Source: Bryobacteraceae bacterium | GTDB lineage: Bacteria; Acidobacteriota; Terriglobia; Bryobacterales; Bryobacteraceae | Assembly: GCA_025055455.1 (NCBI GenBank) | Contig: JANWXD010000011.1 | Location: 1-64,000 of the forward strand | DNA length: 64,000 nucleotides | Reading direction: 5' to 3' | Shown here: positions 1 to 64,000 of the stretch, one piece after another | Position numbering within the stretch: the first letter of the stretch is position 1 | Layout of the letters: each line of letters begins with the position of its first letter | Made by a program: the position numbers and the translations under genes | Notes under the pieces: generated by a model | Told to the model about the DNA's origin: nothing | What the model saw: only the letters and a program-made list of their open reading frames with translations | Databases searched by the model: none

Positions 1-362
1 TGGGGCGGCTCGCCAAGATCATTCCCGTCAGCCCGGATCGGGAACTGCGCCGCTCGCTCCTGCTGGCGGCCGAGGGACTGCGGCGCGGTCTGGTGCTGTG
101 CGTCTTCCCGGAGGGCGAGCGCTCCATCGACGGTACGCTCAAGCCCTTCCGTAAAGGTCCGGCGATTTTGGCCGTCGAGCTGGGCGTCCCGGTTGTACCT
201 GTGGGGATTCGGGGGACTTACGAAGTCTGGCGGCGGGGCTCCAATCGGATCCGCCTGCACCCGGTCAGCGTCGCATTCGGCCCGCCCCTGGCGCCCACTC
301 CGGGCGAGTCCTATGAGGCTTTCAATGCTCGGCTCGCGGCCGCCGTCGCCGCCCTGCTCTGA
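1..362 (+). CDS. 1-acyl-glycerol-3-phosphate acyltransferase (PlsC-type), C-terminal part
   Basis: The reading frame is open from the window edge, so the N-terminus with the catalytic HX4D motif lies outside. About 119 residues are visible. They hold the PlsC acceptor-binding block FPEGERS followed by KPFRKG and a VPVVPVGIRG strand, the usual C-terminal half of lysophospholipid acyltransferases. The family transfers a fatty acyl group to a lysophospholipid or glycerol phosphate at the inner face of the cytoplasmic membrane. Because the 5' end is missing, a fused acyl-ACP synthetase or transporter domain, as in Aas-like proteins, cannot be excluded. The next gene downstream lies on the opposite strand. 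Confidence 0.8.
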   Translation, partial: GRLAKIIPVSPDRELRRSLLLAAEGLRRGLVLCVFPEGERSIDGTLKPFRKGPAILAVELGVPVVPVGIRGTYEVWRRGSNRIRLHPVSVAFGPPLAPTPGESYEAFNARLAAAVAALL

Positions 363-461
363 GAGCTGGCTGCTCGGTGCGTCCCCGTTGTTGTGGAGGT
401 TCTCAAGCCAAGGGGAAGCCTTCTTGCTCCAGAAAGGCGCCTCGCCGGGCGCAGTGACTTC

Positions 462-1262
462 TCAGAGCTTCTCAAGCAGCGCCTTCCAGCGTTCCCAAGC
501 CTGATCCCGGGCCTTGCGGTTGGCTTCCGCGGCGTCCGGAGCTTCGCCGGTGCGCATGAAACCATGTCCGGCGCCGTCATAAATCACGTAGTCGAAGGTC
601 TTGCCCGCCGCCTTCATCAATTCTTCGGACTTGGGGATCGTGGCGTTGACGCGGGCATCATTGCCTCCATAGAAGGCATAGACGGGACAGCGGATGCGGC
701 CGATCGGCTCCGCTTCCTGGGGGCCGGTACCGTAGAACACGAACGCCGCCGCCAGATCCGCGCGATCGGTGGCGAAGCGGAAGGTTTGGCTGCCGCCCCA
801 GCAGAAGCCCGCCACGGCGACTTTGCCATTGGCGGCTGGCAGTTTCGCCACGTAGTCCACGACGGCGTGCAGGTCGGCCGTAATCTGCTCGGGCGGCAAC
901 TTGGACATCGCTTCGCGCACGGCGTCCACGGTCGGAAAGGCGGTCGTGCGCCCACCTCCGGGTCCCATGCCGGAGAGAAAATCCGGGGCGATGGCGATGT
1001 AGCCCGCTTCGGCGAGTTGGTCCGCCACGCTGCGCACCCAGTCCGTCAGCCCCATGATCTCGTGAATGACCACCACCGCCACGGCCTTGTCCTTGCGCTC
1101 GGGGAACACGAGAAACGCCTCGACAGCGCGATCTCCGTACTGGATCGTGACCCATTCTTGGTGGCGGGGCGACGTTTCGAGGCGCTTCCGGGCCCAGTCT
1201 TGCGCTTCTGCCACGCTTATGCCCAGGGCGAGCAGAGCCAAGCCGCACGCAATCGTCCTCAT
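462..1262 (-). CDS. Secreted dienelactone hydrolase family protein
   Basis: A 266-residue alpha/beta hydrolase with a signal peptide over the first 20 residues (cleavage likely after SVAEA). It carries the dienelactone hydrolase set: Glu68 in IHEIMGL, the cysteine nucleophile Cys154 in GFCWGG, Asp202 in GGNDARV and His233 in GAGHGF. Family members hydrolyse lactones or esters; the real substrate is unknown. The signal peptide points to the periplasm. The ATG at 1262 was preferred because GGAGGT lies a few bases upstream and the signal peptide starts there; an in-frame extension to 1427 has neither. It seems to be transcribed alone. Confidence 0.85.
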   Translation of the reverse strand: MRTIACGLALLALGISVAEAQDWARKRLETSPRHQEWVTIQYGDRAVEAFLVFPERKDKAVAVVVIHEIMGLTDWVRSVADQLAEAGYIAIAPDFLSGMGPGGGRTTAFPTVDAVREAMSKLPPEQITADLHAVVDYVAKLPAANGKVAVAGFCWGGSQTFRFATDRADLAAAFVFYGTGPQEAEPIGRIRCPVYAFYGGNDARVNATIPKSEELMKAAGKTFDYVIYDGAGHGFMRTGEAPDAAEANRKARDQAWERWKALLEKL

Positions 1263-1450
1263 CGCAGACCTCCGTAGGGTGTTCCTAGACGACGCACAGT
1301 GTACCACGAGCGGCCCCGCATGCCGGTTCGGTTCCGTCCGCACACGGCTCACCGTGGCGCGGCCACGAGCTGAAGGCGTCGCTGGAGGAACAGCCAACGA
1401 TTCCTGCCGTGAGGAACATCCATTCACGACTTAAATCGTCAAGTCCTCGC

Positions 1451-2227
1451 TCACCGCCCCGCCCAGCACGGCGTCCGCTTTTCTAAGAACGCCGCCATCC
1501 CCTCCTGCGCATCCGCCGCCAGCGAGTTCATCGTCATCACTTCCTTGGCGTAGGCGTAGGCCTTGGCCTGATCCAGGTCGATTTGGGCGTAGAAGGCCTG
1601 CTTGCCCAAGCCCACGGTGAGCGGACTCGAAGCCGCGACCTTGTCCGCCAGCTTCCGTGTCTCGGCGCGCAGCTCTGCGGCCGGAACCACCCGGTTCACC
1701 AGCCCCCATTCGGCCGCCGTCCGCGCATCGATCATTTCCCCCGTGAGCAGCATCTCCATCGCCCGCTTCCGCCCGATGGCTCGCGTCAGGGCCACCATGG
1801 GCGTCGTGCAGAACAAGCCGATGCGCACGCCGGGGGTCGCAAACGCCGCTTCTTCGCTCGCGACGGCCAGATCGCAGGTGGCCACCAACTGGCAGCCCGC
1901 CGCCGTGGCGACGCCTTGTACCTCCGCGATCACCGGCTGCGGGATGGACTGGATCTTCGTCATCAGTTCCGTGCAGGCGTCGAAGATCCGCCGGTACTCG
2001 CTCACCGAGCGGCCCGTCATCTCGCTCAGATCGTGCCCGGAGCAATAGGCCTTGCCCGCGGCCGCGAGGATCACGGCGCGCACGGATGGGTCGCGCCCGA
2101 TCGTGTCCAGGCACTCGGTCAGCTCCAGCATCAGGCCCAGGGAAAGCGCGTTGCGACGCTGCGGGCGGTTCAGCGTCACGATGGCGGTGCCGTTTTCGAA
2201 CTCGACGATCAGATTCTCGTAACTCAT
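1451..2227 (-). CDS. Enoyl-CoA hydratase/isomerase (crotonase) family protein, ECHDC3-like
   Basis: A 258-residue crotonase fold. The oxyanion-hole segments are clear: CSGHDL at 62-67 and GVATAAGC at 105-112. The two glutamates that activate water in true enoyl-CoA hydratases (rat Glu144 and Glu164) fall on Gln113 and Gly133 here, so ordinary beta-oxidation hydratase activity is doubtful. ECHDC3-like proteins share this feature and their reaction is poorly defined. The start at 2227 gives the family N-terminus (MSYENLIVEF). An extension to 2299 would run into the toxin gene and adds only basic, low-complexity residues. It lies 25 bp downstream of the vapC-like gene and may be cotranscribed with it. 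Confidence 0.85.
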   Translation of the reverse strand: MSYENLIVEFENGTAIVTLNRPQRRNALSLGLMLELTECLDTIGRDPSVRAVILAAAGKAYCSGHDLSEMTGRSVSEYRRIFDACTELMTKIQSIPQPVIAEVQGVATAAGCQLVATCDLAVASEEAAFATPGVRIGLFCTTPMVALTRAIGRKRAMEMLLTGEMIDARTAAEWGLVNRVVPAAELRAETRKLADKVAASSPLTVGLGKQAFYAQIDLDQAKAYAYAKEVMTMNSLAADAQEGMAAFLEKRTPCWAGR

Positions 2228-2252
2228 GGCAGGCCCGAGAGGCTTGTCCCCA

Positions 2253-2759
2253 TTATCGCGCCGCTTCTTTCGGCGGGAGCGCTTTACCGCCCTCGACAAA
2301 CCGGAAACCCAAGTGTTCGGGGCCGTGTAGGAAGGGATTCAGGACGGTCAGACTCCCGAAACGCTGGCGGTCCTGAAAGTCCTCACTCAGCAAGTACGCG
2401 CAACCGGAGGCTTCGGCGGCGGCAAGGATTAGCGCGTCCCAGTAGCTCACCTGAGACCGGTCGGCCCAGTGCCAGGCGCGTTCGACGAGATTCAGCGTGG
2501 TCTCCACCGGGCGCCACGTCGCATAGCTGCGGACCACTTGCCGGGCCTCTGACCTGGCAACCTCCGCCTTCCGCAGGGCGTTGACATAGAACTCGTGGAG
2601 GACCTGCCAGCTTAACCGGCCGCAGGCGGTCTCCCATAACGCCGTCAGCCAACGCCAGACGGACGCATGCTTGGACGGTACCCTCGGATCGACGGAATAG
2701 ATCAGAACATTCGTATCTACAAAAACTTTCGGAAATGTTTTCTCACCGGCGCCGGGCAT
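2253..2759 (-). CDS. vapC: PIN-domain ribonuclease, VapC-type toxin
   Basis: A 168-residue PIN domain protein. The metal-binding acidic residues are visible: Asp15 in FVDTNVLIY, Glu56 in LHEFYVN, Asp108 in SYWDALI, and an acidic group at 126-130 (EDFQD). PIN toxins are Mg-dependent RNases that cut tRNA or rRNA and are held inactive by the partner antitoxin. The gene overlaps the end of the antitoxin gene by 17 bp, which implies translational coupling. At 168 residues it is longer than the usual 130-140, with a C-terminal tail of roughly 25 residues. RNase activity is inferred from the family. Confidence 0.85.
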   Translation of the reverse strand: MPGAGEKTFPKVFVDTNVLIYSVDPRVPSKHASVWRWLTALWETACGRLSWQVLHEFYVNALRKAEVARSEARQVVRSYATWRPVETTLNLVERAWHWADRSQVSYWDALILAAAEASGCAYLLSEDFQDRQRFGSLTVLNPFLHGPEHLGFRFVEGGKALPPKEAAR

Positions 2760-2973
2760 AGATCTGGTCGCGGGTGAGTCGTTGGCTGGCTAGACCCGGG
2801 ATCCGTAGACTCCGGACGCGCCGGTACGCTTTCCAGTACTCGTCGGAGGCCCGCATCCGCTCCTCGAGCAGGCGGCCGATGAACCGCGACAGGGAAATGT
2901 TCTCTTCCGCGGCCCTTTTGCGTGCCCAGCGGGCCACCTCCTGGTCCACGGTAATCGTGACGTTTTTGAGCAC
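2743..2973 (-). CDS. vapB: VapB-type antitoxin (ribbon-helix-helix/CopG-like)
   Basis: A 76-residue protein. The N-terminus (LKNVTITVDQEVARWARKRA) fits a short beta strand plus amphipathic helix, the ribbon-helix-helix DNA-binding pattern, followed by SLSRFIGRLLEERM. The C-terminal half (residues 44-76) would wrap the PIN toxin. The start is GTG at 2973. A -10-like TACACT lies only 7 bases upstream, so the mRNA may be leaderless. The 17-bp overlap with the PIN gene and the palindromes upstream fit an autoregulated toxin-antitoxin operon. Confidence 0.75.
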   Translation of the reverse strand: MLKNVTITVDQEVARWARKRAAEENISLSRFIGRLLEERMRASDEYWKAYRRVRSLRIPGLASQRLTRDQIYARRR

Positions 2974-2979
2974 GATCTC

Positions 2980-3017
2980 AGTGTAACACGAAAACAGGAT
3001 TTCCGTGTCACAACACG
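2980..3017 (-). promoter_or_regulatory. Putative vapBC promoter with two palindromic operators
   Basis: On the minus strand a TACACT -10 element (2980-2985) ends 7 bases before the GTG start of the antitoxin. Two palindromes sit here: GTGTAACAC (2981-2989) over the -10, and CGTGTCACAACACG (3004-3017, arms CGTGT and ACACG). Their centres are about 25 bp apart. Both share the GTGT...ACAC core, as expected for two antitoxin dimers. No good -35 is visible. Confidence 0.45.
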
Positions 3018-3492
3018 TACCCCACGCCTGCCCCGAGTCGCAAGAATGGCTCCCAGCCCAGACGGACCTCTGGGGCGACGTACGCCTTCGGACGGACGAA
3101 TACCTTCACGCCGAAGCCTCCCTGAAGAGTCCAGCCGGTGCCGCTCACCGCCCGAAGCCGCAGGTTCTGGTGGCGAAGCAGCCCGAAGCCGAAGATGGCA
3201 TACGGCCGCAGGGCGCCCCGCGAGCGCAAATTGGCAGCGAGCCAGGGGAGCGGGATCAGGTCGTAATCCCAGGAGCCGCGCGCATAGAGGAACTCGGGCG
3301 CAAACCTCAGCTCCGGCTGAAATACCGATGCGGTCCAAACCCTACGACCACGTGGGGGACATCGCACCAGGCTTCGTCCACAAAGCACCCGAGGCCTGCC
3401 GAACCGCGAATCTCATGCGGCGGGCGCTGAGCAGGCAGCGCCACCGGCAGACAGCCCAGCAGGACGGCCGTTTGCAGGAGGCGCCAAGTCAC
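3008..3492 (-). pseudogene. Frameshifted small outer-membrane beta-barrel-like protein
   Basis: Two overlapping frames together make one plausible exported protein of about 160 residues. The first (from 3492) gives a signal peptide (MTWRLLQTAVLLGCLPVALPAQ) and a start of mature protein, then stops at 3307. The second continues from about 3350 to the stop at 3008 with alternating, glycine- and aromatic-rich strands (FQPELRFAPEF, PYAIFGFG, GWTLQGGFGVKVF, RLGAGVGYVL) typical of a small beta-barrel. The frame change lies near 3325-3350 and needs one indel. It may be a real mutation or a sequencing or assembly error. No function can be assigned. Confidence 0.55.
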
Positions 3493-3522
3493 TTCTCCAG
3501 TCTACTGCCCCGCCAGGACGGC

Positions 3523-4839
3523 TCATGCGGGCCGAATCGGAACGACCTTGGGCTCCAAGCCTGCCTTCGCCAAGAGCCAGTAGACCAGGAAACCGGCGAG
3601 GAAGCTGTACACCGAGGCCGGCTGGATGTACGCCTTGGTCGTTTCCGCCAAGGGGAGAAACGGCAGGATCCCCACCACAAATCCGACCGCCCACGCCCCG
3701 TAGCCGGCCCAGTTGACGCCCTCCCGCGGACCGGCCCAACGCCCACCGGAAAGCAGGTAGTCCGCCGCCATCGCGCCGCAGATCGGTCCGAAGGAAGCTC
3801 CGACGATCGTGAACAAGCCGATCAGGTCCGCCGCGACGCCGGTGATGGCTAAAACCAGCGCCACCGTCGCGCCGATCATCGTGGAGGTCATCCGCGGCAC
3901 GCCCGGGATCATCGTAGCGAAACTGTTGCCCGCAATGAAGGCGCAAAAACACGCGGGCGGGATCGAGGCGATGGCGAACAGGAAAAACATCGCCGTCGCC
4001 AGGAAACCGCCGAGGCCAGCGATTACCGCATCGTAGCTGTAGCCTTGAATTCCGTACAGGGCCCGGGCCCCCGCCACCGAGAGAAGCGGCAGCGCGCCCG
4101 CCACCAGGATCGCCAGGGCGATGCCGACTTTGCCGCCCATCTCCACGTCGCGCGCGTCGCGGGCATTCATGCCGAAGTCGGCGCCCGCAGCGCCCGCCGT
4201 GGCGAAGAAACCCACGACGGCGTGGACGAGCAGCGCGAGCCCCACATACGGGGCCGGATCCGTCACTACGTGTCGCTCGATGCCTCCCGCCGTGCGAAAG
4301 AAGACAATCAGGATCATCAGCAGGGGGATCAGGTTCAGATACAGGGCGAAACGCGCCACGTACCGAATCCCCTTAACCCCGATGTAGGCCATGGTGTAGC
4401 CCCACAGGATCGCCGCCACCGCAAACGGCAGCGTGCCCGGCCCGGCATCAGCCTTCAGGCCTTTCAAGATGAAATCGGTCGAAACGAAGGTGTTCACTGA
4501 AAACCAGCCCACCTGGAGCAGGCCCATCAGCAAACCGGGCATCAGGTACCCGCCCCGCGTGCCGAAGGTGGAGCTGCCCACCACGTACAGGGGGTAGCCA
4601 GTCTGCATGCCGAGCATGGCCGGAACGCGGTAGAAGAGCGCGTAGCTGACGACGGCGGCCAGGGCGAGCGCCACGAGGCACCATCCCAGGCCGGCGCGGT
4701 TGATCGTCCCCTCGGCGAGCTTCATGTAGAAGACCACCCACAGGAAGACTCCGGCGTAACTGGGGGCGATGTTGGCGTACCAGGGTCCCCGGTTGGAAGC
4801 GGGATTCGGTGCGGTCTTGGCGATATAGTCCGGCAGCAT
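3523..4839 (-). CDS. NCS1-family (cytosine/purine-type) permease
   Basis: A 438-residue integral membrane protein with about 12 hydrophobic segments. The N-terminal NRGPWYANIAPSYAGVFLW and the GYTMAYIGVKGIRYV segment fit the nucleobase:cation symporter-1 (CodB/PucI) family. Members import cytosine, allantoin, hydantoins, thiamine or related compounds with Na+ or H+; the substrate cannot be read from sequence. The start at 4839 is supported by AAAGGAG directly upstream. The longer frame to 5139 adds a Pro/Arg-rich stretch without family features. No nucleobase catabolic gene lies nearby. Confidence 0.85.
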   Translation of the reverse strand: MLPDYIAKTAPNPASNRGPWYANIAPSYAGVFLWVVFYMKLAEGTINRAGLGWCLVALALAAVVSYALFYRVPAMLGMQTGYPLYVVGSSTFGTRGGYLMPGLLMGLLQVGWFSVNTFVSTDFILKGLKADAGPGTLPFAVAAILWGYTMAYIGVKGIRYVARFALYLNLIPLLMILIVFFRTAGGIERHVVTDPAPYVGLALLVHAVVGFFATAGAAGADFGMNARDARDVEMGGKVGIALAILVAGALPLLSVAGARALYGIQGYSYDAVIAGLGGFLATAMFFLFAIASIPPACFCAFIAGNSFATMIPGVPRMTSTMIGATVALVLAITGVAADLIGLFTIVGASFGPICGAMAADYLLSGGRWAGPREGVNWAGYGAWAVGFVVGILPFLPLAETTKAYIQPASVYSFLAGFLVYWLLAKAGLEPKVVPIRPA

Positions 4840-4873
4840 GGCGACTCCTTTCGGTATGCGTTCGCGGGGCTTC

Positions 4874-4879
4874 AGTATA
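4874..4879 (-). promoter_or_regulatory. Putative -10 element for the NCS1 permease gene
   Basis: Minus-strand TATACT, 35 bp upstream of the ATG at 4839 and followed by a good ribosome binding site. No convincing -35 box is seen at 16-18 bp. Confidence 0.35.
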
Positions 4880-5479
4880 CTACCACTGCCGGCGATGCAG
4901 CGCACTTTCTGCGCGGGTGGGTGTGCGAATTTCCGTGAACCTAGCGCTCCTTCCGGCGCCTCTGCGGCCGGGCCGAGCTGGGCTGTTGAGGGCGGGCCTG
5001 CTCGCCTGCGCCGTGTTCTACTTCGGCATTTCGGCCATCGCCTTCCGCCAGCATGGCCGGCTGTTGCGGCGTGGTTGGCCGGGAACGGAGCGTGTGTGAG
5101 CCGGGAGTCGCCCACCCCAATGCGCGTCCGCGCAGCCATTCAGGCAGCACGCTGGGACTCCCGCTCCGGCTCGGCCTTGGCGCCGGGGCGGACCTCCCGG
5201 GTGGTGAGGGAAATGGGCGCTGGTCGTGGCTCGGGCGGTGCGAGGGCCACACCCGCTAGAAGGACGAAAGCGAGCGTTCGATGCACGCCGCTCCTAAGCT
5301 TGCTCCCGCGTTGCGTCCCGACGTCTTTCAGGAGCCGTGGAGGGGTTGCCGTCGCCCGTTGACCAGGCCGGCGCGCATCCTCGGTTCGTCGTGGCTTTCC
5401 GAAGAGAAAGGCCGCGGACGTCCGAGTAGACGGTAGGGAGGCCGCAGAGCGTCGGACTAACATGTTGGGAGAAACGGCC
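4880..5479. other. Intergenic region without a confident gene
   Basis: About 600 bp between the permease promoter and the GH127 start. The frames here are mostly Arg/Pro/Ala-rich and look non-coding. Two small candidates stand out. One is a secreted peptide on the minus strand (5140-5286, listed separately). The other is a 58-codon plus-strand frame from GTG 4923 to 5099 with one hydrophobic segment (AGLLACAVFYFGISAIAF) but no good ribosome binding site. No repeats, terminators or RNA genes were recognised. Confidence 0.4.
5140..5286 (-). CDS. Possible small exported peptide (48 aa)
   Basis: The frame starts with GTG at 5286, with AGGAG four bases upstream. It encodes a compact signal-peptide-like start (VHRTLAFVLLAGVALA) followed by a Pro/Arg/Glu-rich tail that ends at a TGA at 5140. 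It lies alone in the region between the permease and the GH127 gene. No family is recognised. The case rests only on the ribosome binding site and the signal peptide, so it may be chance. Confidence 0.25.
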   Translation of the reverse strand: MHRTLAFVLLAGVALAPPEPRPAPISLTTREVRPGAKAEPERESQRAA

Positions 5480-7912
5480 ATGACCAAACCCTCGACCGGC
5501 ACCTTGGTTTGTGCGCTCGTGTTGCTCCTGGCGACCGCTGCGGCGGCCCTGGCGGATTCGCTCGTGCGCGCGCAGCGTGGAATCCAAGTCCAGCCCAAAG
5601 CCGCTCTGAAAGCCTGGGCGTTCGAGCTCGACCGCGTGCGGCTCCTCGACGGCCCGTTCAAACAGGCGATGGAGCTCGACCTCAAGTACTTGCTCGACCT
5701 CGATCCCGACCGCCTGCTGTCACGTTTTCGGAAATTCTCCGGGCTCCAGCCCAAGGCGCCGGAGTACGCCGGCTGGGAATCCGACACGATCTCCGGCCAC
5801 ACGCTGGGCCATTACTTGAGCGCCCTGTCGTTGATGTACGCCTCGACGGCCGACCGACGCCTGCTCGACCGCGTCGCCTACGTGGTGGACGAACTGGCGC
5901 TGGCCCAGCAGGCCAAAGGCACGGGCTTTGTCGGCGGCTTCCCCGATGCCGACCGGCTGTGGAAGGAAATCGCCGCCGGCCAGATCAAGGCGCAGCCGTT
6001 CAACCTCAACGGCATTTGGGTCCCCTGGTACACAACCCACAAGCTGATGGCCGGCTTGAGGGACGCCTATCTGCTGTGCGGCAACCGGCGCGCCCGCGAC
6101 GTTCTCCTCCGGCTGTCGGATTGGACGGTCGGACTCATCGATCAGCTCACCGAGGAGCAGATGCAGCAAATGTTGGCCACCGAGCACGGAGGCATGCTCG
6201 AGTCGGCGGCCGACGTTTACGCCCTCACCGGCGATCCCCGCTACTTGAAGCTGGCGTGGCGGTTCTACCACCGCGCCATCCTCGACCCCTTGGCCGAACA
6301 AAAGGATATTCTCACGGGTTTGCACGGCAACACGCAGATCCCCAAAGTGATCGGCGCCGCCCGTTTGTACGCCCTCACCGGAGAGGAACGGCTCAAGACT
6401 CTCGCGCGCTTCTTTTGGGACAAGGTCGTCTATGAACGCTCGTTCGTCAACGGCGGACACGGCGAAAATGAGCGGTTCTTTGCCCCGGATCGCTTCCGCG
6501 GAAACCTCACCGGGCGCACGGCCGAAACCTGCAACACATACAACATGCTCAAGCTGACGCGGCACTTGTTCGCCTGGGAGCCGTCGGCGGCGGTGGCGGA
6601 TTTCTACGAGCGCGCCCTCTACAACCACATCCTCGCGTCCCAGCACAAACAGACCGGAATGATGATCTACCTCTGTTCCCTCCGGCCCGGGCATTTCAAG
6701 GTATTCAATACGCCTTACGATTCGTTTTGGTGTTGCACCGGCACCGGCATGGAGAATCACGCCAAGTACGGCGACAGTATTTACTTCCATGACGACGAAG
6801 GGTTGTATGTCAATCTGTTCATCGCTTCCGAGCTGGACTGGCGCGAAAAAGGATTGAAAATCCGCCAGCAGACGGCGTATCCGGAGCAGCCGCTCACGCG
6901 CTTCCGATTCGAAGCCGAACGGCCCGTCTCCGCCGTCGTCCGCATCCGCCATCCCTGGTGGGCGGAAGGCTCCTTGAAGCTTTCCGTCAACGGCAGGTCG
7001 GTCCGCGCCGCGAGCAAACCAGGTGAATACGCAAGCGTGTCCCGGGAGTGGAAAACGGGGGACGTGCTAGAGGTCGCCTTCCCCATGCGGATGCGCTTGG
7101 AAACTCTGCCCGGGGATCCCAACCGGGTCGCGATCCTTTACGGCCCGGTCGTCCTCGCCGGCGCTTTGGGCAACGAAGCGATGGACCCCCCGATTCCGTT
7201 TGCCAAGGGACAGCTCGACTACGATGGCTTGCCCGCGGCCGACGTGCCCGTCATCGTCGCGCCGGAACCGAATCCCGAAAAGTGGCTGCGGCGCGTTCCC
7301 GGCCGCTTCCGGTTTGTCGCGGCTCGCGCCGGTTTGTTCCAACACCTGGAGGCGCCCGAGGCGCCGGCGCCCGAACTCGTGCCTTTCTATGACCTTTGGG
7401 ATCAGCGCTATACCGTCTACTGGCACTACTTCACGCCGGAGGCTTGGAAAAAGACGCGCGCCGAATTCGAGCAGGATCGGCAACGGATGCGCGGGTGGGG
7501 CGAGCGGTTGACCGACGCCTTCCATCCCGGACGGATCCGGCACGAGCGGGAACACAACTTCCGCGGACAACGCAGCTCCGCGGAGGAACTCGGTTTGCGC
7601 CGGTACCGCCAGGCGGCCCCGGGCGGCTGGTTCTCGTTCGAGATGAAAGTTCATCCCCGAGAGCCCATGGAGTTGATTTGCCGTTACTGGGGCGACCACG
7701 CCGGCCGCAGCTTCGACATACTAGTGGACGATGTCAAAGTCGCTTCCCAAACTCTCGAGCGGCAAAAACCCGGTGAGTTTTTCGAAGTGACGTACTCCAT
7801 TCCAGCGTCTCTCACTCAAGGCAAGGAAAAAATCACCGTGAAATTCCAGGCTCAGCCCAAGCAGGGGGCCGGTCCCCTGTTTCAAGCCTGGATGTTGCGC
7901 AGAGCTTCCTGA
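5480..7912 (+). CDS. Glycoside hydrolase family 127 (beta-L-arabinofuranosidase-like), secreted
   Basis: An 810-residue exported protein with a signal peptide over residues 1-25. It shows the GH127 (DUF1680) signatures. Glu349 and Cys351 in AETCNTYNM and Cys418/Cys419 in FWCCTGTGMENH match the Zn-binding residues of the family; in HypBA1 one of the paired cysteines is the nucleophile. Glu329 or Glu331 in GENERF is a likely acid/base. The fold is an (alpha/alpha)6 barrel (about 30-430), then beta domains and a C-terminal region of about 150 residues typical of longer bacterial members. The family removes beta-L-arabinofuranose or related sugars from plant glycans. ATG 5480 follows GGGAG by 8 bases; ATG 5462 is the alternative. 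Confidence 0.9.
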   Translation: MTKPSTGTLVCALVLLLATAAAALADSLVRAQRGIQVQPKAALKAWAFELDRVRLLDGPFKQAMELDLKYLLDLDPDRLLSRFRKFSGLQPKAPEYAGWESDTISGHTLGHYLSALSLMYASTADRRLLDRVAYVVDELALAQQAKGTGFVGGFPDADRLWKEIAAGQIKAQPFNLNGIWVPWYTTHKLMAGLRDAYLLCGNRRARDVLLRLSDWTVGLIDQLTEEQMQQMLATEHGGMLESAADVYALTGDPRYLKLAWRFYHRAILDPLAEQKDILTGLHGNTQIPKVIGAARLYALTGEERLKTLARFFWDKVVYERSFVNGGHGENERFFAPDRFRGNLTGRTAETCNTYNMLKLTRHLFAWEPSAAVADFYERALYNHILASQHKQTGMMIYLCSLRPGHFKVFNTPYDSFWCCTGTGMENHAKYGDSIYFHDDEGLYVNLFIASELDWREKGLKIRQQTAYPEQPLTRFRFEAERPVSAVVRIRHPWWAEGSLKLSVNGRSVRAASKPGEYASVSREWKTGDVLEVAFPMRMRLETLPGDPNRVAILYGPVVLAGALGNEAMDPPIPFAKGQLDYDGLPAADVPVIVAPEPNPEKWLRRVPGRFRFVAARAGLFQHLEAPEAPAPELVPFYDLWDQRYTVYWHYFTPEAWKKTRAEFEQDRQRMRGWGERLTDAFHPGRIRHEREHNFRGQRSSAEELGLRRYRQAAPGGWFSFEMKVHPREPMELICRYWGDHAGRSFDILVDDVKVASQTLERQKPGEFFEVTYSIPASLTQGKEKITVKFQAQPKQGAGPLFQAWMLRRAS

Positions 7913-7951
7913 GGCCTGTTATGGAGCGCTCCGTCGCGCGCTCGGCGTCGG

Positions 7952-9382
7952 TTATGCGCCTACCGGTGGCCGGCGCCGGTGCCAGTCGGTTTGGTCCTGG
8001 AAGGCTTTGCCGAGCGCCAGGAGGTTGTTCTCGTTGAAGGGCCGTCCCACGAGCTGAATCGCCACGGGGAGATTCTCGGCGAATCCGCAGGGGAGCGACA
8101 GTGCCGGCAGGCCGGCCAAGTTCCCGGCGGCCCCCAGATCCCGCAGGCCCCGTCGCTTGGGCTCCGGCTTCGGCCGGGCGGGCCGGTCGAGCGGTTCACT
8201 GATTCGGGTAGCCGGCCCGAACCGGCTCGGCGAGACCAGCACGTCCACCTGCGTGAAGAGCTTGCGCATCTCCTCCATCACCACGCGCCGGATGCGCATG
8301 GCTTTGAAATAGTCTTTGGCGGCGATCTCGAGCCCAGCTTTGAGCCCCGCAATTTGCTTTTGGTCGGCCAGCTCTTCGACCTTTCCGCTCCGGATCAACG
8401 GCTCGAACACCGCCGAGCCTTCGGCCGAGATGATCGTGCCCGCCACCAGCCCGTAGGGCAGATCCGGCAATTCCACTTCGACGAGTTTGACCCCGAGGCT
8501 CCGAAGCACCTCGAGCGCCTGCCGGAAGGCGGGACGTGCGGATTCCTCGGCCCATTCCTCGATGTCCACCGGGGCGTAGCCGATCCGCAGGTCGCTGAAC
8601 TTGCGGGCGAACTGCGGCGCGTAGTAGAAACTCTTGCCCGATGAGCTGGGATCGTTGGAGTCGCCGCCGGAAATCGCCCGCAGCACATGGCCGCAGTCTT
8701 CCGCCGACCGGCACATCGGGCCGATCTTGTCCATGGTCCACGACAGCGGCATGGCGCCGTAGCGGCTTACCAACCCGTACGTGGGGCGCAAGCCCGTCAC
8801 GCCGCAGTAAGCGCTCGGCGTGAGAATCGAGCCCCACGTCTCCGAAGCCAGGGCAAAGGGAACCAGACCCGCGGCGACCGCGGCCCCGGACCCGCTGGAA
8901 GAACCGCCGGACCACCGCGTGCGATCCCAAGGGTTCAGGCCGGGACCCGTCAGCGACGCCGAGGCATACCGGTAACCGCCGGCGCCCGCCAGCTCCACCA
9001 TGGCCAGTTTGGCCACCAGCACCGCGCGGGCACGGTCCAGCTTGCGGAGCACGGTGGCGTCGTAGTCGAACACTTGGCCGGCGTAAGGGCGGGCGCCCCA
9101 GGTGGTCGGCTTGCCTCGGACGCAGAGCAGATCCTTAGCGCCGAACGGAATGCCCTGAAGCACCCCGCGCAGTCGCCCGCGGCGGATTTCGTCATCGGCT
9201 TCGCGGGCCTTTCGCAGCGCCTCTTCACGGAGTAAGAGCGCCAAGGCGTTGTAGCGCGGCCCGAGCTTCTCCATCCGGTCGCAAAAGGCGCGGGTCAATT
9301 CCACCGCGGTGAACTCTTTGTCGCGGAGCCGCTGGCTTAGCTCCGTCACCGTGGCGAAAAAAACCTCCTCGGGAATGGCCAT
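7952..9382 (-). CDS. Amidase signature family protein
   Basis: A 476-residue amidase with the Ser-cisSer-Lys catalytic set: Lys83 in GIPFGAKD, the cis-Ser at 161/162 in WSGGSSSGSG, and the nucleophile Ser185. The last sits in ETWGSILTP rather than the common GTDTGGSIR. Members hydrolyse carboxamides or act as GatA subunits. Lack of gatB or gatC nearby and the altered motif argue against a GatCAB role. The protein has no signal peptide of its own. It starts 6 bp after the stop of a 64-residue gene that carries a Tat-like signal, so the two are probably coupled. Confidence 0.85.
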   Translation of the reverse strand: MAIPEEVFFATVTELSQRLRDKEFTAVELTRAFCDRMEKLGPRYNALALLLREEALRKAREADDEIRRGRLRGVLQGIPFGAKDLLCVRGKPTTWGARPYAGQVFDYDATVLRKLDRARAVLVAKLAMVELAGAGGYRYASASLTGPGLNPWDRTRWSGGSSSGSGAAVAAGLVPFALASETWGSILTPSAYCGVTGLRPTYGLVSRYGAMPLSWTMDKIGPMCRSAEDCGHVLRAISGGDSNDPSSSGKSFYYAPQFARKFSDLRIGYAPVDIEEWAEESARPAFRQALEVLRSLGVKLVEVELPDLPYGLVAGTIISAEGSAVFEPLIRSGKVEELADQKQIAGLKAGLEIAAKDYFKAMRIRRVVMEEMRKLFTQVDVLVSPSRFGPATRISEPLDRPARPKPEPKRRGLRDLGAAGNLAGLPALSLPCGFAENLPVAIQLVGRPFNENNLLALGKAFQDQTDWHRRRPPVGA

Positions 9383-9388
9383 TGCCGC

Positions 9389-9583
9389 TCAGGGCTTGAA
9401 GACGAAGGCCGGCTCGACGGCCATGGGGAGGGGAAACTTCTCCAAGCGTTCCGCGCTCTCGCGCACGTCCTTTTGAGCGCGCGCGAGCAACTGTTCCGGG
9501 GTCTCTTCTTGCGCAGGGGCCTGGGTTGCCAGCGGCAACGCGATCGCCGCCGCCCACTGCCGGCGGGTGAGTTTGTCGGCCAT
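9389..9583 (-). CDS. Small Tat-signal-like protein upstream of the amidase
   Basis: A 64-residue protein starting MADKLTRRQWAAAIALPLA: a twin-arginine motif (TRRQW), a short hydrophobic core and an Ala-rich cleavage region. A charged stretch follows (ETPEQLLARAQKDVRESAER) and ends FPLPMAVEPAFVFKP. Its stop lies 6 bp before the amidase start. The start at 9583 was chosen because it places the Arg pair normally for a Tat signal. No domain is recognised. It could be a partner of the amidase. It could also be the displaced N-terminus of an ancestral exported amidase, since many exported amidases carry such a leader in the same chain. Confidence 0.6.
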   Translation of the reverse strand: MADKLTRRQWAAAIALPLATQAPAQEETPEQLLARAQKDVRESAERLEKFPLPMAVEPAFVFKP

Positions 9584-9634
9584 AGCGCCATTATGCCCCA
9601 ACGGCGTCCGCGGGGCGGGAAGCAAGCGCCCAGC

Positions 9635-10867
9635 CTACGCCGGGCCGACCGCCTGGGGGGCGAGCGTGGGTTTCGATGCGCGCAAAAACCGGCGAATCCC
9701 CCGGACCGCCTGGCGGATGCGGTGCTCGTTTTCCACGAGCGCAAACCGCACGTAGCCTTCCCCCATCGGCCCGAACCCGATGCCCGGCGAGACCGCCACC
9801 AGGGCTTTTTCCAGCAATAGCTTGGAAAATTCAAGCGACCCCATCGGACGGTAGGGCTCGGGAATCGCCGCCCACACGAACATCGTGGCTCGGGGCGGCC
9901 CGACGGCCCAGCCCGCCCGGTTCAGTCCCGCCACCAGCACGTCCCTGCGCTTCTGGTAGGTGGCGCAGATCTTCCGGGTCTCCTCTTCGCACTCCCGCAG
10001 GGCGATGATGGCGGCGATCTGGATCGGCTGAAAGATGCCGTAGTCCAGGTAGCTCTTGATGCGCGCCAGAGCGGCGATCATCTTGGCGTTGCCCACGCAG
10101 AAGCCCACGCGCCAGCCGGCCATGTTGAAGCTCTTCGACAGAGAGTAGATTTCCACGGCGACTTCTTTGGCGCCCTCCACCTCGAGAATGCTCGGTGCGC
10201 GATAGCCGTCAAAGCAGATATCGGCGTACGCGAAGTCGTGCACGACCATGGTGCCGTGGTGTGCGGCCAGGCGGATGATTGCGCGAAAAAACTCGAGGTC
10301 CACACACTGCGTGGTGGGATTGTGGGGAAAGGAAATCAGCACCATGCGAGGCTTGACGGTTTCTTTGCGGAAGATGTCTTCCAGCCGGTTGAGAAACTCG
10401 GCGGGATCCGGCATGGGAACCATGCACGCCTGACCTTCCGCCATCACCACGCCGTATTGGTGGATGGGATAACACGGGTTCGGCGACACCACCACGTCGC
10501 CGGGACCGATGACGGCAAACAGCAGGTGCGCCAGGGCGTCTTTGGCTCCGATGGTGACGATAGCCTCGCGGTCCGGATCCAGCGACACGCCGTAGCGCGA
10601 CTGGTAGCGCCGCACGATTTCCACGCGCAGATTGGGGATGCCGCGCGACACCGAGTAGCGGTGATTGCGCTTGTCCCGGGCCGCCTCGACGAGCTTTTGC
10701 ACCACCGGCCTCGGTGTCGCGCCGTCGGGGTTGCCCATGCCCAGGTCCACCACGTCGAGCTGGGCCGCCCGCAGGCGCGCCTTCATCTCGTTGACGACGG
10801 CGAACACGTACGGTGGCAGCTTGCGGATGCGGTAGAACTCCTGGTCCGAAAATCCCATCCCGTCCAT
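9635..10867 (-). CDS. alaC: Class I/II aminotransferase, AlaC-like (glutamate-pyruvate transaminase)
   Basis: A 410-residue fold-type I PLP enzyme. The sequence follows E. coli AlaC closely in [30 protein letters not shown]-like and [19 protein letters not shown] blocks. Asp211 and Asn183 contact PLP, and Lys245 in [12 protein letters not shown] is the Schiff-base lysine. AlaC makes alanine from pyruvate and glutamate. The start could be 10867 or 10858 (MDGMGFSDQ or MGFSDQ); neither has a strong ribosome binding site. It sits 155 bp downstream of the regulator gene on the same strand, so cotranscription is possible but not shown. Confidence 0.85.
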
Positions 10868-11022
10868 TCTAAATTTCGGGGACAGGCTGCGTAATCCCCT
10901 AATTCCCGCCTCCCCACGCGGAGACCGGACGGGAACATTCCCCACGCGAAGATCCGGGGGGTAAGCTCCGGTAGCCTTCGCGGCCGGCCTCATGCTGCTG
11001 GCGCCGCCGACACAGCCCCGGT

Positions 11023-11664
11023 TCAGTCGAGCCGCACCAGCTTGCGGCGCACGGCCAGCTGGACCAGCGCGGCGGTGCGCTCCAGTCCCAGCTTGCGGAG
11101 AATGTTCGAGCGGTACGTGTCCACCGTGCGCGGGCTGATGTCGAGCCGCTGCGCCACCTCTTTGATCCGCAATCCCTCCGCCAACAGCGCAAAGACTTCG
11201 TATTCCCGCGCGGTGAGCAGGTCCAGGGGATCCTCGCGGGATTCGCCTCCCCCGGGAGCAAACAGCTCGGCCGGCTCGAGCTGAGGCGAGAGAAACACTT
11301 TCCCGTCCCGGACGCAATCCAGAGCCGCCAGCAGTTGCGTGGCGTCGTCCGAGGTCAGCAAAAAGGCGTCGGCGCCGCTCCGCAACGCGACCAAAGCCAG
11401 CTTACGGTCCGGCCTCGACGCCAAGAGCACGATCCGCACGGGGCACCCCTGCCGGCGGATGCGGCGCAGCACACTGAGGGTGTGCAGTTCCGGCAGATCC
11501 AGATCCAGGATGGCGATGTCGGCCTCGCCCGCCTCTAGCCGGCGCAGCGCCGTCTTTCCGTCCGCGCACCTGGCGGTGACGCGGTAACGGCTATCCCGGT
11601 CGCACAAGGCGGCGATCCCGTCCCCGAGCAGCGCCGCCGCGCTCGCCACCAGCACTCGGATCAC
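11023..11664 (-). CDS. NarL/LuxR-type response regulator with degenerate receiver domain
   Basis: A 213-residue protein with an N-terminal receiver domain (1-120) and a C-terminal LuxR helix-turn-helix (about 148-205; [15 protein letters not shown] and [19 protein letters not shown]). The phosphoacceptor is likely Asp54 in ILDLDLPE. The acidic pair that binds Mg near residues 7-8 is Ala-Ser here, and the conserved lysine of beta 5 is Thr104. Phosphorelay by the usual chemistry is therefore doubtful, and the protein may work constitutively or through protein contacts. It begins 14 bp after the RsbV-like gene and is very likely in the same operon. Confidence 0.85.
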
Positions 11665-11678
11665 GGCGGCCCTGCGGC

Positions 11679-12023
11679 TCAGGCAAAGCTGCGCACCGCC
11701 TCGGCCTCGTCGTCAAAAACCTCGAAGACGGTGTACAGCTTCGTGATTTGCAGCAAATCCTTGACGCGCTTGGTCAGCCCAAGCAGTTTCAGTTTGCCGC
11801 CTTGATTGGTCACGGTCGTGAAGGCGGACACGAGCTCTCCGATCCCGGAACTGTCAATGTAAGAAACTTCTCCGAGGTTCAGCAGGATCTTCTTTTGGCC
11901 CTCGTTCACCAGCCCGCGGATCGTTTCCCGCAACGAGCTGGCGCCTTCGCCAAGCGTAATCCGTCCGGCGACATCGATCACGGTGACGTCGCCCACTTGT
12001 CGCGTCGCGACTTGAATGCTCAC
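11679..12023 (-). CDS. Anti-sigma factor antagonist (STAS domain, RsbV/SpoIIAA-like)
   Basis: A 114-residue single STAS domain. Ser58 in [10 protein letters not shown] is the phosphorylation site of this family. In partner switching the unphosphorylated form binds the anti-sigma kinase and frees its target; phosphorylation by the kinase ends this. The gene begins 4 bp after the RsbW-like gene, which makes that kinase the obvious partner. No RsbU/SpoIIE-type phosphatase or sigma factor gene lies in the window, so the rest of the circuit must be elsewhere. Confidence 0.9.
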
Positions 12024-12027
12024 AGGT

Positions 12028-12510
12028 CTATTCCTCCTTGCTCGATCCCTCGCTCTGGCCGGAGCGGCGGTTCCGATATTTCACGAGTTTGACTTCCGTG
12101 CCGCAGGGGCTGAGCCGCCGCATCTGGAATTCGTCCACGAAGGCCCGAATCAGCAAAAGACCGCGGCCCGACTGCTGCAACAAGTTCTCCTCTGCCAGTG
12201 GATCCGGAAGGGAGGCCAGATCGAAGCCGTTGCCCTCGTCGGCCACCGTCACCGCCACGTGATCCGGCGCCTTGAACACCTGCAGACGCACCTTCTTGTG
12301 GGCGCTGTAACGGTTGCCGTGCACCACCGCGTTGACCACCGTCTCGCGGACCGCCATTCCCAGCCGGTGCAGCTCCTCCTCGGAAAAGCCCACCTCCTGC
12401 GCTACGCGGAGCACGATCTCTTCGGCCCCGTCCGCACTCTCCAGCTCGGAGTCCAACACGGCATCCACCGCCTTGGACTCCCCGGTGGGTTGGTCTTCCT
12501 GTTTCTTCAT
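12028..12510 (-). CDS. Anti-sigma regulatory factor, serine kinase (RsbW-like GHKL ATPase)
   Basis: A 160-residue HATPase_c protein. The N box (MAVRETVVNAVVHGN), G1 box (VADEGNGFD) and G2 box (SGRGLLLIRAFVDE) are all present, so it should bind ATP and Mg. RsbW/SpoIIAB-type proteins phosphorylate a STAS antagonist and sequester a sigma factor or another target. ATG 12510 gives a charged N-terminal arm of about 25 residues before the domain. It is the first gene of a three-gene unit with the STAS protein and the response regulator. Confidence 0.88.
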   Translation of the reverse strand: MKKQEDQPTGESKAVDAVLDSELESADGAEEIVLRVAQEVGFSEEELHRLGMAVRETVVNAVVHGNRYSAHKKVRLQVFKAPDHVAVTVADEGNGFDLASLPDPLAEENLLQQSGRGLLLIRAFVDEFQMRRLSPCGTEVKLVKYRNRRSGQSEGSSKEE

Positions 12511-12596
12511 CGAGCGGCTTCGCCAAGTCGAACCGCTACCATAAACTAGCGTTCGCAAGGAAGTCAAGCCGAACCCGGCGCACCGCGCGCGCCGCC

Positions 12597-13823
12597 TTAG
12601 GGAAAGACCGGTCGCACGGCGTCGCCGTCGCGGAGCTGCCGGCCCAGCGGCAACGCCACCGCCTCACCCTCTCGGAGTCCGGCGAGGACTTGCGCTCGGG
12701 TGACGCTGGCTACCCCGAGTCGCACCGGCCTCCAAGCCACCTTCCCGTCGTTGTTCAAAACGAACACGCCGGTCTGGCCGCCCGAGGTTCGCAAGGCTTC
12801 CTTGGGAACGGTGAGGGCGTTTTCGGCCGACTGCGACAGAATTTCGGCGTTGATGTTCGTCCCTGGCAACAGTTCGCCTCCCGGATTGTCCAACATGCAG
12901 ATGACCTCTCCTACTTGCCGGGTTCCCAAAGTGACGACCTGCGTGGGCGTCTGCTCGACCGTACCCTTCCAGCGTCGGCCGGGCAAAGCATCCCAGGTGA
13001 TGGTGACAGGCATTCCCCGTGCCACGCGGCCCAGTTCGGGCTCGTCCACGTACAGGCGTATGCGCACCTTTTCGATCTGCCCGACCTTCGCCACCGAGTC
13101 CCCGGCGTTGAGGTAGGCGCCCGGGCGGACCTCGATGTCATACACCACGCCAGCGGCCGGCGCGCGCAGGAAACCTTGTTCGACCCGAAGCTGGGCTAAA
13201 CGCACGGCTGCCTCCGCTTCTCGCAGGCGACCCTCGGCCGCCTGGCGGTCAGCAGGATCCGCGAGCGCGGCGCGCTGCCGTTCCAGGGATTCCACCCGAA
13301 GCCGCGCCTCGTTCAGCCGCCGCAGCGCGGCGGCGACCTCCAGTCGCGTCGCGGCTTGTTTGAGCGCCAGGCGCGCCAGCTCATCGTGCTCTCGCTGCGC
13401 CGTCTCGAGCTCCAGTTGCGCCTGCTTCCACTCGCCCTCCAGCCGCGCCCGTTCCAGAGCCGGGCCACCGCGTTCCAGCAGTGCCAAGGCCGCCTGCGTC
13501 TGCTCACGCCGCCCCTCCGCGGCCGCCAGCTCCATCCGGGCGCCGGTGGAGTCCAACTCGGCGAGAACTTGCCCCCGCGCAACTCGCTGGCCGTGGCGGA
13601 CGTGGACTTTCTCCACCATGCCGGAGCGCAGCGCGCGCACCGCCACCCACTCCAGTGGCTCCACCTTGCCGTTGGTGACTACCGTGCTCACCAGCGTCTC
13701 GCGTCGCACCTTGGAGAACGGCACCTCGGGCGGGGCCGAGCGCTGCGTGAGCTGCCACGCCACCAGCACTCCCACCGCAACGAGTGGCGCCACGACGAGC
13801 AACGCCCGGCGCACCTTTCTCAT
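12597..13823 (-). CDS. Efflux transporter periplasmic adaptor subunit (HlyD/MacA-like)
   Basis: A 408-residue membrane fusion protein. An N-terminal anchor (VRRALLVVAPLVAVGVLVAW) is followed by a lipoyl half-motif (GMVEKVHVRHGQRVARGQVLAELD), a long Arg/Glu/Ala-rich coiled-coil hairpin (about 95-215), the second lipoyl half (LRAPAAGVVYDIEVRPGAYL) and beta-barrel and membrane-proximal domains. Such adaptors link an inner-membrane ABC or RND pump to an outer-membrane channel. No pump gene lies next to it, so the partner is unknown. It overlaps the upstream hypothetical gene by 4 bp (ATGA). Confidence 0.88.
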   Translation of the reverse strand: MRKVRRALLVVAPLVAVGVLVAWQLTQRSAPPEVPFSKVRRETLVSTVVTNGKVEPLEWVAVRALRSGMVEKVHVRHGQRVARGQVLAELDSTGARMELAAAEGRREQTQAALALLERGGPALERARLEGEWKQAQLELETAQREHDELARLALKQAATRLEVAAALRRLNEARLRVESLERQRAALADPADRQAAEGRLREAEAAVRLAQLRVEQGFLRAPAAGVVYDIEVRPGAYLNAGDSVAKVGQIEKVRIRLYVDEPELGRVARGMPVTITWDALPGRRWKGTVEQTPTQVVTLGTRQVGEVICMLDNPGGELLPGTNINAEILSQSAENALTVPKEALRTSGGQTGVFVLNNDGKVAWRPVRLGVASVTRAQVLAGLREGEAVALPLGRQLRDGDAVRPVFP

Positions 13824-14377
13824 CGCGCGGGCCTCGCACAGTAGTCAAACAGCAATTGCCATTCGGCGCGCTGGACCTCCAGCGCCAGCTTCTCCAGCGG
13901 GGACCCAGCTTCCCGGCGGGCCTCCTCGCACAGCTCGATGAAATCAAAAGGATCCCAGGAGTCCCCGAAGCGGACGCCGGCCTCCGGATAACGCGCCGCG
14001 GCGGCAGCAGCCGCTTCCAGCAGTTGTGGAAAGATGGGATGGCGACCCACGCGGCGGAACCAGTAGGCCGCATTCATCGGGTCCGGCTCCTGGCGGTGGA
14101 GGATGCCATGCCAGAAGCTGCCCTCCGGGGTGTGAATCTGCTGGGCGAGGGAATGGGCCTCTTCGAGACAAGAAAAGTAGAGCCACAGGCCCGCCAAGGC
14201 GGCCTCCGGAGCTCGTGCCCCGGCAAACAAGTCCTGCGCTCGAATCGGTCTCAGCGCCGCTCGCGCGGCCTCCGAGGAACAACGGCCGGCGACGAGCGGC
14301 ATGAGGCGCTGGCCGGCGCCTTCCAGCGCCAGAATCTTTGCGACCCCTTCGCCGTAGGCCCCTGGGTCAAACGTCAT
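13820..14377 (-). CDS. Conserved-looking hypothetical protein, coupled to the efflux adaptor
   Basis: A 185-residue, mainly helical, cytoplasmic protein with no signal peptide. It is rich in aromatic residues and His (GSFWHGILHRQEPDPMNAAYWFRR, split by a small loop; RFGDSWDPFDFIELCEEARR). The His/Trp-rich centre could bind a ligand or metal, but no known domain was recognised. The ATGA overlap with the adaptor gene shows the two are translated together. The start at 14377 is the only good ATG. Confidence 0.65.
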   Translation of the reverse strand: MTFDPGAYGEGVAKILALEGAGQRLMPLVAGRCSSEAARAALRPIRAQDLFAGARAPEAALAGLWLYFSCLEEAHSLAQQIHTPEGSFWHGILHRQEPDPMNAAYWFRRVGRHPIFPQLLEAAAAAAARYPEAGVRFGDSWDPFDFIELCEEARREAGSPLEKLALEVQRAEWQLLFDYCARPAR

Positions 14378-14604
14378 CGGTGCCGCTTCCAGAGCCCATT
14401 GTAGCCTCGGGCCCGGAATCGGTCAGCCGGATGCGCCCGCTTTCGGCGGGAATGCTCACCCTCGAGCGCGCGAAGCTGCGGCGGCTGATCGAGGTGGAAT
14501 CTCTCAGCTCGAACCAACTGCCGCCGGACAGGTGGGCGCAGACAGTAGACGGACCGGTTCAGCCCGCGGTCGCGCGAGCCGCTCCGGCCCGTCGAAGCGA
14601 ACCT

Positions 14605-17600
14605 CTAAAATTCCAGCCGTATGCCGAGCTGGATGTTGCGCGGCGGCGTGACGCTGCCGTTCCACTTGCCGAAATCGGGGCTTGCCAAGTCGGTCGTGAA
14701 GGCCGAGGCCCAGTACCAATTGGCCCCGCCTGACGTATAACCGGTGAAGTTATGCAAGTTGAACAGGTTGAAAAACTCGCCGCGCAGTTGTAACTTCATT
14801 CGTTCGTTGAGCAAGATGTTCTTGTAAATTGCAAGGTCCTCGTTCTTGTATCCGTAGCCGCGCACGTTGGAGACGCGCGGTCCCGAACCCCAGTAGAAAT
14901 TGAACGCCGTGAGCGGCTCGAAGGCGTCCTTGTTGAACAACGGCTGTCCGAGTCCTGGGTCGAAATCCTTCTTATCCTTCGTGAAGACATTCCGCCCCGG
15001 CAAAATGGCTGGGATGCAGCCGGCTCGGAACTGACCGGGAACGTTACAGAAGCTCGAGCGGAAGAAGAACGGCGTGCCTGCGGACAGCCGCGTAATGCTG
15101 GCTACGGACCAACCTCCAAGCAGCAAATCCGCTGCCCGGCTCTTTGACAAGAACCTCTTGCCTCGCCCGAACGGAAGCTCGTACACTAAGGTGAAGCTGA
15201 AAACTTGGGGCACGTCGTCGGCGGCGAGGGATTTGTTGCGCTTTCGCTCATACGGCGAAATCACGCCCCCAACGCCGCTCCAGCCGACGATGACCGGGTC
15301 GTTGATGTGGCCCGTGCTCGTCAACAGCTTCGACACCGTGTAGGCACCCAGAAGGTAGATCCCCCGAGAAAACCGCTTCTCGATCTTGGCCTGGAAGGAG
15401 TGATACGTCGAATTGCCCAAATTCTCGTTGAGACCTTGCAGCGAGCTGCAGAACTGCGGGTACGGTAACAGCGCCTGCGCGACCGAGGGGGAGCACCCCG
15501 CGTCCCGCAGCTGTTGGGCCCAGCCTGGATACGGCGCGCGGACTCCATGGAGTTCGGTTTGCCCCGGCCGGAACTCGTCGTACAGCCTCTCGCGCAGGGT
15601 CAAGTAGCGGGGATCCAGCGCGTTGACCGGATTGGTGGCCGACGGCAATCGGGTGCCTTTGTTGGCCACGTAGGCCACGCTCACCAAAAGGTCCGCGCCG
15701 AACTGCCGCTCGATCGTGAGGTTCCATTGCTGAGCATACGACAGCCGATTGGCGTCGAACGGCCGGTAGAGAGTGCCGCGGCCGTTGCGGTACCCCGGAT
15801 CGATGAACGGAGGCCGGGCGAAGGTTTGCGGAAAGCCGGCACTCAAGATGAACGCCGGCACCAAGCCGCCCTCGGTGGCCCCGAACGAGACATCCGCATT
15901 GAACCCGTCCAAGTTCATCCCGCCACCCCAGCCGGGGTAAAAGGCCTGGTTGTAAAAAATGCCGTACCCGGTTCGCACCACAGTGCGGTCATTGATGGCG
16001 TAAGCGATGCCCAGTCGGGGTGCGAACCCTCGCTTCCAGACGAACTCCGGATGGCGCCGACCGAAACTCGCCGCTCCCCACCGCGTTCCGGCGAAGGCGA
16101 GCCGCCCGGGCCGCCCGCCCGCCGCTGGGTTGATTCCCTGCGGATCGAAGAACGACAGCCGATCATACTTCTCCGCGGTGGGTCGGAACATATCCCACCG
16201 GATGCCGAGATTCAGCGTCAGCTTGGGCGTGATCTTCCAGGTATCGCCCACATGCCAGATGATGGCGTCCGATCGGGCGTACCAGGCATCCACCGTGCGG
16301 AAGGTCGCGCTGGCCCAGGAAACCTGCTCCAGCAAGAAGGAGGCGATCGGACTGCCGCTCACCTCGCCCAAAAGGCCTGTAGGCCCGCGCTCGAAACCGA
16401 AGGAGCCCGACTCGTTGCCCGTGTCGTGGAAATTCTGACCCAAATTCCGATATTCCCCGCCGAACTTGAGTGTGTGTCGCCCTTTCACCCAGGTCAGCAA
16501 ACTGTTGGCCACGTAGGCCGGCCGGGTCGTCACATTGCCGGTGTTCAGTCCCGAGGAGTTGCCGAACTGAGCAAACCCGTCGCTGAAATAAATCACCGGC
16601 GGGTAGCGGTGGCCTGCCACCCCGGGAATTTTCGGTAGTTCATTGACGTATTTTCCGTTCACCGAACCGTAGCCCTCGTTGCGGTTCAGGTAGCCGGCCG
16701 CCGCGTGGAGCAGCAATGTGGGCGAAATGGTGTAGTCCCAATTGAGCCGGTTCACCCAAGAGTTCTGCGGGTCGGAGAACGTCTCGTTGGCGATCTGAAT
16801 CGGCAGGGTCGTTGCGAATTTCGGCGGCGCTTTCTGCCGCCAGATCGTCGCGGCAAAGTGGTGCTTGTCACCCACGTACTCGTCGATCTTCACCACCCAG
16901 TGCAGCGCGTCGCCCAGAATGGTGTCCGGCACCGGCGTGGGCACCAGGTAGTTGTTCAGCGGCCCCGGCTTGTTCGGCTCCGGTAGAAACTTGAACCATT
17001 GCAGGGCCAGCGAGTTGGCGAAGCGCGCTCGGGGAATGATGTTGCCGGGGAAGGGCTGCCTGACGATGCGGCCCTCCACCCGCGCGGTAGTGGCCGGATC
17101 GTAGATGGGGATCAGCCGCCCGTCGGGACCCACCCAATCCGTGAAATCTCCGTTTCGCTGCTTGAGGGAGGGGATAGAGATGGTCGGCCGTGTGACGCCC
17201 CCGCGGATATAGAATTTCTCAATGTTCGTGAAAAAGTAGGTCCTCAGCTTGGAGGACCAAAGTCCAGGCAGCTTTACCGGTCCGCCGATCGAGCCTCCGA
17301 AGTCGTGCTCGATGTCTTTCGGTCTCCGGTCGGCGCCGAATTGCCGGGCATTGAGCACGGTGTTCCGCAAATATTCATAGACGGCGCCGCGGAATTCGTT
17401 CGTCCCGGACTTGGTGGTCACCATGATTTGGGCCGACGTCGTCGACCCATATTGCGGCTCGTAGGTCGAAGTCAGCACTTTGAATTCGCTGATCATGTCG
17501 GGCGTCATGCGGAAATCCCAGAACGAGATCATCCCGCTCTGGTTCATCGTGCCTTGTTGCATGCTGACGCCGTCCATGATCGCTTCGTCGCCGGACTGCA

Positions 17601-18165
17601 AGCCCCCGTTGATGCGCGCGTCAAAGGCGCTGCTGCCTCCCCCAGTGGTCACACCCGGCAGCAGGACCGCAAATTGCGCGGAGTTGCGTGGCGCGCCGCT
17701 TACAATCAACGGCAGATCATTCATGGTCTCGGGCGCCACGCCCTCGGCCCGCGTGGCGTTGTCGAAATTGAGCGGGGAGGCGTCGGCCACCACTTCGATG
17801 GCCTGCTCCACGGTACCCAGCTCGAGCCGGACGTCCACGCGCGCCAGCTCGTTCAACGTCACGCGAATCCCGCGCTGGACATACGGCTTGAAGCCCGCGG
17901 CCGTCGCCCGCAGGTCATAGACGCCCGTCACAAGGTTCGGAAACGAATACAGCCCGTCGGCGCCGGTCGTCGTTTTCAATTCCACGCCGGTGGCCGTATT
18001 GGTGACCGTCACTTCCGCGTTGGGCACAGGCGCGTTAGCCGGATCGAGCACCGTGCCGCTGATCGTGCTTCGGAACTGGCCATGGGCCCGACCGAGACAC
18101 ACCGCCAGGGCTAGCACTGCGCACAACACCATCCTTGCGCGCATTGTTCCCCGCCTTAGACTCAT
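14605..18165 (-). CDS. Oar-like TonB-dependent receptor with carboxypeptidase-regulatory-like N-domain
   Basis: An 1186-residue outer-membrane protein. Signal peptide (1-30), then a carboxypeptidase regulatory-like beta-sandwich (about 31-115; STISGTVLDPANAPVPNAEV, GLYSFPNLVTGVYDL), a plug domain (about 125-290; DGVSMQQGT, SEFKVLTSTYEPQYG, VTTKSGTNEFRGAVYEY) and a large beta-barrel to the C-terminus, which ends in a terminal Phe (IQLGIRLEF). The family is greatly expanded in Acidobacteria and is thought to take up glycans, peptides or other large ligands; the ligand here is unknown. The start may be 18165 or 18144. It is divergent from a TPR operon, with a shared promoter and palindrome. Confidence 0.9.
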   Translation of the reverse strand: MSLRRGTMRARMVLCAVLALAVCLGRAHGQFRSTISGTVLDPANAPVPNAEVTVTNTATGVELKTTTGADGLYSFPNLVTGVYDLRATAAGFKPYVQRGIRVTLNELARVDVRLELGTVEQAIEVVADASPLNFDNATRAEGVAPETMNDLPLIVSGAPRNSAQFAVLLPGVTTGGGSSAFDARINGGLQSGDEAIMDGVSMQQGTMNQSGMISFWDFRMTPDMISEFKVLTSTYEPQYGSTTSAQIMVTTKSGTNEFRGAVYEYLRNTVLNARQFGADRRPKDIEHDFGGSIGGPVKLPGLWSSKLRTYFFTNIEKFYIRGGVTRPTISIPSLKQRNGDFTDWVGPDGRLIPIYDPATTARVEGRIVRQPFPGNIIPRARFANSLALQWFKFLPEPNKPGPLNNYLVPTPVPDTILGDALHWVVKIDEYVGDKHHFAATIWRQKAPPKFATTLPIQIANETFSDPQNSWVNRLNWDYTISPTLLLHAAAGYLNRNEGYGSVNGKYVNELPKIPGVAGHRYPPVIYFSDGFAQFGNSSGLNTGNVTTRPAYVANSLLTWVKGRHTLKFGGEYRNLGQNFHDTGNESGSFGFERGPTGLLGEVSGSPIASFLLEQVSWASATFRTVDAWYARSDAIIWHVGDTWKITPKLTLNLGIRWDMFRPTAEKYDRLSFFDPQGINPAAGGRPGRLAFAGTRWGAASFGRRHPEFVWKRGFAPRLGIAYAINDRTVVRTGYGIFYNQAFYPGWGGGMNLDGFNADVSFGATEGGLVPAFILSAGFPQTFARPPFIDPGYRNGRGTLYRPFDANRLSYAQQWNLTIERQFGADLLVSVAYVANKGTRLPSATNPVNALDPRYLTLRERLYDEFRPGQTELHGVRAPYPGWAQQLRDAGCSPSVAQALLPYPQFCSSLQGLNENLGNSTYHSFQAKIEKRFSRGIYLLGAYTVSKLLTSTGHINDPVIVGWSGVGGVISPYERKRNKSLAADDVPQVFSFTLVYELPFGRGKRFLSKSRAADLLLGGWSVASITRLSAGTPFFFRSSFCNVPGQFRAGCIPAILPGRNVFTKDKKDFDPGLGQPLFNKDAFEPLTAFNFYWGSGPRVSNVRGYGYKNEDLAIYKNILLNERMKLQLRGEFFNLFNLHNFTGYTSGGANWYWASAFTTDLASPDFGKWNGSVTPPRNIQLGIRLEF

Positions 18166-18205
18166 TGGATTTGTGTCCCCCTTGCGAGTCTTGCTAGACT
18201 GTAAC

Positions 18206-18247
18206 TAGTCTCAAGCCGATACTACCTTGAGATTAGTGTATTGTCAA
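18206..18247 (-). promoter_or_regulatory. Promoter of the Oar-like receptor gene with overlapping inverted repeat
   Basis: On the minus strand TTGACA (18242-18247) and TAGTAT (18219-18224) are exactly 17 bp apart, a good sigma70-type promoter about 45 bp before the receptor start. An inverted repeat flanks the -10 box: TAGTCTCAAG (18206-18215), 10 nt, CTTGAGATTA (18226-18235), with one mismatch. A dimeric regulator bound there would block the promoter. A second near-palindrome, GTATTGTCAATAC (18238-18250), covers the -35. A weaker plus-strand promoter for the TPR operon (TAGACT 18195, GATACT 18218, 17 bp spacing) overlaps the same sites. Confidence 0.55.
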
Positions 18248-19834
18248 TACCGAGTTTTTCAACACCTTCAGCGAAGGGTCATCCCCGTTTACTTGACGGT
18301 TGCGGTGCTCGGGACTCCGGTCTGGCTTTCGGCCCAAGGGGTTTCCCAGCAATCGCTTAGAGAGATCGTGAACCTTATCGGGCGGGGTGACGCCGACGCC
18401 GCGGGCCGCCTTGTGAGGCGGGCCCTTGAGGCCCACCCTTCCGAACCTCGATTGCACAACCTCCAGGGGGTACTACGCGCCCAAGCGGGCGATATCAAAG
18501 GCGCCGAGGCGAGTTTTCGAAAAGCCATTGAGCTGGCGCCGGACTTTGTCGGCGCCTGGGAAAACTTGGCCCGCCTCTATCACCAGAACGCGGAGACCTT
18601 TGACCGGGGCCTGCAGCGGGCGGCCGAGGCCTACGCGCGGGTGCTCGCCCTCCAGCCCGCCAACGCGGAGGCCCACTACCAGTCCGCTGTGGTCTGCCAG
18701 TTGCTCGGCCGCTACCGGGATTCGCTCGCTCACTTGGCGAAGCTTCCGCCTGAGGCACAAAGCCGGGCCCAGGCCTTGGCCGTGGCGCTGGGCAACTATG
18801 TCGCCCTCCGAGACCTCGCCCGGACCGGCGCGGCCGCAAAAAAGCTGCTGGCGAGCCCGGATCTCAACGAGGCGGATGTCCTTCAGATTTTGCCCGTGCT
18901 CGCGGAACATCACCGGGCGGATCTCGCAATCGAGTTGATCCAGGGGCTGGAGCGCCGCGGGCTGGCCTCGACGGCCACCCTGGAGCGACTGGCGGCGTTG
19001 CACGAGGAGACGGGAAACCTCGCCGAGGCGCGCCAGCGGTACGAAGCCCTGGCGCAACGTGCTCCTGGGCGCGTGTCGCCCTTGCTCGATTTGGCCCGCG
19101 TCGCCTACAATCAGCGCGACCTGGAGGGCGCCTTGAGCTACTTGGCTCACGCACGCGATCTTGCCCCCTCCAACGCCGGCATCCATTTCTTCTTCGGCGT
19201 CATTTGCGCGGAGCTGGAACTTCCGCTGGAGGCCAAAAGGTCGCTGCAACGGGCGGTCGAGCTGGCGCCGGAAAACGTCTACCACCATTACGCGCTCGGC
19301 GCCGTCCTGCTCTACGAGCGCGACACAAGCCTGGCTGCCACGCACCTGCGCAGGTATCTCGAACAGCACCCGCACGATCCCCGGGCACGCTTCCTGCTGG
19401 GCGTCGCCTACTTCTACGGCGGCCAGCTCGATGCGGCGCGCCAGGAACTGGCCGTTGCGGCAGGCAATCCCGTTACGGCCGCCCGGGCCCGATATTTTCT
19501 GGGACGCCTGGCACGTCAGGAAAACCGGCTCGAGGAGGCCGAGCAGGAACTCAAAGCCGCGCTTCAGGCCGAGCCGAAATTCCCGGACGCCCATGCCGAG
19601 CTCGGGTTCGTGTACATTCGACGAAGGGAACACCAGCAGGCCGAACGTGCTCTGATGCAAGCCCTGGCCCTCGATCCGGACCATTACCTGGCGAACCAGA
19701 ACCTGTTGATGCTCTACCAGCGCACACGCGATCCCCGGGCGGAAGCCCAAGCGAAGCGCTTCGAGCAAGTGCAACAAAAGCGCTCCGAAAAAGAACGACT
19801 CCTGCTGCGAACCATCGAGGTCAAGCCGTATTGA
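18236..19834 (+). CDS. Secreted tetratricopeptide repeat protein (first of four)
   Basis: About 530 residues: a signal peptide (hydrophobic VIPVYLTVAVLGTPVWLSA) followed by roughly a dozen TPR motifs to near the C-terminus (for example AEASFRKAIELAPDFVGAWE, AKRSLQRAVELAPENVYHHY, AERALMQALALDPDHYLANQ). TPR arrays act as protein-binding scaffolds in the periplasm. The start is uncertain: GTG 18236 has a weak GAG upstream, TTG 18227 is possible, and no ATG is near. It is the first gene of a tightly overlapping set of four TPR genes, divergent from the Oar-like receptor gene. Confidence 0.8.
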   Translation: MYCQYRVFQHLQRRVIPVYLTVAVLGTPVWLSAQGVSQQSLREIVNLIGRGDADAAGRLVRRALEAHPSEPRLHNLQGVLRAQAGDIKGAEASFRKAIELAPDFVGAWENLARLYHQNAETFDRGLQRAAEAYARVLALQPANAEAHYQSAVVCQLLGRYRDSLAHLAKLPPEAQSRAQALAVALGNYVALRDLARTGAAAKKLLASPDLNEADVLQILPVLAEHHRADLAIELIQGLERRGLASTATLERLAALHEETGNLAEARQRYEALAQRAPGRVSPLLDLARVAYNQRDLEGALSYLAHARDLAPSNAGIHFFFGVICAELELPLEAKRSLQRAVELAPENVYHHYALGAVLLYERDTSLAATHLRRYLEQHPHDPRARFLLGVAYFYGGQLDAARQELAVAAGNPVTAARARYFLGRLARQENRLEEAEQELKAALQAEPKFPDAHAELGFVYIRRREHQQAERALMQALALDPDHYLANQNLLMLYQRTRDPRAEAQAKRFEQVQQKRSEKERLLLRTIEVKPY

Positions 19835-20763
19835 AGCCACGGAAAACCGCAGCGATAGCTTTCCTGCTCGTCGCCGCTGGCGCACAGTTGCGTGCGGCCG
19901 ACCTGGCCGCAGCCACCCGGGCGCTTCTTGGGGGCGACTACCGGCGCGCGGAACAAACAGCCCGAGCCGTTTGGCAGGACGGCGCGGGTCCGCCCGAAGC
20001 CGGCGTCCTGCTGGCCCGGGCCGAGATGGCCCAAGGCAAACTGCAGCAAGCATACGAGCGCCTGCGACAGGTTTTGCGGCGTGCCCCGGCCCACCCCGAC
20101 GGCCTCTACTTCCTATCCAAGCTCTCTTTTGCGCTTTCGCAACAAAGTTACGAGCGGCTGTATGCGCTGGCCCCCCGCTCCGCCCGCGTGCACCAGCTGT
20201 TGGCCGAATCCCACGCCGCCCGGGAAGATGTGGCGGCCGCCGAAAAAGAGTATCGGGCGGCTCTCCGCGCCGACCCGCGCTCTGTGGAGGTCCGGACCGC
20301 ACTCGGGGATCTGCTGCGCCGTCAGAGCCGGTTCGAAGAGGCCGCCGCGCAATACGCCCGCGCACTGGCGTTGAATCCCCACAACTACGACGCGGCCTAC
20401 GGCCTCGGCGCTTGCCGGTTGTTCCAAAACCAGCCGGCGGTCGCCGTCCGGTATCTTCGAAAGGCGCTCGAGGCGGAACCGGATGCGCCCGCCGCACGGC
20501 TGGCCTTGGGCGATGCGCTTCTGCGCCTGGGAGATGCCGCGTCGGCACGCCGGGAGCTCCAACGTGCCCTCGCACTCGAGCCGGAAATGCGCCAGGCCTA
20601 TGTGCTCCTCGGACGCGCCTTACAGAAGTTAGGAAAGCCGGAGGAGGCACGCCAGGCCTTTGATAAAGCCCGAGAGCTCGGGCGCCGGGAGTTGGAGGCG
20701 CAGCAGGCGCTGCTGTCCGAGGACGAGCTGATTCCGCGCTCTGGAACGCCGCGGCAACCATGA
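19831..20763 (+). CDS. Secreted tetratricopeptide repeat protein (second of four)
   Basis: A 310-residue protein with a signal peptide (KPRKTAAIAFLLVAAGAQLRA) and about seven TPR units, clearest in EEAAAQYARALALNPHNYDA and SARRELQRALALEPEMRQAY. The start is TTG at 19831, overlapping the stop of the previous gene (TTGA), so expression is coupled. The last codons overlap the next ATG (ATGA). No other domain is seen; a scaffold or assembly role is the family expectation. Confidence 0.8.
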   Translation: MKPRKTAAIAFLLVAAGAQLRAADLAAATRALLGGDYRRAEQTARAVWQDGAGPPEAGVLLARAEMAQGKLQQAYERLRQVLRRAPAHPDGLYFLSKLSFALSQQSYERLYALAPRSARVHQLLAESHAAREDVAAAEKEYRAALRADPRSVEVRTALGDLLRRQSRFEEAAAQYARALALNPHNYDAAYGLGACRLFQNQPAVAVRYLRKALEAEPDAPAARLALGDALLRLGDAASARRELQRALALEPEMRQAYVLLGRALQKLGKPEEARQAFDKARELGRRELEAQQALLSEDELIPRSGTPRQP

Positions 20764-21575
20764 CAAGGCACGTCCTCGTAGTGATGCTGTGCGTGGCGGC
20801 GCCGGCTTGCGCACAACTGGCTCCGCCCCTCGAGAACTTGTTTCGCCAGGCCGTCGCCGCCCAGAAAGCCGGTCGCTTGTTGGAGGCCGAGAAGGCGCTG
20901 CGGGAGGTGCTGGCGCAAGGCGGCAGGCTCCCTTTCGTTTACAATAACCTCGGTTTGGTCTACCAGCAGCAGCGCGCCCACGAGCGGGCCATGGCGCAGT
21001 TCCGTGAGGCCATCCGCCTGGATCCGAACTACCCGGCGCCGCGCATCGCGCTCGGCGCAAGCCTTCTGGCGCTGGGCCGCGCCGAGGAGGCCGTGACAGA
21101 GCTCGAAAGCGCGGTTCGGATCGCCCCGCGCGAGCCTCTGGCGAGGTTACACCTGGCGCGGGCGTATGAACGGCGCGGTGACCCGCTCGCCGCCCTGGAC
21201 CAATGGCGCTCGCTTGTGGAGCTGGCCCCCGGCGAGCCCGAGCACCTGTATCAACTGGGGCGCGCGTATATGAGGCTCTCCACGTGGTGTCTAGAGCAGC
21301 TGCGCCGCTCCAACCATCGCTCCCCGCGGCTGTATCAAATGCTCGGCGAAACGTTTCAATCGCAAGGCCGGTTGGAGCTGGCGGTCCAGGCGTATCAAGA
21401 AGCGGCCCGCCTGGATCCGCACTTGCCCGAGATTCACTTCGCTCTGGCGACGGCCTATTTGGCCCAGGGCAAGACCGCGGAAGCGCGCCAGGCTTTGGAT
21501 CGCGAACTGGCGCTGGTTCCCGAAAGTTTCGCCGCTCAGGCGCTGCGCCGCACGCTTGATGCGGCAGGGAAGTGA
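20760..21575 (+). CDS. Secreted tetratricopeptide repeat protein (third of four)
   Basis: A 271-residue protein: signal peptide (MTRHVLVVMLCVAAPACAQ, cleavage after ACA) and about six TPR units, for example ERAMAQFREAIRLDPNYPAPR and ELAVQAYQEAARLDPHLPEIH. The cysteine near the cleavage site does not form a clear lipobox. It overlaps both neighbours by 4 bp (ATGA at each end). Function beyond protein binding cannot be read from the sequence. Confidence 0.8.
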   Translation: MTRHVLVVMLCVAAPACAQLAPPLENLFRQAVAAQKAGRLLEAEKALREVLAQGGRLPFVYNNLGLVYQQQRAHERAMAQFREAIRLDPNYPAPRIALGASLLALGRAEEAVTELESAVRIAPREPLARLHLARAYERRGDPLAALDQWRSLVELAPGEPEHLYQLGRAYMRLSTWCLEQLRRSNHRSPRLYQMLGETFQSQGRLELAVQAYQEAARLDPHLPEIHFALATAYLAQGKTAEARQALDRELALVPESFAAQALRRTLDAAGK

Positions 21576-22507
21576 TGCGGGCCGTTCTCCTCGCACTGCT
21601 AGTTCCCGGCATTCTTGCTGCGCAGATCGAAACACCCCCGCCGCTGCCGTTTGTTTCGGCGCCGCTGAGTCCGCAACGTCGCGCTGCCGTCGAGCAAGCT
21701 CTGGCCGCGCGACAGTTCGAACAGGCAGAGGCCTTGCTCCAAGAGGCGGCTGCGGCGCGCCCCGATTCCCAGGAGCTGTGGAAGCTCCTCGCCGGGGTAT
21801 CGTTCCTCGGAGGGAAATACTGGAATGCGGTGCGGGCGTTCCACCGTGCCCGTGAGCTGGCGCCGCTGGATGCCTCCAGCCGCTTCACCCTCGCCATGGC
21901 GTACGTGGCGGTCAAGCGGCGGGACCTGGCGCGAGCCGAGCTGGCCCAGCTCAACCAAGCCCGCCCCGACAACGCCTTGTATTGGTATTGGCTGGCCCGG
22001 CTGGACTACGACGATCAGCAATTCCAAACGGCGGCGGAACGCCTCCGGCGCGCCATCGAACTTCAGCCAGGGTTCGTGCGCGCTCATGACAACCTCGGGC
22101 TGTGCCTGGAGGCCTTGGGCCGCTTCGAAGAAGCCGTGGCCAGCTACCAGCAGGCTGTGCGCTTGAACCGGGAACAAACGCCCGCCTCTCCTTGGCCGGC
22201 TCTGAATCTCGGCACGCTCTTGCTCAAACTCGGGCGCATCGAGGAAGCCGAGCCGTACTTGCGCGAAGCCGTCCGGTTCGGACCCCGCCTCGCTCCGGCG
22301 CGGCTGCGCCTGGGTGTGCTGCTGGAAAAACGCGGGGCAGTAGAAGAGGCGATCCAGGAGCTGCGGCGAGCGGCGGAGCTAGACCCACGCTCCCCGGACC
22401 CGCACTACGCGCTGGCCCGCTTGTACCGCCGCCAGGGTGACGCCGCGGCCGCAGCCGCCGCCTTGGCCGAGTTCGAGCGCCTCAGGAAGGCACGCCGGGA
22501 CCGGTAG
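21572..22507 (+). CDS. Secreted tetratricopeptide repeat protein (fourth of four)
   Basis: A 311-residue protein with a short signal peptide (MRAVLLALLVPGILAAQ) and about seven TPR units (for example AVRAFHRARELAPLDASSRF, EEAVASYQQAVRLNREQTPA, EEAIQELRRAAELDPRSPDP). It ends the TPR operon. Its last 26 bp overlap, tail to tail, the end of the CNNM/CorC gene on the other strand, so there is no room for a separate terminator. Confidence 0.8.
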   Translation: MMRAVLLALLVPGILAAQIETPPPLPFVSAPLSPQRRAAVEQALAARQFEQAEALLQEAAAARPDSQELWKLLAGVSFLGGKYWNAVRAFHRARELAPLDASSRFTLAMAYVAVKRRDLARAELAQLNQARPDNALYWYWLARLDYDDQQFQTAAERLRRAIELQPGFVRAHDNLGLCLEALGRFEEAVASYQQAVRLNREQTPASPWPALNLGTLLLKLGRIEEAEPYLREAVRFGPRLAPARLRLGVLLEKRGAVEEAIQELRRAAELDPRSPDPHYALARLYRRQGDAAAAAAALAEFERLRKARRDR

Positions 22508-23849
22508 GCGGAGTGGGCTCCGCCACGGGCAGCGCCTCGATGCGCACGCGCGCGATGCGGTTGCGCTCCATCTCGAGGACCGTGTAACGGCGCCCGTCGT
22601 AATCCACACTGTCCCCCGCCTTGGGGATGTAGCCCAACCGGTAGAGGAGAAAGCCGGCCAGCGTTTCAAAGCCCGCGCCGCTGGGCAACCGGATGCCGTA
22701 TCGAGCCGCCAGGTCCCGGATATTGATCGTGCCCTCCACTTCGAGGGCCGCAGCACTGGGGGCCGGCGCTTGGCGGACCGCATCGTGCTCGTCTTCGATC
22801 TCTCCGAAGATCTGCTCCAGCACATCCTCCATCGTCACGATCCCGGAAATCGTGCCGAATTCGTCCACCACCAGCGCCATGTGGCACCGCGAGCGGCGAA
22901 ACTCATCCAGCATTTGACTCACGGGCTTCGATTCCGGCACCACGAGCGGCTTGTGGAGCACGGAGCGCAACCGGAACTTCGACCATGCCCGGCGGGCCGC
23001 ATCGCCGGCGCGGAATTCCTCCCGCAGCCGCAGCAGGTCCTTGAAGTGCAGAATCCCCAGAACCCGCTCCGGCTGCCCCTCGTAGACCGGCACGCGGGAA
23101 TATTGGTGCTCCAACATCAGGCCGACGATGTCCTCCAAGGGGGCGTCCACGGCGACTGCCACCACGTCGTTCCGCGGCACCATGATCTCACGCACGGCGA
23201 CGCCGCCTAAATCCAACAGCCGCTGAATAGCCTCCCGCTCGAAGCGCGGAAACCGAACCTGCTCGCGGCTGAGGATGAGCTTCAATTCCTCGGCCGAATG
23301 CCCTCCCCCCAACGGTTCGCTGCGCAGACCGAGGAGCCGGCTCGCCGCCGCAGCCGAACGTTCGATCACATAGACGAACGGCTCCACCACTCGGTAGAAG
23401 ACGAGGAGCGGCGGAGCGACCAACACCGCCAAGCGGTCCGCCTTTTCCATGCCGAGATTCTTCGGCGCCACTTCTCCCAGGACCACGTGCAGGTAGCTCA
23501 TCAGCAGGAACGCAGTGAGAAAACTGACCCCGTGCAGCAGCTGGCGGTGCCCCTCGGACAGCACCGGTTCGAGTAGACCGCTGAAAAAACGGTACAGCGT
23601 GTCTTCGCCGGCCCAGCCGAGCCCGAGGCTTGCGGCCGTAACTCCCACTTGCACGACCGACAATAACCGTTCCGGGTTGGCGAGCAGGCTGAGCGCCGCC
23701 TGCGCGCCGGGGTGTCCCTGCTTGGCCAGCTCCCGCAGCCGCGAAGGCCGCACCGAAACGAGCGCCACTTCCGCACCGGCGAAAAACGCGTTGGCGGCGA
23801 GGATCACCGCGAGCAGCAGGAAGCGGTAGCCGTAGGAGACTTCTTCCAT
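22482..23849 (-). CDS. CNNM/CorC (hemolysin C-like) transporter with CBS pair
   Basis: A 455-residue membrane protein. An N-terminal DUF21/CNNM domain with about four membrane segments (LLLAVILAANAFFAGAEVAL; VVLGEVAPKNLGMEKA) is followed by a CBS pair (about 205-330; IMVPRNDVVAVAVDAPLEDI, HMALVVDEFGTISGIVTMEDVLEQIFGEIEDE) and a C-terminal CorC/HlyC domain (about 350-440). The family moves or regulates Mg2+ and other divalent ions. The gene is convergent with the TPR operon, and its start is close to the divergent penicillin acylase gene. Confidence 0.9.
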   Translation of the reverse strand: MEEVSYGYRFLLLAVILAANAFFAGAEVALVSVRPSRLRELAKQGHPGAQAALSLLANPERLLSVVQVGVTAASLGLGWAGEDTLYRFFSGLLEPVLSEGHRQLLHGVSFLTAFLLMSYLHVVLGEVAPKNLGMEKADRLAVLVAPPLLVFYRVVEPFVYVIERSAAAASRLLGLRSEPLGGGHSAEELKLILSREQVRFPRFEREAIQRLLDLGGVAVREIMVPRNDVVAVAVDAPLEDIVGLMLEHQYSRVPVYEGQPERVLGILHFKDLLRLREEFRAGDAARRAWSKFRLRSVLHKPLVVPESKPVSQMLDEFRRSRCHMALVVDEFGTISGIVTMEDVLEQIFGEIEDEHDAVRQAPAPSAAALEVEGTINIRDLAARYGIRLPSGAGFETLAGFLLYRLGYIPKAGDSVDYDGRRYTVLEMERNRIARVRIEALPVAEPTPPTGPGVPS

Positions 23850-23879
23850 CGGACAGAGGGCGGGCGAGCGGCACTCCGG

Positions 23880-23885
23880 TACAAT
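23880..23885 (+). promoter_or_regulatory. Putative -10 element of a leaderless penicillin acylase transcript
   Basis: TACAAT ends 6 bases before the GTG start at 23892, the spacing expected if transcription begins at or next to the start codon. No ribosome binding site is present, and no clear -35 is seen at 17 bp. Confidence 0.35.
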
Positions 23886-23891
23886 TTCCAG

Positions 23892-26102
23892 GTGCGGTCC
23901 CGTCGGGTCCTCCGATATCTTAACCTGGCGATCGGCGCGGCGCTCGCCGTCGTCCTGTTTCTCGGCTACTGGTGGGCGTGGCGGCCCTTAGCCCGGACTT
24001 CCGGTACGTTTCCAGCGCCGGTCGGCGGCGTGGTGACGATCGCCCGGGACCGGCTCGGCGTGCCCCACATCGAAGCCGCCTCGCTCGAAGATCTCCTGTT
24101 CGCCCAAGGATTCGTCACGGCGCAGGACCGCCTCTGGCAGATGGACGCCATGCGCCGGGCGGCTTCCGGGGATCTCGCCGAACTGTTCGGCGCGGCGGCG
24201 CTGGCCTCCGATCAGGAAACCCGCCGCATGCGGCTGCGGCGAATCGCCGAAGAACACGCCCGCGCGCTCCCGCCCGCGGATCGCGCGGCCTTTGCCGCCT
24301 ATGCCCGCGGCGTCAATTACTTCCTCGAGACCCATGCGGGACGGCTTCCGCTGGAGTTCACCTTGCTCCGCTATGACCCGCGGCCCTGGAGCCTTGCGGA
24401 CTCGCTCGTCATCAGCCTCCAGATGTTTCGCACTCTCACGCGCTCCTGGCGCACCGAACTGCGCAAGCAGAACCTGCTCGAAGGAGGCGACGCCGCCAAG
24501 GTGGATTTCTTGTTCTCGATTCACGCCGGAGGACCCGAGCCGCCGGGCTCCAACGCCTGGGTGGTTTCCGGACGCCGCACCGCCAGCGGCCGTCCGATCC
24601 TGGCCAATGATCCCCATCTGGAATGGACCTTCCCCTCGATCTGGTATCTGGTGCACCTGAAAGCCCCCGGGCTCAACGCGGCCGGCGCCTCACTGCCCGG
24701 CCTGCCCGGTGTGATCCTGGGCCACAACGAACGGATCGCCTGGGGCATCACCAATCTCGGCTTCGATGTGCAAGATCTGTTCGTCGAACGCTTCGACCCA
24801 CAGACGGGACACTACGTCGAGGGGGGACGCAAGGAGCCAGCCCGGCTGGAGCGCGAAGTGATCCTCGTACGGGGCAGCCAGCGAGCCACCGTCTTCAACT
24901 GGATCACGCGGCGCGGGCCGATCTTCATCGCCGAGCAAGGGCGCTTCTTGTCCTTGAGCTGGATCGCCGCCCAGCCAGGCGCCTTCGAATACCCATTCCT
25001 CGAGATCAATCGGGCGCGAAACTGGCAGGAATTCCGCGCCGCGCTCGCCCGTCTGGCCGGCCCCCCGCTGAACTTCGTCTATGCTGACGTGGACGGCAAC
25101 ATCGGCTATCAAGTGGCGGGCAAGCTTCCGATCCGGCGCAACTACCGAGGCGATGTGCCGGCCGATCCCGCCAAGGCGACCTGGGATGGCTACATTCCTT
25201 TCGAAGCGCTCCCGTCCGTGTTCAATCCCCCTTCTGGCATCCTCGTCAGCGCCAACCAGAACCCGTTCCCCGAGAATTACCCCTACCCGGTGAACGGTCG
25301 TTTCGCCCCGCCCTACCGCGCGCGCCGCATTCGCGAATGGCTCGAGCGCGGTAGCCGCTGGCGGGTTCCGGACATGCTGCGGCTCCAGACCGACACCTAC
25401 TCGCCGTTCGCGCACTTTCTGGCGCGGGAGCTCGTGGCGGCGCAGGCGCGCAAGAAGAGCCGAAACCCGCTGGTCGCCGAAGCGGTGCAACTGCTGGCGC
25501 CTTGGGACGGGCGCATGCGGCGCGACGCGCCGCAGCCGATGATCGCAGAGCTGGCCTATCGTCACTTGCGCACGGCGGTGGCCGAGCGCGCTGCTCCCGG
25601 CAAGGGATTGCTCTACGACGACCTCATGGCGCCGGCGGTGCTGGAGGTGTTGTTGCGGGAGCGTCCCGCGGGCTGGTTTGCGGATTACGACGACGTCTTG
25701 CTCGACACGCTTGCCGATGCGCTCGAGGAAGGCCAGCGGCTCCAGGGGCGTCAGATGCGACGGTGGCAGTACGGACGCTACCAAATGCTTCGGCTCACGC
25801 ATCCCGTGCTCAGCCGCCTTCCGCTCGTCGGCCGCTACGCGGGCATCGGCGCGGTGCCCATGGAGGGCTCCGAAACCACTGTCCTGCAGGTGACCGCAGA
25901 GCTCGGCCCCTCGTTGCGCATGGTTTTGGATCTTGCCGATTGGGACCATTCGCTGGTGACCCTGCTGTCCGGCCAGTCCGGCCAATTCCTGTCCCGGCAC
26001 TACAAGGACCAGTGGCGCGCCTTTTACGAGGGCCGGGGCTTGCCCCACCAGTTCCGCCGAGTAGAAGTCAAGGACGTGCTCCGGCTGACGCCGGAACGGT
26101 GA
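23892..26102 (+). CDS. Penicillin acylase family N-terminal-nucleophile hydrolase
   Basis: A 736-residue precursor with an N-terminal membrane segment or signal (YLNLAIGAALAVVLFLGYWWAW). The alpha-chain motif AQGFVTAQDRLWQMD and the autocleavage site PPGSNAWVVSG are clear. Ser in SNAW becomes the N-terminal nucleophile after intramolecular cleavage, and NDPHL lies in the beta chain. Family members cleave amides such as beta-lactams, N-acyl homoserine lactones or aculeacin; the substrate is not predictable here. The start GTG 23892 was chosen because the basic n-region begins there. Upstream in-frame sequence is antisense to the CNNM gene. Confidence 0.9.
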   Translation: MRSRRVLRYLNLAIGAALAVVLFLGYWWAWRPLARTSGTFPAPVGGVVTIARDRLGVPHIEAASLEDLLFAQGFVTAQDRLWQMDAMRRAASGDLAELFGAAALASDQETRRMRLRRIAEEHARALPPADRAAFAAYARGVNYFLETHAGRLPLEFTLLRYDPRPWSLADSLVISLQMFRTLTRSWRTELRKQNLLEGGDAAKVDFLFSIHAGGPEPPGSNAWVVSGRRTASGRPILANDPHLEWTFPSIWYLVHLKAPGLNAAGASLPGLPGVILGHNERIAWGITNLGFDVQDLFVERFDPQTGHYVEGGRKEPARLEREVILVRGSQRATVFNWITRRGPIFIAEQGRFLSLSWIAAQPGAFEYPFLEINRARNWQEFRAALARLAGPPLNFVYADVDGNIGYQVAGKLPIRRNYRGDVPADPAKATWDGYIPFEALPSVFNPPSGILVSANQNPFPENYPYPVNGRFAPPYRARRIREWLERGSRWRVPDMLRLQTDTYSPFAHFLARELVAAQARKKSRNPLVAEAVQLLAPWDGRMRRDAPQPMIAELAYRHLRTAVAERAAPGKGLLYDDLMAPAVLEVLLRERPAGWFADYDDVLLDTLADALEEGQRLQGRQMRRWQYGRYQMLRLTHPVLSRLPLVGRYAGIGAVPMEGSETTVLQVTAELGPSLRMVLDLADWDHSLVTLLSGQSGQFLSRHYKDQWRAFYEGRGLPHQFRRVEVKDVLRLTPER

Positions 26103-26249
26103 TGCCCAAGCTTCGAAGGCCGGGAACCTGTCGGGCCTGAGGCTCGGACGTCTACCGGGCCTGGCGGCTGAGGAGTCGCGGATCGTTCCCGCGCGGTGCG
26201 CCGTGAGGGATCGCCTCGAAGGCGGCGAAATCGGACCGGAATCCGCCGC

Positions 26250-27272
26250 CTAGCTGCCCACGTATCGCGCATACAAGCTCCGCGCCAGGGCCGGGTCGGT
26301 GGTGCCCTTGATGATGGCGCGACCGTCGGAGAAGATCATGAGTTCGTACGGCGGCGTGACGAAGCGCACGGCGAACTCGTTGTGGCGCACCTGGCCGAGG
26401 CGGGAGAGCCGCCCGGCGAGGGCCGTCAAGTCAATGGGCCGGGTGCGCTCGTGGATTTGCACCGCGTTGCGGCCGCAGAGGCTGATCGGAGCGCGACCGC
26501 TGCCCTCCAGGTGAAGAAAGCTCCGGCGCCCGCAGGCCAGGCACTGGGGATCGCGGGCCGGCAGCTCGATCTGTCGGAGGACTCCGGTCCACAGGTCCAC
26601 CGTGGTGATCCGACGCGACACCGCCCTGCCACGTCCGGCGAGAATTTTCAAGGCCTCGGCGGTTTGGACGGCGGCCACCAGCTGGGGCACGACGTTGAGA
26701 ACCCCCGCCGTCTCGCAGGTCGGCTGGTCTGCCGCCGGCGGCGACGGATACAGGCACTTCAGGCAGGGCGTCTCGCCCGGCAGGACCGGCATCGCGATGC
26801 CATAGGATCCCACCGCGCCGCCGTAGATCCACGGGATGCCCCGGCTCACGCAGAAATCATTCACGAGGTATCTTGTTTCGAAGTTGTCGGTGCCGTCCAG
26901 CACCACGCCGGCGCCACCTAGCAGCTCCTCGGCGTTCTCCGGGGTCAGGTCCGCCACGACCGGTGCAAGCTGGATCTGCGAGTTCACCCGCTGGAGCCGC
27001 CGTGCTGCCGCCACCGCCTTGGGCAGCGCCTGCTCGGCGTCGGCCTCTTCGAACAGGCACTGGCGTTGCAGGTTGCTCCATTCGACGTAGTCGCGGTCGA
27101 TCAGGCGGATCCGGCCCACGCCCGCCCGCGCCAGGGCGTCCGCTTGGAAGTTGCCGAGCGCGCCGCATCCCACGATGACGGCGCAGGACTCCATCAGGCG
27201 CTGCTGTCCCTCCTCGCCGAGCCCGGCAAACAAGATCTGGCGCGAGTAACGGTCCGTGTGCCCCGGCGTCAT
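26250..27272 (-). CDS. ThiF/MoeB/HesA-family adenylyltransferase (E1-like)
   Basis: A 340-residue E1-like enzyme. The nucleotide-binding loop VGCGALGN is followed by RLIDRDYVEWSNLQRQ, where Asp and Arg contact ATP. Two CxxC pairs (CLKC and CLAC) bind Zn, and the Cys in QPTCETAGVL is the probable sulfur-accepting or thioester residue. Such enzymes adenylate the C-terminal Gly-Gly of ThiS or MoaD so that sulfur can be added for thiamine or molybdopterin synthesis. The last 85 residues form an extra domain (CGRNAVQI to the end) that is not a rhodanese. No thiS or moaD is nearby, so the pathway is open. Confidence 0.88.
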   Translation of the reverse strand: MTPGHTDRYSRQILFAGLGEEGQQRLMESCAVIVGCGALGNFQADALARAGVGRIRLIDRDYVEWSNLQRQCLFEEADAEQALPKAVAAARRLQRVNSQIQLAPVVADLTPENAEELLGGAGVVLDGTDNFETRYLVNDFCVSRGIPWIYGGAVGSYGIAMPVLPGETPCLKCLYPSPPAADQPTCETAGVLNVVPQLVAAVQTAEALKILAGRGRAVSRRITTVDLWTGVLRQIELPARDPQCLACGRRSFLHLEGSGRAPISLCGRNAVQIHERTRPIDLTALAGRLSRLGQVRHNEFAVRFVTPPYELMIFSDGRAIIKGTTDPALARSLYARYVGS

Positions 27273-27320
27273 TCCGACTTCATCGTAACAGCCGCAGAGC
27301 GAGCGCCGTCGTGAAGTATC

Positions 27321-30263
27321 ATGCGGGTAGTGCGGCTCGGCAACGCCTGGCTGGCGACGGGGTTGGCGTCTCTGTTCTGGGTGGCGCCGCTCCTGGGCGG
27401 CGCTGCGGTGCACTACGAAGGCAAGCCGATCGCCGCGATCGTCTTCGAGCCCAGGGAGCAGGCGCTGACGCCCGCGGAACTGGCCGAGATCCTCCCGCTC
27501 AAAAGCAAGCAGCCGCTGCGGCTCCAGGACGTGGAAACGGCCATCCAACGGCTTTATGCCACCGGCCGGTACGCCGACATCGCCGTGGAAGCGGAACTCG
27601 AAGACGGCGAGGTCGTGCTGCGGTTCTTGACGCAGAACAACTGGTTCGTGGGGCCCGTGTCGGTGCAACGAGTGCCGCAGCCCCCCAGCCTCGGGCAGCT
27701 CGTCAACGCCACCGGGCTCAGCCTCGGGGCGCCGTTTCACGAAGAGGATTTGCAGAAAGCCGCCGACGGACTCCGCCAGACCCTGGAGCGCAACGGCTTC
27801 TTTGAAAGTCGTGTCGAGCCGTCCGTGGAATACGACCCGCGCACGCAGCAGGCCATGATCCGCTTTCGACTCGAGCCGGGGCCGCGCGCACGGTTCAGCC
27901 AGCCGGAGATCCGCGGCAACGCCCTCTGGCCCTTCGACAAGCTGATCCGCGCCACGCGCTGGAAGGGTTGGCTCGGATGGAGACCGGTGACGGAGACCCG
28001 CGTGCAACAAGGCTTGGAGCGGATCCGCCGGGCCTACCAGAAGCAGAATCGCCTCATGGCGGACGTGCGCCTGGAAAAAATGGACTACGAGCGCGATACG
28101 CGGCAGGCTCGGCCGTTCCTCCGCGCCGACGCCGGCCCCGTCGTCACCGTCGAGACGGAGGGATCCAACGTTTCGCTCGGGCGCCTCCGGCGGCTCGTGC
28201 CGGTGTTCGAAGAGCGGTCCGCCGACCGGGATCTCATCGTGGAGGGCGCCGAGAACCTCGCCGAGTACTTCCAAAACCAGGGGTTTTTCGACGCCAAAGT
28301 CACTTTCACCACCGAGGCGGACGGACCCGCCCGGCAGAAGATCGTGTATCACATCGAGCGCGGCCGGCGTTACAAGCTGGTGCGGGTCGCCATCGAAGGC
28401 AACCGCTATTTCGACCTGGAGACCCTTCGCGAACGGATGCTCGTGACCCCCGCTTCGTTCCAATTCCGCCGCGGGCGCTTCAGCCGAAGCCTCCTCGAGC
28501 GGGATCTGGACGCGATTCGGGAGCTCTACCACGCCAATGGCTTTCGCGATGTGCAGGTGGAGGCCACGGTGGAACACGACTACCGCGGCAAGGCGGGTGA
28601 CGTCGCCGTATTCCTACGGATCCGCGAAGGACCGCAATGGTTCGTCTCGAACCTGGAGTTGGAGGGGGCTTCCGCGGAGCACGCCGAGGCGATCCGGTCC
28701 ATGCTCCAGTCCGCCCCTGGGCAGCCGTTCAGCGAAGCCAACGTCGCCACCGACCGCGACAACATCTTGGCCTACTACTACAACCGCGGTTATCCCGCGG
28801 CGTCCTTCGAATGGAGCTGGCGTCAGGCGCCGCAGGCCCAGCGCGCCGAGCTCACCTTCCGTATCCACGAAGGGCCGAGGCGATTCGTACGGGAAGTGCT
28901 GATCGGCGGTCTGGAACACACCCGGCCCCACATCGTTCAGCGGCAGATCTTGCTCGACCCGGGCGAGCCCATCTCGCAGGCCGAGATGCTCGAAACGCAG
29001 CGCCGACTGTCGGATCTGGGCATCTTCGCCAAGGTGGAGACGGCGATCCAGAACCCCGACGGTCAGGAAAAATACAAGTACATCCTCTATCAACTGGAAG
29101 AAGCGCGGCGGTATTCCGTCGCCGTGGGCGTGGGGGCCGAAATCGCCCGCATCGGCGGAGATCCGGCCAGTCTGGAAGCGCCCGGCGGCAAAGCCGGCTT
29201 CAGCCCTCGCATCTCCTTCAACTTTGGACGATTGAACTTTCGCGGCCTGGGCCACACGCTTCTGTTCCGAAGCCGCGTCTCCAACCTGCAACAGCGCGCC
29301 CTGGGGACGTATTTGGCGCCGCAGATCCTCGGCAGCCCCAACGTGGATCTGTCCTTCACGGCGCTGTACGACGATTCGCGCGACGTCCGCACCTTCACGG
29401 CGCGCCGCCGCGAAGGTTCCGTGCAGCTCACCCACCGCTGGACGCGCTCCCGGACGCTGTTTTATCGGTTCGCCTTCCGGCGCGTCTCCGTCGGCGACGT
29501 CAAGATCCAGCCGGAATTGATTCCCTTGCTCACCCAGCCGGCCCGCGTCGGGGTGCTGGCGGCCACCTATGTGGACGACCGCCGGGATGACCCAACCGAT
29601 TCACACCGCGGCACCTACAACTCGCTCGACCTGGGCTATGCCGCCCGCCCCTTCGGCTCGCAGACCGACTTCTTGCGCCTGGTGGCGCGCAATTCCACGT
29701 ACCACAGCGTCAGCCGGCGGCTGGTGGTGGCGCGCACGGCCACGGTGGGATTCCTCGGAACGGTGCGCACCAACCCGGCCTTGCCTCTTCGAGAGCAGGA
29801 CATTCCGTTGCCGGAGCGCTTCTTCGCGGGCGGCGCTTCGACCCATCGCGGCTTCCCCGAAAATCAGGCCGGGCCGCGGGATCCGGTCACCGGGTTCCCT
29901 CTGGGCGGCAAGGCGATGGTGTTGCTGAGCACCGAATTGCGCTTCCCTCTCATCGGCGACAATATCGGGGCCGTGGTGTTTCACGATGCGGGCAACGTGT
30001 ACTCCCGGGTGGGGACGGTGTCGCTTCGTCCCCGGCAGAAGAACCGTGACGACTTCAACTACATGGTGCACGCCTTCGGCATCGGCGTCCGCTATCGCAC
30101 ACCGGTGGGGCCCGTGCGCCTCGATCTGGCGTTCGCGCCCAATTCGCCCCGCTTTTTCGGCTGCCAGGGAACCCGCGAACAATTGCTCTTCGGATGTCCC
30201 GTTCAGACCGAGCAGCGGATCGGCCGCTTCCAATTCCACTTCTCCCTGGGGCAGACGTTTTGA
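27321..30263 (+). CDS. BamA/TamA family outer-membrane assembly protein
   Basis: A 980-residue Omp85 protein: signal peptide (1-28), a long POTRA region (about 35-580, five or more domains; for example VAIEGNRYFDLETLRERMLV and VLIGGLEHTRPHIVQRQILL), then a 16-strand barrel (about 600-980) with the lid motif FAGGASTHRGFPEN and a C-terminal beta-signal ending in Phe (FHFSLGQTF). These proteins insert beta-barrels into the outer membrane. Linkage to tamB favours a TamA-like role, but the POTRA number is closer to BamA. It heads an overlapping set with surA-like, tamB and pcm genes. Confidence 0.9.
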   Translation: MRVVRLGNAWLATGLASLFWVAPLLGGAAVHYEGKPIAAIVFEPREQALTPAELAEILPLKSKQPLRLQDVETAIQRLYATGRYADIAVEAELEDGEVVLRFLTQNNWFVGPVSVQRVPQPPSLGQLVNATGLSLGAPFHEEDLQKAADGLRQTLERNGFFESRVEPSVEYDPRTQQAMIRFRLEPGPRARFSQPEIRGNALWPFDKLIRATRWKGWLGWRPVTETRVQQGLERIRRAYQKQNRLMADVRLEKMDYERDTRQARPFLRADAGPVVTVETEGSNVSLGRLRRLVPVFEERSADRDLIVEGAENLAEYFQNQGFFDAKVTFTTEADGPARQKIVYHIERGRRYKLVRVAIEGNRYFDLETLRERMLVTPASFQFRRGRFSRSLLERDLDAIRELYHANGFRDVQVEATVEHDYRGKAGDVAVFLRIREGPQWFVSNLELEGASAEHAEAIRSMLQSAPGQPFSEANVATDRDNILAYYYNRGYPAASFEWSWRQAPQAQRAELTFRIHEGPRRFVREVLIGGLEHTRPHIVQRQILLDPGEPISQAEMLETQRRLSDLGIFAKVETAIQNPDGQEKYKYILYQLEEARRYSVAVGVGAEIARIGGDPASLEAPGGKAGFSPRISFNFGRLNFRGLGHTLLFRSRVSNLQQRALGTYLAPQILGSPNVDLSFTALYDDSRDVRTFTARRREGSVQLTHRWTRSRTLFYRFAFRRVSVGDVKIQPELIPLLTQPARVGVLAATYVDDRRDDPTDSHRGTYNSLDLGYAARPFGSQTDFLRLVARNSTYHSVSRRLVVARTATVGFLGTVRTNPALPLREQDIPLPERFFAGGASTHRGFPENQAGPRDPVTGFPLGGKAMVLLSTELRFPLIGDNIGAVVFHDAGNVYSRVGTVSLRPRQKNRDDFNYMVHAFGIGVRYRTPVGPVRLDLAFAPNSPRFFGCQGTREQLLFGCPVQTEQRIGRFQFHFSLGQTF

Positions 30264-30940
30264 GCTCGCCGCGAGCCCGCCCACGGTGCGGCCGCCTCCG
30301 CACCTGCGCCGCCGCCATGGTCTTGCTGGCGGCCTCCGTCCGCCCGGAAATCATCGATCGCATCGCCGTCGTCGTCGGCCGCGACGTAATTACCGAAAGC
30401 GCCCTGCTGCGCGCCCTCCGCGTAACGGCCTTCCTGAACGCCGAAGAGCCGGATTTTAGCCCCGCCGCCAAGCGGCGTGCGGCCGAGCGTTTGGTGGACC
30501 AGACGTTAATCCTCCGGGAGATGGAGACGGGCCGGTATGCCCTGCCGGATCCCTCCGAAGTGGAGCAACTCCTTGCACAACTCCGCAAGGAGCGTTTCAA
30601 GACGCCGGAAGACTTCGCCCGCGCCCTGACCCGCTACGGAATCACAGAAGAGCAGCTGCGCGACGTGCTGGCTCGGCAGCTGGCCACGTTGCGGTTCATC
30701 GAGCTGCGCTTCCGGCCGGCCGTGATGGTGCCGGAGTCTGAAATCCGGCACTATTATCAAACGCGCGTGCTGGCGCGGTGGGACAATAAGGAGGGAACCA
30801 AGCCGCCGCCGCTCGAGGACATGTGGGCTGCGATCGAGCAGGTGCTGGCTGGCGAGCAGGTCGATCGCTTGCTCGAGGAGTGGCTGCGGCAGGCGCGAAA
30901 GCAGACTCGCATCGAGTTCAAAGCCAAGGCGTTCGAATGA
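30260..30940 (+). CDS. SurA-like periplasmic chaperone, N-domain only
   Basis: About 226 residues: signal peptide (CAAAMVLLAASVRP), then a SurA_N-type helical domain (IIDRIAVVVGRDVITESALLRALR; QTLILREMETGRYALPDPSEVEQLL). There is no rotamase (parvulin) domain, so it is expected to act as a chaperone rather than an isomerase. SurA hands unfolded outer-membrane proteins to BamA, which fits its place after the bamA-like gene. The start is probably TTG 30260 overlapping the previous stop (TTGA); ATG 30317 is the alternative and would shorten the n-region. Confidence 0.8.
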   Translation: MSSPRARPRCGRLRTCAAAMVLLAASVRPEIIDRIAVVVGRDVITESALLRALRVTAFLNAEEPDFSPAAKRRAAERLVDQTLILREMETGRYALPDPSEVEQLLAQLRKERFKTPEDFARALTRYGITEEQLRDVLARQLATLRFIELRFRPAVMVPESEIRHYYQTRVLARWDNKEGTKPPPLEDMWAAIEQVLAGEQVDRLLEEWLRQARKQTRIEFKAKAFE

Positions 30941-33900
30941 GACGGCTCCTCGCTCCAGCGTTGCGGCTTGCCGGGAGCCTGACAGCGCTTCTGGCGGCGC
31001 TCCTGCTCGGGGCGCTCTTCGTGGTGCGCACGGAGTGGTTCGCGGACCGGATCCGGGAACGGCTGGTGCGCGAAGCGGAAAACGCCACCGGCGGCCGCGT
31101 CCAACTGGGAGGTTTTTCCTTCGATTGGCGCAGGCTGCGGGCCGAGGCCCATTCTCTGGTGTTGCGCGGCACAGAGTCGCCGGCCGAACCGCCGCTGTTT
31201 CGAGCTCGTTCCGTGCGGGTGAGCCTGCGTCTGGTCTCGGCGTTGCGCCGCCACGTGGATGTGAGGTCTCTCGAACTGGAAGCCCCCCAAGTTTACCTCG
31301 CCGTTTACGGCGACGGTCGCACCAACGTTCCCAAACCGCCGGCGGCGGGGCGGACCGCGAATCCCGTAGAACCGTTTCTGAAACTGGCCGCGGGCGAGTT
31401 CCGGATTCGCAACGGAGTGTTCCAGCTCAACCAGCGGAGGTTCCCGCTCGATCTGCGCGCCGAGGGACTCGACGTTCGGTGGTGGTACCGGAGGGCGGGA
31501 CCTCGCTACGAGGGGGAGCTGTCCAGCCGCCGGCTCGTGCTGGCCGTGCCGGCGATCTTCCGAGAAGGCTTCCAGGCAGCCGTGCGCCTGTCGCTTTTCG
31601 GGGACCGGGTCGAGATCGCATCGGCCCGGATGACTGCGGGCGACGCCGAGCTCCGGATTCGGGGACGTGTGGAGAAATTCTCGAGGCCTCGCGCTCGATT
31701 TGACTTCGAAGGTGCGCTGGAAATGTCGCAGTTCCATCCCGCGAGGCTGGATCCGCTGGAACCCCGCGGCCGCCTGAGGCTCGCCTCCGGCGGAGTGGAA
31801 TGGTCACAACAGACGGGGTTCGTGTTGCAGACTTGGGTCCAAGCGAGCGGCATGGCCCTTCGCGCCGCCGGCGTGCGCCTGGGAGATCTCCGCGCCGCGG
31901 GCCGCGTCCGCATCGAGCGGGACCATCTGGAAATCGCCCCATTCCAGGTAGGCGCCCTCGGCGGGACCTACGTCGGGCGGGTCGAAATGAGCGGCTGGCG
32001 AAGGTTTCGCACCGCGGGAGAGTGGCGGGAGATTTCCCTGGCGGAGCTCACCCGCCTGCGGAATGTTTCCGGTCCCGCGCTGAGCGGGCGAATTTCGGGC
32101 GTCATGGAGGCGGCAGGCGAACTGGTCCACGGCAAGCTTCGCCAGACGCGGGCCATGGCCCGTCTTTCGGTCACGGCCGAAGCGGGACCACTGCCGGTCC
32201 AAGGTTCCGTCGAAGCTATCTATGATCAGCGCGCCCGCCAGATCGAGACTCATCGTGCCTGGTTGGCCACCCCGGCTTCGCGGTTGGAGTTCAACGGGGT
32301 GCTCGGGCGCTCGTTGCGCGTCGCCTTGGAAACCACGGATCTAAGCGAAATGGCGCAGCTGGCATCCTGGATTTCGGGTACCGCGCAGCCGGCGGTCCCT
32401 TTTCGTTTCGGGCAGGGGGGCAAAGCCCTTTTTGACGGCTCGGTGAGCGGCGACTGGGCGTCCCCCGTCTTCTCCGGGCGACTGACCGGCCAGAAGATTC
32501 GATGGCGCGAGGCCCAATTCGAGCGGATTGCAGCGGAAATCACCGCCCGCTCGGACGAGCTGGCGGTGAGGAACTTCTTCGCGCAGCATGGGCCCGCGCG
32601 GCATCGCGGGCGGCTCCGCATCGGATTGTCCGCCTGGCGGTTCACGGAAATGGCTCCGATCCAGGGCGAACTGTCCTTTTCCAGCGAACGCCTGGAGGAA
32701 TGGGTACCGGAGGCCGAGACGCGGCTGCGCCTGACCGGCGTCGCTTCTGGGAAAGTAACGCTCGACGGCACGCTGGCCCAACCCGAGGCCGGGGCTCAGA
32801 TCGAGGCCCAGCGCCTCGTCATTGCAGGGCGAAGGTTCGACCGGGCGCGCGCCGAGTTGCGTTATGCCTCCCGTACTGTAGAACTGCTTGGCGCCGAGCT
32901 GGCTTCCGCCGAAGTGCAGGCGCACCTCCGCGGCGTCTGGACGTTCTGCCGCGATGAGTGGCGCAACGGCAGGGTGCGATTCCAAGCCTCGCTGCGCGAT
33001 CGATCGTTCGGCCGTTGGTCGGCACTCATGGGATTGCCCAGCAACTTGGACGCCCGCTCAGAGGCGGATCTGGCGGGCGAGATCCAATTGTCGGCGCTCG
33101 CTCCCCGGTGGGAGTCCCTGAACGGCACACTCCGGCTCGCGGACGTTCAGCTCAGCGGGCGCCCGGCGGGCAGCCTGGCCGTGCGGATCCACACCACGGG
33201 CGGCGCAATGGAAATCCGGGCCCAGGGAAATCTGTTCGGGGCCGGGTGGAGCGGTCAAGCGGAGTGGGCATTGGCAGCGCCGCACGCAACCCACGGCCAG
33301 CTGCGATTCGACAAATTTCCGTTGGAAACGTTGGCCTTCCTGCGCTCCCCCCGTCCCCCGGCTGCCAACGCGGCACCCGAGGCGCCGTTTGTCGGCCAAG
33401 CCACCGGCGTACTGAAATTCGAGGGCTCGGGCCTTGACCGGAGGAAATGGAAAGGGCGTCTCGAGCTCGCTTCGCTCGAGGTCGCACCGGCAAAGATCAC
33501 TCCTACCAGCGAAAAGATCCGCTTTCGCAACGACGGGCCCATGGCGCTCGTGTGGGACGGCGACACGGTGCGGGTCCAGCGGGCGCGGCTCACCGGCCCG
33601 GGCACGCTCATGGAGCTTTCCGGCGCCGTGCTGCTCGGCGAAAACAAGGAGGCCTACCGGCTGCGTCTAAACGGCGAGACCAATCTGGCCATTCTGGAAA
33701 CGTTTCACCCCGATCTGACGGCTTCCGGCTCCTCGACCATAGACATCACCGTTCGGGGCCCCTTGGTGGATCCGGAAGTTTTCGGCCGGCTGGAATTTCG
33801 CAATGCGTCGTTTTATCTGCGCGGGGTTCCGAACGGGCTCGACAAAGCCAGCGGGACCCTGTCGTTTTCCGGCGATCGCGTCACTGTGGAAAACGTCGCC

Positions 33901-34944
33901 GCGGAAACCGGCGGCGGCAAACTCCTCCTCAGCGGCTTTGTCGGTTTGGGTGCGGAGTGGAGCTATCAGCTTCGGGCGAAAGCCGCCGGCGTGCGGGTGC
34001 GCTATCCGGAGGGGATGAGCACCGCCCTGGACGCCGCCCTGAACTGGAACGGAACGGTCAAAGGCAGCACTGTAGCGGGTACGGTGACCGTGCTCCGCTC
34101 GGCGTTGAACCCGCGCGTGGATTTTGCGGATTTGCTGGCCGGCGCTGCCCGCCCCGCGACGACGCCCGCTTCCCAAAACGAGCTGCTGCGCAATATGCAG
34201 TTCGACGTCCGCATCACCACCGCGCCGGGGGCGACCTTCGAGACCGCCTTGACGCGGGACATTCAGGCCGAAGCGGACCTACGGCTCCGCGGCACGCCGT
34301 ACCGGCCGGTCCTGCTCGGCCGCCTGGCCGTCACGCAGGGGGAGATCAGTTTCCTCGGCAACCGCTATTCCATCAACCGCGGCGAGATCTCTTTCGTGAA
34401 CCCTGTGCGGCTGGAGCCGATCGTCAACGTGGACCTCGAGACGCGGATCCGCGGAGTGGACGTGACGCTGACCTTATCCGGCGCCCCGACGCGGCTCAGC
34501 GTTACCTACCGCTCGGACCCGCCGTTGCAAACCAACGAAATCATCGCGCTGCTGGCCGTGGGCCGCGCCCCCAGTTCCGATCCCACCCTGGCGGCGCGGC
34601 AGGCCGAGCTGGACCAGACTTGGGCCCAAGTCGGCGCCAGCACGCTCGTGGGCCAGGCGCTGCAATCCCAGGTGGCGGGCCGGTTGCAGCGCTTCTTCGG
34701 TGTCAGCCGGATCAAGATCGACCCGAAGCTCACCGGTGTGGAAAACAACCCTCAAGCCCAGCTCACCCTGGAGCAGCAGATCTCCAAGGACATCACCTTC
34801 ACCTACATCACGAATCTGGCCAAGAGCCAGCAGCAGGCGGTTCGTGTGGAATGGAACGTGACCCGGGAATGGTCCATCCAGGCGGTACGCGACGAAAATG
34901 GCCTTTTTGGAGTGGACATCCTTTATCGCAAACAATTCAAGTGA
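30937..34944 (+). CDS. tamB: Translocation and assembly module protein TamB
   Basis: A 1335-residue protein with one N-terminal membrane anchor (LAGSLTALLAALLLGALFVV), a very long region of repeating beta strands (AsmA/TamB-like groove), and a C-terminal DUF490 domain (about 960-1335; RGTPYRPVLLGRLAVTQGEI, YRSDPPLQTNEIIALLAVGR). TamB spans the periplasm and works with TamA-type barrels in outer-membrane protein insertion or lipid transport. ATG 30937 overlaps the surA-like stop (ATGA). It is followed after 7 bp by pcm. Confidence 0.9.
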   Translation: MRRLLAPALRLAGSLTALLAALLLGALFVVRTEWFADRIRERLVREAENATGGRVQLGGFSFDWRRLRAEAHSLVLRGTESPAEPPLFRARSVRVSLRLVSALRRHVDVRSLELEAPQVYLAVYGDGRTNVPKPPAAGRTANPVEPFLKLAAGEFRIRNGVFQLNQRRFPLDLRAEGLDVRWWYRRAGPRYEGELSSRRLVLAVPAIFREGFQAAVRLSLFGDRVEIASARMTAGDAELRIRGRVEKFSRPRARFDFEGALEMSQFHPARLDPLEPRGRLRLASGGVEWSQQTGFVLQTWVQASGMALRAAGVRLGDLRAAGRVRIERDHLEIAPFQVGALGGTYVGRVEMSGWRRFRTAGEWREISLAELTRLRNVSGPALSGRISGVMEAAGELVHGKLRQTRAMARLSVTAEAGPLPVQGSVEAIYDQRARQIETHRAWLATPASRLEFNGVLGRSLRVALETTDLSEMAQLASWISGTAQPAVPFRFGQGGKALFDGSVSGDWASPVFSGRLTGQKIRWREAQFERIAAEITARSDELAVRNFFAQHGPARHRGRLRIGLSAWRFTEMAPIQGELSFSSERLEEWVPEAETRLRLTGVASGKVTLDGTLAQPEAGAQIEAQRLVIAGRRFDRARAELRYASRTVELLGAELASAEVQAHLRGVWTFCRDEWRNGRVRFQASLRDRSFGRWSALMGLPSNLDARSEADLAGEIQLSALAPRWESLNGTLRLADVQLSGRPAGSLAVRIHTTGGAMEIRAQGNLFGAGWSGQAEWALAAPHATHGQLRFDKFPLETLAFLRSPRPPAANAAPEAPFVGQATGVLKFEGSGLDRRKWKGRLELASLEVAPAKITPTSEKIRFRNDGPMALVWDGDTVRVQRARLTGPGTLMELSGAVLLGENKEAYRLRLNGETNLAILETFHPDLTASGSSTIDITVRGPLVDPEVFGRLEFRNASFYLRGVPNGLDKASGTLSFSGDRVTVENVAAETGGGKLLLSGFVGLGAEWSYQLRAKAAGVRVRYPEGMSTALDAALNWNGTVKGSTVAGTVTVLRSALNPRVDFADLLAGAARPATTPASQNELLRNMQFDVRITTAPGATFETALTRDIQAEADLRLRGTPYRPVLLGRLAVTQGEISFLGNRYSINRGEISFVNPVRLEPIVNVDLETRIRGVDVTLTLSGAPTRLSVTYRSDPPLQTNEIIALLAVGRAPSSDPTLAARQAELDQTWAQVGASTLVGQALQSQVAGRLQRFFGVSRIKIDPKLTGVENNPQAQLTLEQQISKDITFTYITNLAKSQQQAVRVEWNVTREWSIQAVRDENGLFGVDILYRKQFK

Positions 34945-34951
34945 GCGCGGC

Positions 34952-35608
34952 GTGGAGCCGGACTACGCCGCCCAGCGCAAGGAAATGGTCGACCGCCAGC
35001 TCAAGGCGCGCGGGATTCGGGATCCGCGCGTGCTGGCCGCCATGCTCGAGATCCCTCGTGAGGAGTTCCTGCCGCCCCATCTGCGGCACATGGCCTACAT
35101 CGACGACCCGGTCCCCATCGGTTTCGGACAGACGATTTCTCAGCCGTACATTACGGCCTTGATGGTGGAGTGTTTGGAGCTCACGGGCGAGGAGATCGTA
35201 TTGGATGTGGGCGCGGGTTCGGGCTATCATGCAGCCGTTCTCGGGGCTATCGCCCGCTGGGTCTATTCCATCGAGATCATTCCGGAGCTGGCCGAGCAGG
35301 CGCGGAAGAACCTCGCGCGCGTCGGCCGGGAGGCGAACATTACGGTGATCTGCGGGGACGGCTCGGCAGGCTATCCGGAGCGGGCGCCCTATGACGCCAT
35401 CTCTGTGGCCGCCGCCGCCCCAGAGGTTCCGCCCAAGCTACTGGACCAGCTCAACGACCCCGGGCGGCTTGTCATCCCCGTCGGGTCTCTGTGGGATCAG
35501 GAACTCCGCTTGGTGACCAAGCGGGAGGGAAAGATCGAGTCCCGTCTCGTCACCTATTGCCGCTTTGTTCCGCTGCGCGGAGGTAACGGCTGGGCTTTTC
35601 CGGACTGA
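34952..35608 (+). CDS. pcm: Protein-L-isoaspartate O-methyltransferase
   Basis: A 218-residue class I methyltransferase. The PIMT signature GFGQTISQPYITALM is followed by the SAM loop VLDVGAGSGYHAAVLG and the acidic IEIIPELAEQAR motif. The enzyme methylates isoaspartyl residues in damaged proteins and so starts their repair. The start is taken as GTG 34952, which gives the usual N-terminus (YAAQRKEMVDRQLKARGI); no better codon is near. It is the last gene of the BamA-SurA-TamB unit. Confidence 0.9.
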   Translation: MEPDYAAQRKEMVDRQLKARGIRDPRVLAAMLEIPREEFLPPHLRHMAYIDDPVPIGFGQTISQPYITALMVECLELTGEEIVLDVGAGSGYHAAVLGAIARWVYSIEIIPELAEQARKNLARVGREANITVICGDGSAGYPERAPYDAISVAAAAPEVPPKLLDQLNDPGRLVIPVGSLWDQELRLVTKREGKIESRLVTYCRFVPLRGGNGWAFPD

Positions 35609-35628
35609 GCCCTCACCCGGCACGATGG

Positions 35629-35648
35629 CGCGGGGCCCGTCCCCCGCG
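35629..35648. terminator. GC-rich hairpin between convergent pcm and cimA
   Basis: Inverted repeat CGCGGGG (35629-35635) and CCCCGCG (35642-35648), 7 bp stem and 6-nt loop, located just where the two convergent operons end. No U-tract follows on either strand, so it would be an atypical terminator. Confidence 0.35.
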
Positions 35649-35662
35649 GGCGCCCGCCGCTC

Positions 35663-37273
35663 CTACACGCCCCAGCAGTAGTCCTCCACGGCTTTCTCGA
35701 TGGTTTCGTCGACCTCCATCAGCCGCATGAGCTCCAGCCGGAGCGCGTCCACCATCGCCCGCCAGCTAGCTTCGATGACGTTGTCCGAAACGCCCACCGT
35801 GGCCCAACTGCGCCGGTGATCGGACCACTCGATGAGCACCCGCACGCGCGCCGCCGTGCCCTTCTTCGGCTCGAGGACCCGGACCTTGTAGTCCGTGAGC
35901 CGCACGTCGGCGAGGCTGGGGTACAGGCTGGACAGACACTGCCGCAAGCACAAGTCCAGGGCATGCACCGGGCCGTGGCCCGAGGCGGTGGCCGAATGGA
36001 TGCCGTCCTGCGTCTTGACGGTGACCGAAGCGGTGGTGCGAGAGTGCTTGCCCGCCAGCATCTTGGTGGTGACTTCGACGTTGATGACGTCGAAGAAGTG
36101 CAGCCCGGGATGCAGCGCCTCCCGGACGAGCAGCTCGAACGTGCCCTCCGCCGCCTCCAGCTCATAGCCGAGAAACTCCAGATGCTTGATCCGCTCGAGC
36201 AACTCTTTGCGGGCGCGCTCATCCAAGCGGTCCGCGATGCCGTGCTGCTTGAGTTTGTAGAGGATATTGCTGCGGCCGGATAGGTCGCTGAGCAGCACGC
36301 GCTGGCGGTTGCCCACGGCCTCGGGGGGCACATGTTCGTAGGTGGCCGGGTCTTTCAACACCGCGCTGACGTGCACGCCGCCCTTGTGAGCGAAGGCGCT
36401 CCGGCCCACGTAAGGCTGGTCGTTGCGCAGCGGAAGGTTCGCGAGCTCGGCGACGAAGCGCGCGACTGAGGTGAGGTTCGCCAGACGCTCGCGTCCGATC
36501 GTGGTGTGGCCCATCTTCAGCTCGAGGTTGGCGATGATGGAGCACAGGTTCGCGTTGCCGCACCGTTCGCCGTAGCCGTTGATGGTGCCCTGCACGTGCG
36601 TCGCGCCCAACTCCACCGCCGTCAGCGTGTTGGCCACCGCCAGGTCGGAATCGTTGTGCGTGTGGATGCCGAGCGGGCCGTCGAAGCGCTTCCGCACCTC
36701 GGCGAAAATCTCCCCCAGACGCCCCGGCAGCGTGCCTCCGTTGGTGTCGCACAGACAGAGCACGTCCGCTCCGGCTTCCTTGGCCGCCTCCAGGGTGCGC
36801 AGCGCGAAGGAGGGGTTCGACTTGTAGCCGTCGAAGAAATGCTCGGCGTCGTAGATGACCTCGCGCCCGTGCTCCTTCAGGTACCGCACCGTTTCCGAAA
36901 TCATGCGCAGATTCTCTTCTTCGGTCACACCGAGCGCCCGCTCGGTGTGCAAGTCCCAGCTCTTGCCGAAGATGGAGATGGCGGGGGTGCCGGCCTCGAG
37001 CAAGGCGCGCACGTTCGGATCGCGATCCACAGAATTGCGCGCGAAGCGCGTCGAGCCAAAGGCCGTGAGCTTGGCGTGTCGGAGGCGGAGCTCGCGGGCC
37101 CGTGCGAAAAATTCCTTGTCCCGCGGATTGGACCCCGGCCATCCGCCCTCGATGTAGTCAATGCCCAGTTCGTCCAGCTTCTGGGCGATCATGAGCTTAT
37201 CCTCGACGCTGAAGGAGATGGTTTCTCCTTGCGCGCCGTCCCTCAGGGTGGTGTCCAAGATGTAGATGCGCAT
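35663..37273 (-). CDS. cimA: (R)-citramalate synthase, CimA type
   Basis: A 536-residue enzyme of the isopropylmalate/homocitrate synthase family. The TIM barrel carries DTTLRDGAQGET near the N-terminus, the metal-binding HTHND and GYGERCGNA, and a helical linker. A C-terminal LeuA-type allosteric domain follows (about 390-520). Length and RDGAQGET (rather than the RDGEQ of LeuA) match CimA. It condenses pyruvate and acetyl-CoA to citramalate, the threonine-independent route to 2-oxobutyrate and isoleucine. It lies 12 bp after ilvC, so it is the last gene of the ilv operon. Confidence 0.9.
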   Translation of the reverse strand: MRIYILDTTLRDGAQGETISFSVEDKLMIAQKLDELGIDYIEGGWPGSNPRDKEFFARARELRLRHAKLTAFGSTRFARNSVDRDPNVRALLEAGTPAISIFGKSWDLHTERALGVTEEENLRMISETVRYLKEHGREVIYDAEHFFDGYKSNPSFALRTLEAAKEAGADVLCLCDTNGGTLPGRLGEIFAEVRKRFDGPLGIHTHNDSDLAVANTLTAVELGATHVQGTINGYGERCGNANLCSIIANLELKMGHTTIGRERLANLTSVARFVAELANLPLRNDQPYVGRSAFAHKGGVHVSAVLKDPATYEHVPPEAVGNRQRVLLSDLSGRSNILYKLKQHGIADRLDERARKELLERIKHLEFLGYELEAAEGTFELLVREALHPGLHFFDVINVEVTTKMLAGKHSRTTASVTVKTQDGIHSATASGHGPVHALDLCLRQCLSSLYPSLADVRLTDYKVRVLEPKKGTAARVRVLIEWSDHRRSWATVGVSDNVIEASWRAMVDALRLELMRLMEVDETIEKAVEDYCWGV

Positions 37274-37285
37274 CGTAGTGTTCGG

Positions 37286-38323
<1,038 letters not shown>

Positions 38324-38884
38324 TTCTCGCTCCTGGGGTTTGATCGGCGCCTGTTTCCCCGGGCGCCGGCACCGGCGGGGACAGGCGCGGCCGACGGGGC
38401 CGCAACGACAAGGCCACCACGCCGGAGCGCGCGATGTCGAACTCTCCGTAGCTGCGCATGATGCCGATGAATTCGTCCAGTTTCTCGGGGTCTCCGGTGG
38501 CCTCCAAAGCGAATCCCTCGACCGAGGAGTCAATCACCCGAGCGCCGAAGATCTCTGCCTCCTTCAGCACGGCCGTGCGCTTCTCCAAAGGGGCCCGGAC
38601 GCGCAGGAGCACCATCTCGCGCGTGACCGCGCGGTGGTCGTCGGTGACGTCCGTCGCCTGGAGCACGTTGATCAGCTTGTTCATCTGCTTGATCACGAGC
38701 GCCCGCAAGTTCGGATCCACGTCCACGACGATGGTCATGCGCGACAGCGTGGGATCGAGCGTCCGTGCCACGGTTAGGCTCTCGATATTGTAGCCGCGGG
38801 CGGTGAGCACGCCGGTGATCCGCATGAGGGCGCCGGGTTTGTTCTCGACCAGCAGCGAAATCACTTGCAGCATGGCTCGCTCCC

Positions 38885-40615
38885 TTATTTCGGCACCGGC
38901 ACGGGCTGGGGCGGGCCCAGCACCATTTCGTTGATGGCGCCTCCGGCGGGCACCATCGGGTAGACGTTCTCGTAGGGTGAAACCCGGATGTTGAGCAGGT
39001 AGGGCCCCGGTTCCTCGACCGCCTCCTCCAGCGCGCGCGCCAGCTCACCGGGCCGTTCTACGGTGCGCCCCTTGAAGCCGTACGCCGCCGCCAGCTTCTC
39101 GGCATCGGGGAAGCAGTCCAGCTCCACCGCACAGAGCCGGTTGTTGTAAAACAGCTCCTGCCACTGGCGCACCATACCCAGATAGCCATTGTTCACCACG
39201 ACGATCTTGATCGGCAGGCCGTAGCTGGCGATCGTGGACAGCTCCGGCACCGACATCTGAAAGCCGCCGTCGCCGAGCACGGCGAAAACCAGCTTGTCGG
39301 GGCGCGCCAACTGGGCGCCGATGGCGGCCGGAAGGCCGAACCCCATGGCACCTAAACCGCCCGAGCAGATCCAGTGCCGCGGTTCGCTGAAGCGGATGAA
39401 TTGCGCCGCCCACATCTGATGCTGCCCCACATCCGCGGTGACGATCGCCTTGCCGCCGGAAAGCCGGTCAATTTCCACCATGACGTGCTGGGGCTTGATT
39501 TCGCTGTCCGAGAACGCCGGGACTAGGGGATGCTCCTGCTGCCAGGCGCGGATCTGCCGCCACCAGGCGCGCCGCGCCGCCGCCTTGCGTTCTCCCAACT
39601 CCGGCTCGAGCTCCCGCAGCAAAGGATTCAACTTTTGCAGAACGCGCTTCACGTCGCCCACGATGGGCAGGTCGGCGGCCCGGTTCTTCCCGATCTCGGA
39701 GGGGTCGATGTCCACGTGGATCACCTTGGCGTGAGGGGCAAACGAGGACAGGCGCCCCGTGACGCGGTCATCGAAGCGGACGCCAAGAGCGATCAACAGA
39801 TCGGTCGAGTACATGCCCATGTTGGCCGCATAGCTGCCATGCATGCCGGGCATGCTGATGAAATTAGGATGGTCGCCGGGCAGCGCGCCCAAACCCATGA
39901 GCGTGCACACGGCCGGAGCGTCGATGATCTCCACCAGTTCCCGCAACTCGGCCGCAGCCCCCGCGGCCACAATCCCGCCGCCGGCGTACACCATGGGCCG
40001 CTCGGCCTCCCAAATCATTTGCGCCGCGCGGCGAATCTGCCCCGCATGGCCCTCGGTGTAGACTTTGTAGCCGGGCAGGTGGATCGAAGACACCGGATGG
40101 TAGTGGCCTTGGCCCTGAAAAACATCCTTTGGGATATCCACCAGCACCGGGCCTGGCCGGCCCGTCGAAGCCAGATAGAAGGCTTCGTGGATGATCTGAG
40201 GCAGCTCCTTCAAGTTCTTCACCAGGTAGTTGTGTTTGGTGCAAGAGCGGGTGATTCCGAAGGTATCGGCTTCCTGGAAGGCATCGCTGCCGATCAGCTT
40301 CGTCGACACCTGCCCCGTAATCGCCACGATCGGAATGGAGTCCATCAACGCGTCCACTAGTCCCGTGACTAGATTGGTGGCCCCGGGGCCGGAGGTAGCG
40401 CAGCAAACCCCGACTTTCCCCGTGGCCCGGGCGTAGCCCTCGGCAGCAAACGCCGCATTCTGCTCATGCCGTACGAGCACGTGCCGAATCGGGTGGTCGT
40501 ACATCGCATCGTAAAAAGGCAGCGTGACGCCGCCTGGATAGCCAAACAGGCATTCCACCCCCTCGCGCACCAAACACTCGAGCAACATTCGAGCGCCATT
40601 CATCAACACCGCCAT
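38885..40615 (-). CDS. ilvB: Acetolactate synthase large (catalytic) subunit
   Basis: A 576-residue thiamine diphosphate enzyme with the three standard domains: N-terminal PYR domain with the catalytic Glu in VRHEQNAAFAAEGYARATG, a central FAD-binding domain, and the C-terminal PP domain with GDGGFQMSVPELST and VVNNGYLGMVRQWQ. It condenses pyruvate with pyruvate or 2-oxobutyrate, the first step of branched-chain amino acid synthesis. A strong GGAGGTGAGG precedes the ATG at 40615. It is the first structural gene after the attenuator. Confidence 0.95.
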   Translation of the reverse strand: MAVLMNGARMLLECLVREGVECLFGYPGGVTLPFYDAMYDHPIRHVLVRHEQNAAFAAEGYARATGKVGVCCATSGPGATNLVTGLVDALMDSIPIVAITGQVSTKLIGSDAFQEADTFGITRSCTKHNYLVKNLKELPQIIHEAFYLASTGRPGPVLVDIPKDVFQGQGHYHPVSSIHLPGYKVYTEGHAGQIRRAAQMIWEAERPMVYAGGGIVAAGAAAELRELVEIIDAPAVCTLMGLGALPGDHPNFISMPGMHGSYAANMGMYSTDLLIALGVRFDDRVTGRLSSFAPHAKVIHVDIDPSEIGKNRAADLPIVGDVKRVLQKLNPLLRELEPELGERKAAARRAWWRQIRAWQQEHPLVPAFSDSEIKPQHVMVEIDRLSGGKAIVTADVGQHQMWAAQFIRFSEPRHWICSGGLGAMGFGLPAAIGAQLARPDKLVFAVLGDGGFQMSVPELSTIASYGLPIKIVVVNNGYLGMVRQWQELFYNNRLCAVELDCFPDAEKLAAAYGFKGRTVERPGELARALEEAVEEPGPYLLNIRVSPYENVYPMVPAGGAINEMVLGPPQPVPVPK

Positions 40616-40691
40616 ACCGACACCTCACCTCCGGGTCTTCCAACGACGCCCGGCCAAGCCTCGCTGGGCCGCGCGCACGCATTTGCATACG

Positions 40692-40729
40692 AAAAAAGGC
40701 CACCGTCGGATCCGACCCCGCCGATGGCC
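40692..40729 (-). terminator. Rho-independent attenuator terminator upstream of ilvB
   Basis: On the minus-strand transcript GGCCAUCGGC pairs with GACGGUGGCC (eight consecutive pairs from the base, then one mismatch and more G-C pairs) and is followed at once by six U residues. It lies about 75 bp before the ilvB start and after the leader peptide, so it ends transcription before the structural genes. Its 5' arm also takes part in the alternative hairpin. Confidence 0.85.
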
Positions 40730-40776
40730 TCCCGAATTCCCGAACCATCGAGCGGGGTCAGACTACGGTGACCCCG
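40714..40776 (-). promoter_or_regulatory. Attenuator: pause hairpin and antiterminator of the ilv operon
   Basis: Read on the minus strand. Region 1 CGGGGTCA (40769-40776) pairs with region 2 TGACCCCG (40753-40760), an 8-bp pause hairpin that covers the leader stop codon. Region 2 extended, GACCCCGCTCGATGG (40745-40759), can instead pair with region 3, CCATCGGCGGGGTC (40714-40727): 14 pairs with one bulged base. Region 3 is also the 5' arm of the terminator, so 2:3 and 3:4 pairing exclude each other. This is the classic layout of amino-acid-operon attenuators. Confidence 0.85.
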
Positions 40777-40853
40777 ACAAGAATGATAATGAGTACGATT
40801 ACGGAAACAGGCCAGCCACCCCACAGAACCGCCAACCCAGCATGAAGTGTCAT
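40758..40853 (-). CDS. ilvL: ilv leader peptide (31 aa, branched-chain-rich)
   Basis: An ATG at 40853 opens a 31-codon frame that ends with TGA at 40758. Residues 18-26 are nine consecutive branched-chain residues (VIVLIIILV), followed by GVTVV; 17 of 31 residues are Val, Ile or Leu. The peptide sits 33-35 nt after the predicted transcription start, and its last codons form region 1 of the attenuator. A ribosome stalled on these codons when charged Val-, Ile- or Leu-tRNA is short would mask region 1, let 2:3 form and prevent termination. The ribosome binding site is weak. The alternative reading, a small membrane peptide, does not explain the hairpins. Confidence 0.85.
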   Translation of the reverse strand: MTLHAGLAVLWGGWPVSVIVLIIILVGVTVV

Positions 40854-40892
40854 TGCGCTGTGACTACTCGTGGCCGGCACGTTCAGAACGCT

Positions 40893-40921
40893 ATTGTATG
40901 TCAAAAGAACCAGAAATGCAA
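40893..40921 (-). promoter_or_regulatory. Sigma70-type promoter of the ilv operon
   Basis: Minus strand: TTGCAT (-35, 40916-40921), 17-bp spacer, TACAAT (-10, 40893-40898). The expected start of transcription is near 40886, which leaves about 33 nt before the leader-peptide ATG. Confidence 0.7.
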
Positions 40922-40975
40922 TAAGCGACATGCATAAGAAATTCTAATTGACACATTTGAGACGCCCCACTCGAG

Positions 40976-43525
40976 CTACGGCGAGCGGATCGGGATCAAG
41001 AACGGTGGGCTGAGGCGGTCCTCGATGCGAACGGTGACGGGGACCGAGTCACCTGGCTTGATGTCCCCGCTCAAAACGATCTCGACGAAGTGCACGGAGG
41101 GATCCGTGGTGGCGAGTCGCACACTCGTGGGCCGATGTGGCACCCCGGCGACGCTGACCGTGACAGCGTCAGGGGAAACCGTGGAGCCCGGTGCGGCAAG
41201 CGTGAATACCGCCAAGATGATGGCCTGACCGGGCACCGCCGGCTCCGCCGTGGTTACCGGAACGCCGTCTGGCTTCGTCACGGCGACGATCACTGGCGGT
41301 GGCAAATCGATCGGCACGACAAAGGGCGGTAGCAGAATCCCACCGATCCGAAGCCTGGCGACCGTCGGTCCCACCGGCAATCCTCCCGGAACCTCGAACA
41401 AGATTCCCTCCTCGGATACGCGGAGTACTCGAGCCGCCTGTTCGTTCAAACTCAAGCTGAGATCCTCGGGTCGCAGGTTCGCCGGAAAACCCGAGACCCG
41501 CAGAAGCGCCTGGCCCCCCGAGTAAATGCTGGGGAGCCCCGTCGCAGGGTTAGCCGGCGAGGGATCCGGTACAGGCACGCCCACCCGAGCCGGTTCGATC
41601 TGAAACCCGTTCACCTGGCGAGCGATTTCGAATCCGGTCACCGCGGTCGGCGAAACGGATCCGGGACGGGCCGAAGGAGAAATCCACACATTGGCCCAAA
41701 GCCGATTGGGGCTCAGCACCCAAGTCCTCCGAGCGACGACATCCGTACTGCCGAACCCCAACAACGTCTGGCCTTGAGAAAAGTTGGTGTTCTCCCCCTG
41801 GATTTCGACCATGGCTACGGAGCCACTTGGCAGGGAAGCAGGCGTAATGGATATGCTCGGTGGATCCGCCGGAGCGTAGGTGTACACAGGCGGGCTCGGA
41901 GCGTCCAGAAAAAGCGACGTCTGGCCGTCCGGATTCAGCGCGGTCACAATGGCCCGATGTCCCGGGGCGCCCTGGGGCGGTTGAACGAGAATGGTCCCTG
42001 CGTCTTTGTCGAAGGCGAGAATCGTGGCCGGCAGCCCGTCGAAAAGGATGCGAGTCTGCTCGGTGAAGCCGGAGCCGGCAAGCGACACGGCGGTGCGTCC
42101 CCGGTCAAGCACCAGCGGCGATACGGTTCGGATGGAAGGAGGCGGAGACGCCACTACATTCAATCCGGCGGGCAGCACGTAGAGCTCACTGTCTCGCGTG
42201 AAGATCAAGTGCCGCGGGCCAATACCCGAAAACGGAGTGAACTGAAAACTCACTTGAAGGAAGTCCGGAGCTGGTGGGTAGGGGCGAATGCCGTCCGGCA
42301 GCACGAACGCCGAGCCTCCCATCACCGAAGCCTGTAAGCCCGGAGCCACGCTGCCGCGAACTGTCAGTCCCTGGCCCGACGCCACCAGGAAGTTCCGCGG
42401 GCCGTTCAAGTTAAGGAAAGCGGGCTTGACCGCCACGTTGCCCGGAAAACTATAAGTGCTCACTCCATACAGCGTCAGGGGTCCGCGGGGAACCACCTGG
42501 AAGTCCAAACCCTCCCGCGTGCCTCCGGCCGTAACGTCAATGACGGCGGCCCGGAGCAGATCCCCCGTTCCGGGATAAAACTGCGCTTGAAACAGCGGGC
42601 CGGGAGGAAAGCGCCGCCCGTCTAGGCCCGTCGGGAGCACAATATCATCCGGGCCGAGCTCCGGTTGGAGTGCCGGCGGCAAAGGATGCACGTACAGGTA
42701 ATAGCGACCGGGCGGGATTCCGGCGATGTGGTAGTAGCCGTCCGGGTCGGTCAAGGCCGCCACAGAGGCCCCACCGGGGGACAGCGCCATGACCGAGGCC
42801 AGGTGCACGCCGACGCCGTTCATCGTCACGCGGCCGCGGATCGCTCCAAATCGCAAGGCAAATTCCGCGTTCGGGTACAGCGAGGAAATTCCAGCGATGT
42901 CGTCCTCCGCCAGAGGCTTGGCGCGGGTGGTGGCCCGCGTGATGTAGGTGGACATGACGCTGGAGCTCTGCGTGTGCTGCAACCCCAGGGCGTGGCCCAT
43001 CTCATGGACCATGGTGAGGAAGAAGGCATCGCTGTGACTGGGTCGGCTCGACAGGTCCTTCGGAAGCACCACTACAGAACGCAGAATCGGAACGAAGGCC
43101 CCTTCTCCCTCACCGGTCATCTCGGCCCGCACCGTGGGGCCGCCCAGAGCCACGAGCCCTGGGGGCAGTTCATCGAAAACCACTTCGATTCGAGGATGGT
43201 TGTGCGGCGTGCCCGGTTCGGAAAAACCGCCGAACGCTAGGCGCAGCTCGGAAGTCGGAACTTGGCTCCAGGTTTGTGCGGCCAGACGGAGCTGGCTGAG
43301 CAAGGAAGCCAGGCTGTCTCCGGGCGCCATTTGCTCCGGTCCCCGGCTGGACACGAAGAACTGCACGGTTCGGTTGGGCAGGGACCTGAGATCGAACCTT
43401 TCGGGGACCGGAGCAAATGGCCCCGTCGCGCTCCGGTAGTGCAGAAAGTGATAGTGACCGAAAACGGTCCCGGCGAGGACTGCCATGGCCGTAGCGAGAC
43501 GCAGGAGGGTTTTGCCGCCGCCCAT
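40976..43525 (-). CDS. Secreted matrixin-type metalloprotease with IPT/TIG-like domains
   Basis: An 849-residue exported protein: N-terminal signal (LLRLATAMAVLAGTVFG), then a metzincin catalytic domain (about 40-215). The Zn ligands are His174, His178 and His184 in HEMGHALGLQH, with Glu175 as base and the Met-turn at SVMSTY (Met191). A carboxypeptidase-regulatory-like domain (about 225-340) and several Ig-like IPT/TIG domains (for example ITPASLPSGSVAMVEIQGEN) follow. Matrixins cleave extracellular proteins; the tail probably binds a surface or substrate. No pro-peptide cysteine switch is seen. It starts 9 bp after the small secreted gene upstream. Confidence 0.88.
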   Translation of the reverse strand: MGGGKTLLRLATAMAVLAGTVFGHYHFLHYRSATGPFAPVPERFDLRSLPNRTVQFFVSSRGPEQMAPGDSLASLLSQLRLAAQTWSQVPTSELRLAFGGFSEPGTPHNHPRIEVVFDELPPGLVALGGPTVRAEMTGEGEGAFVPILRSVVVLPKDLSSRPSHSDAFFLTMVHEMGHALGLQHTQSSSVMSTYITRATTRAKPLAEDDIAGISSLYPNAEFALRFGAIRGRVTMNGVGVHLASVMALSPGGASVAALTDPDGYYHIAGIPPGRYYLYVHPLPPALQPELGPDDIVLPTGLDGRRFPPGPLFQAQFYPGTGDLLRAAVIDVTAGGTREGLDFQVVPRGPLTLYGVSTYSFPGNVAVKPAFLNLNGPRNFLVASGQGLTVRGSVAPGLQASVMGGSAFVLPDGIRPYPPAPDFLQVSFQFTPFSGIGPRHLIFTRDSELYVLPAGLNVVASPPPSIRTVSPLVLDRGRTAVSLAGSGFTEQTRILFDGLPATILAFDKDAGTILVQPPQGAPGHRAIVTALNPDGQTSLFLDAPSPPVYTYAPADPPSISITPASLPSGSVAMVEIQGENTNFSQGQTLLGFGSTDVVARRTWVLSPNRLWANVWISPSARPGSVSPTAVTGFEIARQVNGFQIEPARVGVPVPDPSPANPATGLPSIYSGGQALLRVSGFPANLRPEDLSLSLNEQAARVLRVSEEGILFEVPGGLPVGPTVARLRIGGILLPPFVVPIDLPPPVIVAVTKPDGVPVTTAEPAVPGQAIILAVFTLAAPGSTVSPDAVTVSVAGVPHRPTSVRLATTDPSVHFVEIVLSGDIKPGDSVPVTVRIEDRLSPPFLIPIRSP

Positions 43526-43534
43526 TCCGCGCTC

Positions 43535-44074
43535 CTACTTGGCGCCTCCCGAGGAGGCCACCACTCGAGCCCGCAGGTCGGCCAAACGCCACCGCACGGA
43601 TCCGTCGGAAACCAACTTGCCCGAACTTGGGTCGAGCATCAACGCTTTTGAAGCGGGCCGTGAGGCCACCTCGGCACCGTTTGCCTCCTTCGTGACAGCA
43701 AACAGTCCTTGAGACAGTCCCAAGACGTGAGTCACGCCGCTGCGCCCCGTCCAGAGGAACAGCACGTACTCGTCGCCCGGTTGCATCTGCGGCGCGCCGG
43801 AGAAGGTTTGGCGTAACCCTCCCGCCACCCCTCCCGGAACGACAACGTCAATTCGAGACACATCGGGGCCTTTCCACCGCTCCAACACATCCACGGTCCA
43901 GTGCGTGTAGATGAGCGAACCGTGGAAGGTCGCCCGGGGCGAATGCACCCGCCCGCGCACGACGGCAGTGGATTTTTCGATGAGCTCGTCGAGGGAGAGC
44001 CGCTCCAAGGTCGCCGCTGAGAGGAGCGTGACGAACCCGCTGGCGGCTACCCAACTGGCGCGAATCAGGCGCAT
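43535..44074 (-). CDS. Small secreted hypothetical protein paired with the matrixin
   Basis: A 179-residue exported protein: signal peptide (LIRASWVAASGFVTLLSAATL), then LSLDELIEKSTAVVRGRVHS, a beta-rich core with YTHWTVDVLERWKG and VVVPGGVAGGLRQTF, and YVLFLWTGRSG. The pattern (a secreted domain that begins with 'stAVVRGrV', then a T.y.f.V...lKG strand) is seen in uncharacterised bacterial proteins, often beside secreted proteases. Function is unknown; the 9-bp spacing suggests it acts with the matrixin, perhaps as a chaperone or inhibitor. Confidence 0.7.
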   Translation of the reverse strand: MRLIRASWVAASGFVTLLSAATLERLSLDELIEKSTAVVRGRVHSPRATFHGSLIYTHWTVDVLERWKGPDVSRIDVVVPGGVAGGLRQTFSGAPQMQPGDEYVLFLWTGRSGVTHVLGLSQGLFAVTKEANGAEVASRPASKALMLDPSSGKLVSDGSVRWRLADLRARVVASSGGAK

Positions 44075-44192
44075 GGCCCGCTTCGAGAAGGCCGCAATTT
44101 CATTTCCACTCTATTACGTTGATTTGCCGGGACTTATCGACTTGCCCGCCGATGCCATGTGGCGGCATGACACAAGCTGTGGGAGCTGCGCC

Positions 44193-45347
<1,155 letters not shown>

Positions 45348-45391
45348 TTCGCCCTCAGCTCCTTGTTCGTGCTAGTGGTCGTGACAGGAAC

Positions 45392-46447
45392 CTATTCGCG
45401 CCAGCCGTGGGCCGCGCGCACCGCGGCCATCGTGGCCAGGATCTTGTTCCACGTCTCCTGCCGGAGCATAACGTCATTGGGAAACATGCAGCCGTCCCAG
45501 CAGATGTGCCGGAAGGCTTTCGTCAGCGCCCCGCTTTCGTCCCGCAGCCAGTGGCCGGCATCGCGCACGATGTCCAGTTTGCCGTTGGGGTCATCCGGAA
45601 GGCAGTGTCGGCCGGTCTTGTCGTGCGTGCCCGCCCCTTTGACGGTGGCGTCGTTTTGGGCCACGTGGAAATCGATGGTCCACGGGCGGAGCGCAGCGGT
45701 CAGCTCGCGCAGCGCCTGTTGGAGGCGCTCGGTCTGGCTCCAGTCGAAATCCTCGGGCAGGATGCGATCCTCGGGGGCGTTGTAGCCCAGCGTGAACAAC
45801 AGGGTGTGCGCCATGTCGGCCTGAAAGCCCAGCGTCTGGCGGCGGTCCACCCGTTCGAGCAGCTCCACCACCTTGCGCCAGCTGTGCATACCGCCCCAGC
45901 AGATCTCGCCTTCGGCCGCCAGGCGCTCGCCATGGTCTTCGGCGATCGTGCAGGCTTCGCGGAACGTCGCCACCAGCCGCTCGGTGTTGCCCTTCGGGTC
46001 CTTAAGCCACTCCTCGGGACTGGCGGCTGAATCGATGCGGACGATCCCGTAGGGACGGACGCCGAGTTCCCGCAGGCGCTGGCCGATCCGGCAGGCCTTG
46101 CGCACCTGGGTGAGGAACCGCTGGCGCTCCTCCTGGCTGCCCATGGCGGACCCGCCGCCCGTGGGCGGCCAGACGGGCGCCACCAGGGAGCCCGCCACGA
46201 AGTCGAAGCCGCGCAACTTGTCGGCCAGCCGCTTGAGCTCGTCGTCGCTCGCGTCGATCGAGATGTGCGGCTCGTACAGGAACAGGTCCACGCCTTCGAA
46301 GCGCACGCCATCGGCTCGGGCCTCCGCCGTGAGGCGGAGCATCGTGTCCAGGTCAATGGGCGGTTCCGAGTCCGGGCCCTTGCCCACCAGCCCGGGCCAC
46401 ATGGCGTTATGCAGTTTCGGATAGTTGTTGCTTGCCGCGTCAGCCAT
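45392..46447 (-). CDS. Sugar phosphate isomerase/epimerase (xylose isomerase-like TIM barrel)
   Basis: A 351-residue protein of the AP endonuclease family 2/xylose isomerase-like fold. Likely metal ligands lie in [10 protein letters not shown] (Glu), [11 protein letters not shown] (Asp, His) and IDFHVAQND (His). Such proteins epimerise or isomerise keto-sugars and inositol derivatives. The ATG at 46447 gives a natural start ([20 protein letters not shown]). It is divergent from the PdxR-like regulator, with about 84 bp between starts, and is probably cotranscribed with the Gfo/Idh/MocA gene downstream. Confidence 0.8.
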
Positions 46448-46531
46448 GCCGTCTGTGCCTCAGAGGCAGCATATAACGCACCCGGGGCCAGTGCAAGGCG
46501 GGCGGGACTGGTTGCGGCTGAGCCATCCAAT

Positions 46532-48034
46532 ATGGTACGCTTGGCTGCTGCCATGTGGGGGGCCCTCCGTCTGGATCCCGGCGCCGAGACGCCGCTGTAC
46601 CGGCAACTGGCTTCCCAAATCCGGGAACTGATCCGCGCCGGGCGCCTGGCTAGCGGCGACCGCCTGCCGGCCACGCGGGAACTGGCGGCGCGGCTCGGCC
46701 TGAATCGTTCGACCGTCAACGCCGCCTATGCGCTGCTGGAATCCGAGGGCCTCATTCAGGGCCACGTGGGCCGGGGCAGCTTCGTGCTGGCTCGCCTGCC
46801 AGCGCGAGGCGTGGACTGGGCGGGACTGCTCGAGCCGGCCGCGCGGCTCAGCCGGCTGGCTGGGTTCCCAGCAGGCGAACCGACGGGCGTGATCAGCTTC
46901 GCCACTTCCCGTCCGGACGAGAGCCTGTTCCCCCTCGAGGAGTTCCGCGCCACCTGCCGCGAAGTGGTCGACAGCGCTCAGGCCCGCGAGCTGCTGCAGC
47001 TCGGCTCGCCGTCCGGCTATGGCCCGTTGCGGGAGTACTTGCTAGCGGAGGCGCGCCGCGAAGGCGTCGCCCGCTCCGGCGACGACATCCTGATCACCAA
47101 CGGCTGCCAGCAGGCGCTGGATCTGTTGCAGCGCGTTCTAGCCCCGGCGGGGGAGACGGTCGCGCTCGAGGAGCCGGCTTCGCCAGGACTGCGGAGCCTC
47201 TTCCTGCGGGCCGGCGTGCGCCTGGTGGGCGTTCCCATCGGCGACGACGGCCTCGAGCTCAGCCAGTTGGAACGGATCCTCAAAGTGGAGCGCCCCCGCC
47301 TGCTCGTGCTGACGCCGAATTTTCAGAATCCGACGGGATTGAGCCTCAGCCGGGAGGCGCGTCACACGGTTGCAGAGCTCGTGCGGGCCGCTGGCGCCGT
47401 GCTCGTCGAAAACGACATTTATGGCGAATTACGTTACAGCGGTGCGCCGGCGCCCACGCTCAAGCAATTGGACGAAAGCGGCGACACCGTCCTCGTACGC
47501 AGCTTTTCCAAAATCGCCTTTCCCGGCTTGCGCGTGGGTTGGCTGATCGGGCCCCGGGCGCTGGTGGCGCGCCTGGCGGAAGCCAAACAATGGACCGATC
47601 TGCACACCGATCAACTTTCCCAGGCCGTGCTGCTGCGCTTTGCGGTTTCCGGTCGGTTGGCCCGGCACCGGGAGCGTGTGCGGGCCGCCGGCAGCGAGCG
47701 GCTCGCAGTGGTGCTGGCTGCCTGCCGCAAGCATCTTCCTCCCGGGACCTTCTGGACGCGGCCGCAAGGGGGAATGAATCTTTGGGTGCGGCTGCCGGAG
47801 CCCCTGGATGCTGCCGAGTTGTTGCCGCGCGCGCGGCAGGAACAGGTAACCTATCTGCCCGGCAAATTTTTCGAAGTTTCCCGCCCGCAGGGCAACGGCT
47901 TGCGCATCAGTTTCGCCGCCGTGGCGCCCGCGGCGATCCGCACGGGCATCGCCGTGCTGGGACGAATTTTTCAGGCAGAGATGGACCGCGCTCGGGCCGC
48001 CGGCCGCCTCAACGCGGCGCCCGCGCTGGTCTGA
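46532..48034 (+). CDS. pdxR: MocR/PdxR-type GntR regulator with aminotransferase domain
   Basis: A 500-residue regulator: winged helix GntR domain (about 15-85; [42 protein letters not shown]) joined to a fold-type I aminotransferase-like domain (about 115-490) with the PLP lysine in [14 protein letters not shown]. PdxR proteins sense PLP and activate pdxST; the next two genes are pdxS and pdxT, which makes this role likely. The start may be ATG 46532 or 46553; neither has a clear ribosome binding site. It is only 14 bp from pdxS, so regulator and targets may share a transcript. Confidence 0.87.
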
Positions 48035-48048
48035 AACAGGGAGGAGCA

Positions 48049-48936
48049 ATGAGGTATCTGGATGAGGAGTTCCGCGTCAAAGTCGGACTAGCGGAGATGC
48101 TCAAAGGGGGCGTCATCATGGACGTGACCAACGCCGAGCAGGCCGTGATCGCCGAAAAGGCGGGCGCCGCCGCCGTCATGGCCCTCGAGCGCGTGCCGGC
48201 CGACATCCGCAAGGAGGGCGGCGTGGCACGCATGGCGCCTGTCCGCAAGATCCGGGAAATTATGGAGGCGGTGAGCATTCCGGTCATGGCCAAGTGCCGC
48301 ATCGGCCACTTCGTCGAGGCACGGATCTTGGAGGCTCTCGAAGTGGACTACATCGACGAAAGCGAAGTGCTCACGCCCGCCGACGAGGAGCACCATGTGG
48401 ACAAGCGCGCCTTCCGCGTCCCATTCGTCTGCGGGGCGCGCAACCTGGGTGAGGCGCTGCGGCGCATCGCCGAAGGCGCCGCCATGATCCGCACCAAAGG
48501 CGAGGCCGGCTCCGGCAACGTGGTCGAGGCCGTGCGGCACATGCGCGCTATCCAGCGGGAGATCCGCCAGCTGACAGTGCTGGGCAAGGAGGAGCTCGCC
48601 GCCGAAGCCAAGCGCCTCCAGGCCCCGCTCGAGCTGGTCGAATACGTGGCCGAACATGGCAAGCTCCCGGTGCCGAACTTCTCCGCCGGCGGGATCGCCA
48701 CGCCCGCCGACGCCGCCCTGGTGATGCAGCTCGGCGCCGAGGCGGTCTTTGTCGGTTCGGGAATCTTCAAGTCGGAGGATCCGGAGGCCCGGGCGCGAGC
48801 GATCGTGAAAGCCGTGACCTACTACAACGATCCGCAGAAGCTGCTGGAGGCCAGCGAGGAGCTCGGCATGGGCATGCCCGGTCTGGACGTTTCCAAGCTC
48901 CAAGAGTCGGAGCTGCTGCAAACGCGCGGCTGGTGA
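48049..48936 (+). CDS. pdxS: Pyridoxal 5'-phosphate synthase subunit PdxS
   Basis: A 295-residue (beta/alpha)8 lyase. Asp25 and the two catalytic lysines are present: Lys82 in [10 protein letters not shown] and Lys150 in RTKGEAGSG. PdxS makes PLP from ribose 5-phosphate, glyceraldehyde 3-phosphate and ammonia delivered by PdxT. GGGAGGAG lies just before the ATG at 48049. The pdxS-pdxT pair implies the DXP-independent vitamin B6 route. Confidence 0.95.
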
Positions 48937-48961
48937 CATCCCCGCAAGACTGAGAACCGCC

Positions 48962-49543
48962 ATGACCCTTCGCGTCGGCGTGCTGGCCTTGCAAGGCGAT
49001 TTCGACGCGCATTGCCGCGCGGTCGAACGGGCGGGCGCCGCAGCCCGGCTCGTGCGCACGGCGGCGGAACTCGACGCCGTGGACGGCCTCATCCTCCCGG
49101 GCGGGGAAAGCACCACCATGTTGACGCTCCTCCGCGAGGAGCGGTTGTTCGAGCCGCTGCGGGAGTTCGGTCGACGCCGCCCGATCTTCGGCACCTGCGC
49201 AGGCGCCATCCTGTTGGCCCGGGAGGTCTCGCACCCCCAGCAGGAAAGCCTGGAGCTCATGGACATTGCCGTCGAGCGGAACGCTTACGGACGCCAGCTG
49301 AACAGCCACGTGGCCCGTATCCAGCCGGAAGAGGAATTCCTGCGTCGGACGGGGGGCGGGGAACTGGAAACGGTCTTCATCCGCGCACCGGTGATCCGTC
49401 GCGCGGGAGAGGCGGTGAAAGTTTTGGCGCGCTACCGGGGCGATCCTGTCCTGGTCGAGCAGGGATTGCATCTGGCAGCGACGTTCCACCCAGAGCTGAC
49501 CGAGGACAATCGGGTCCACCGGCTGTTTCTGGCCAAACTGTGA
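48962..49543 (+). CDS. pdxT: Pyridoxal 5'-phosphate synthase glutaminase subunit PdxT
   Basis: A 193-residue class I glutaminase. The triad is Cys79 in GTCAGAIL, His176 and Glu178 in FHPEL. The GGES oxyanion loop (47-50) is normal for the family. It hydrolyses glutamine and channels ammonia into PdxS. It starts 25 bp after pdxS. Confidence 0.95.
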   Translation: MTLRVGVLALQGDFDAHCRAVERAGAAARLVRTAAELDAVDGLILPGGESTTMLTLLREERLFEPLREFGRRRPIFGTCAGAILLAREVSHPQQESLELMDIAVERNAYGRQLNSHVARIQPEEEFLRRTGGGELETVFIRAPVIRRAGEAVKVLARYRGDPVLVEQGLHLAATFHPELTEDNRVHRLFLAKL

Positions 49544-49550
49544 GCGATCT

Positions 49551-49940
49551 ATGCGCGTGCTGTTCGTCTGCTTCGGCAATTCCTGCCGCAGCCAGATGGC
49601 CGAAGGGTACGCCAAGGCCCTGGGAAGCGGGGTCTGGGAGGCGGAAAGCGCCGGGCTCTATCCCGCAAAGGCGGTTGCGCCGCTGACGCGCGCGGTCATG
49701 GCCGAGAAGGGGGTCTCGCTCGAGGGGCACTATCCCAAGGGCCTCGAGGACGTACGCACGGAAGACTACGACCTGATCGTGAACATGAGTGGGTTCCCAC
49801 TCCCGGAACCGATCCGGACCCAGGTTGTGGTCTGGGAGATTCCGGATCCCATCGGCGGGAGCGTGGAAGATTACCGGCGAACCCGCGACGAGATCGAACA
49901 GCGAGTGAAGGCCTTGCTGGACGCCGTTGCACTGCGTTGA
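49551..49940 (+). CDS. Low-molecular-weight protein tyrosine phosphatase/arsenate reductase family
   Basis: A 129-residue protein with the CX5R phosphate loop at residues 7-13 (CFGNSCRS) and the general acid Asp99 in PDPIGGS. The additional cysteine Cys12 lies within the loop. The resolving cysteine pair of thioredoxin-type ArsC (near 82-89) is not seen, so a phosphatase role is as likely as arsenate reduction. It begins 7 bp after pdxT and may be cotranscribed with it, though no functional link is known. Confidence 0.8.
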   Translation: MRVLFVCFGNSCRSQMAEGYAKALGSGVWEAESAGLYPAKAVAPLTRAVMAEKGVSLEGHYPKGLEDVRTEDYDLIVNMSGFPLPEPIRTQVVVWEIPDPIGGSVEDYRRTRDEIEQRVKALLDAVALR

Positions 49941-49966
49941 CAGCACTGTCCTGGCTCGAGCAAAAT
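49937..49966 (+). promoter_or_regulatory. Promoter of the tRNA-Leu gene
   Basis: TTGACA (49937-49942), 18-bp spacer, CAAAAT (49961-49966), ending 25 bp before the mature tRNA. The -35 box overlaps the stop codon of the preceding gene. Confidence 0.5.
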
Positions 49967-49991
49967 AAGAAGCGGTAAGTCCTTCCTCGTG

Positions 49992-50078
49992 CGGACGTGG
50001 CGGAATTGGCAGACGCGCTAGATTCAGGTTCTAGTGGGCGCAAGCCCGTGGAGGTTCAACTCCTCTCGTCCGCACCAC
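49992..50078 (+). tRNA. tRNA-Leu (anticodon CAG)
   Basis: An 87-nt tRNA with encoded CCA. The acceptor stem GCGGACG/CGTCCGC closes on ACCA. The anticodon stem CTAGA/TCTAG frames loop TTCAGGT with anticodon CAG at 50026-50028, which reads CUG. The long variable arm (GGGC...GCCC) is the class II feature expected for leucine. The T arm is GAGGTTCAACTCCTC. Confidence 0.95.
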
Positions 50079-50087
50079 TCGAGGATC

Positions 50088-50116
50088 AGTGAGTCGCCGG
50101 GGCCTGAGACTCACTG
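50088..50116. terminator. Hairpin between tRNA-Leu and the dehydratase gene
   Basis: A perfect 9-bp inverted repeat, CAGTGAGTC (50088-50096) and GACTCACTG (50108-50116), loop 11 nt. It lies 10 bp after the tRNA and includes the stop codon of the convergent gene. It lacks a U-tract but could end both transcripts. Confidence 0.45.
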
Positions 50117-51457
50117 CTTAATGATCGTGCCGTCGCGCCGTCGGATTTCGCCCCAGCCGCCGTTCAACCGCTTGCGCTCCTCCGTTTCGAAGCTGCCGAA
50201 GGGGTATTTGGCTGCAGCCTTCTCATCCACCTCGATACCCCAGCCCGGGGCTTCGTTGGCGTAGAGGTAGCCGTTCTTCATGACCGGGCAGCCGCGGAAC
50301 ACTTCCTGCGTCCGCTCGTTGAAGGGCGTGTACTCCTGGATGCCAAAATTCCAGCAGGCCAGATCGAGCGCGATGTTGCAGGCGTGGCCGACGGGAGACA
50401 CATCCTGAGGCCCGTGCCAGGCGGTCTTGACGCCGAAGATTTCCGCAAACGCCGCCACCTTGCGCGCTGGCGTGAGGCCTCCCATCTGCGAGATGTGCAT
50501 GCGGATGTAATCGATCAGCCGCTCGGCAATCAGCGGTGTCCATTCGTGCGGGCTGTTGAACAGCTCGCCCATGGCGATCGGCGTGGAGCACTGTTGCCGG
50601 ATGATGCGGTACCAAGCCAGGTCCTCGGGCGAGAGCGGATCCTCGAAGAAGAAGAGGCGGAAGCGCTCGACGTCCTTGCAAAATTGAATCGCCTGAGTGG
50701 GCGAGACGCGCTCGTGCACGTCGTGCAGGATTTCGATTTCCTCGCCGAGCTGCTTGCGGGCTTCCTCCAGAAGCCGGAGCGTGCGGCGAATGTAGACCGC
50801 CGGCTCGAAGACCGGACCGTCATGCAGGGCTTCGACCTTGCCTTTGCCCCGCGCCGCGCCGTAGCCCGCCATGCCCGGCACGCCCACTTGCAGTCGCACG
50901 TGGCGGAAGCCGCGCTCGATCCAGCGCCGGGCGTTGTCCAGGACTTCGGGAATTTCGGCGCCGCTCGCGTGAGCGTAGCAATCGGCCGCCTCCCGGCACT
51001 TGCCGCCGAGCAGCTGGTAGACGGGCATGCCGGCCTGCCGCCCTTTGATGTCCCACAGCGCCATGTCCACGCCGCTGATGGCGCTGTTCAACACCGGCCC
51101 GTTGCGCCAGTAGGAGCTGTTGTAGCAGGCCTGCCAGATGTCCTCGATGCGGTCGGCCGGCTTACCCAACAGAAATGGCTTCAAGTACCTCTCGACGGCT
51201 GCGCCCACCAGCTCGGCGCGCTGCGTGAAGGTCCCGCAGCCGTAGCCGTAGAGCCCGTCTTGGTCGGTGATCACCTTGACGACGGTGAGGCGCAGGCCGG
51301 CCGGCGCCGTGTTGATCACTTGAATGTCGCGGATCTTCGGCGAGGGCAGGCCGCGTACGGCTCGTTCCACTCGTTCCTGGGCGGCGAGCTCGCGGGGCGT
51401 GGCCAGCACGGCGACCGCCCCGGTCGCACTGCGTCGCAACAATTCCCGTCGGCTCAT
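50111..51457 (-). CDS. Mandelate racemase/muconate lactonizing family dehydratase (ManD/RspA-like), exported
   Basis: A 448-residue enolase-superfamily protein. It has a Tat-like leader (MSRRELLRRSATGAVAVLA), a capping domain (about 45-150) with YNSSYWRNGPVLNSAISGVD, and a barrel with the metal ligands in EILHDVHER, FFEDPLSPED and MGELFNSP; WHGPQDVSPVGHA closes the site. The pattern fits acid-sugar dehydratases such as mannonate dehydratase. Its start overlaps the stop of ccmD by 4 bp (ATGA), so it sits at the end of the cytochrome c maturation operon although no link with that pathway is known. An exported member of this group is unusual. Confidence 0.85.
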   Translation of the reverse strand: MSRRELLRRSATGAVAVLATPRELAAQERVERAVRGLPSPKIRDIQVINTAPAGLRLTVVKVITDQDGLYGYGCGTFTQRAELVGAAVERYLKPFLLGKPADRIEDIWQACYNSSYWRNGPVLNSAISGVDMALWDIKGRQAGMPVYQLLGGKCREAADCYAHASGAEIPEVLDNARRWIERGFRHVRLQVGVPGMAGYGAARGKGKVEALHDGPVFEPAVYIRRTLRLLEEARKQLGEEIEILHDVHERVSPTQAIQFCKDVERFRLFFFEDPLSPEDLAWYRIIRQQCSTPIAMGELFNSPHEWTPLIAERLIDYIRMHISQMGGLTPARKVAAFAEIFGVKTAWHGPQDVSPVGHACNIALDLACWNFGIQEYTPFNERTQEVFRGCPVMKNGYLYANEAPGWGIEVDEKAAAKYPFGSFETEERKRLNGGWGEIRRRDGTIIKQ

Positions 51458-51612
51458 GGCGTTTCCTCCTGATGCTCCAGCATACGCCGGAGCTGCTCGA
51501 GTTGTCGTTTCAGCACTTTCTCGCGCCGGACCAGGGAGATCACATAACCGGCCAGGATCAACCAGGCGGCCGCAAAGCCGTAAAACATAAACATGAAGTT
51601 TCGCTCGTCCAT
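51454..51612 (-). CDS. ccmD: CcmD-like small membrane protein
   Basis: A 52-residue protein with one membrane segment (FYGFAAAWLILAGYVISLV) and a basic, coiled-coil-like tail (RREKVLKRQLEQLRRMLEHQ). This is the typical CcmD architecture. CcmD helps release heme-loaded CcmE from the CcmABC complex. AAGGGA precedes the ATG at 51612. It lies after ccmC and its stop overlaps the start of the next gene by 4 bp. Confidence 0.8.
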   Translation of the reverse strand: MDERNFMFMFYGFAAAWLILAGYVISLVRREKVLKRQLEQLRRMLEHQEETP

Positions 51613-51720
51613 GGAATTCCCTTCCGAATATTTCCGGGATCGCCTACGAACTCTCTGAAAAAACCGACGGCACGGTGCTGCGCGAACTTGCGGATTGCCT
51701 AGCCTGTCACCGAAATTGGG
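51613..51720 (-). other. ccmC-ccmD spacer with short hairpin and T-run
   Basis: This is the longest gap inside the ccm operon (108 bp). On the minus strand a short GC stem (ACCG/CGGT) is followed by six T residues near 51656-51661. It resembles a weak terminator that could lower expression of ccmD and the dehydratase gene. No coding frame is evident. Confidence 0.3.
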
Positions 51721-52389
51721 TCAGCGAAATTGGCGGAGGGCCTCCACGGCCCGCTGGGTCTCCTCCAGCCGCATGCGCAACAGCGTCAGCACGGCGCCCA
51801 GCAGGAGCACCGGGACCCAGTTCAAGAACAGCATCTGGTACATGGCCGGATCCATCGAGCCGCCGCCCCAGACGACGGGGCCCGGGTGCTGGGTCCGCCA
51901 CCACTTGATGGAAAACCACACGATGGGCACGTCCACGAACGCGAAGATCGAGAAGACCGCAGCGAACCGGGCGCGCAGGGTGGGATCCTCCACAGCGCGG
52001 CGAAGCATGAGGTAGCCGGCATACAGCAGCCAGCAAACCAACATGGACGTCAGCCGCGCGTCCCAGGTCCACCAAATCCCCCAGATGATGCGGGCCCAGA
52101 TCATTCCCGTGACCAGATTGACCGCCCCGAAGGCCAGGCCTACCTCGGTGGCCGAAACCGCCACCGCGTCATACCGCAGGTTTTTCCGGAGCAGGTACAG
52201 CACGCTGGCCACCAAGGCCACGAAGAAACAGACGAACGCGGTCCAGGCCGCGGGCACGTGAAAAAAGATGATGCGGTAGATGGCGCCCTGTGCCGCTTCG
52301 TCCGGCAGCTCGAGCAGCATGACGTAGAGGTTGCGGACAAGCAACAGGCCCGCCAGCCCGGCCAGCCCCACCAAGATCTTCTCGCGCAT
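51721..52389 (-). CDS. ccmC: Heme exporter/heme handling protein CcmC
   Basis: A 222-residue protein with six membrane segments. The tryptophan-rich heme motif WGIWWTWDARLTSML and the heme-ligand histidines in FFHVPAAW and WWRTQHPG are present. CcmC loads heme onto CcmE at the outer face of the inner membrane. It starts 2 bp after ccmB. Confidence 0.92.
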   Translation of the reverse strand: MREKILVGLAGLAGLLLVRNLYVMLLELPDEAAQGAIYRIIFFHVPAAWTAFVCFFVALVASVLYLLRKNLRYDAVAVSATEVGLAFGAVNLVTGMIWARIIWGIWWTWDARLTSMLVCWLLYAGYLMLRRAVEDPTLRARFAAVFSIFAFVDVPIVWFSIKWWRTQHPGPVVWGGGSMDPAMYQMLFLNWVPVLLLGAVLTLLRMRLEETQRAVEALRQFR

Positions 52390-52391
52390 CG

Positions 52392-53072
52392 TCAGCCCAC
52401 CAAGACCGTTTCCACCAGCGCCAGAGAGAGCGCTGTGAAGATGATGTCAAATCCGGCGAGCAGCTTCAACCAGTCGTAGAGTTCCGGGCCCAGGGGTTGG
52501 CCCACCACCAGCGGCGTCATCAACTGCATCGCCGCCATCAGGCCGGGCACCAGCAGCGGGTACACCAGCGTCGGCAGCATGAGTTCGCGCAACCGTAAGT
52601 TCACCGTCAGGGCGCTGAAGATCGTTCCGATGACCGTCAGCGCCCACGTGCCCAATACCAGCACCAGCATCAGCGGCCAGAACTGCGCCGTCCAGCGGAC
52701 GTTGTAAAAAACGCCGAAGACGGGCAGTGCGACCAACTCGACGGCGGTCAGCAAGAGGAAGCTCGCCAGGGCCTTGCCCAGGTACAGGGCGGCGGGCGCG
52801 ACGGGAGACGCAACCAGGGCGTCCAGGCAGTCGTTGGGCAGCTCCCGGGCGAAGCTTCGGTTCAGGATCAGAGCGCCGGCGAAGGCAAAGACCAGCCACA
52901 GGAGGCCACCGGCGATCTCGCGCGTCTGCTCGGCCGTGGGCTCGAAAGCGAAGCTGAACAGCAGCAGGATCACGAGGGCGAAGGCGAGCGAGGCGTTCCA
53001 AGCCTCCTTGGTCCGCATCTCGGCGCGGAGATCCTTAGCGGCGATGGCGAGCGCCTGGCGCACGAAGCGCAT
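52392..53072 (-). CDS. ccmB: ABC transporter permease CcmB
   Basis: A 226-residue membrane protein with six hydrophobic segments. The FARELPNDCLDALVASPV region is the characteristic CcmB loop. It pairs with the CcmA ATPase to power release of holo-CcmE from CcmC. The ATG shares a base with the ccmA stop (TGATG), so the two are coupled. Confidence 0.9.
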   Translation of the reverse strand: MRFVRQALAIAAKDLRAEMRTKEAWNASLAFALVILLLFSFAFEPTAEQTREIAGGLLWLVFAFAGALILNRSFARELPNDCLDALVASPVAPAALYLGKALASFLLLTAVELVALPVFGVFYNVRWTAQFWPLMLVLVLGTWALTVIGTIFSALTVNLRLRELMLPTLVYPLLVPGLMAAMQLMTPLVVGQPLGPELYDWLKLLAGFDIIFTALSLALVETVLVG

Positions 53073-53770
53073 CAAGATTCTCCGTAGTGACGATAGAGCC
53101 AGGCCGGATCGGCGGCCATCTCGGGGGTGCGCTCGCCGAAATACGCTGTGCGGCCGCGCACCAGCAGCAGCGCGTGCGTGGCCAGTTCCAACGCCTCCCG
53201 CAACTGGTGCGTGGACAGAACGATCGTGGCGCCCCGGGTGCGAGCCTCTGCCAGGAGGGCCTGCAGGATGGCGATGGCCCGGTCGTCGAGAGCCGTGAAG
53301 GGCTCGTCCAGCAGCAGCACGGAGGGCTCGTGGAGGAAGACGCGGGCTAGGGCCAGCCGCTGCCGCATGCCGCGGGAAAATTCCCGTGCCAGCCCGTCTT
53401 TGACAGCTTCGAGGCCGGTGCGCTGCAGCCACGCCAGCGCCGTGCCAGCCGGATCGACGGCGCCGTACAGGCTCGCAAAGAGGCGGAGGTTCTCGAACGC
53501 CGACAGCTCGTCGTAGAGGCCGATGCCATGGCCGAGCACGCCAATGCGCCGCCGCGTCGTTTCGTGGCGGGCGTCCGTTCCGAGGATCCGCACACGGCCG
53601 CGCGCCGGTCGCGAAAGCCCCGCCAGAATGCGCAGCAGCGTGGTCTTGCCCGCGCCGTTGCGGCCGAGCAGCGCCAAACACGCGCCGGGTGGCAACTCGA
53701 AGCTGACCTGCCGCAGGGCTGGAAAATCCCCGAAGAATTTCCAGACGCCCTCGCAGCTAAGCGCCGTCAT
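53072..53770 (-). CDS. ccmA: Heme ABC exporter ATP-binding protein CcmA
   Basis: A 232-residue ABC ATPase: Walker A GRNGAGKTT (36-44), signature FSRGMRQRLALARV, Walker B VLLLDEPFTALD and the switch His in STHQL. Its hydrolysis drives the CcmAB step of cytochrome c maturation. The ATG at 53770 overlaps the stop of the upstream gene by 4 bp. A longer upstream frame has no domain. Confidence 0.93.
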   Translation of the reverse strand: MTALSCEGVWKFFGDFPALRQVSFELPPGACLALLGRNGAGKTTLLRILAGLSRPARGRVRILGTDARHETTRRRIGVLGHGIGLYDELSAFENLRLFASLYGAVDPAGTALAWLQRTGLEAVKDGLAREFSRGMRQRLALARVFLHEPSVLLLDEPFTALDDRAIAILQALLAEARTRGATIVLSTHQLREALELATHALLLVRGRTAYFGERTPEMAADPAWLYRHYGES

Positions 53771-54759
53771 CCGCGTCGGGCGCCCTGGCGCGGCGGGGGC
53801 GAAGCAGCGGCCGCCGTGCTCCGCCGGTAGAGAAGCACAAAACCGGCCATCAACGCGCCCAGGGCCAAGCCCACGATCCACGGGGCCCGATCGTAGATCC
53901 GGGGGAGAATCTGCTGGATGCCCGGGCCGGAATCTTCGCTATCGTCGGCCGCGGCGCGCAAGGCGCCGCGGCCCTCCACGCGGACGGCGTACTCGCTTCC
54001 TTGGATGGAGTAGATCGCGGCCTGGGTCCGCGGTTCCCGCCCCACCAGTTCGATGCCGTTACCGGAAAGCGTGACGCCGGCAGGGGTCACCAAGCGGACC
54101 GTGCCGTTGTGGAGGACCTTCCCGCGAAACTCGCCCCCCTCGGAGAGGGGTACGGTGTAGGTGACGTCGAAGCGGGTCTCCCCCGGTTTGATGGGGAAGT
54201 CCACTTTGTACACATTGGGCCGGCCCGCCGGTGCGGCGGCGCGCTCGATCGGCATACCCGCCGGTGCGGTGGCCATGACACGGGCTTTGACGCCGGTCGG
54301 AAGCCACAGACGCAGCGTGCCTCGGTCGGGATCGTTGTAGGACAACTTGCCGTGGTTTTCGAAGATCAGAGTCTCGGTGACGGCTACGCGCCCCTCGGCG
54401 GGCTCGAGCAGCACCATGTGCTGCGTCACCTTCGCCGCCCCGGGATTCGCAGAAGAGTGGTAGACCTCCAGCTGAAGTCCGGTGGTCGGCGCGCCGGGAG
54501 GAAGCATGTGGTTGTAAGTGACCCCGTCGAAGGCGGTTTGGATCAGATGGGGACCCTGGGGAGTTTGCTCGATGCGGAAGCGGCCTCCGGCTTCGGACTT
54601 GACGCTCTCGACGGCTTCCATTCCCGCGTCGCCGAGTTTGTACAGGGTGACCGTGGCGCCCGGTTGGGGCTTGCCCGTAGTGCGGTTGATGACGATTCCC
54701 TCGACCGCGCCCGAAGCCACGCCGGCGGCAACCAACAAAGCTGCGAGGGCGACTCTCAT
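53767..54759 (-). CDS. Carboxypeptidase-regulatory-like membrane protein of the ccm operon
   Basis: A 330-residue protein: signal peptide (MRVALAALLVAAGVASGAV), an N-terminal beta-sandwich (EGIVINRTTGKPQPGATVTL to about residue 105), a second beta-rich region (about 110-270) and a C-terminal membrane segment (APWIVGLALGALMAGFVLLY). It is coupled by 4-bp overlaps to the zinc-ribbon gene before it and ccmA after it. It is not part of the standard System I set. A role in holding heme or apocytochrome at the membrane is only inferred from position. Confidence 0.7.
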   Translation of the reverse strand: MRVALAALLVAAGVASGAVEGIVINRTTGKPQPGATVTLYKLGDAGMEAVESVKSEAGGRFRIEQTPQGPHLIQTAFDGVTYNHMLPPGAPTTGLQLEVYHSSANPGAAKVTQHMVLLEPAEGRVAVTETLIFENHGKLSYNDPDRGTLRLWLPTGVKARVMATAPAGMPIERAAAPAGRPNVYKVDFPIKPGETRFDVTYTVPLSEGGEFRGKVLHNGTVRLVTPAGVTLSGNGIELVGREPRTQAAIYSIQGSEYAVRVEGRGALRAAADDSEDSGPGIQQILPRIYDRAPWIVGLALGALMAGFVLLYRRSTAAAASPPPRQGARRG

Positions 54760-55163
54760 GCCGAGGCTCCGTTCATCGCGGTGCCGCATTCGCCGCAGAA
54801 TTTCATCGGCCGGTCGAACCGGGCGCCGCACTTTGGGCAGACGCTCTGCGCGGCCGGTCGAGCTGGTGCCGAGGCGGAGGCGGCTTTGGGCTTCGCCGCC
54901 GTCGGCTGGAGCCGCTCGATTTCGGCCAGCACGGCCGCCAACTCGCGCTGCAAGTCCAGTTTGGTCTGCTGGTAGTCGGCATCCGAAAGCTTTCCCGTGC
55001 GGTATTCGAATTGGAGGTCCCGCAGGTTCTCGTAAATGGCGGCCTTGCGTTCTTCCAAATGCTGCGTGGGCGAGGGCGGTTCCGCTTCCGGCAGATCCTG
55101 CGGGCGAACGGCCAGGGCATAGAGAATGACGCCTGCGGTCAGCAGTAAGGCGGCGGTCAACAT
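54756..55163 (-). CDS. Membrane-anchored zinc-ribbon protein of the ccm operon (CcmI-like position)
   Basis: A 135-residue protein: one N-terminal membrane segment (MLTAALLLTAGVILYALAV), a helical coiled-coil region (YENLRDLQFEYRTGKLSDADY; LQRELAAVLAEIERL) and a C-terminal zinc ribbon CPKCG...CGECG. The helical part resembles the N-terminal portion of CcmI/CycH-type proteins, which hold apocytochrome c. The zinc ribbon is an addition. ATG 55163 shares a base with the ccmH stop (TGATG). Confidence 0.7.
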   Translation of the reverse strand: MLTAALLLTAGVILYALAVRPQDLPEAEPPSPTQHLEERKAAIYENLRDLQFEYRTGKLSDADYQQTKLDLQRELAAVLAEIERLQPTAAKPKAASASAPARPAAQSVCPKCGARFDRPMKFCGECGTAMNGASA

Positions 55164-55630
55164 CAGTCCAGCCGGGCCAAGTCCTTTTCGATTTCCTCGC
55201 GGTAGCGCAACAGGGTGTCCTCCTGGCCAGCGGCCACGGAGGGAGGCTTGCGGAAGCGTTGGATGAAGTGCCAGACCAGCGCCAGGCCGGCGGCGATGGC
55301 CACGAAAGGCATCGTCCAGGCCAGCAGGTTGAATCCCTCGGCCGGCGGCACCGCCAGGACCTGCTTGCCGTGCTCGGCCACGAACAGGGCGATGATCTCG
55401 CTGTCGGACTTGCCTTGGGCTTGCAAGGCCGCGATCCGCACGCGGGCGGGCTTGGCGAAGTGGCATTCGAGCATCGGGCAGTCGGCGACCGTGTTCTTGC
55501 AGGCGCCGCACAGGCAGGCCAGATGCGCGCCGACCCGGCGCACCGCGTCGCTCTGGAGCTGGGAGGCGGTTTGCGACAACGCCGCCGCCGCCAGTACGAC
55601 GATCAGCGCGCTACTTTTCCACCGCCGCAT
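55163..55630 (-). CDS. ccmH: CcmH-like cytochrome c maturation thiol protein
   Basis: A 155-residue protein: signal peptide (1-21), a cysteine-rich CcmH domain with Cys39, Cys41, Cys44, Cys51 and Cys56 (LACLCGACKNTVADC then PMLEC), a helical segment (IAALQAQGKSDSEIIALFV) and a C-terminal membrane anchor (WTMPFVAIAAGLALVWHFI). CcmH keeps the apocytochrome CXXCH thiols reduced. The cysteine pattern is richer than the LRCXXC of E. coli CcmH. ATG 55630 lies inside the end of ccmF; TTG 55651 is the alternative. Confidence 0.82.
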   Translation of the reverse strand: MRRWKSSALIVVLAAAALSQTASQLQSDAVRRVGAHLACLCGACKNTVADCPMLECHFAKPARVRIAALQAQGKSDSEIIALFVAEHGKQVLAVPPAEGFNLLAWTMPFVAIAAGLALVWHFIQRFRKPPSVAAGQEDTLLRYREEIEKDLARLD

Positions 55631-57626
55631 ATCGTTCGACGACGCCCACAACCTGCGTGCGCGGGTACTCCCGCCGGGTCTTGCTCGGGATCAGGCAGAT
55701 CAGGCAGCCAAAGATCAACGTCGCCGAGCCGATCCAGATCCAGGAGACGAGCGGAAAGACGTAAGCTTGGATGACCGCCTTCGACGGATCTTCGTTCGAC
55801 AGACCGGCGTAGTTCAGATACAGGTCCTCGTTGAGGCGCCGGCGGATGGCCACTTCGGAGGTGGGCTGCTCGCTCGCTTTGTAGAACCGCCGCTCCGGCT
55901 CCAGCGTTCCCACGGGCCGACCGTCCTGGCGGACTTCGATGACGGCATGCTGCCAGGAGTAGTTCTCGTTGTCGCCCTCGCGCAGGTCGAGCACTCGGAG
56001 GTCATAGCGCCCGATGCGAAACGTGTCGCCCATGCGCACTTCCACGGTGGCATGCTTGTTGAACGCCGCCCCGGCGAAGCCGATGAACATCAGCACGATG
56101 CCCATGTGAACGATGTAGCCGCCGTAGCGACGGGTGTTGCGGTGCGTCAGCTCGACCGCAGCCGCCAGCCAGTTCTGTCCGGTGCGGGCTCGGATGGCGC
56201 GCGATCCTTTGTAGAACTCCGCCACGATGGTCCACGCCACGAACAAGCACAGGCCGAAGCAGACCAGCGCATAAAAATGGCGCACGCCGAGGGCCACGAG
56301 CACCGCGATCAAGCTCAGGCCCGCCACGGAGGGCCACAGAAAGTTGCGCTTCAGGCTTTCGAGCGACGTCCGCCGCCAGGCAAACAGCGGCCCCACCCCC
56401 GTCAGAAACAGCAGGAACAGCCCGATCGGTATATTCACGCGATTGAAAAAGGGGGGACCGACGCTGATCTTCTCCCCAGTGAACGCCTCGGAAATCACTG
56501 GAAACAACGTGCCCCACAGCACGGCAAAGCAGCTCGCCACCAGGATCAGGTTGTTGAACAGAAAGCTGGACTCGCGTGAAATGACGCTTTCCAGACGCGC
56601 TTCGGATTTCAGGTAATCCAGACGATCGAGGATCAGGTAGACGGACACGGCGAAGATGATGGCGAGGAACACCACGAAATACATGCCGATGGGCGACTGG
56701 GCGAAGGCGTGCACCGAGCTCACTACGCCGGAACGGGTCAGGAAGGTGCCGAAAATGCACAGCCAGAAGGTCGCCGCCACCAGCACCATGTTCCAGACCT
56801 TCATCATGCCCTTCTTTTCCTGCATCATGACCGAGTGCAGGAAGGCGGTGGCGGTGAGCCAGGGCAGCAACGAGGCGTTTTCCACGGGATCCCAGGCCCA
56901 GTAGCCGCCCCAACCGAGCACGGCATAGGCCCAGCCTGCGCCGAGCAGGATGCCGCAACTCTGGAACAGCCAGGTCACCAGCGTCCAGCGTCGCGTGGTG
57001 TGAATCCAGGCGTCCCCCGGCTCGCGGGTGATCAGCGAGGCCATGGCGAAGGCGTAGGGCACGACGAAACCGACGAAGCCCAAGTACAGCGTAGGCGGAT
57101 GCAACGCCATCGCCCAATACTGCAGGAGGGGATTCAAGCCCCGGCCGTCGGGAACCGCAGTGACTTCCCGGCCCACCGCCAGCACCCGAAAGGGGCTGGC
57201 CACAAAAGCGTTCAGGATGAGGAAGAAGACCTGCGTGGCGACCAGGATCGCGGTGACGTACGGCATGATCCGCCGGTGCTTGCGCCGGTTGGTGAGGACC
57301 ACCACGGCGTTATAGCAGGCCAGCAGCCAGCTCCAAAACAGCAGCGAGCCTTCCTGCCCGCCCCACCAAGCCGCGAACTTGTACAGCGTCGGCATGGCGC
57401 GGTTGCTGTGGGCTGCCACGTAAGCCAAACGGAAATCGCTCGTCAACAGTGCGGTGACGAGGATCGCGGAAGCGACCGTGAGCAAGAACCAGATCGCCAG
57501 CACCGACCGCTCCGCGCTGGCGACGAGGTAAGGCTTGTTTTTCCAGCCCCCGATGAGAGAACCAAGGAAGGCGTAAACGCCGAGACAAAAAGCAAGGAGA
57601 ACGGCGAGAGATCCCAGGTTTTCCAT
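55611..57626 (-). CDS. ccmF: Cytochrome c heme lyase subunit CcmF
   Basis: A 671-residue protein with about 15 membrane segments. The WWD domain is present (LGWGGYWAWDPVENASLLPW), along with ligand histidines in LHPPTLYLG and VSSVHAF; FKAWWGGQEGSLLFWSWLL-like sequence lies near residue 85-105. A large periplasmic loop (about 530-620) precedes the final membrane segment. CcmF transfers heme from CcmE to apocytochrome c. It begins 9 bp after ccmE. Confidence 0.93.
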   Translation of the reverse strand: MENLGSLAVLLAFCLGVYAFLGSLIGGWKNKPYLVASAERSVLAIWFLLTVASAILVTALLTSDFRLAYVAAHSNRAMPTLYKFAAWWGGQEGSLLFWSWLLACYNAVVVLTNRRKHRRIMPYVTAILVATQVFFLILNAFVASPFRVLAVGREVTAVPDGRGLNPLLQYWAMALHPPTLYLGFVGFVVPYAFAMASLITREPGDAWIHTTRRWTLVTWLFQSCGILLGAGWAYAVLGWGGYWAWDPVENASLLPWLTATAFLHSVMMQEKKGMMKVWNMVLVAATFWLCIFGTFLTRSGVVSSVHAFAQSPIGMYFVVFLAIIFAVSVYLILDRLDYLKSEARLESVISRESSFLFNNLILVASCFAVLWGTLFPVISEAFTGEKISVGPPFFNRVNIPIGLFLLFLTGVGPLFAWRRTSLESLKRNFLWPSVAGLSLIAVLVALGVRHFYALVCFGLCLFVAWTIVAEFYKGSRAIRARTGQNWLAAAVELTHRNTRRYGGYIVHMGIVLMFIGFAGAAFNKHATVEVRMGDTFRIGRYDLRVLDLREGDNENYSWQHAVIEVRQDGRPVGTLEPERRFYKASEQPTSEVAIRRRLNEDLYLNYAGLSNEDPSKAVIQAYVFPLVSWIWIGSATLIFGCLICLIPSKTRREYPRTQVVGVVERYAAVEK

Positions 57627-57635
57627 GTGGCGCTC

Positions 57636-58058
57636 TCAGAGCCCGGCGCGGGTCGCTGCGGGTTTCGCTCCCGGCGCGGCTTCGTACTTGGAGGCGCACT
57701 TCGCCTGGATGCGGCTAGCTCGGAAGACCCCGTCCGAGCCCAGCTTGCCGTCGGCCAGAGCTTGCGCTCCGTCGCGGAAGGTGTCCGGCAGCGGATCGAC
57801 GCCGTTGTAGATGACCGTCAGCTTGTGGTCGTTTTGCACGAGCACAAAGCGCACTTCGCGCCCGCTGCGGACGATGGAGCCCGAGGCGACATCGCCGGCC
57901 ACCCGGAGCCGCTTGCCCAGCGCGGCTTCTCCCATCTGGTTGAGTTCTTCGATGGTCTTGTAGTATGTCTTGGTTTCGTTGATTCCCGCCGCCGCCAGCC
58001 ACACCAAGGTGCCGACAATCACCACAATGAGGGCTGCAAACTTGCCGTATTGCTTCAT
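57636..58058 (-). CDS. ccmE: Cytochrome c maturation heme chaperone CcmE (Cys-type)
   Basis: A 140-residue protein: one N-terminal membrane segment (ALIVVIVGTLVWLAAAGI) and a periplasmic OB-fold (RLRVAGDVASGSIV, REVRFVLVQNDHKLTVIYNG, PDTFRDGAQALADGKL). The heme-binding site reads QAKCASKYE, so Cys121 replaces the usual heme-attaching His and Tyr125 completes a Cys-x3-Tyr motif. This variant is known from archaea and some sulfate reducers. It is the first gene of the ccm operon. The ATG at 58058 has AAGGCGG upstream. Confidence 0.92.
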   Translation of the reverse strand: MKQYGKFAALIVVIVGTLVWLAAAGINETKTYYKTIEELNQMGEAALGKRLRVAGDVASGSIVRSGREVRFVLVQNDHKLTVIYNGVDPLPDTFRDGAQALADGKLGSDGVFRASRIQAKCASKYEAAPGAKPAATRAGL

Positions 58059-58077
58059 TGGGAACCGCCTTGTCTCC

Positions 58078-58083
58078 AGTATA
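58078..58083 (-). promoter_or_regulatory. Putative -10 element of the ccm operon
   Basis: Minus-strand TATACT 20 bp before the ccmE ATG, with the AAGGCGG ribosome binding site between. The -35 region does not match the consensus. Confidence 0.35.
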
Positions 58084-58140
58084 CCCTCCACTGGGATCTC
58101 CGTGGCGCAAGGGGATGCTTGCGCCGCGGTCTGATCGCTC

Positions 58141-58845
58141 ATGGATCTTCCAAGCACGCCGGCTGCCAAACGAGCGGAGGTGATCTATCGGCGCCGCTTC
58201 TCACCCGCCTGGCGCGACCGGCTCTGGCGGATGCTCCAGCCGCCGGCGCCCCTCATTCACGATCCCCGGGAGACGGAAGTCGAGGCGCCGCTGGGCCGCT
58301 GGAATCTTTATCTGGGCGGCGCGGGGGCTCGGGCGCCCGGCTATGTCAATGTGGACCTGTTCGCGGTACCGGGTGTCGACGTGGCCGCCTCGGCGGAGGC
58401 CTTGCCGTTCCCCGATGGATTGTTTCAGCGGGTGGAATGTGATGCCGTACTGGAACATGTGGAGAATCCCGAGAAGGTGATGGGCGAAATCACTCGGGTG
58501 CTGGCGCCGGGAGGTTTTGCGCACCTGGTGGTTCCCTTCTGCCACCCGTTTCACGAATACCCGCGGGACTACCGGCGCTACACGCTGCACGGGCTGTTGC
58601 AACTGGCGGGCTCACTGGAAGTGGTGGCGGCCGGATGGCGTACGGGCCCCACGGCGACACTGCTTGTGTTCTTTCTGGAATACGTCAAGCTCTGGCTGCC
58701 GTGGCGGCCACTGCGCGTGGTGGCGCACGGGGTGCTGGGGTGGCTGCTATGGCCGCTGCGGTATCTCGATGTGATCCTGCGGCGGTCGGCGCGCGCGGGA
58801 CGGATCGGCAACCATTGCTATGTGTGGTTGAGGAAGCCGGGATAG
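58141..58845 (+). CDS. Class I SAM-dependent methyltransferase
   Basis: A 234-residue protein. A degenerate SAM loop (YLGGAGARAPGYVNVDLF), ALPFPDGLFQRVECDAVLEHV and ITRVLAPGGFAHLVVPFCHPFHEYPRDYRRYT fit the Methyltransf_11 pattern of enzymes acting on sugars, lipids or small molecules. The C-terminal stretch LLWPLRYLDVILRR is hydrophobic and may touch the membrane. The substrate is unknown. It is divergent from ccmE and separate from the next gene. Confidence 0.8.
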   Translation: MDLPSTPAAKRAEVIYRRRFSPAWRDRLWRMLQPPAPLIHDPRETEVEAPLGRWNLYLGGAGARAPGYVNVDLFAVPGVDVAASAEALPFPDGLFQRVECDAVLEHVENPEKVMGEITRVLAPGGFAHLVVPFCHPFHEYPRDYRRYTLHGLLQLAGSLEVVAAGWRTGPTATLLVFFLEYVKLWLPWRPLRVVAHGVLGWLLWPLRYLDVILRRSARAGRIGNHCYVWLRKPG

Positions 58846-59049
58846 GGCGTGCATCGAAGGCACACCTCCTTCGCTCGGCACAGTCGGATTGCAGGTCGGC
58901 CCGCGGATTCGAGTTCCGGTGCGGGTAGTCGCCGCTTCCGCTTTTCCAACTCTCAACGATGCCGGCTCTTGCGGCCACGCCGAAGTGTGTTCTGCAGCAT
59001 GGCCGCCCGGCTTTCGCCCAGCCCGACGCCGCGCGGTGCCGCGCGGGCC

Positions 59050-62000
59050 CTACCACTCGAGCATCAACGTCAGGTTCATCAATGGCTGGCCACCAAAGGA
59101 GGCTGTCCGCGGATCCGAGGTGACCTTGCCGAAGGTCCGTGGGTTTTGGAAATCAACGGCTGTGGTTGGAGGATTGAAGTTGTAAGTCTTGAGCACATTC
59201 TGCATGTCCCACCGGATTTGGAAGCGATAGCGTTCCTTGAAGTGGAAATTCTTCTGCGCGGAGGCCTGGCTCCAGATGAGCGGCGTGCCGGTCACGATGT
59301 TCCGTCCAGAGTTGCCGATCAGGAACGAGCAGCGATCGCGTTCGGCGGGCGTGGGGTTCGAGGGCGGACACCCCAAGGCCGCACCGGGATAGGCGAAATG
59401 GTTGATATCGATGATCGGGTTGATGTTGAGCATGTTGAACCGGTCGCCCCCGAAATCGCGCCAGTTATCGCGAAGTTTGGGCTTGCTCACCACGTCCGGC
59501 CGGCGCGTTCCGGCGAACGTGGGGTAGTAGTTATAGGGGCTCGCAGCGAAAGTGAATGTCAACGGGTTGCCGCTCTCGACGGTCTGGATCCACGAGATCT
59601 CATAGCCACCGAAGACCCAGCGTTTCCAGCCACTCGAGAACCAGCGCTTGCCTCGCCCCATCGGCAGCTCCCAATTGACCACGCCGACATAGCGATGGTT
59701 GCGGTCGTAGCCCGCTCGGGCCTTCTCGAGGGCGCGGTTCTGGATGGGCGCTACGCCGCTGCCAGAGTTATCCGTGTCCTGGCTGTTGATGGCCTTCGAG
59801 AAGGTATAGAAGGTGTTGAAGTAGAGGCCGCGCGAGAGGCGCTTTTCGAGCTTGACCGTCCCTGAGTGGAAGGTCGAATGGCCGAAGTTGGAACGCATCG
59901 GGATGCTGCCCATGTGCGGGAAGGGGCGGTAGTTTTGTGCAGCGGCCAGGACCTGGTTGCGTAGGCTAAGATCCCGCACGGCGTAATCGATGGGGAACGT
60001 ATTGGTCTCCCAGCGCTCGATCAGGCCCACGCCCGCCGAAGCCTGATAGCTGAGCTCGAGCAGGTAGTCGGTGGCTACCTCGTACTGGATGTTCGCGTTC
60101 CAGTTCATCACATAAGGGTTCCGCAGCGCCGGGTCCCACCAGGCGACGTTGCGGGCGCCGAAGTTCTGACCGACAAATGGCGCGGTGAGGTTCGGCCGCA
60201 CCTTGAAGCCCGGGGGGCGCGTGCCTTGGCTGATGACATAGATGGGTCGGGGATCGCCCGGAGGCGCCTCCTGATTGGCGACGGCCACATACTCGTCGAA
60301 CTGGTCGCGCAGCAACGGGAACTTTACGTCCACGGTGTACAACCCGAAGCCCGCCCGGAAGACCCATTTCCGCAACGGGTGCCAAGCAAGCCCGAGTCGG
60401 GGCTGGAAATTGTTGTTGTCACGCCGGCTCAGGGGCCGCCGGGGGTGAATGATCGCGCCGCGCCGGCCCGTCACGTCGTCCACAGCGTTCGGGTCGAAGT
60501 TACTCATCAAACCGTATTTGGTGTTGTACGGGCTTTCGTTGGTGTAACGCACCCCGGCGTTGATCGTCAACTTCGGCGTGACCTTCCAGTCGTCCTGGAT
60601 GTAGAAGCTGTGGATATAGGAGCGAGGCAACCAACTCGTCAGTTCGCTTTGAAAAAGCGCCGAAGCCACATAACCGGTGAGAAAGCCCGCAAACGTGTTT
60701 CCGGTCCGCGGCAGGGGCACGCCGTTCGGCTGAAGGCCCGCCGTGACGTTGGCGAAGGAGAACTGCACCGGCCGAGCGAAGATCGCCGAGTTCAAACGGA
60801 AGCGGTACACCTCGTAGCCGAACTTGACGGCGTGGGTGCCCCGGATCCAGGACGTGTCATTGCGGAAGGACAGTGTCTCGTGCGCCTGCCGGCTGGGCGT
60901 GGCGCCGGTGATGCCGTAGATCGAGTCGGCGCTGTCCCGGCTGCCGCTGCCGAAGGCGGGCATCAGCTCGGGGCCCACGTTGGGAATGCCCAGCTTCTGG
61001 GCCCAGTTCTGCTTGTGGGAGGGCACCTCGGTGATGGCGACACGCCGGTGGTAACCCATGCGGGCATCATTGACAAGGGTGGGGCTGACGACCCACGTCC
61101 CCCCGGCAGAGAGATTGCGGTTGTAGGAGGGAGACCAGTTGCCTTGCTGATGGTCGAACTCCGGCCGGTCCTGGCGAATGTTAATGGGCCGCCCAAAGCC
61201 GCTGAAGCGGTTCTCGGTGTAGCTGGCATAGAAGCGCAAGTTCGGGCCGACTTGGTGGTCCAGTCGGTTGCTGAAGTCGTCGAAAAACACCTTCGCGAAT
61301 TCGTCGGCCAGAAGGTTGCCCACTGGTCCCGTGGTGGCGAAAGTTCCCGGCCGGTTCGGTGGCACCCAAGGGTCGTACTCGAGCACCTTGCGCGCCACGG
61401 GATCGAAGCGGCTCAACGGGATCCGGTTATTGGGGAATGGATCCCGCACCCAGGCGCCCTCCACCATCCGCGTGGTCGCCGGATCGTAGATGGGGTTGGC
61501 CGCCACGCCCGGGAAGTTGAAGTCACCGGCTTTCATTTCGGGCGTGGGGGTAGCCGCTTCGACTTGGGCTACCTTTTTCTCGTGCAGCCGCTGATAGGCG
61601 AAGAAGAAAAAGGTCTTGTTACGGCCGTCGTAAAGCTTGGGGAAATAGACGGGGCCGCTGACATTCGCATCCGGCATCATGAAGAAGGTAGGCCAGCCAT
61701 CCGGGCGTCCAGGCGTGGGTTGCGTCGAGCGCATCTTGTCGAAAAACAAGCGGTGCTGCATGATGCGCGTGCGGCCGTAGAACGAGGCCATGCCGTGGAA
61801 GTCATTGGTGCCGCTTTTCTTGACGACGCTGATGACGCCGCCGGCCGAGTGGCCGTACTCGGCGGGCACCGCTGTGACCAGCACTTTGACCTCCGCGACG
61901 GCGTTCTGGATCGGTTTGATGACGCCGGTGCCGCTCAACTGGTCGTTGGCCGGCACACCATCCTCGAACAGACCGATGGCGCCGGAGCGCTGGCCAGCGA

Positions 62001-62526
62001 TGCTGTAGCCGCCCAGACCACCCCCGTAGGCGTAACCCCCGGTGACCACGCCCGGCACGAGGTGCAGCGTCGAGTTGATATAGCGCTGATACAGCGGCAT
62101 CTCATAGAGCACCGTGCCGCTCACTACCGTCCCCGTGGCGGAAGTCTCGGTTTCGAGCATTTGGGTCCGGCCGGTGACCTCGATCGCTTCGGCTACGGCA
62201 CCCACTTCGAGGGTCATGTCCACGGCAAGAGTGTCGCCGGTTCGCAACTGCACATCCTCGCGAACCGCCCGTTTGAAGCCAGGGGCTTCGAAAGTGATCC
62301 GGTATTGGCCGGGCTGAAGCGAGGGCAGGCGGTAAATGCCCTCCTCGTTGGTTACGGCAGTAAAGGTGAAGTTGGTGGAGAGTTGTACGGCCGTGACCGA
62401 CACATTGGGCACGACGGCCCCGCTTTGGTCGGTTACACGTCCAGTGATCGTGGATGTACCTATCTGCGCCCAAGCAGGCACAGACAGCAGGAGCAGAATC
62501 ACGACCACGGTTCTCTTGTGTCCCAT
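59050..62526 (-). CDS. Oar-like TonB-dependent receptor with carboxypeptidase-regulatory-like N-domain (second copy)
   Basis: An 1158-residue outer-membrane protein: signal peptide (1-21), carboxypeptidase-regulatory-like domain (about 22-110; TSTITGRVTDQSGAVVPNVS, GIYRLPSLQPGQYRI), plug (about 115-265; FEDGVPANDQLSG, VVKKSGTNDFHGMASFYG) and a beta-barrel ending in Trp (LMNLTLMLEW). It differs strongly from the copy at 14.6-18.2 kb in the plug and barrel, so it should bind another ligand. The ATG at 62526 begins the signal peptide. A near-consensus promoter lies upstream, and no TPR gene is linked. Confidence 0.9.
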   Translation of the reverse strand: MGHKRTVVVILLLLSVPAWAQIGTSTITGRVTDQSGAVVPNVSVTAVQLSTNFTFTAVTNEEGIYRLPSLQPGQYRITFEAPGFKRAVREDVQLRTGDTLAVDMTLEVGAVAEAIEVTGRTQMLETETSATGTVVSGTVLYEMPLYQRYINSTLHLVPGVVTGGYAYGGGLGGYSIAGQRSGAIGLFEDGVPANDQLSGTGVIKPIQNAVAEVKVLVTAVPAEYGHSAGGVISVVKKSGTNDFHGMASFYGRTRIMQHRLFFDKMRSTQPTPGRPDGWPTFFMMPDANVSGPVYFPKLYDGRNKTFFFFAYQRLHEKKVAQVEAATPTPEMKAGDFNFPGVAANPIYDPATTRMVEGAWVRDPFPNNRIPLSRFDPVARKVLEYDPWVPPNRPGTFATTGPVGNLLADEFAKVFFDDFSNRLDHQVGPNLRFYASYTENRFSGFGRPINIRQDRPEFDHQQGNWSPSYNRNLSAGGTWVVSPTLVNDARMGYHRRVAITEVPSHKQNWAQKLGIPNVGPELMPAFGSGSRDSADSIYGITGATPSRQAHETLSFRNDTSWIRGTHAVKFGYEVYRFRLNSAIFARPVQFSFANVTAGLQPNGVPLPRTGNTFAGFLTGYVASALFQSELTSWLPRSYIHSFYIQDDWKVTPKLTINAGVRYTNESPYNTKYGLMSNFDPNAVDDVTGRRGAIIHPRRPLSRRDNNNFQPRLGLAWHPLRKWVFRAGFGLYTVDVKFPLLRDQFDEYVAVANQEAPPGDPRPIYVISQGTRPPGFKVRPNLTAPFVGQNFGARNVAWWDPALRNPYVMNWNANIQYEVATDYLLELSYQASAGVGLIERWETNTFPIDYAVRDLSLRNQVLAAAQNYRPFPHMGSIPMRSNFGHSTFHSGTVKLEKRLSRGLYFNTFYTFSKAINSQDTDNSGSGVAPIQNRALEKARAGYDRNHRYVGVVNWELPMGRGKRWFSSGWKRWVFGGYEISWIQTVESGNPLTFTFAASPYNYYPTFAGTRRPDVVSKPKLRDNWRDFGGDRFNMLNINPIIDINHFAYPGAALGCPPSNPTPAERDRCSFLIGNSGRNIVTGTPLIWSQASAQKNFHFKERYRFQIRWDMQNVLKTYNFNPPTTAVDFQNPRTFGKVTSDPRTASFGGQPLMNLTLMLEW

Positions 62527-62560
62527 GGATGACACCCCCCAGGTCTTCTCTTGGGCGGGA

Positions 62561-62589
62561 ATTATATGCCTACGGTTACCGCCAGTCAA
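62561..62589 (-). promoter_or_regulatory. Near-consensus sigma70 promoter of the second Oar-like receptor
   Basis: Minus strand: TTGACT (-35, 62584-62589), 17-bp spacer, TATAAT (-10, 62561-62566). The expected start is near 62554, about 28 nt before the ATG, with a G-rich ribosome binding site between. The spacer holds a small palindrome (CGGTTACCG). Confidence 0.75.
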
Positions 62590-62747
62590 GATGGCAAAAA
62601 TGGTCGAAATGCCGTCGCTTCGGCTAGCTGCCTCATCCGACGGAAGAGCGGATCGGCGGAGAATTACCGAAGCGGTGCGGTTTTACGCTCGTCACCTTGA
62701 CCAGGGCCGGCCGCAAAATTTCGGGGTTGCCTCGCCCGTCCTCGAAC

Positions 62748-62906
62748 TTAGAGGCAGGAGGCGCGGAAGGCCACGCGCTGGCGGAGGAAATGCGTGCGCT
62801 GCTCGGGCGGCAGGCGCAATAGGCGGCGGATCTGCTCGGTGAGCGCCCGCTCGCTTTCCCGCTTGAGCAGCTCAAGCTTTTTCCGCCTGGATTTGTTTTT
62901 TCTCAC
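62748..62906 (-). CDS. Small basic helical protein paired with the nucleotidyltransferase
   Basis: A 52-residue protein from GTG 62906: a Lys/Arg-rich N-terminus (RKNKSRRKKLELLKRESERA), an amphipathic helix (ALTEQIRRLLRLPPEQRTHF) and the end LRQRVAFRASCL. The LPPEQRTHFLR-type motif appears in short proteins found beside nucleotidyltransferases in diverse bacteria, to my recollection. Its first 35 bp overlap the end of the nucleotidyltransferase gene in another frame, which implies coupling. Function unknown; a toxin-antitoxin or RNA-binding partner is conceivable. Confidence 0.55.
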   Translation of the reverse strand: MRKNKSRRKKLELLKRESERALTEQIRRLLRLPPEQRTHFLRQRVAFRASCL

Positions 62907-63351
62907 GCAGCGTCCTTTCCAGAATCTCCAGCACGGCGCGGTCACGGGGACGGCCCGCCGCGCGCTTGCTCCGCACGATGTCGGCCAAGTCCGCCACCAG
63001 CAACTGGTAGCCGTCGAAGTCGATCCGGCTTGCGCGGCGGCGTAGGCTCGCCAGCGAAGTCACGCCGTGAATCGTGGCCATGAAGTCCACCTGAAGCGAA
63101 TCTTCGTCCCGCACCAGACGGATCAGGTCCGAGGCTGGGTAATAGGGCTTCAACAGTACGGCCCCGAGTGTCTTAGCGATCGCTTTCAGCTTGCGCTGGT
63201 TGGCGGGAGTCTTGCGATAGAAAAAATCGAAGTCCACCGTGGTGACGGGCGCGCCTTGCAGAGCCGCCGCTGCGTTACCGATCAACACGGCCTCCAGGCG
63301 ATGCTCCTGAAGCACCCTCGCGAGCAAGGCTAGCACCGGCCGCGCATCCAT
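62872..63351 (-). CDS. Nucleotidyltransferase-fold protein (AbiEii/DUF6036-like)
   Basis: A 159-residue protein with a minimal nucleotidyltransferase core: LEAVLIGNAAAALQG (the G[GN] loop), TTVDFDFFY supplying two catalytic aspartates, and LQVDFMATIHG with the third. LVADLADIVRSKRAAGRPRD follows, as in AbiEii- or MNT-like proteins. Such enzymes move NMP groups onto tRNA or proteins and often act in toxin-antitoxin systems. The start is ATG 63351 (GGAAG upstream) or 63363. It overlaps the small basic gene that follows. Confidence 0.75.
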   Translation of the reverse strand: MDARPVLALLARVLQEHRLEAVLIGNAAAALQGAPVTTVDFDFFYRKTPANQRKLKAIAKTLGAVLLKPYYPASDLIRLVRDEDSLQVDFMATIHGVTSLASLRRRASRIDFDGYQLLVADLADIVRSKRAAGRPRDRAVLEILERTLREKKQIQAEKA

Positions 63352-63436
63352 CGGAACTTCCATTCTAGTTCCGGCCCGCGAGCCGGGCGGCCACGGCGGC
63401 AAACCAGCGGGGCGCCGCTCCGCGGAATCGGTCATT

Positions 63437-64000
63437 TCACGCCCGGGAATTTCCTCCCCCCGCCAGCACGCTCCGGTGCCGCCCGAACAGCACATAAATC
63501 AGCAGACCGATGAGCAGCCACACCAGGAAGCGCACCCAGGTCTCGAGCGGCAGGCTGAGCATCAACAACACGCAGCTCAGGATGGAGGCCAGCGGCAGCC
63601 AGGGACATAACGGCACGCGAAAGGCCCGCGGCCGGTGTGGCTGACGTCGCCTCAGGACGATCACTCCCGCCGAGACGAGCACGAACGCAAAAAGGGTCCC
63701 AATATTCGCCAGGTCCGCAAAGGTCCCGATATCCCAAATGCCGGCCGGGATGCCCACGAACAGGCCGGCGATCCAGGTGCTGACGTGCGGCGTGCGGTGC
63801 ACGGGGTGGACTCTGGAGAAAGCCGCGGGCAGCAAGCCGTCTCGCGACATGGCGAACCACACCCGCGCCTGCCCGTATTGAAACACGAGCAGCGAGGAGA
63901 CCATGCCGAGGAGGGCGCCGATGCTGACCCAGCGGCGGACGTTTTCCAGGCCCAATTCCTTCAGGGCGTTGGCCACGGGCGCGGCGTTGTTCAAGGTGCG
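63437..64000 (-). CDS. Amino acid permease (APC superfamily), C-terminal part
   Basis: The frame is open to the window edge; about 187 residues are visible with some five membrane segments (VSIGALLGMVSSLLVFQYG, LANIGTLFAFVLVSAGVIVL, WLPLASILSCVLLMLSL, VRFLVWLLIGLLIYVLF). FAMSRDGLLPAAFSRVHPVHRTPH is the typical APC loop of cationic amino acid transporters. The substrate cannot be set from this part. It ends 74-86 bp before the nucleotidyltransferase start. Confidence 0.85.
   Translation of the reverse strand, partial: RTLNNAAPVANALKELGLENVRRWVSIGALLGMVSSLLVFQYGQARVWFAMSRDGLLPAAFSRVHPVHRTPHVSTWIAGLFVGIPAGIWDIGTFADLANIGTLFAFVLVSAGVIVLRRRQPHRPRAFRVPLCPWLPLASILSCVLLMLSLPLETWVRFLVWLLIGLLIYVLFGRHRSVLAGGGNSRA

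Follow-up and report, generated by a model that had tools for sequence, protein, structure and literature searches.

The attenuators of the E. coli trp and ilv operons consist of four RNA segments, which can form the alternative pairings 1:2, 2:3 and 3:4, and of regulatory codons in the leader. In Corynebacterium, the ilvBNC operon is preceded by a leader peptide of 15 codons rich in branched-chain amino acids (BCAA) (MTIIRLVVVTARRLP; IlvL, ilvB-II motif), the transcription start and the leader start codon are one nucleotide apart, and the RNA can fold into three alternative hairpins, in which terminator and antiterminator overlap, with a U-tract after the terminator (PMC11857589, PMC10272879). 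For ilvB1NC of Mycobacterium tuberculosis there is experimental support for a uORF with BCAA codons, for a terminator at the leader end and for masking of the antiterminator by a ribosome that has reached the stop codon (PMC13236596). Runs of Ile, Val and Leu codons upstream of ilvB and overlapping terminators are found in further actinobacterial leaders, and codon substitutions in the ilvB leader of S. coelicolor were without effect (PMC1262725). Finally, the attenuator RNA of trpL in the alphaproteobacterium Sinorhizobium meliloti begins at the leader ATG and is thus leaderless; it senses Trp, and its leader products act in trans (PMC7298713).

Here we analyzed a window of 64,000 nt, the whole stretch of DNA under study, which named database matches assign to the Bryobacterales (Acidobacteriota). 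We suggest, with a probability of about 0.92, that the region 40692-40921 on the minus strand is a ribosome-mediated transcription attenuator of the operon ilvB-ilvN-ilvC-cimA, which would sense charged Val, Ile and Leu tRNAs. Closest in layout is Corynebacterium ilvBNC, with which the locus shares the BCAA-rich leader before ilvB-ilvN-ilvC, the three alternative hairpins, the overlap of terminator and antiterminator and the U-tract. It differs in the phylum, in the additional cimA gene and in the leader, which in the family of the window mostly has about 25-45 codons and a different C-terminus. The elements listed above for M. tuberculosis are also shared, in another phylum and with another leader; here they are supported by computation and comparison only. 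The four segments with their three alternatives, among which 1:2 is the least certain, and the regulatory codons are as in E. coli trp and ilv, whereas segment 2 overlaps, or is contained in, the last codons of the leader and its stop, the leader mRNA is predicted to be nearly leaderless without an evident Shine-Dalgarno sequence, and a 1:4 pairing is conserved. The predicted near-leaderless start recalls Corynebacterium ilvBNC and S. meliloti trpL. By analogy, the S. coelicolor result is a warning that a similar layout should not be taken as proof of attenuation. In the open literature (subscription papers, including earlier attenuation surveys, were outside the search) we found no attenuator of this type described for Acidobacteriota, and this would tentatively be the first description. 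As far as could be searched, the mechanism is classical, and the lineage, the RNA family and the ilvB-specific promoter are new.

An earlier note on this DNA had proposed a promoter, a leader, a hairpin, a 2:3 pairing and a terminator with six T on the minus strand, and all of them were located in that order and at those positions. The features of the region and of the operon are as follows:

40933-40940, minus strand: AT-rich upstream block, TTCTTATG in the window and WWTTWATR in the family, at -19 to -12 relative to the -35 hexamer
40916-40921, minus strand: -35-like hexamer TTGCAT (within TTGCATTT, 40914-40921), family-conserved upstream of ilvB
40893-40898, minus strand: -10-like hexamer TACAAT, 17-nt spacer to the -35 hexamer, family-conserved
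40758-40880, minus strand: leader ORF from the likely GTG at 40880, 40 codons, VPATSSHSAMTLHAGLAVLWGGWPVSVIVLIIILVGVTVV followed by the stop, with homologues in the family
40776-40802, minus strand: nine regulatory codons GTA ATC GTA CTC ATT ATC ATT CTT GTC (VIVLIIILV)
40760-40758, minus strand: leader stop codon TGA
40765-40775, minus strand: segment 1, GGGGUCACCGU, partner of segment 2 (1:2) or segment 4 (1:4), from folding and covariation
40745-40760, minus strand: segment 2, UGACCCCGCUCGAUGG, starts at the leader stop codon, 5' strand of the antiterminator, from folding and family pairing
40714-40729, minus strand: segment 3, GGCCAUCGGCGGGGUC, 3' strand of the antiterminator and 5' strand of the terminator, from folding and covariation
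40698-40709, minus strand: segment 4, CCGACGGUGGCC, 3' strand of the terminator, from folding and covariation
40692-40697, minus strand: U6 tract completing the intrinsic terminator, where an attenuated transcript is predicted to end
38885-40615, minus strand: ilvB, acetolactate synthase large subunit (TIGR00118, 791.7 bits, cut-off 538)
38271-38873, minus strand: ilvN, acetolactate synthase small subunit (NF008864 and TIGR00119, both above cut-off)
37286-38338, minus strand: ilvC, ketol-acid reductoisomerase (NF004017 and TIGR00465, both above cut-off)
35663-37273, minus strand: cimA, citramalate synthase (TIGR00977, 726.7 bits, cut-off 450)

Since each of the four genes scores above its curated family cut-off, the leader run consists of codons for the operon's end products. 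The assignment of cimA by TIGR00977, together with the lineage, agrees with the proposal of a citramalate-type operon in an Acidobacterium. A search of the own genome revealed one true match to the attenuator; the region 5' of the best leuA match (L299) contained no leader of this kind, and at trpE the match began within the gene. The gene upstream of the attenuator (40976-43525, minus strand) encodes a large protein, which weakly matches a myxosortase-dependent metalloprotease family and a repeating domain of the anchor type.

Folding of the window sequence revealed the alternative structures. The 1:2 hairpin GGGGUCA/UGACCCC (40775-40754) has 7 bp and -11.3 kcal/mol, the 2:3 helix within 40760-40713 reaches -31.2 kcal/mol, with about 14 pairs between segments 2 and 3 as had been claimed for the antiterminator, and the terminator 3:4 (40729-40698) has -19.7 kcal/mol and is followed by six T (40697-40692). 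The 84-nt stretch 40692-40775 has a fold z of -6.2, and none of 200 shuffles was equally stable. In the minimum-energy fold of the free RNA, 2:3 is nested in 1:4. The leader reaches a density of nine Val, Ile or Leu codons in ten, which was attained by 0.02% of dinucleotide shuffles. A strict terminator pattern scan of the window found nothing, probably because of an internal mismatch and the loop limits of the scan.

To see how far the element extends, we turned to the relatives. Of 150 genomes sampled from the family of the window, 135 yielded an IlvB, and the locus set (n=112) comprises 110 upstream regions and two named contigs, including the window and one duplicate pair; the family loci were oriented by tblastn. 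By pattern or covariance model the element is present directly 5' of ilvB in 108 of the 112 loci, nearly all of the same family, 24 of them missed by the pattern and added by the model. A leader ORF rich in Val, Ile and Leu (at least 7/10) occurs in 69% of the loci, compared to 1.5% of dinucleotide shuffles and 1.8% on the opposite strand. What had been announced as a notable example in a probable Acidobacterium is a family-wide element rather than a single odd case, and a mechanism known chiefly from other phyla is the norm in this family. The remaining four loci (L003, L133, L144 and L163) have kept the promoter and contain no leader, antiterminator or terminator between it and ilvB; these are apparent secondary losses of the attenuator.

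The pairings were then compared in an alignment of 65 sequences, which had been selected by a pattern already demanding terminator-like arms. In this alignment 3:4 pairs in 95% of the cells and its compensatory changes exceed all shuffles, a covariation which is partly built in by the selection; segments 1 and 2 were free of this constraint. The 2:3 pairing (CCCCGCC:GGCGGGG) was found in 90.5% of the cells and is nearly invariant, so that a single base pair accounts for the larger part of its covariation. The 1:4 pairing (GGUCAUCG:CGAUGGCC) is present in 87.5% of the cells, with three doubly changed positions. In the family alignment 2:3, 3:4 and 1:4 exceed the shuffle and slide controls. Thus, the mutual exclusivity of 2:3 and 3:4 is supported both by the alternative folds and by covariation, and the two checks suggested earlier, folding of the region and a search of related ilvB upstream regions for BCAA-rich leaders and covarying hairpins, gave the expected result. 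The hairpin over the leader stop is less well supported: stable in the window, 1:2 pairs in 72% of the cells in the family, with weak covariation.

If these parts act together as proposed, RNA polymerase would start a few nucleotides 5' of the leader start codon, and a ribosome would load at once on the nearly leaderless RNA. When charged branched-chain tRNAs are scarce, it would stall in VIVLIIILV, the free segment 2 would pair with segment 3, with 1:4 closing around 2:3, no terminator would form and the operon would be transcribed. When they are plentiful, the ribosome would reach the stop codon at the edge of segment 2 and cover segments 1 and 2, so that 3:4 and the U-tract would form and transcription would terminate near 40692. 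The parts, their conservation and mutual exclusivity, the codon bias and the dependence of pairing on ribosome position were computed or compared; leader translation, co-transcriptional timing and the response to amino-acid supply we infer.

The dependence on ribosome position was modelled with a ribosome mask of 30 nt and a transcript cut just 3' of segment 3 in 90 sequences. With the A-site seven or more codons away from the stop, around 12 pairs of 2:3 are expected, compared to 0.1 with the A-site at the stop codon. For the window the corresponding drop, 11 to 0.2, occurs between codons -3 and -2, and the regulatory run (codons -14 to -6) lies within the antitermination zone. The equilibrium probability of the terminator in the window is about 0 over the positions of the run and 0.99 at the last three codons. 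In these models, the position of the ribosome decides between the folds. When whole leaders of relatives were folded at equilibrium, the terminator was favoured at most ribosome positions, and a clear switch appeared only with the transcript cut before segment 4; their switch would therefore have to be kinetic. Without a ribosome, the equilibrium fold of the window is the antiterminator, and thus, in contrast to E. coli trp, the operon may not be switched off when the leader is left untranslated; the actual outcome would depend on whether 1:2 forms first.

Codon usage in the run points in the same direction. At leader codons -16 to -8 in the family, Ile is encoded by ATT in 69% (22% in the ilvB genes), Val by GTA in 55% (5%) and Leu by CTT in 40% (7%). 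This preference for codons which the ilvB genes avoid is evidence, at the sequence level, that the run serves in sensing.

The leader end is also conserved, usually as V-I-V-x-G-P-A-stop or similar, with GPA in 48 and PA or PV in 74 of 90 leaders. A proline close to the end of the nascent chain can slow release. It is therefore conceivable that VIV-x-GPA-stop is a translation-arrest peptide, in which the nascent chain stalls the ribosome and RNA structure is secondary. However, the constraint is at the nucleotide level: the Ile codon at -6, inside segment 1, is ATC in 39/39 leaders, and the Pro codon at -2 is CCC in 72/74, whereas at -9 to -12 Ile is usually encoded by ATT. Further, the alternation of Ile and Thr at -6 accompanies changes in segment 4, and the final Ala codon follows segment 3, with GCT where this reads AGC and GCC where it reads GGC. 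The window itself has lost the GPA ending and kept the pairing. We consider an arrest peptide very unlikely and, given the codon freezing and the covariation with segments 3 and 4, rejected this reading of the ending. These observations suggest instead that the end block represents segments 1 and 2, that RNA rather than peptide constraint conserves it, and that the peptide ending is a by-product.

In most relatives segment 2 is encoded by the last leader codons (G-P-A-stop) and lies inside them, which corrects the earlier reading, and the window is a derived case. How the shift could have arisen can be read from the closest locus, L229 (G256:C36:5500-10500), whose IlvB is 88% identical to that of the window. 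It reads GTATCTGACCCCGCCTGA, ending in SDPA-stop, where the window reads GTAGTCTGACCCCGCTCGATGG; the compared leader ends are GTATCTGACCCC in L229 and GTAGTCTGACCCC in the window. Unless it is an assembly error, one extra base in the window brings a TGA forward; the former stop has disappeared, and segment 2 now forms about 14 pairs with segment 3. The L229 contig has been attributed to a genome from a different family of the class and has the same kind of attenuator, a similar end of the upstream gene and a different ilvN, which could reflect either horizontal transfer or mis-binning.

The promoter proposed earlier (TTGCAT-17-TACAAT) is present and conserved in the family, but a strict sigma-70 scan of the window detected no promoter, because TTGCAT matches TTGACA at only 3/6 positions. 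The motif TTGCATTT-N15-TAnnnT is conserved upstream of ilvB in the family, mostly with 17-nt spacing, and can be extended to WWTTWATR-N11-CTTGCATTT-N5-RCTTNT-N4-TANNCT (40893-40940, minus strand, in the window; loci L082-L191 in the family). The strongly conserved WWTTWATR block, 12-19 nt 5' of the -35 hexamer, could be an activator site or an UP element. TTGCATTT-N15-TANNNT has one match in the whole own genome, of its 38 matches across 61 genomes of the family about 29 lie at ilvB, and the examined loci from outside the family did not show the motif. It does not appear to be a general promoter, and a dedicated regulator or sigma factor is possible.

Such a promoter raises the alternative that control is exerted mainly at initiation, by a factor at the ilvB-specific promoter, and that leader and terminator do no more than lower expression by a fixed amount or yield a small RNA. 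The unusual conservation of the promoter region, its uniqueness to ilvB in the genome and its retention in the four relatives without attenuator are in line with this. A fixed terminator, however, would need neither conserved alternative pairings nor codon-biased runs, and this renders initiation control very improbable as the main mode. It could coexist with attenuation, as it does in E. coli trp.

The leader start is linked to this promoter. In 33 of 94 family leaders a start codon in the leader frame is located 6-7 nt past the -10 box, and in 83 of 94 it is located 2-19 nt past it, which predicts a leaderless or nearly leaderless mRNA; no clear Shine-Dalgarno sequence is found upstream. The counterpart in the window is the GTG at 40880, 12 nt past the -10 box. 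Of the proposed leader of 31 codons with nine Val, Ile and Leu codons, the run VIVLIIILV is present, but on account of the placement relative to the -10 box in relatives the start is more probably this GTG (40 codons) than the ATG at 40853. It is tempting to speculate, although we hold it to be somewhat less probable than its opposite, that the whole is a two-layer module used for ilvB only: a dedicated promoter, WWTTWATR-N11-CTTGCATTT-N15-TANNCT, with a putative regulator or sigma factor, and an almost leaderless mRNA which would synchronise ribosome and RNA polymerase from the first codon, with the antiterminator strand written in the last codons of the peptide and the stop.

Control by a small-molecule riboswitch or a T-box, with the ORF incidental, has precedents in ilvB genes under ppGpp riboswitches and amino-acid genes under T-boxes elsewhere (PMC10272879, PMC2494555), but it is even less probable than the other alternatives, since the conserved blocks in the family are promoter, leader end and terminator with no separate aptamer-like core, the codon bias of the run would be left unexplained, and Rfam scans detected no attenuator, T-box or riboswitch family in the window at the gathering threshold and no ilvB-associated, T-box or ppGpp riboswitch family in five relatives at relaxed E-values (to 5). 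The relaxed scan returned three sub-threshold matches, all to unrelated families. The sole Rfam match within the window is a tRNA gene (49991-50074, plus strand).

The attenuator can be read in detail over more than 100 genomes of one acidobacterial family, and related layouts exist in other families and classes. The relatives form a comparative set with intact attenuators, a shifted stop and lost attenuators, in which the importance of each part is testable and which bears on the question whether leaderless initiation couples ribosome and polymerase. Other families and classes of the phylum are mostly without such leaders. Outside the family, leaders were found in the same order (G279), in the class (G269, G275 and G219) and in other classes (G434, G418 and G322), and in several of them the stop codon itself lies within segment 2 (GGAUGAUGGCC with a GGCCAUCA-type segment 3). 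The leaders across the phylum could be due either to common descent or to convergence. Other families also gave weak matches to the model, with E-values of about 1e-4 to 0.01; these were discarded, those inspected being either strong terminators or chance hits at sites other than ilvB. In four loci of other classes (L279, L281, L282 and L285), leaders rich in Val, Ile and Leu precede ilvB, with the stop in or beside the antiterminator strand, and in G322 both of the two ilvB copies have a leader of their own.
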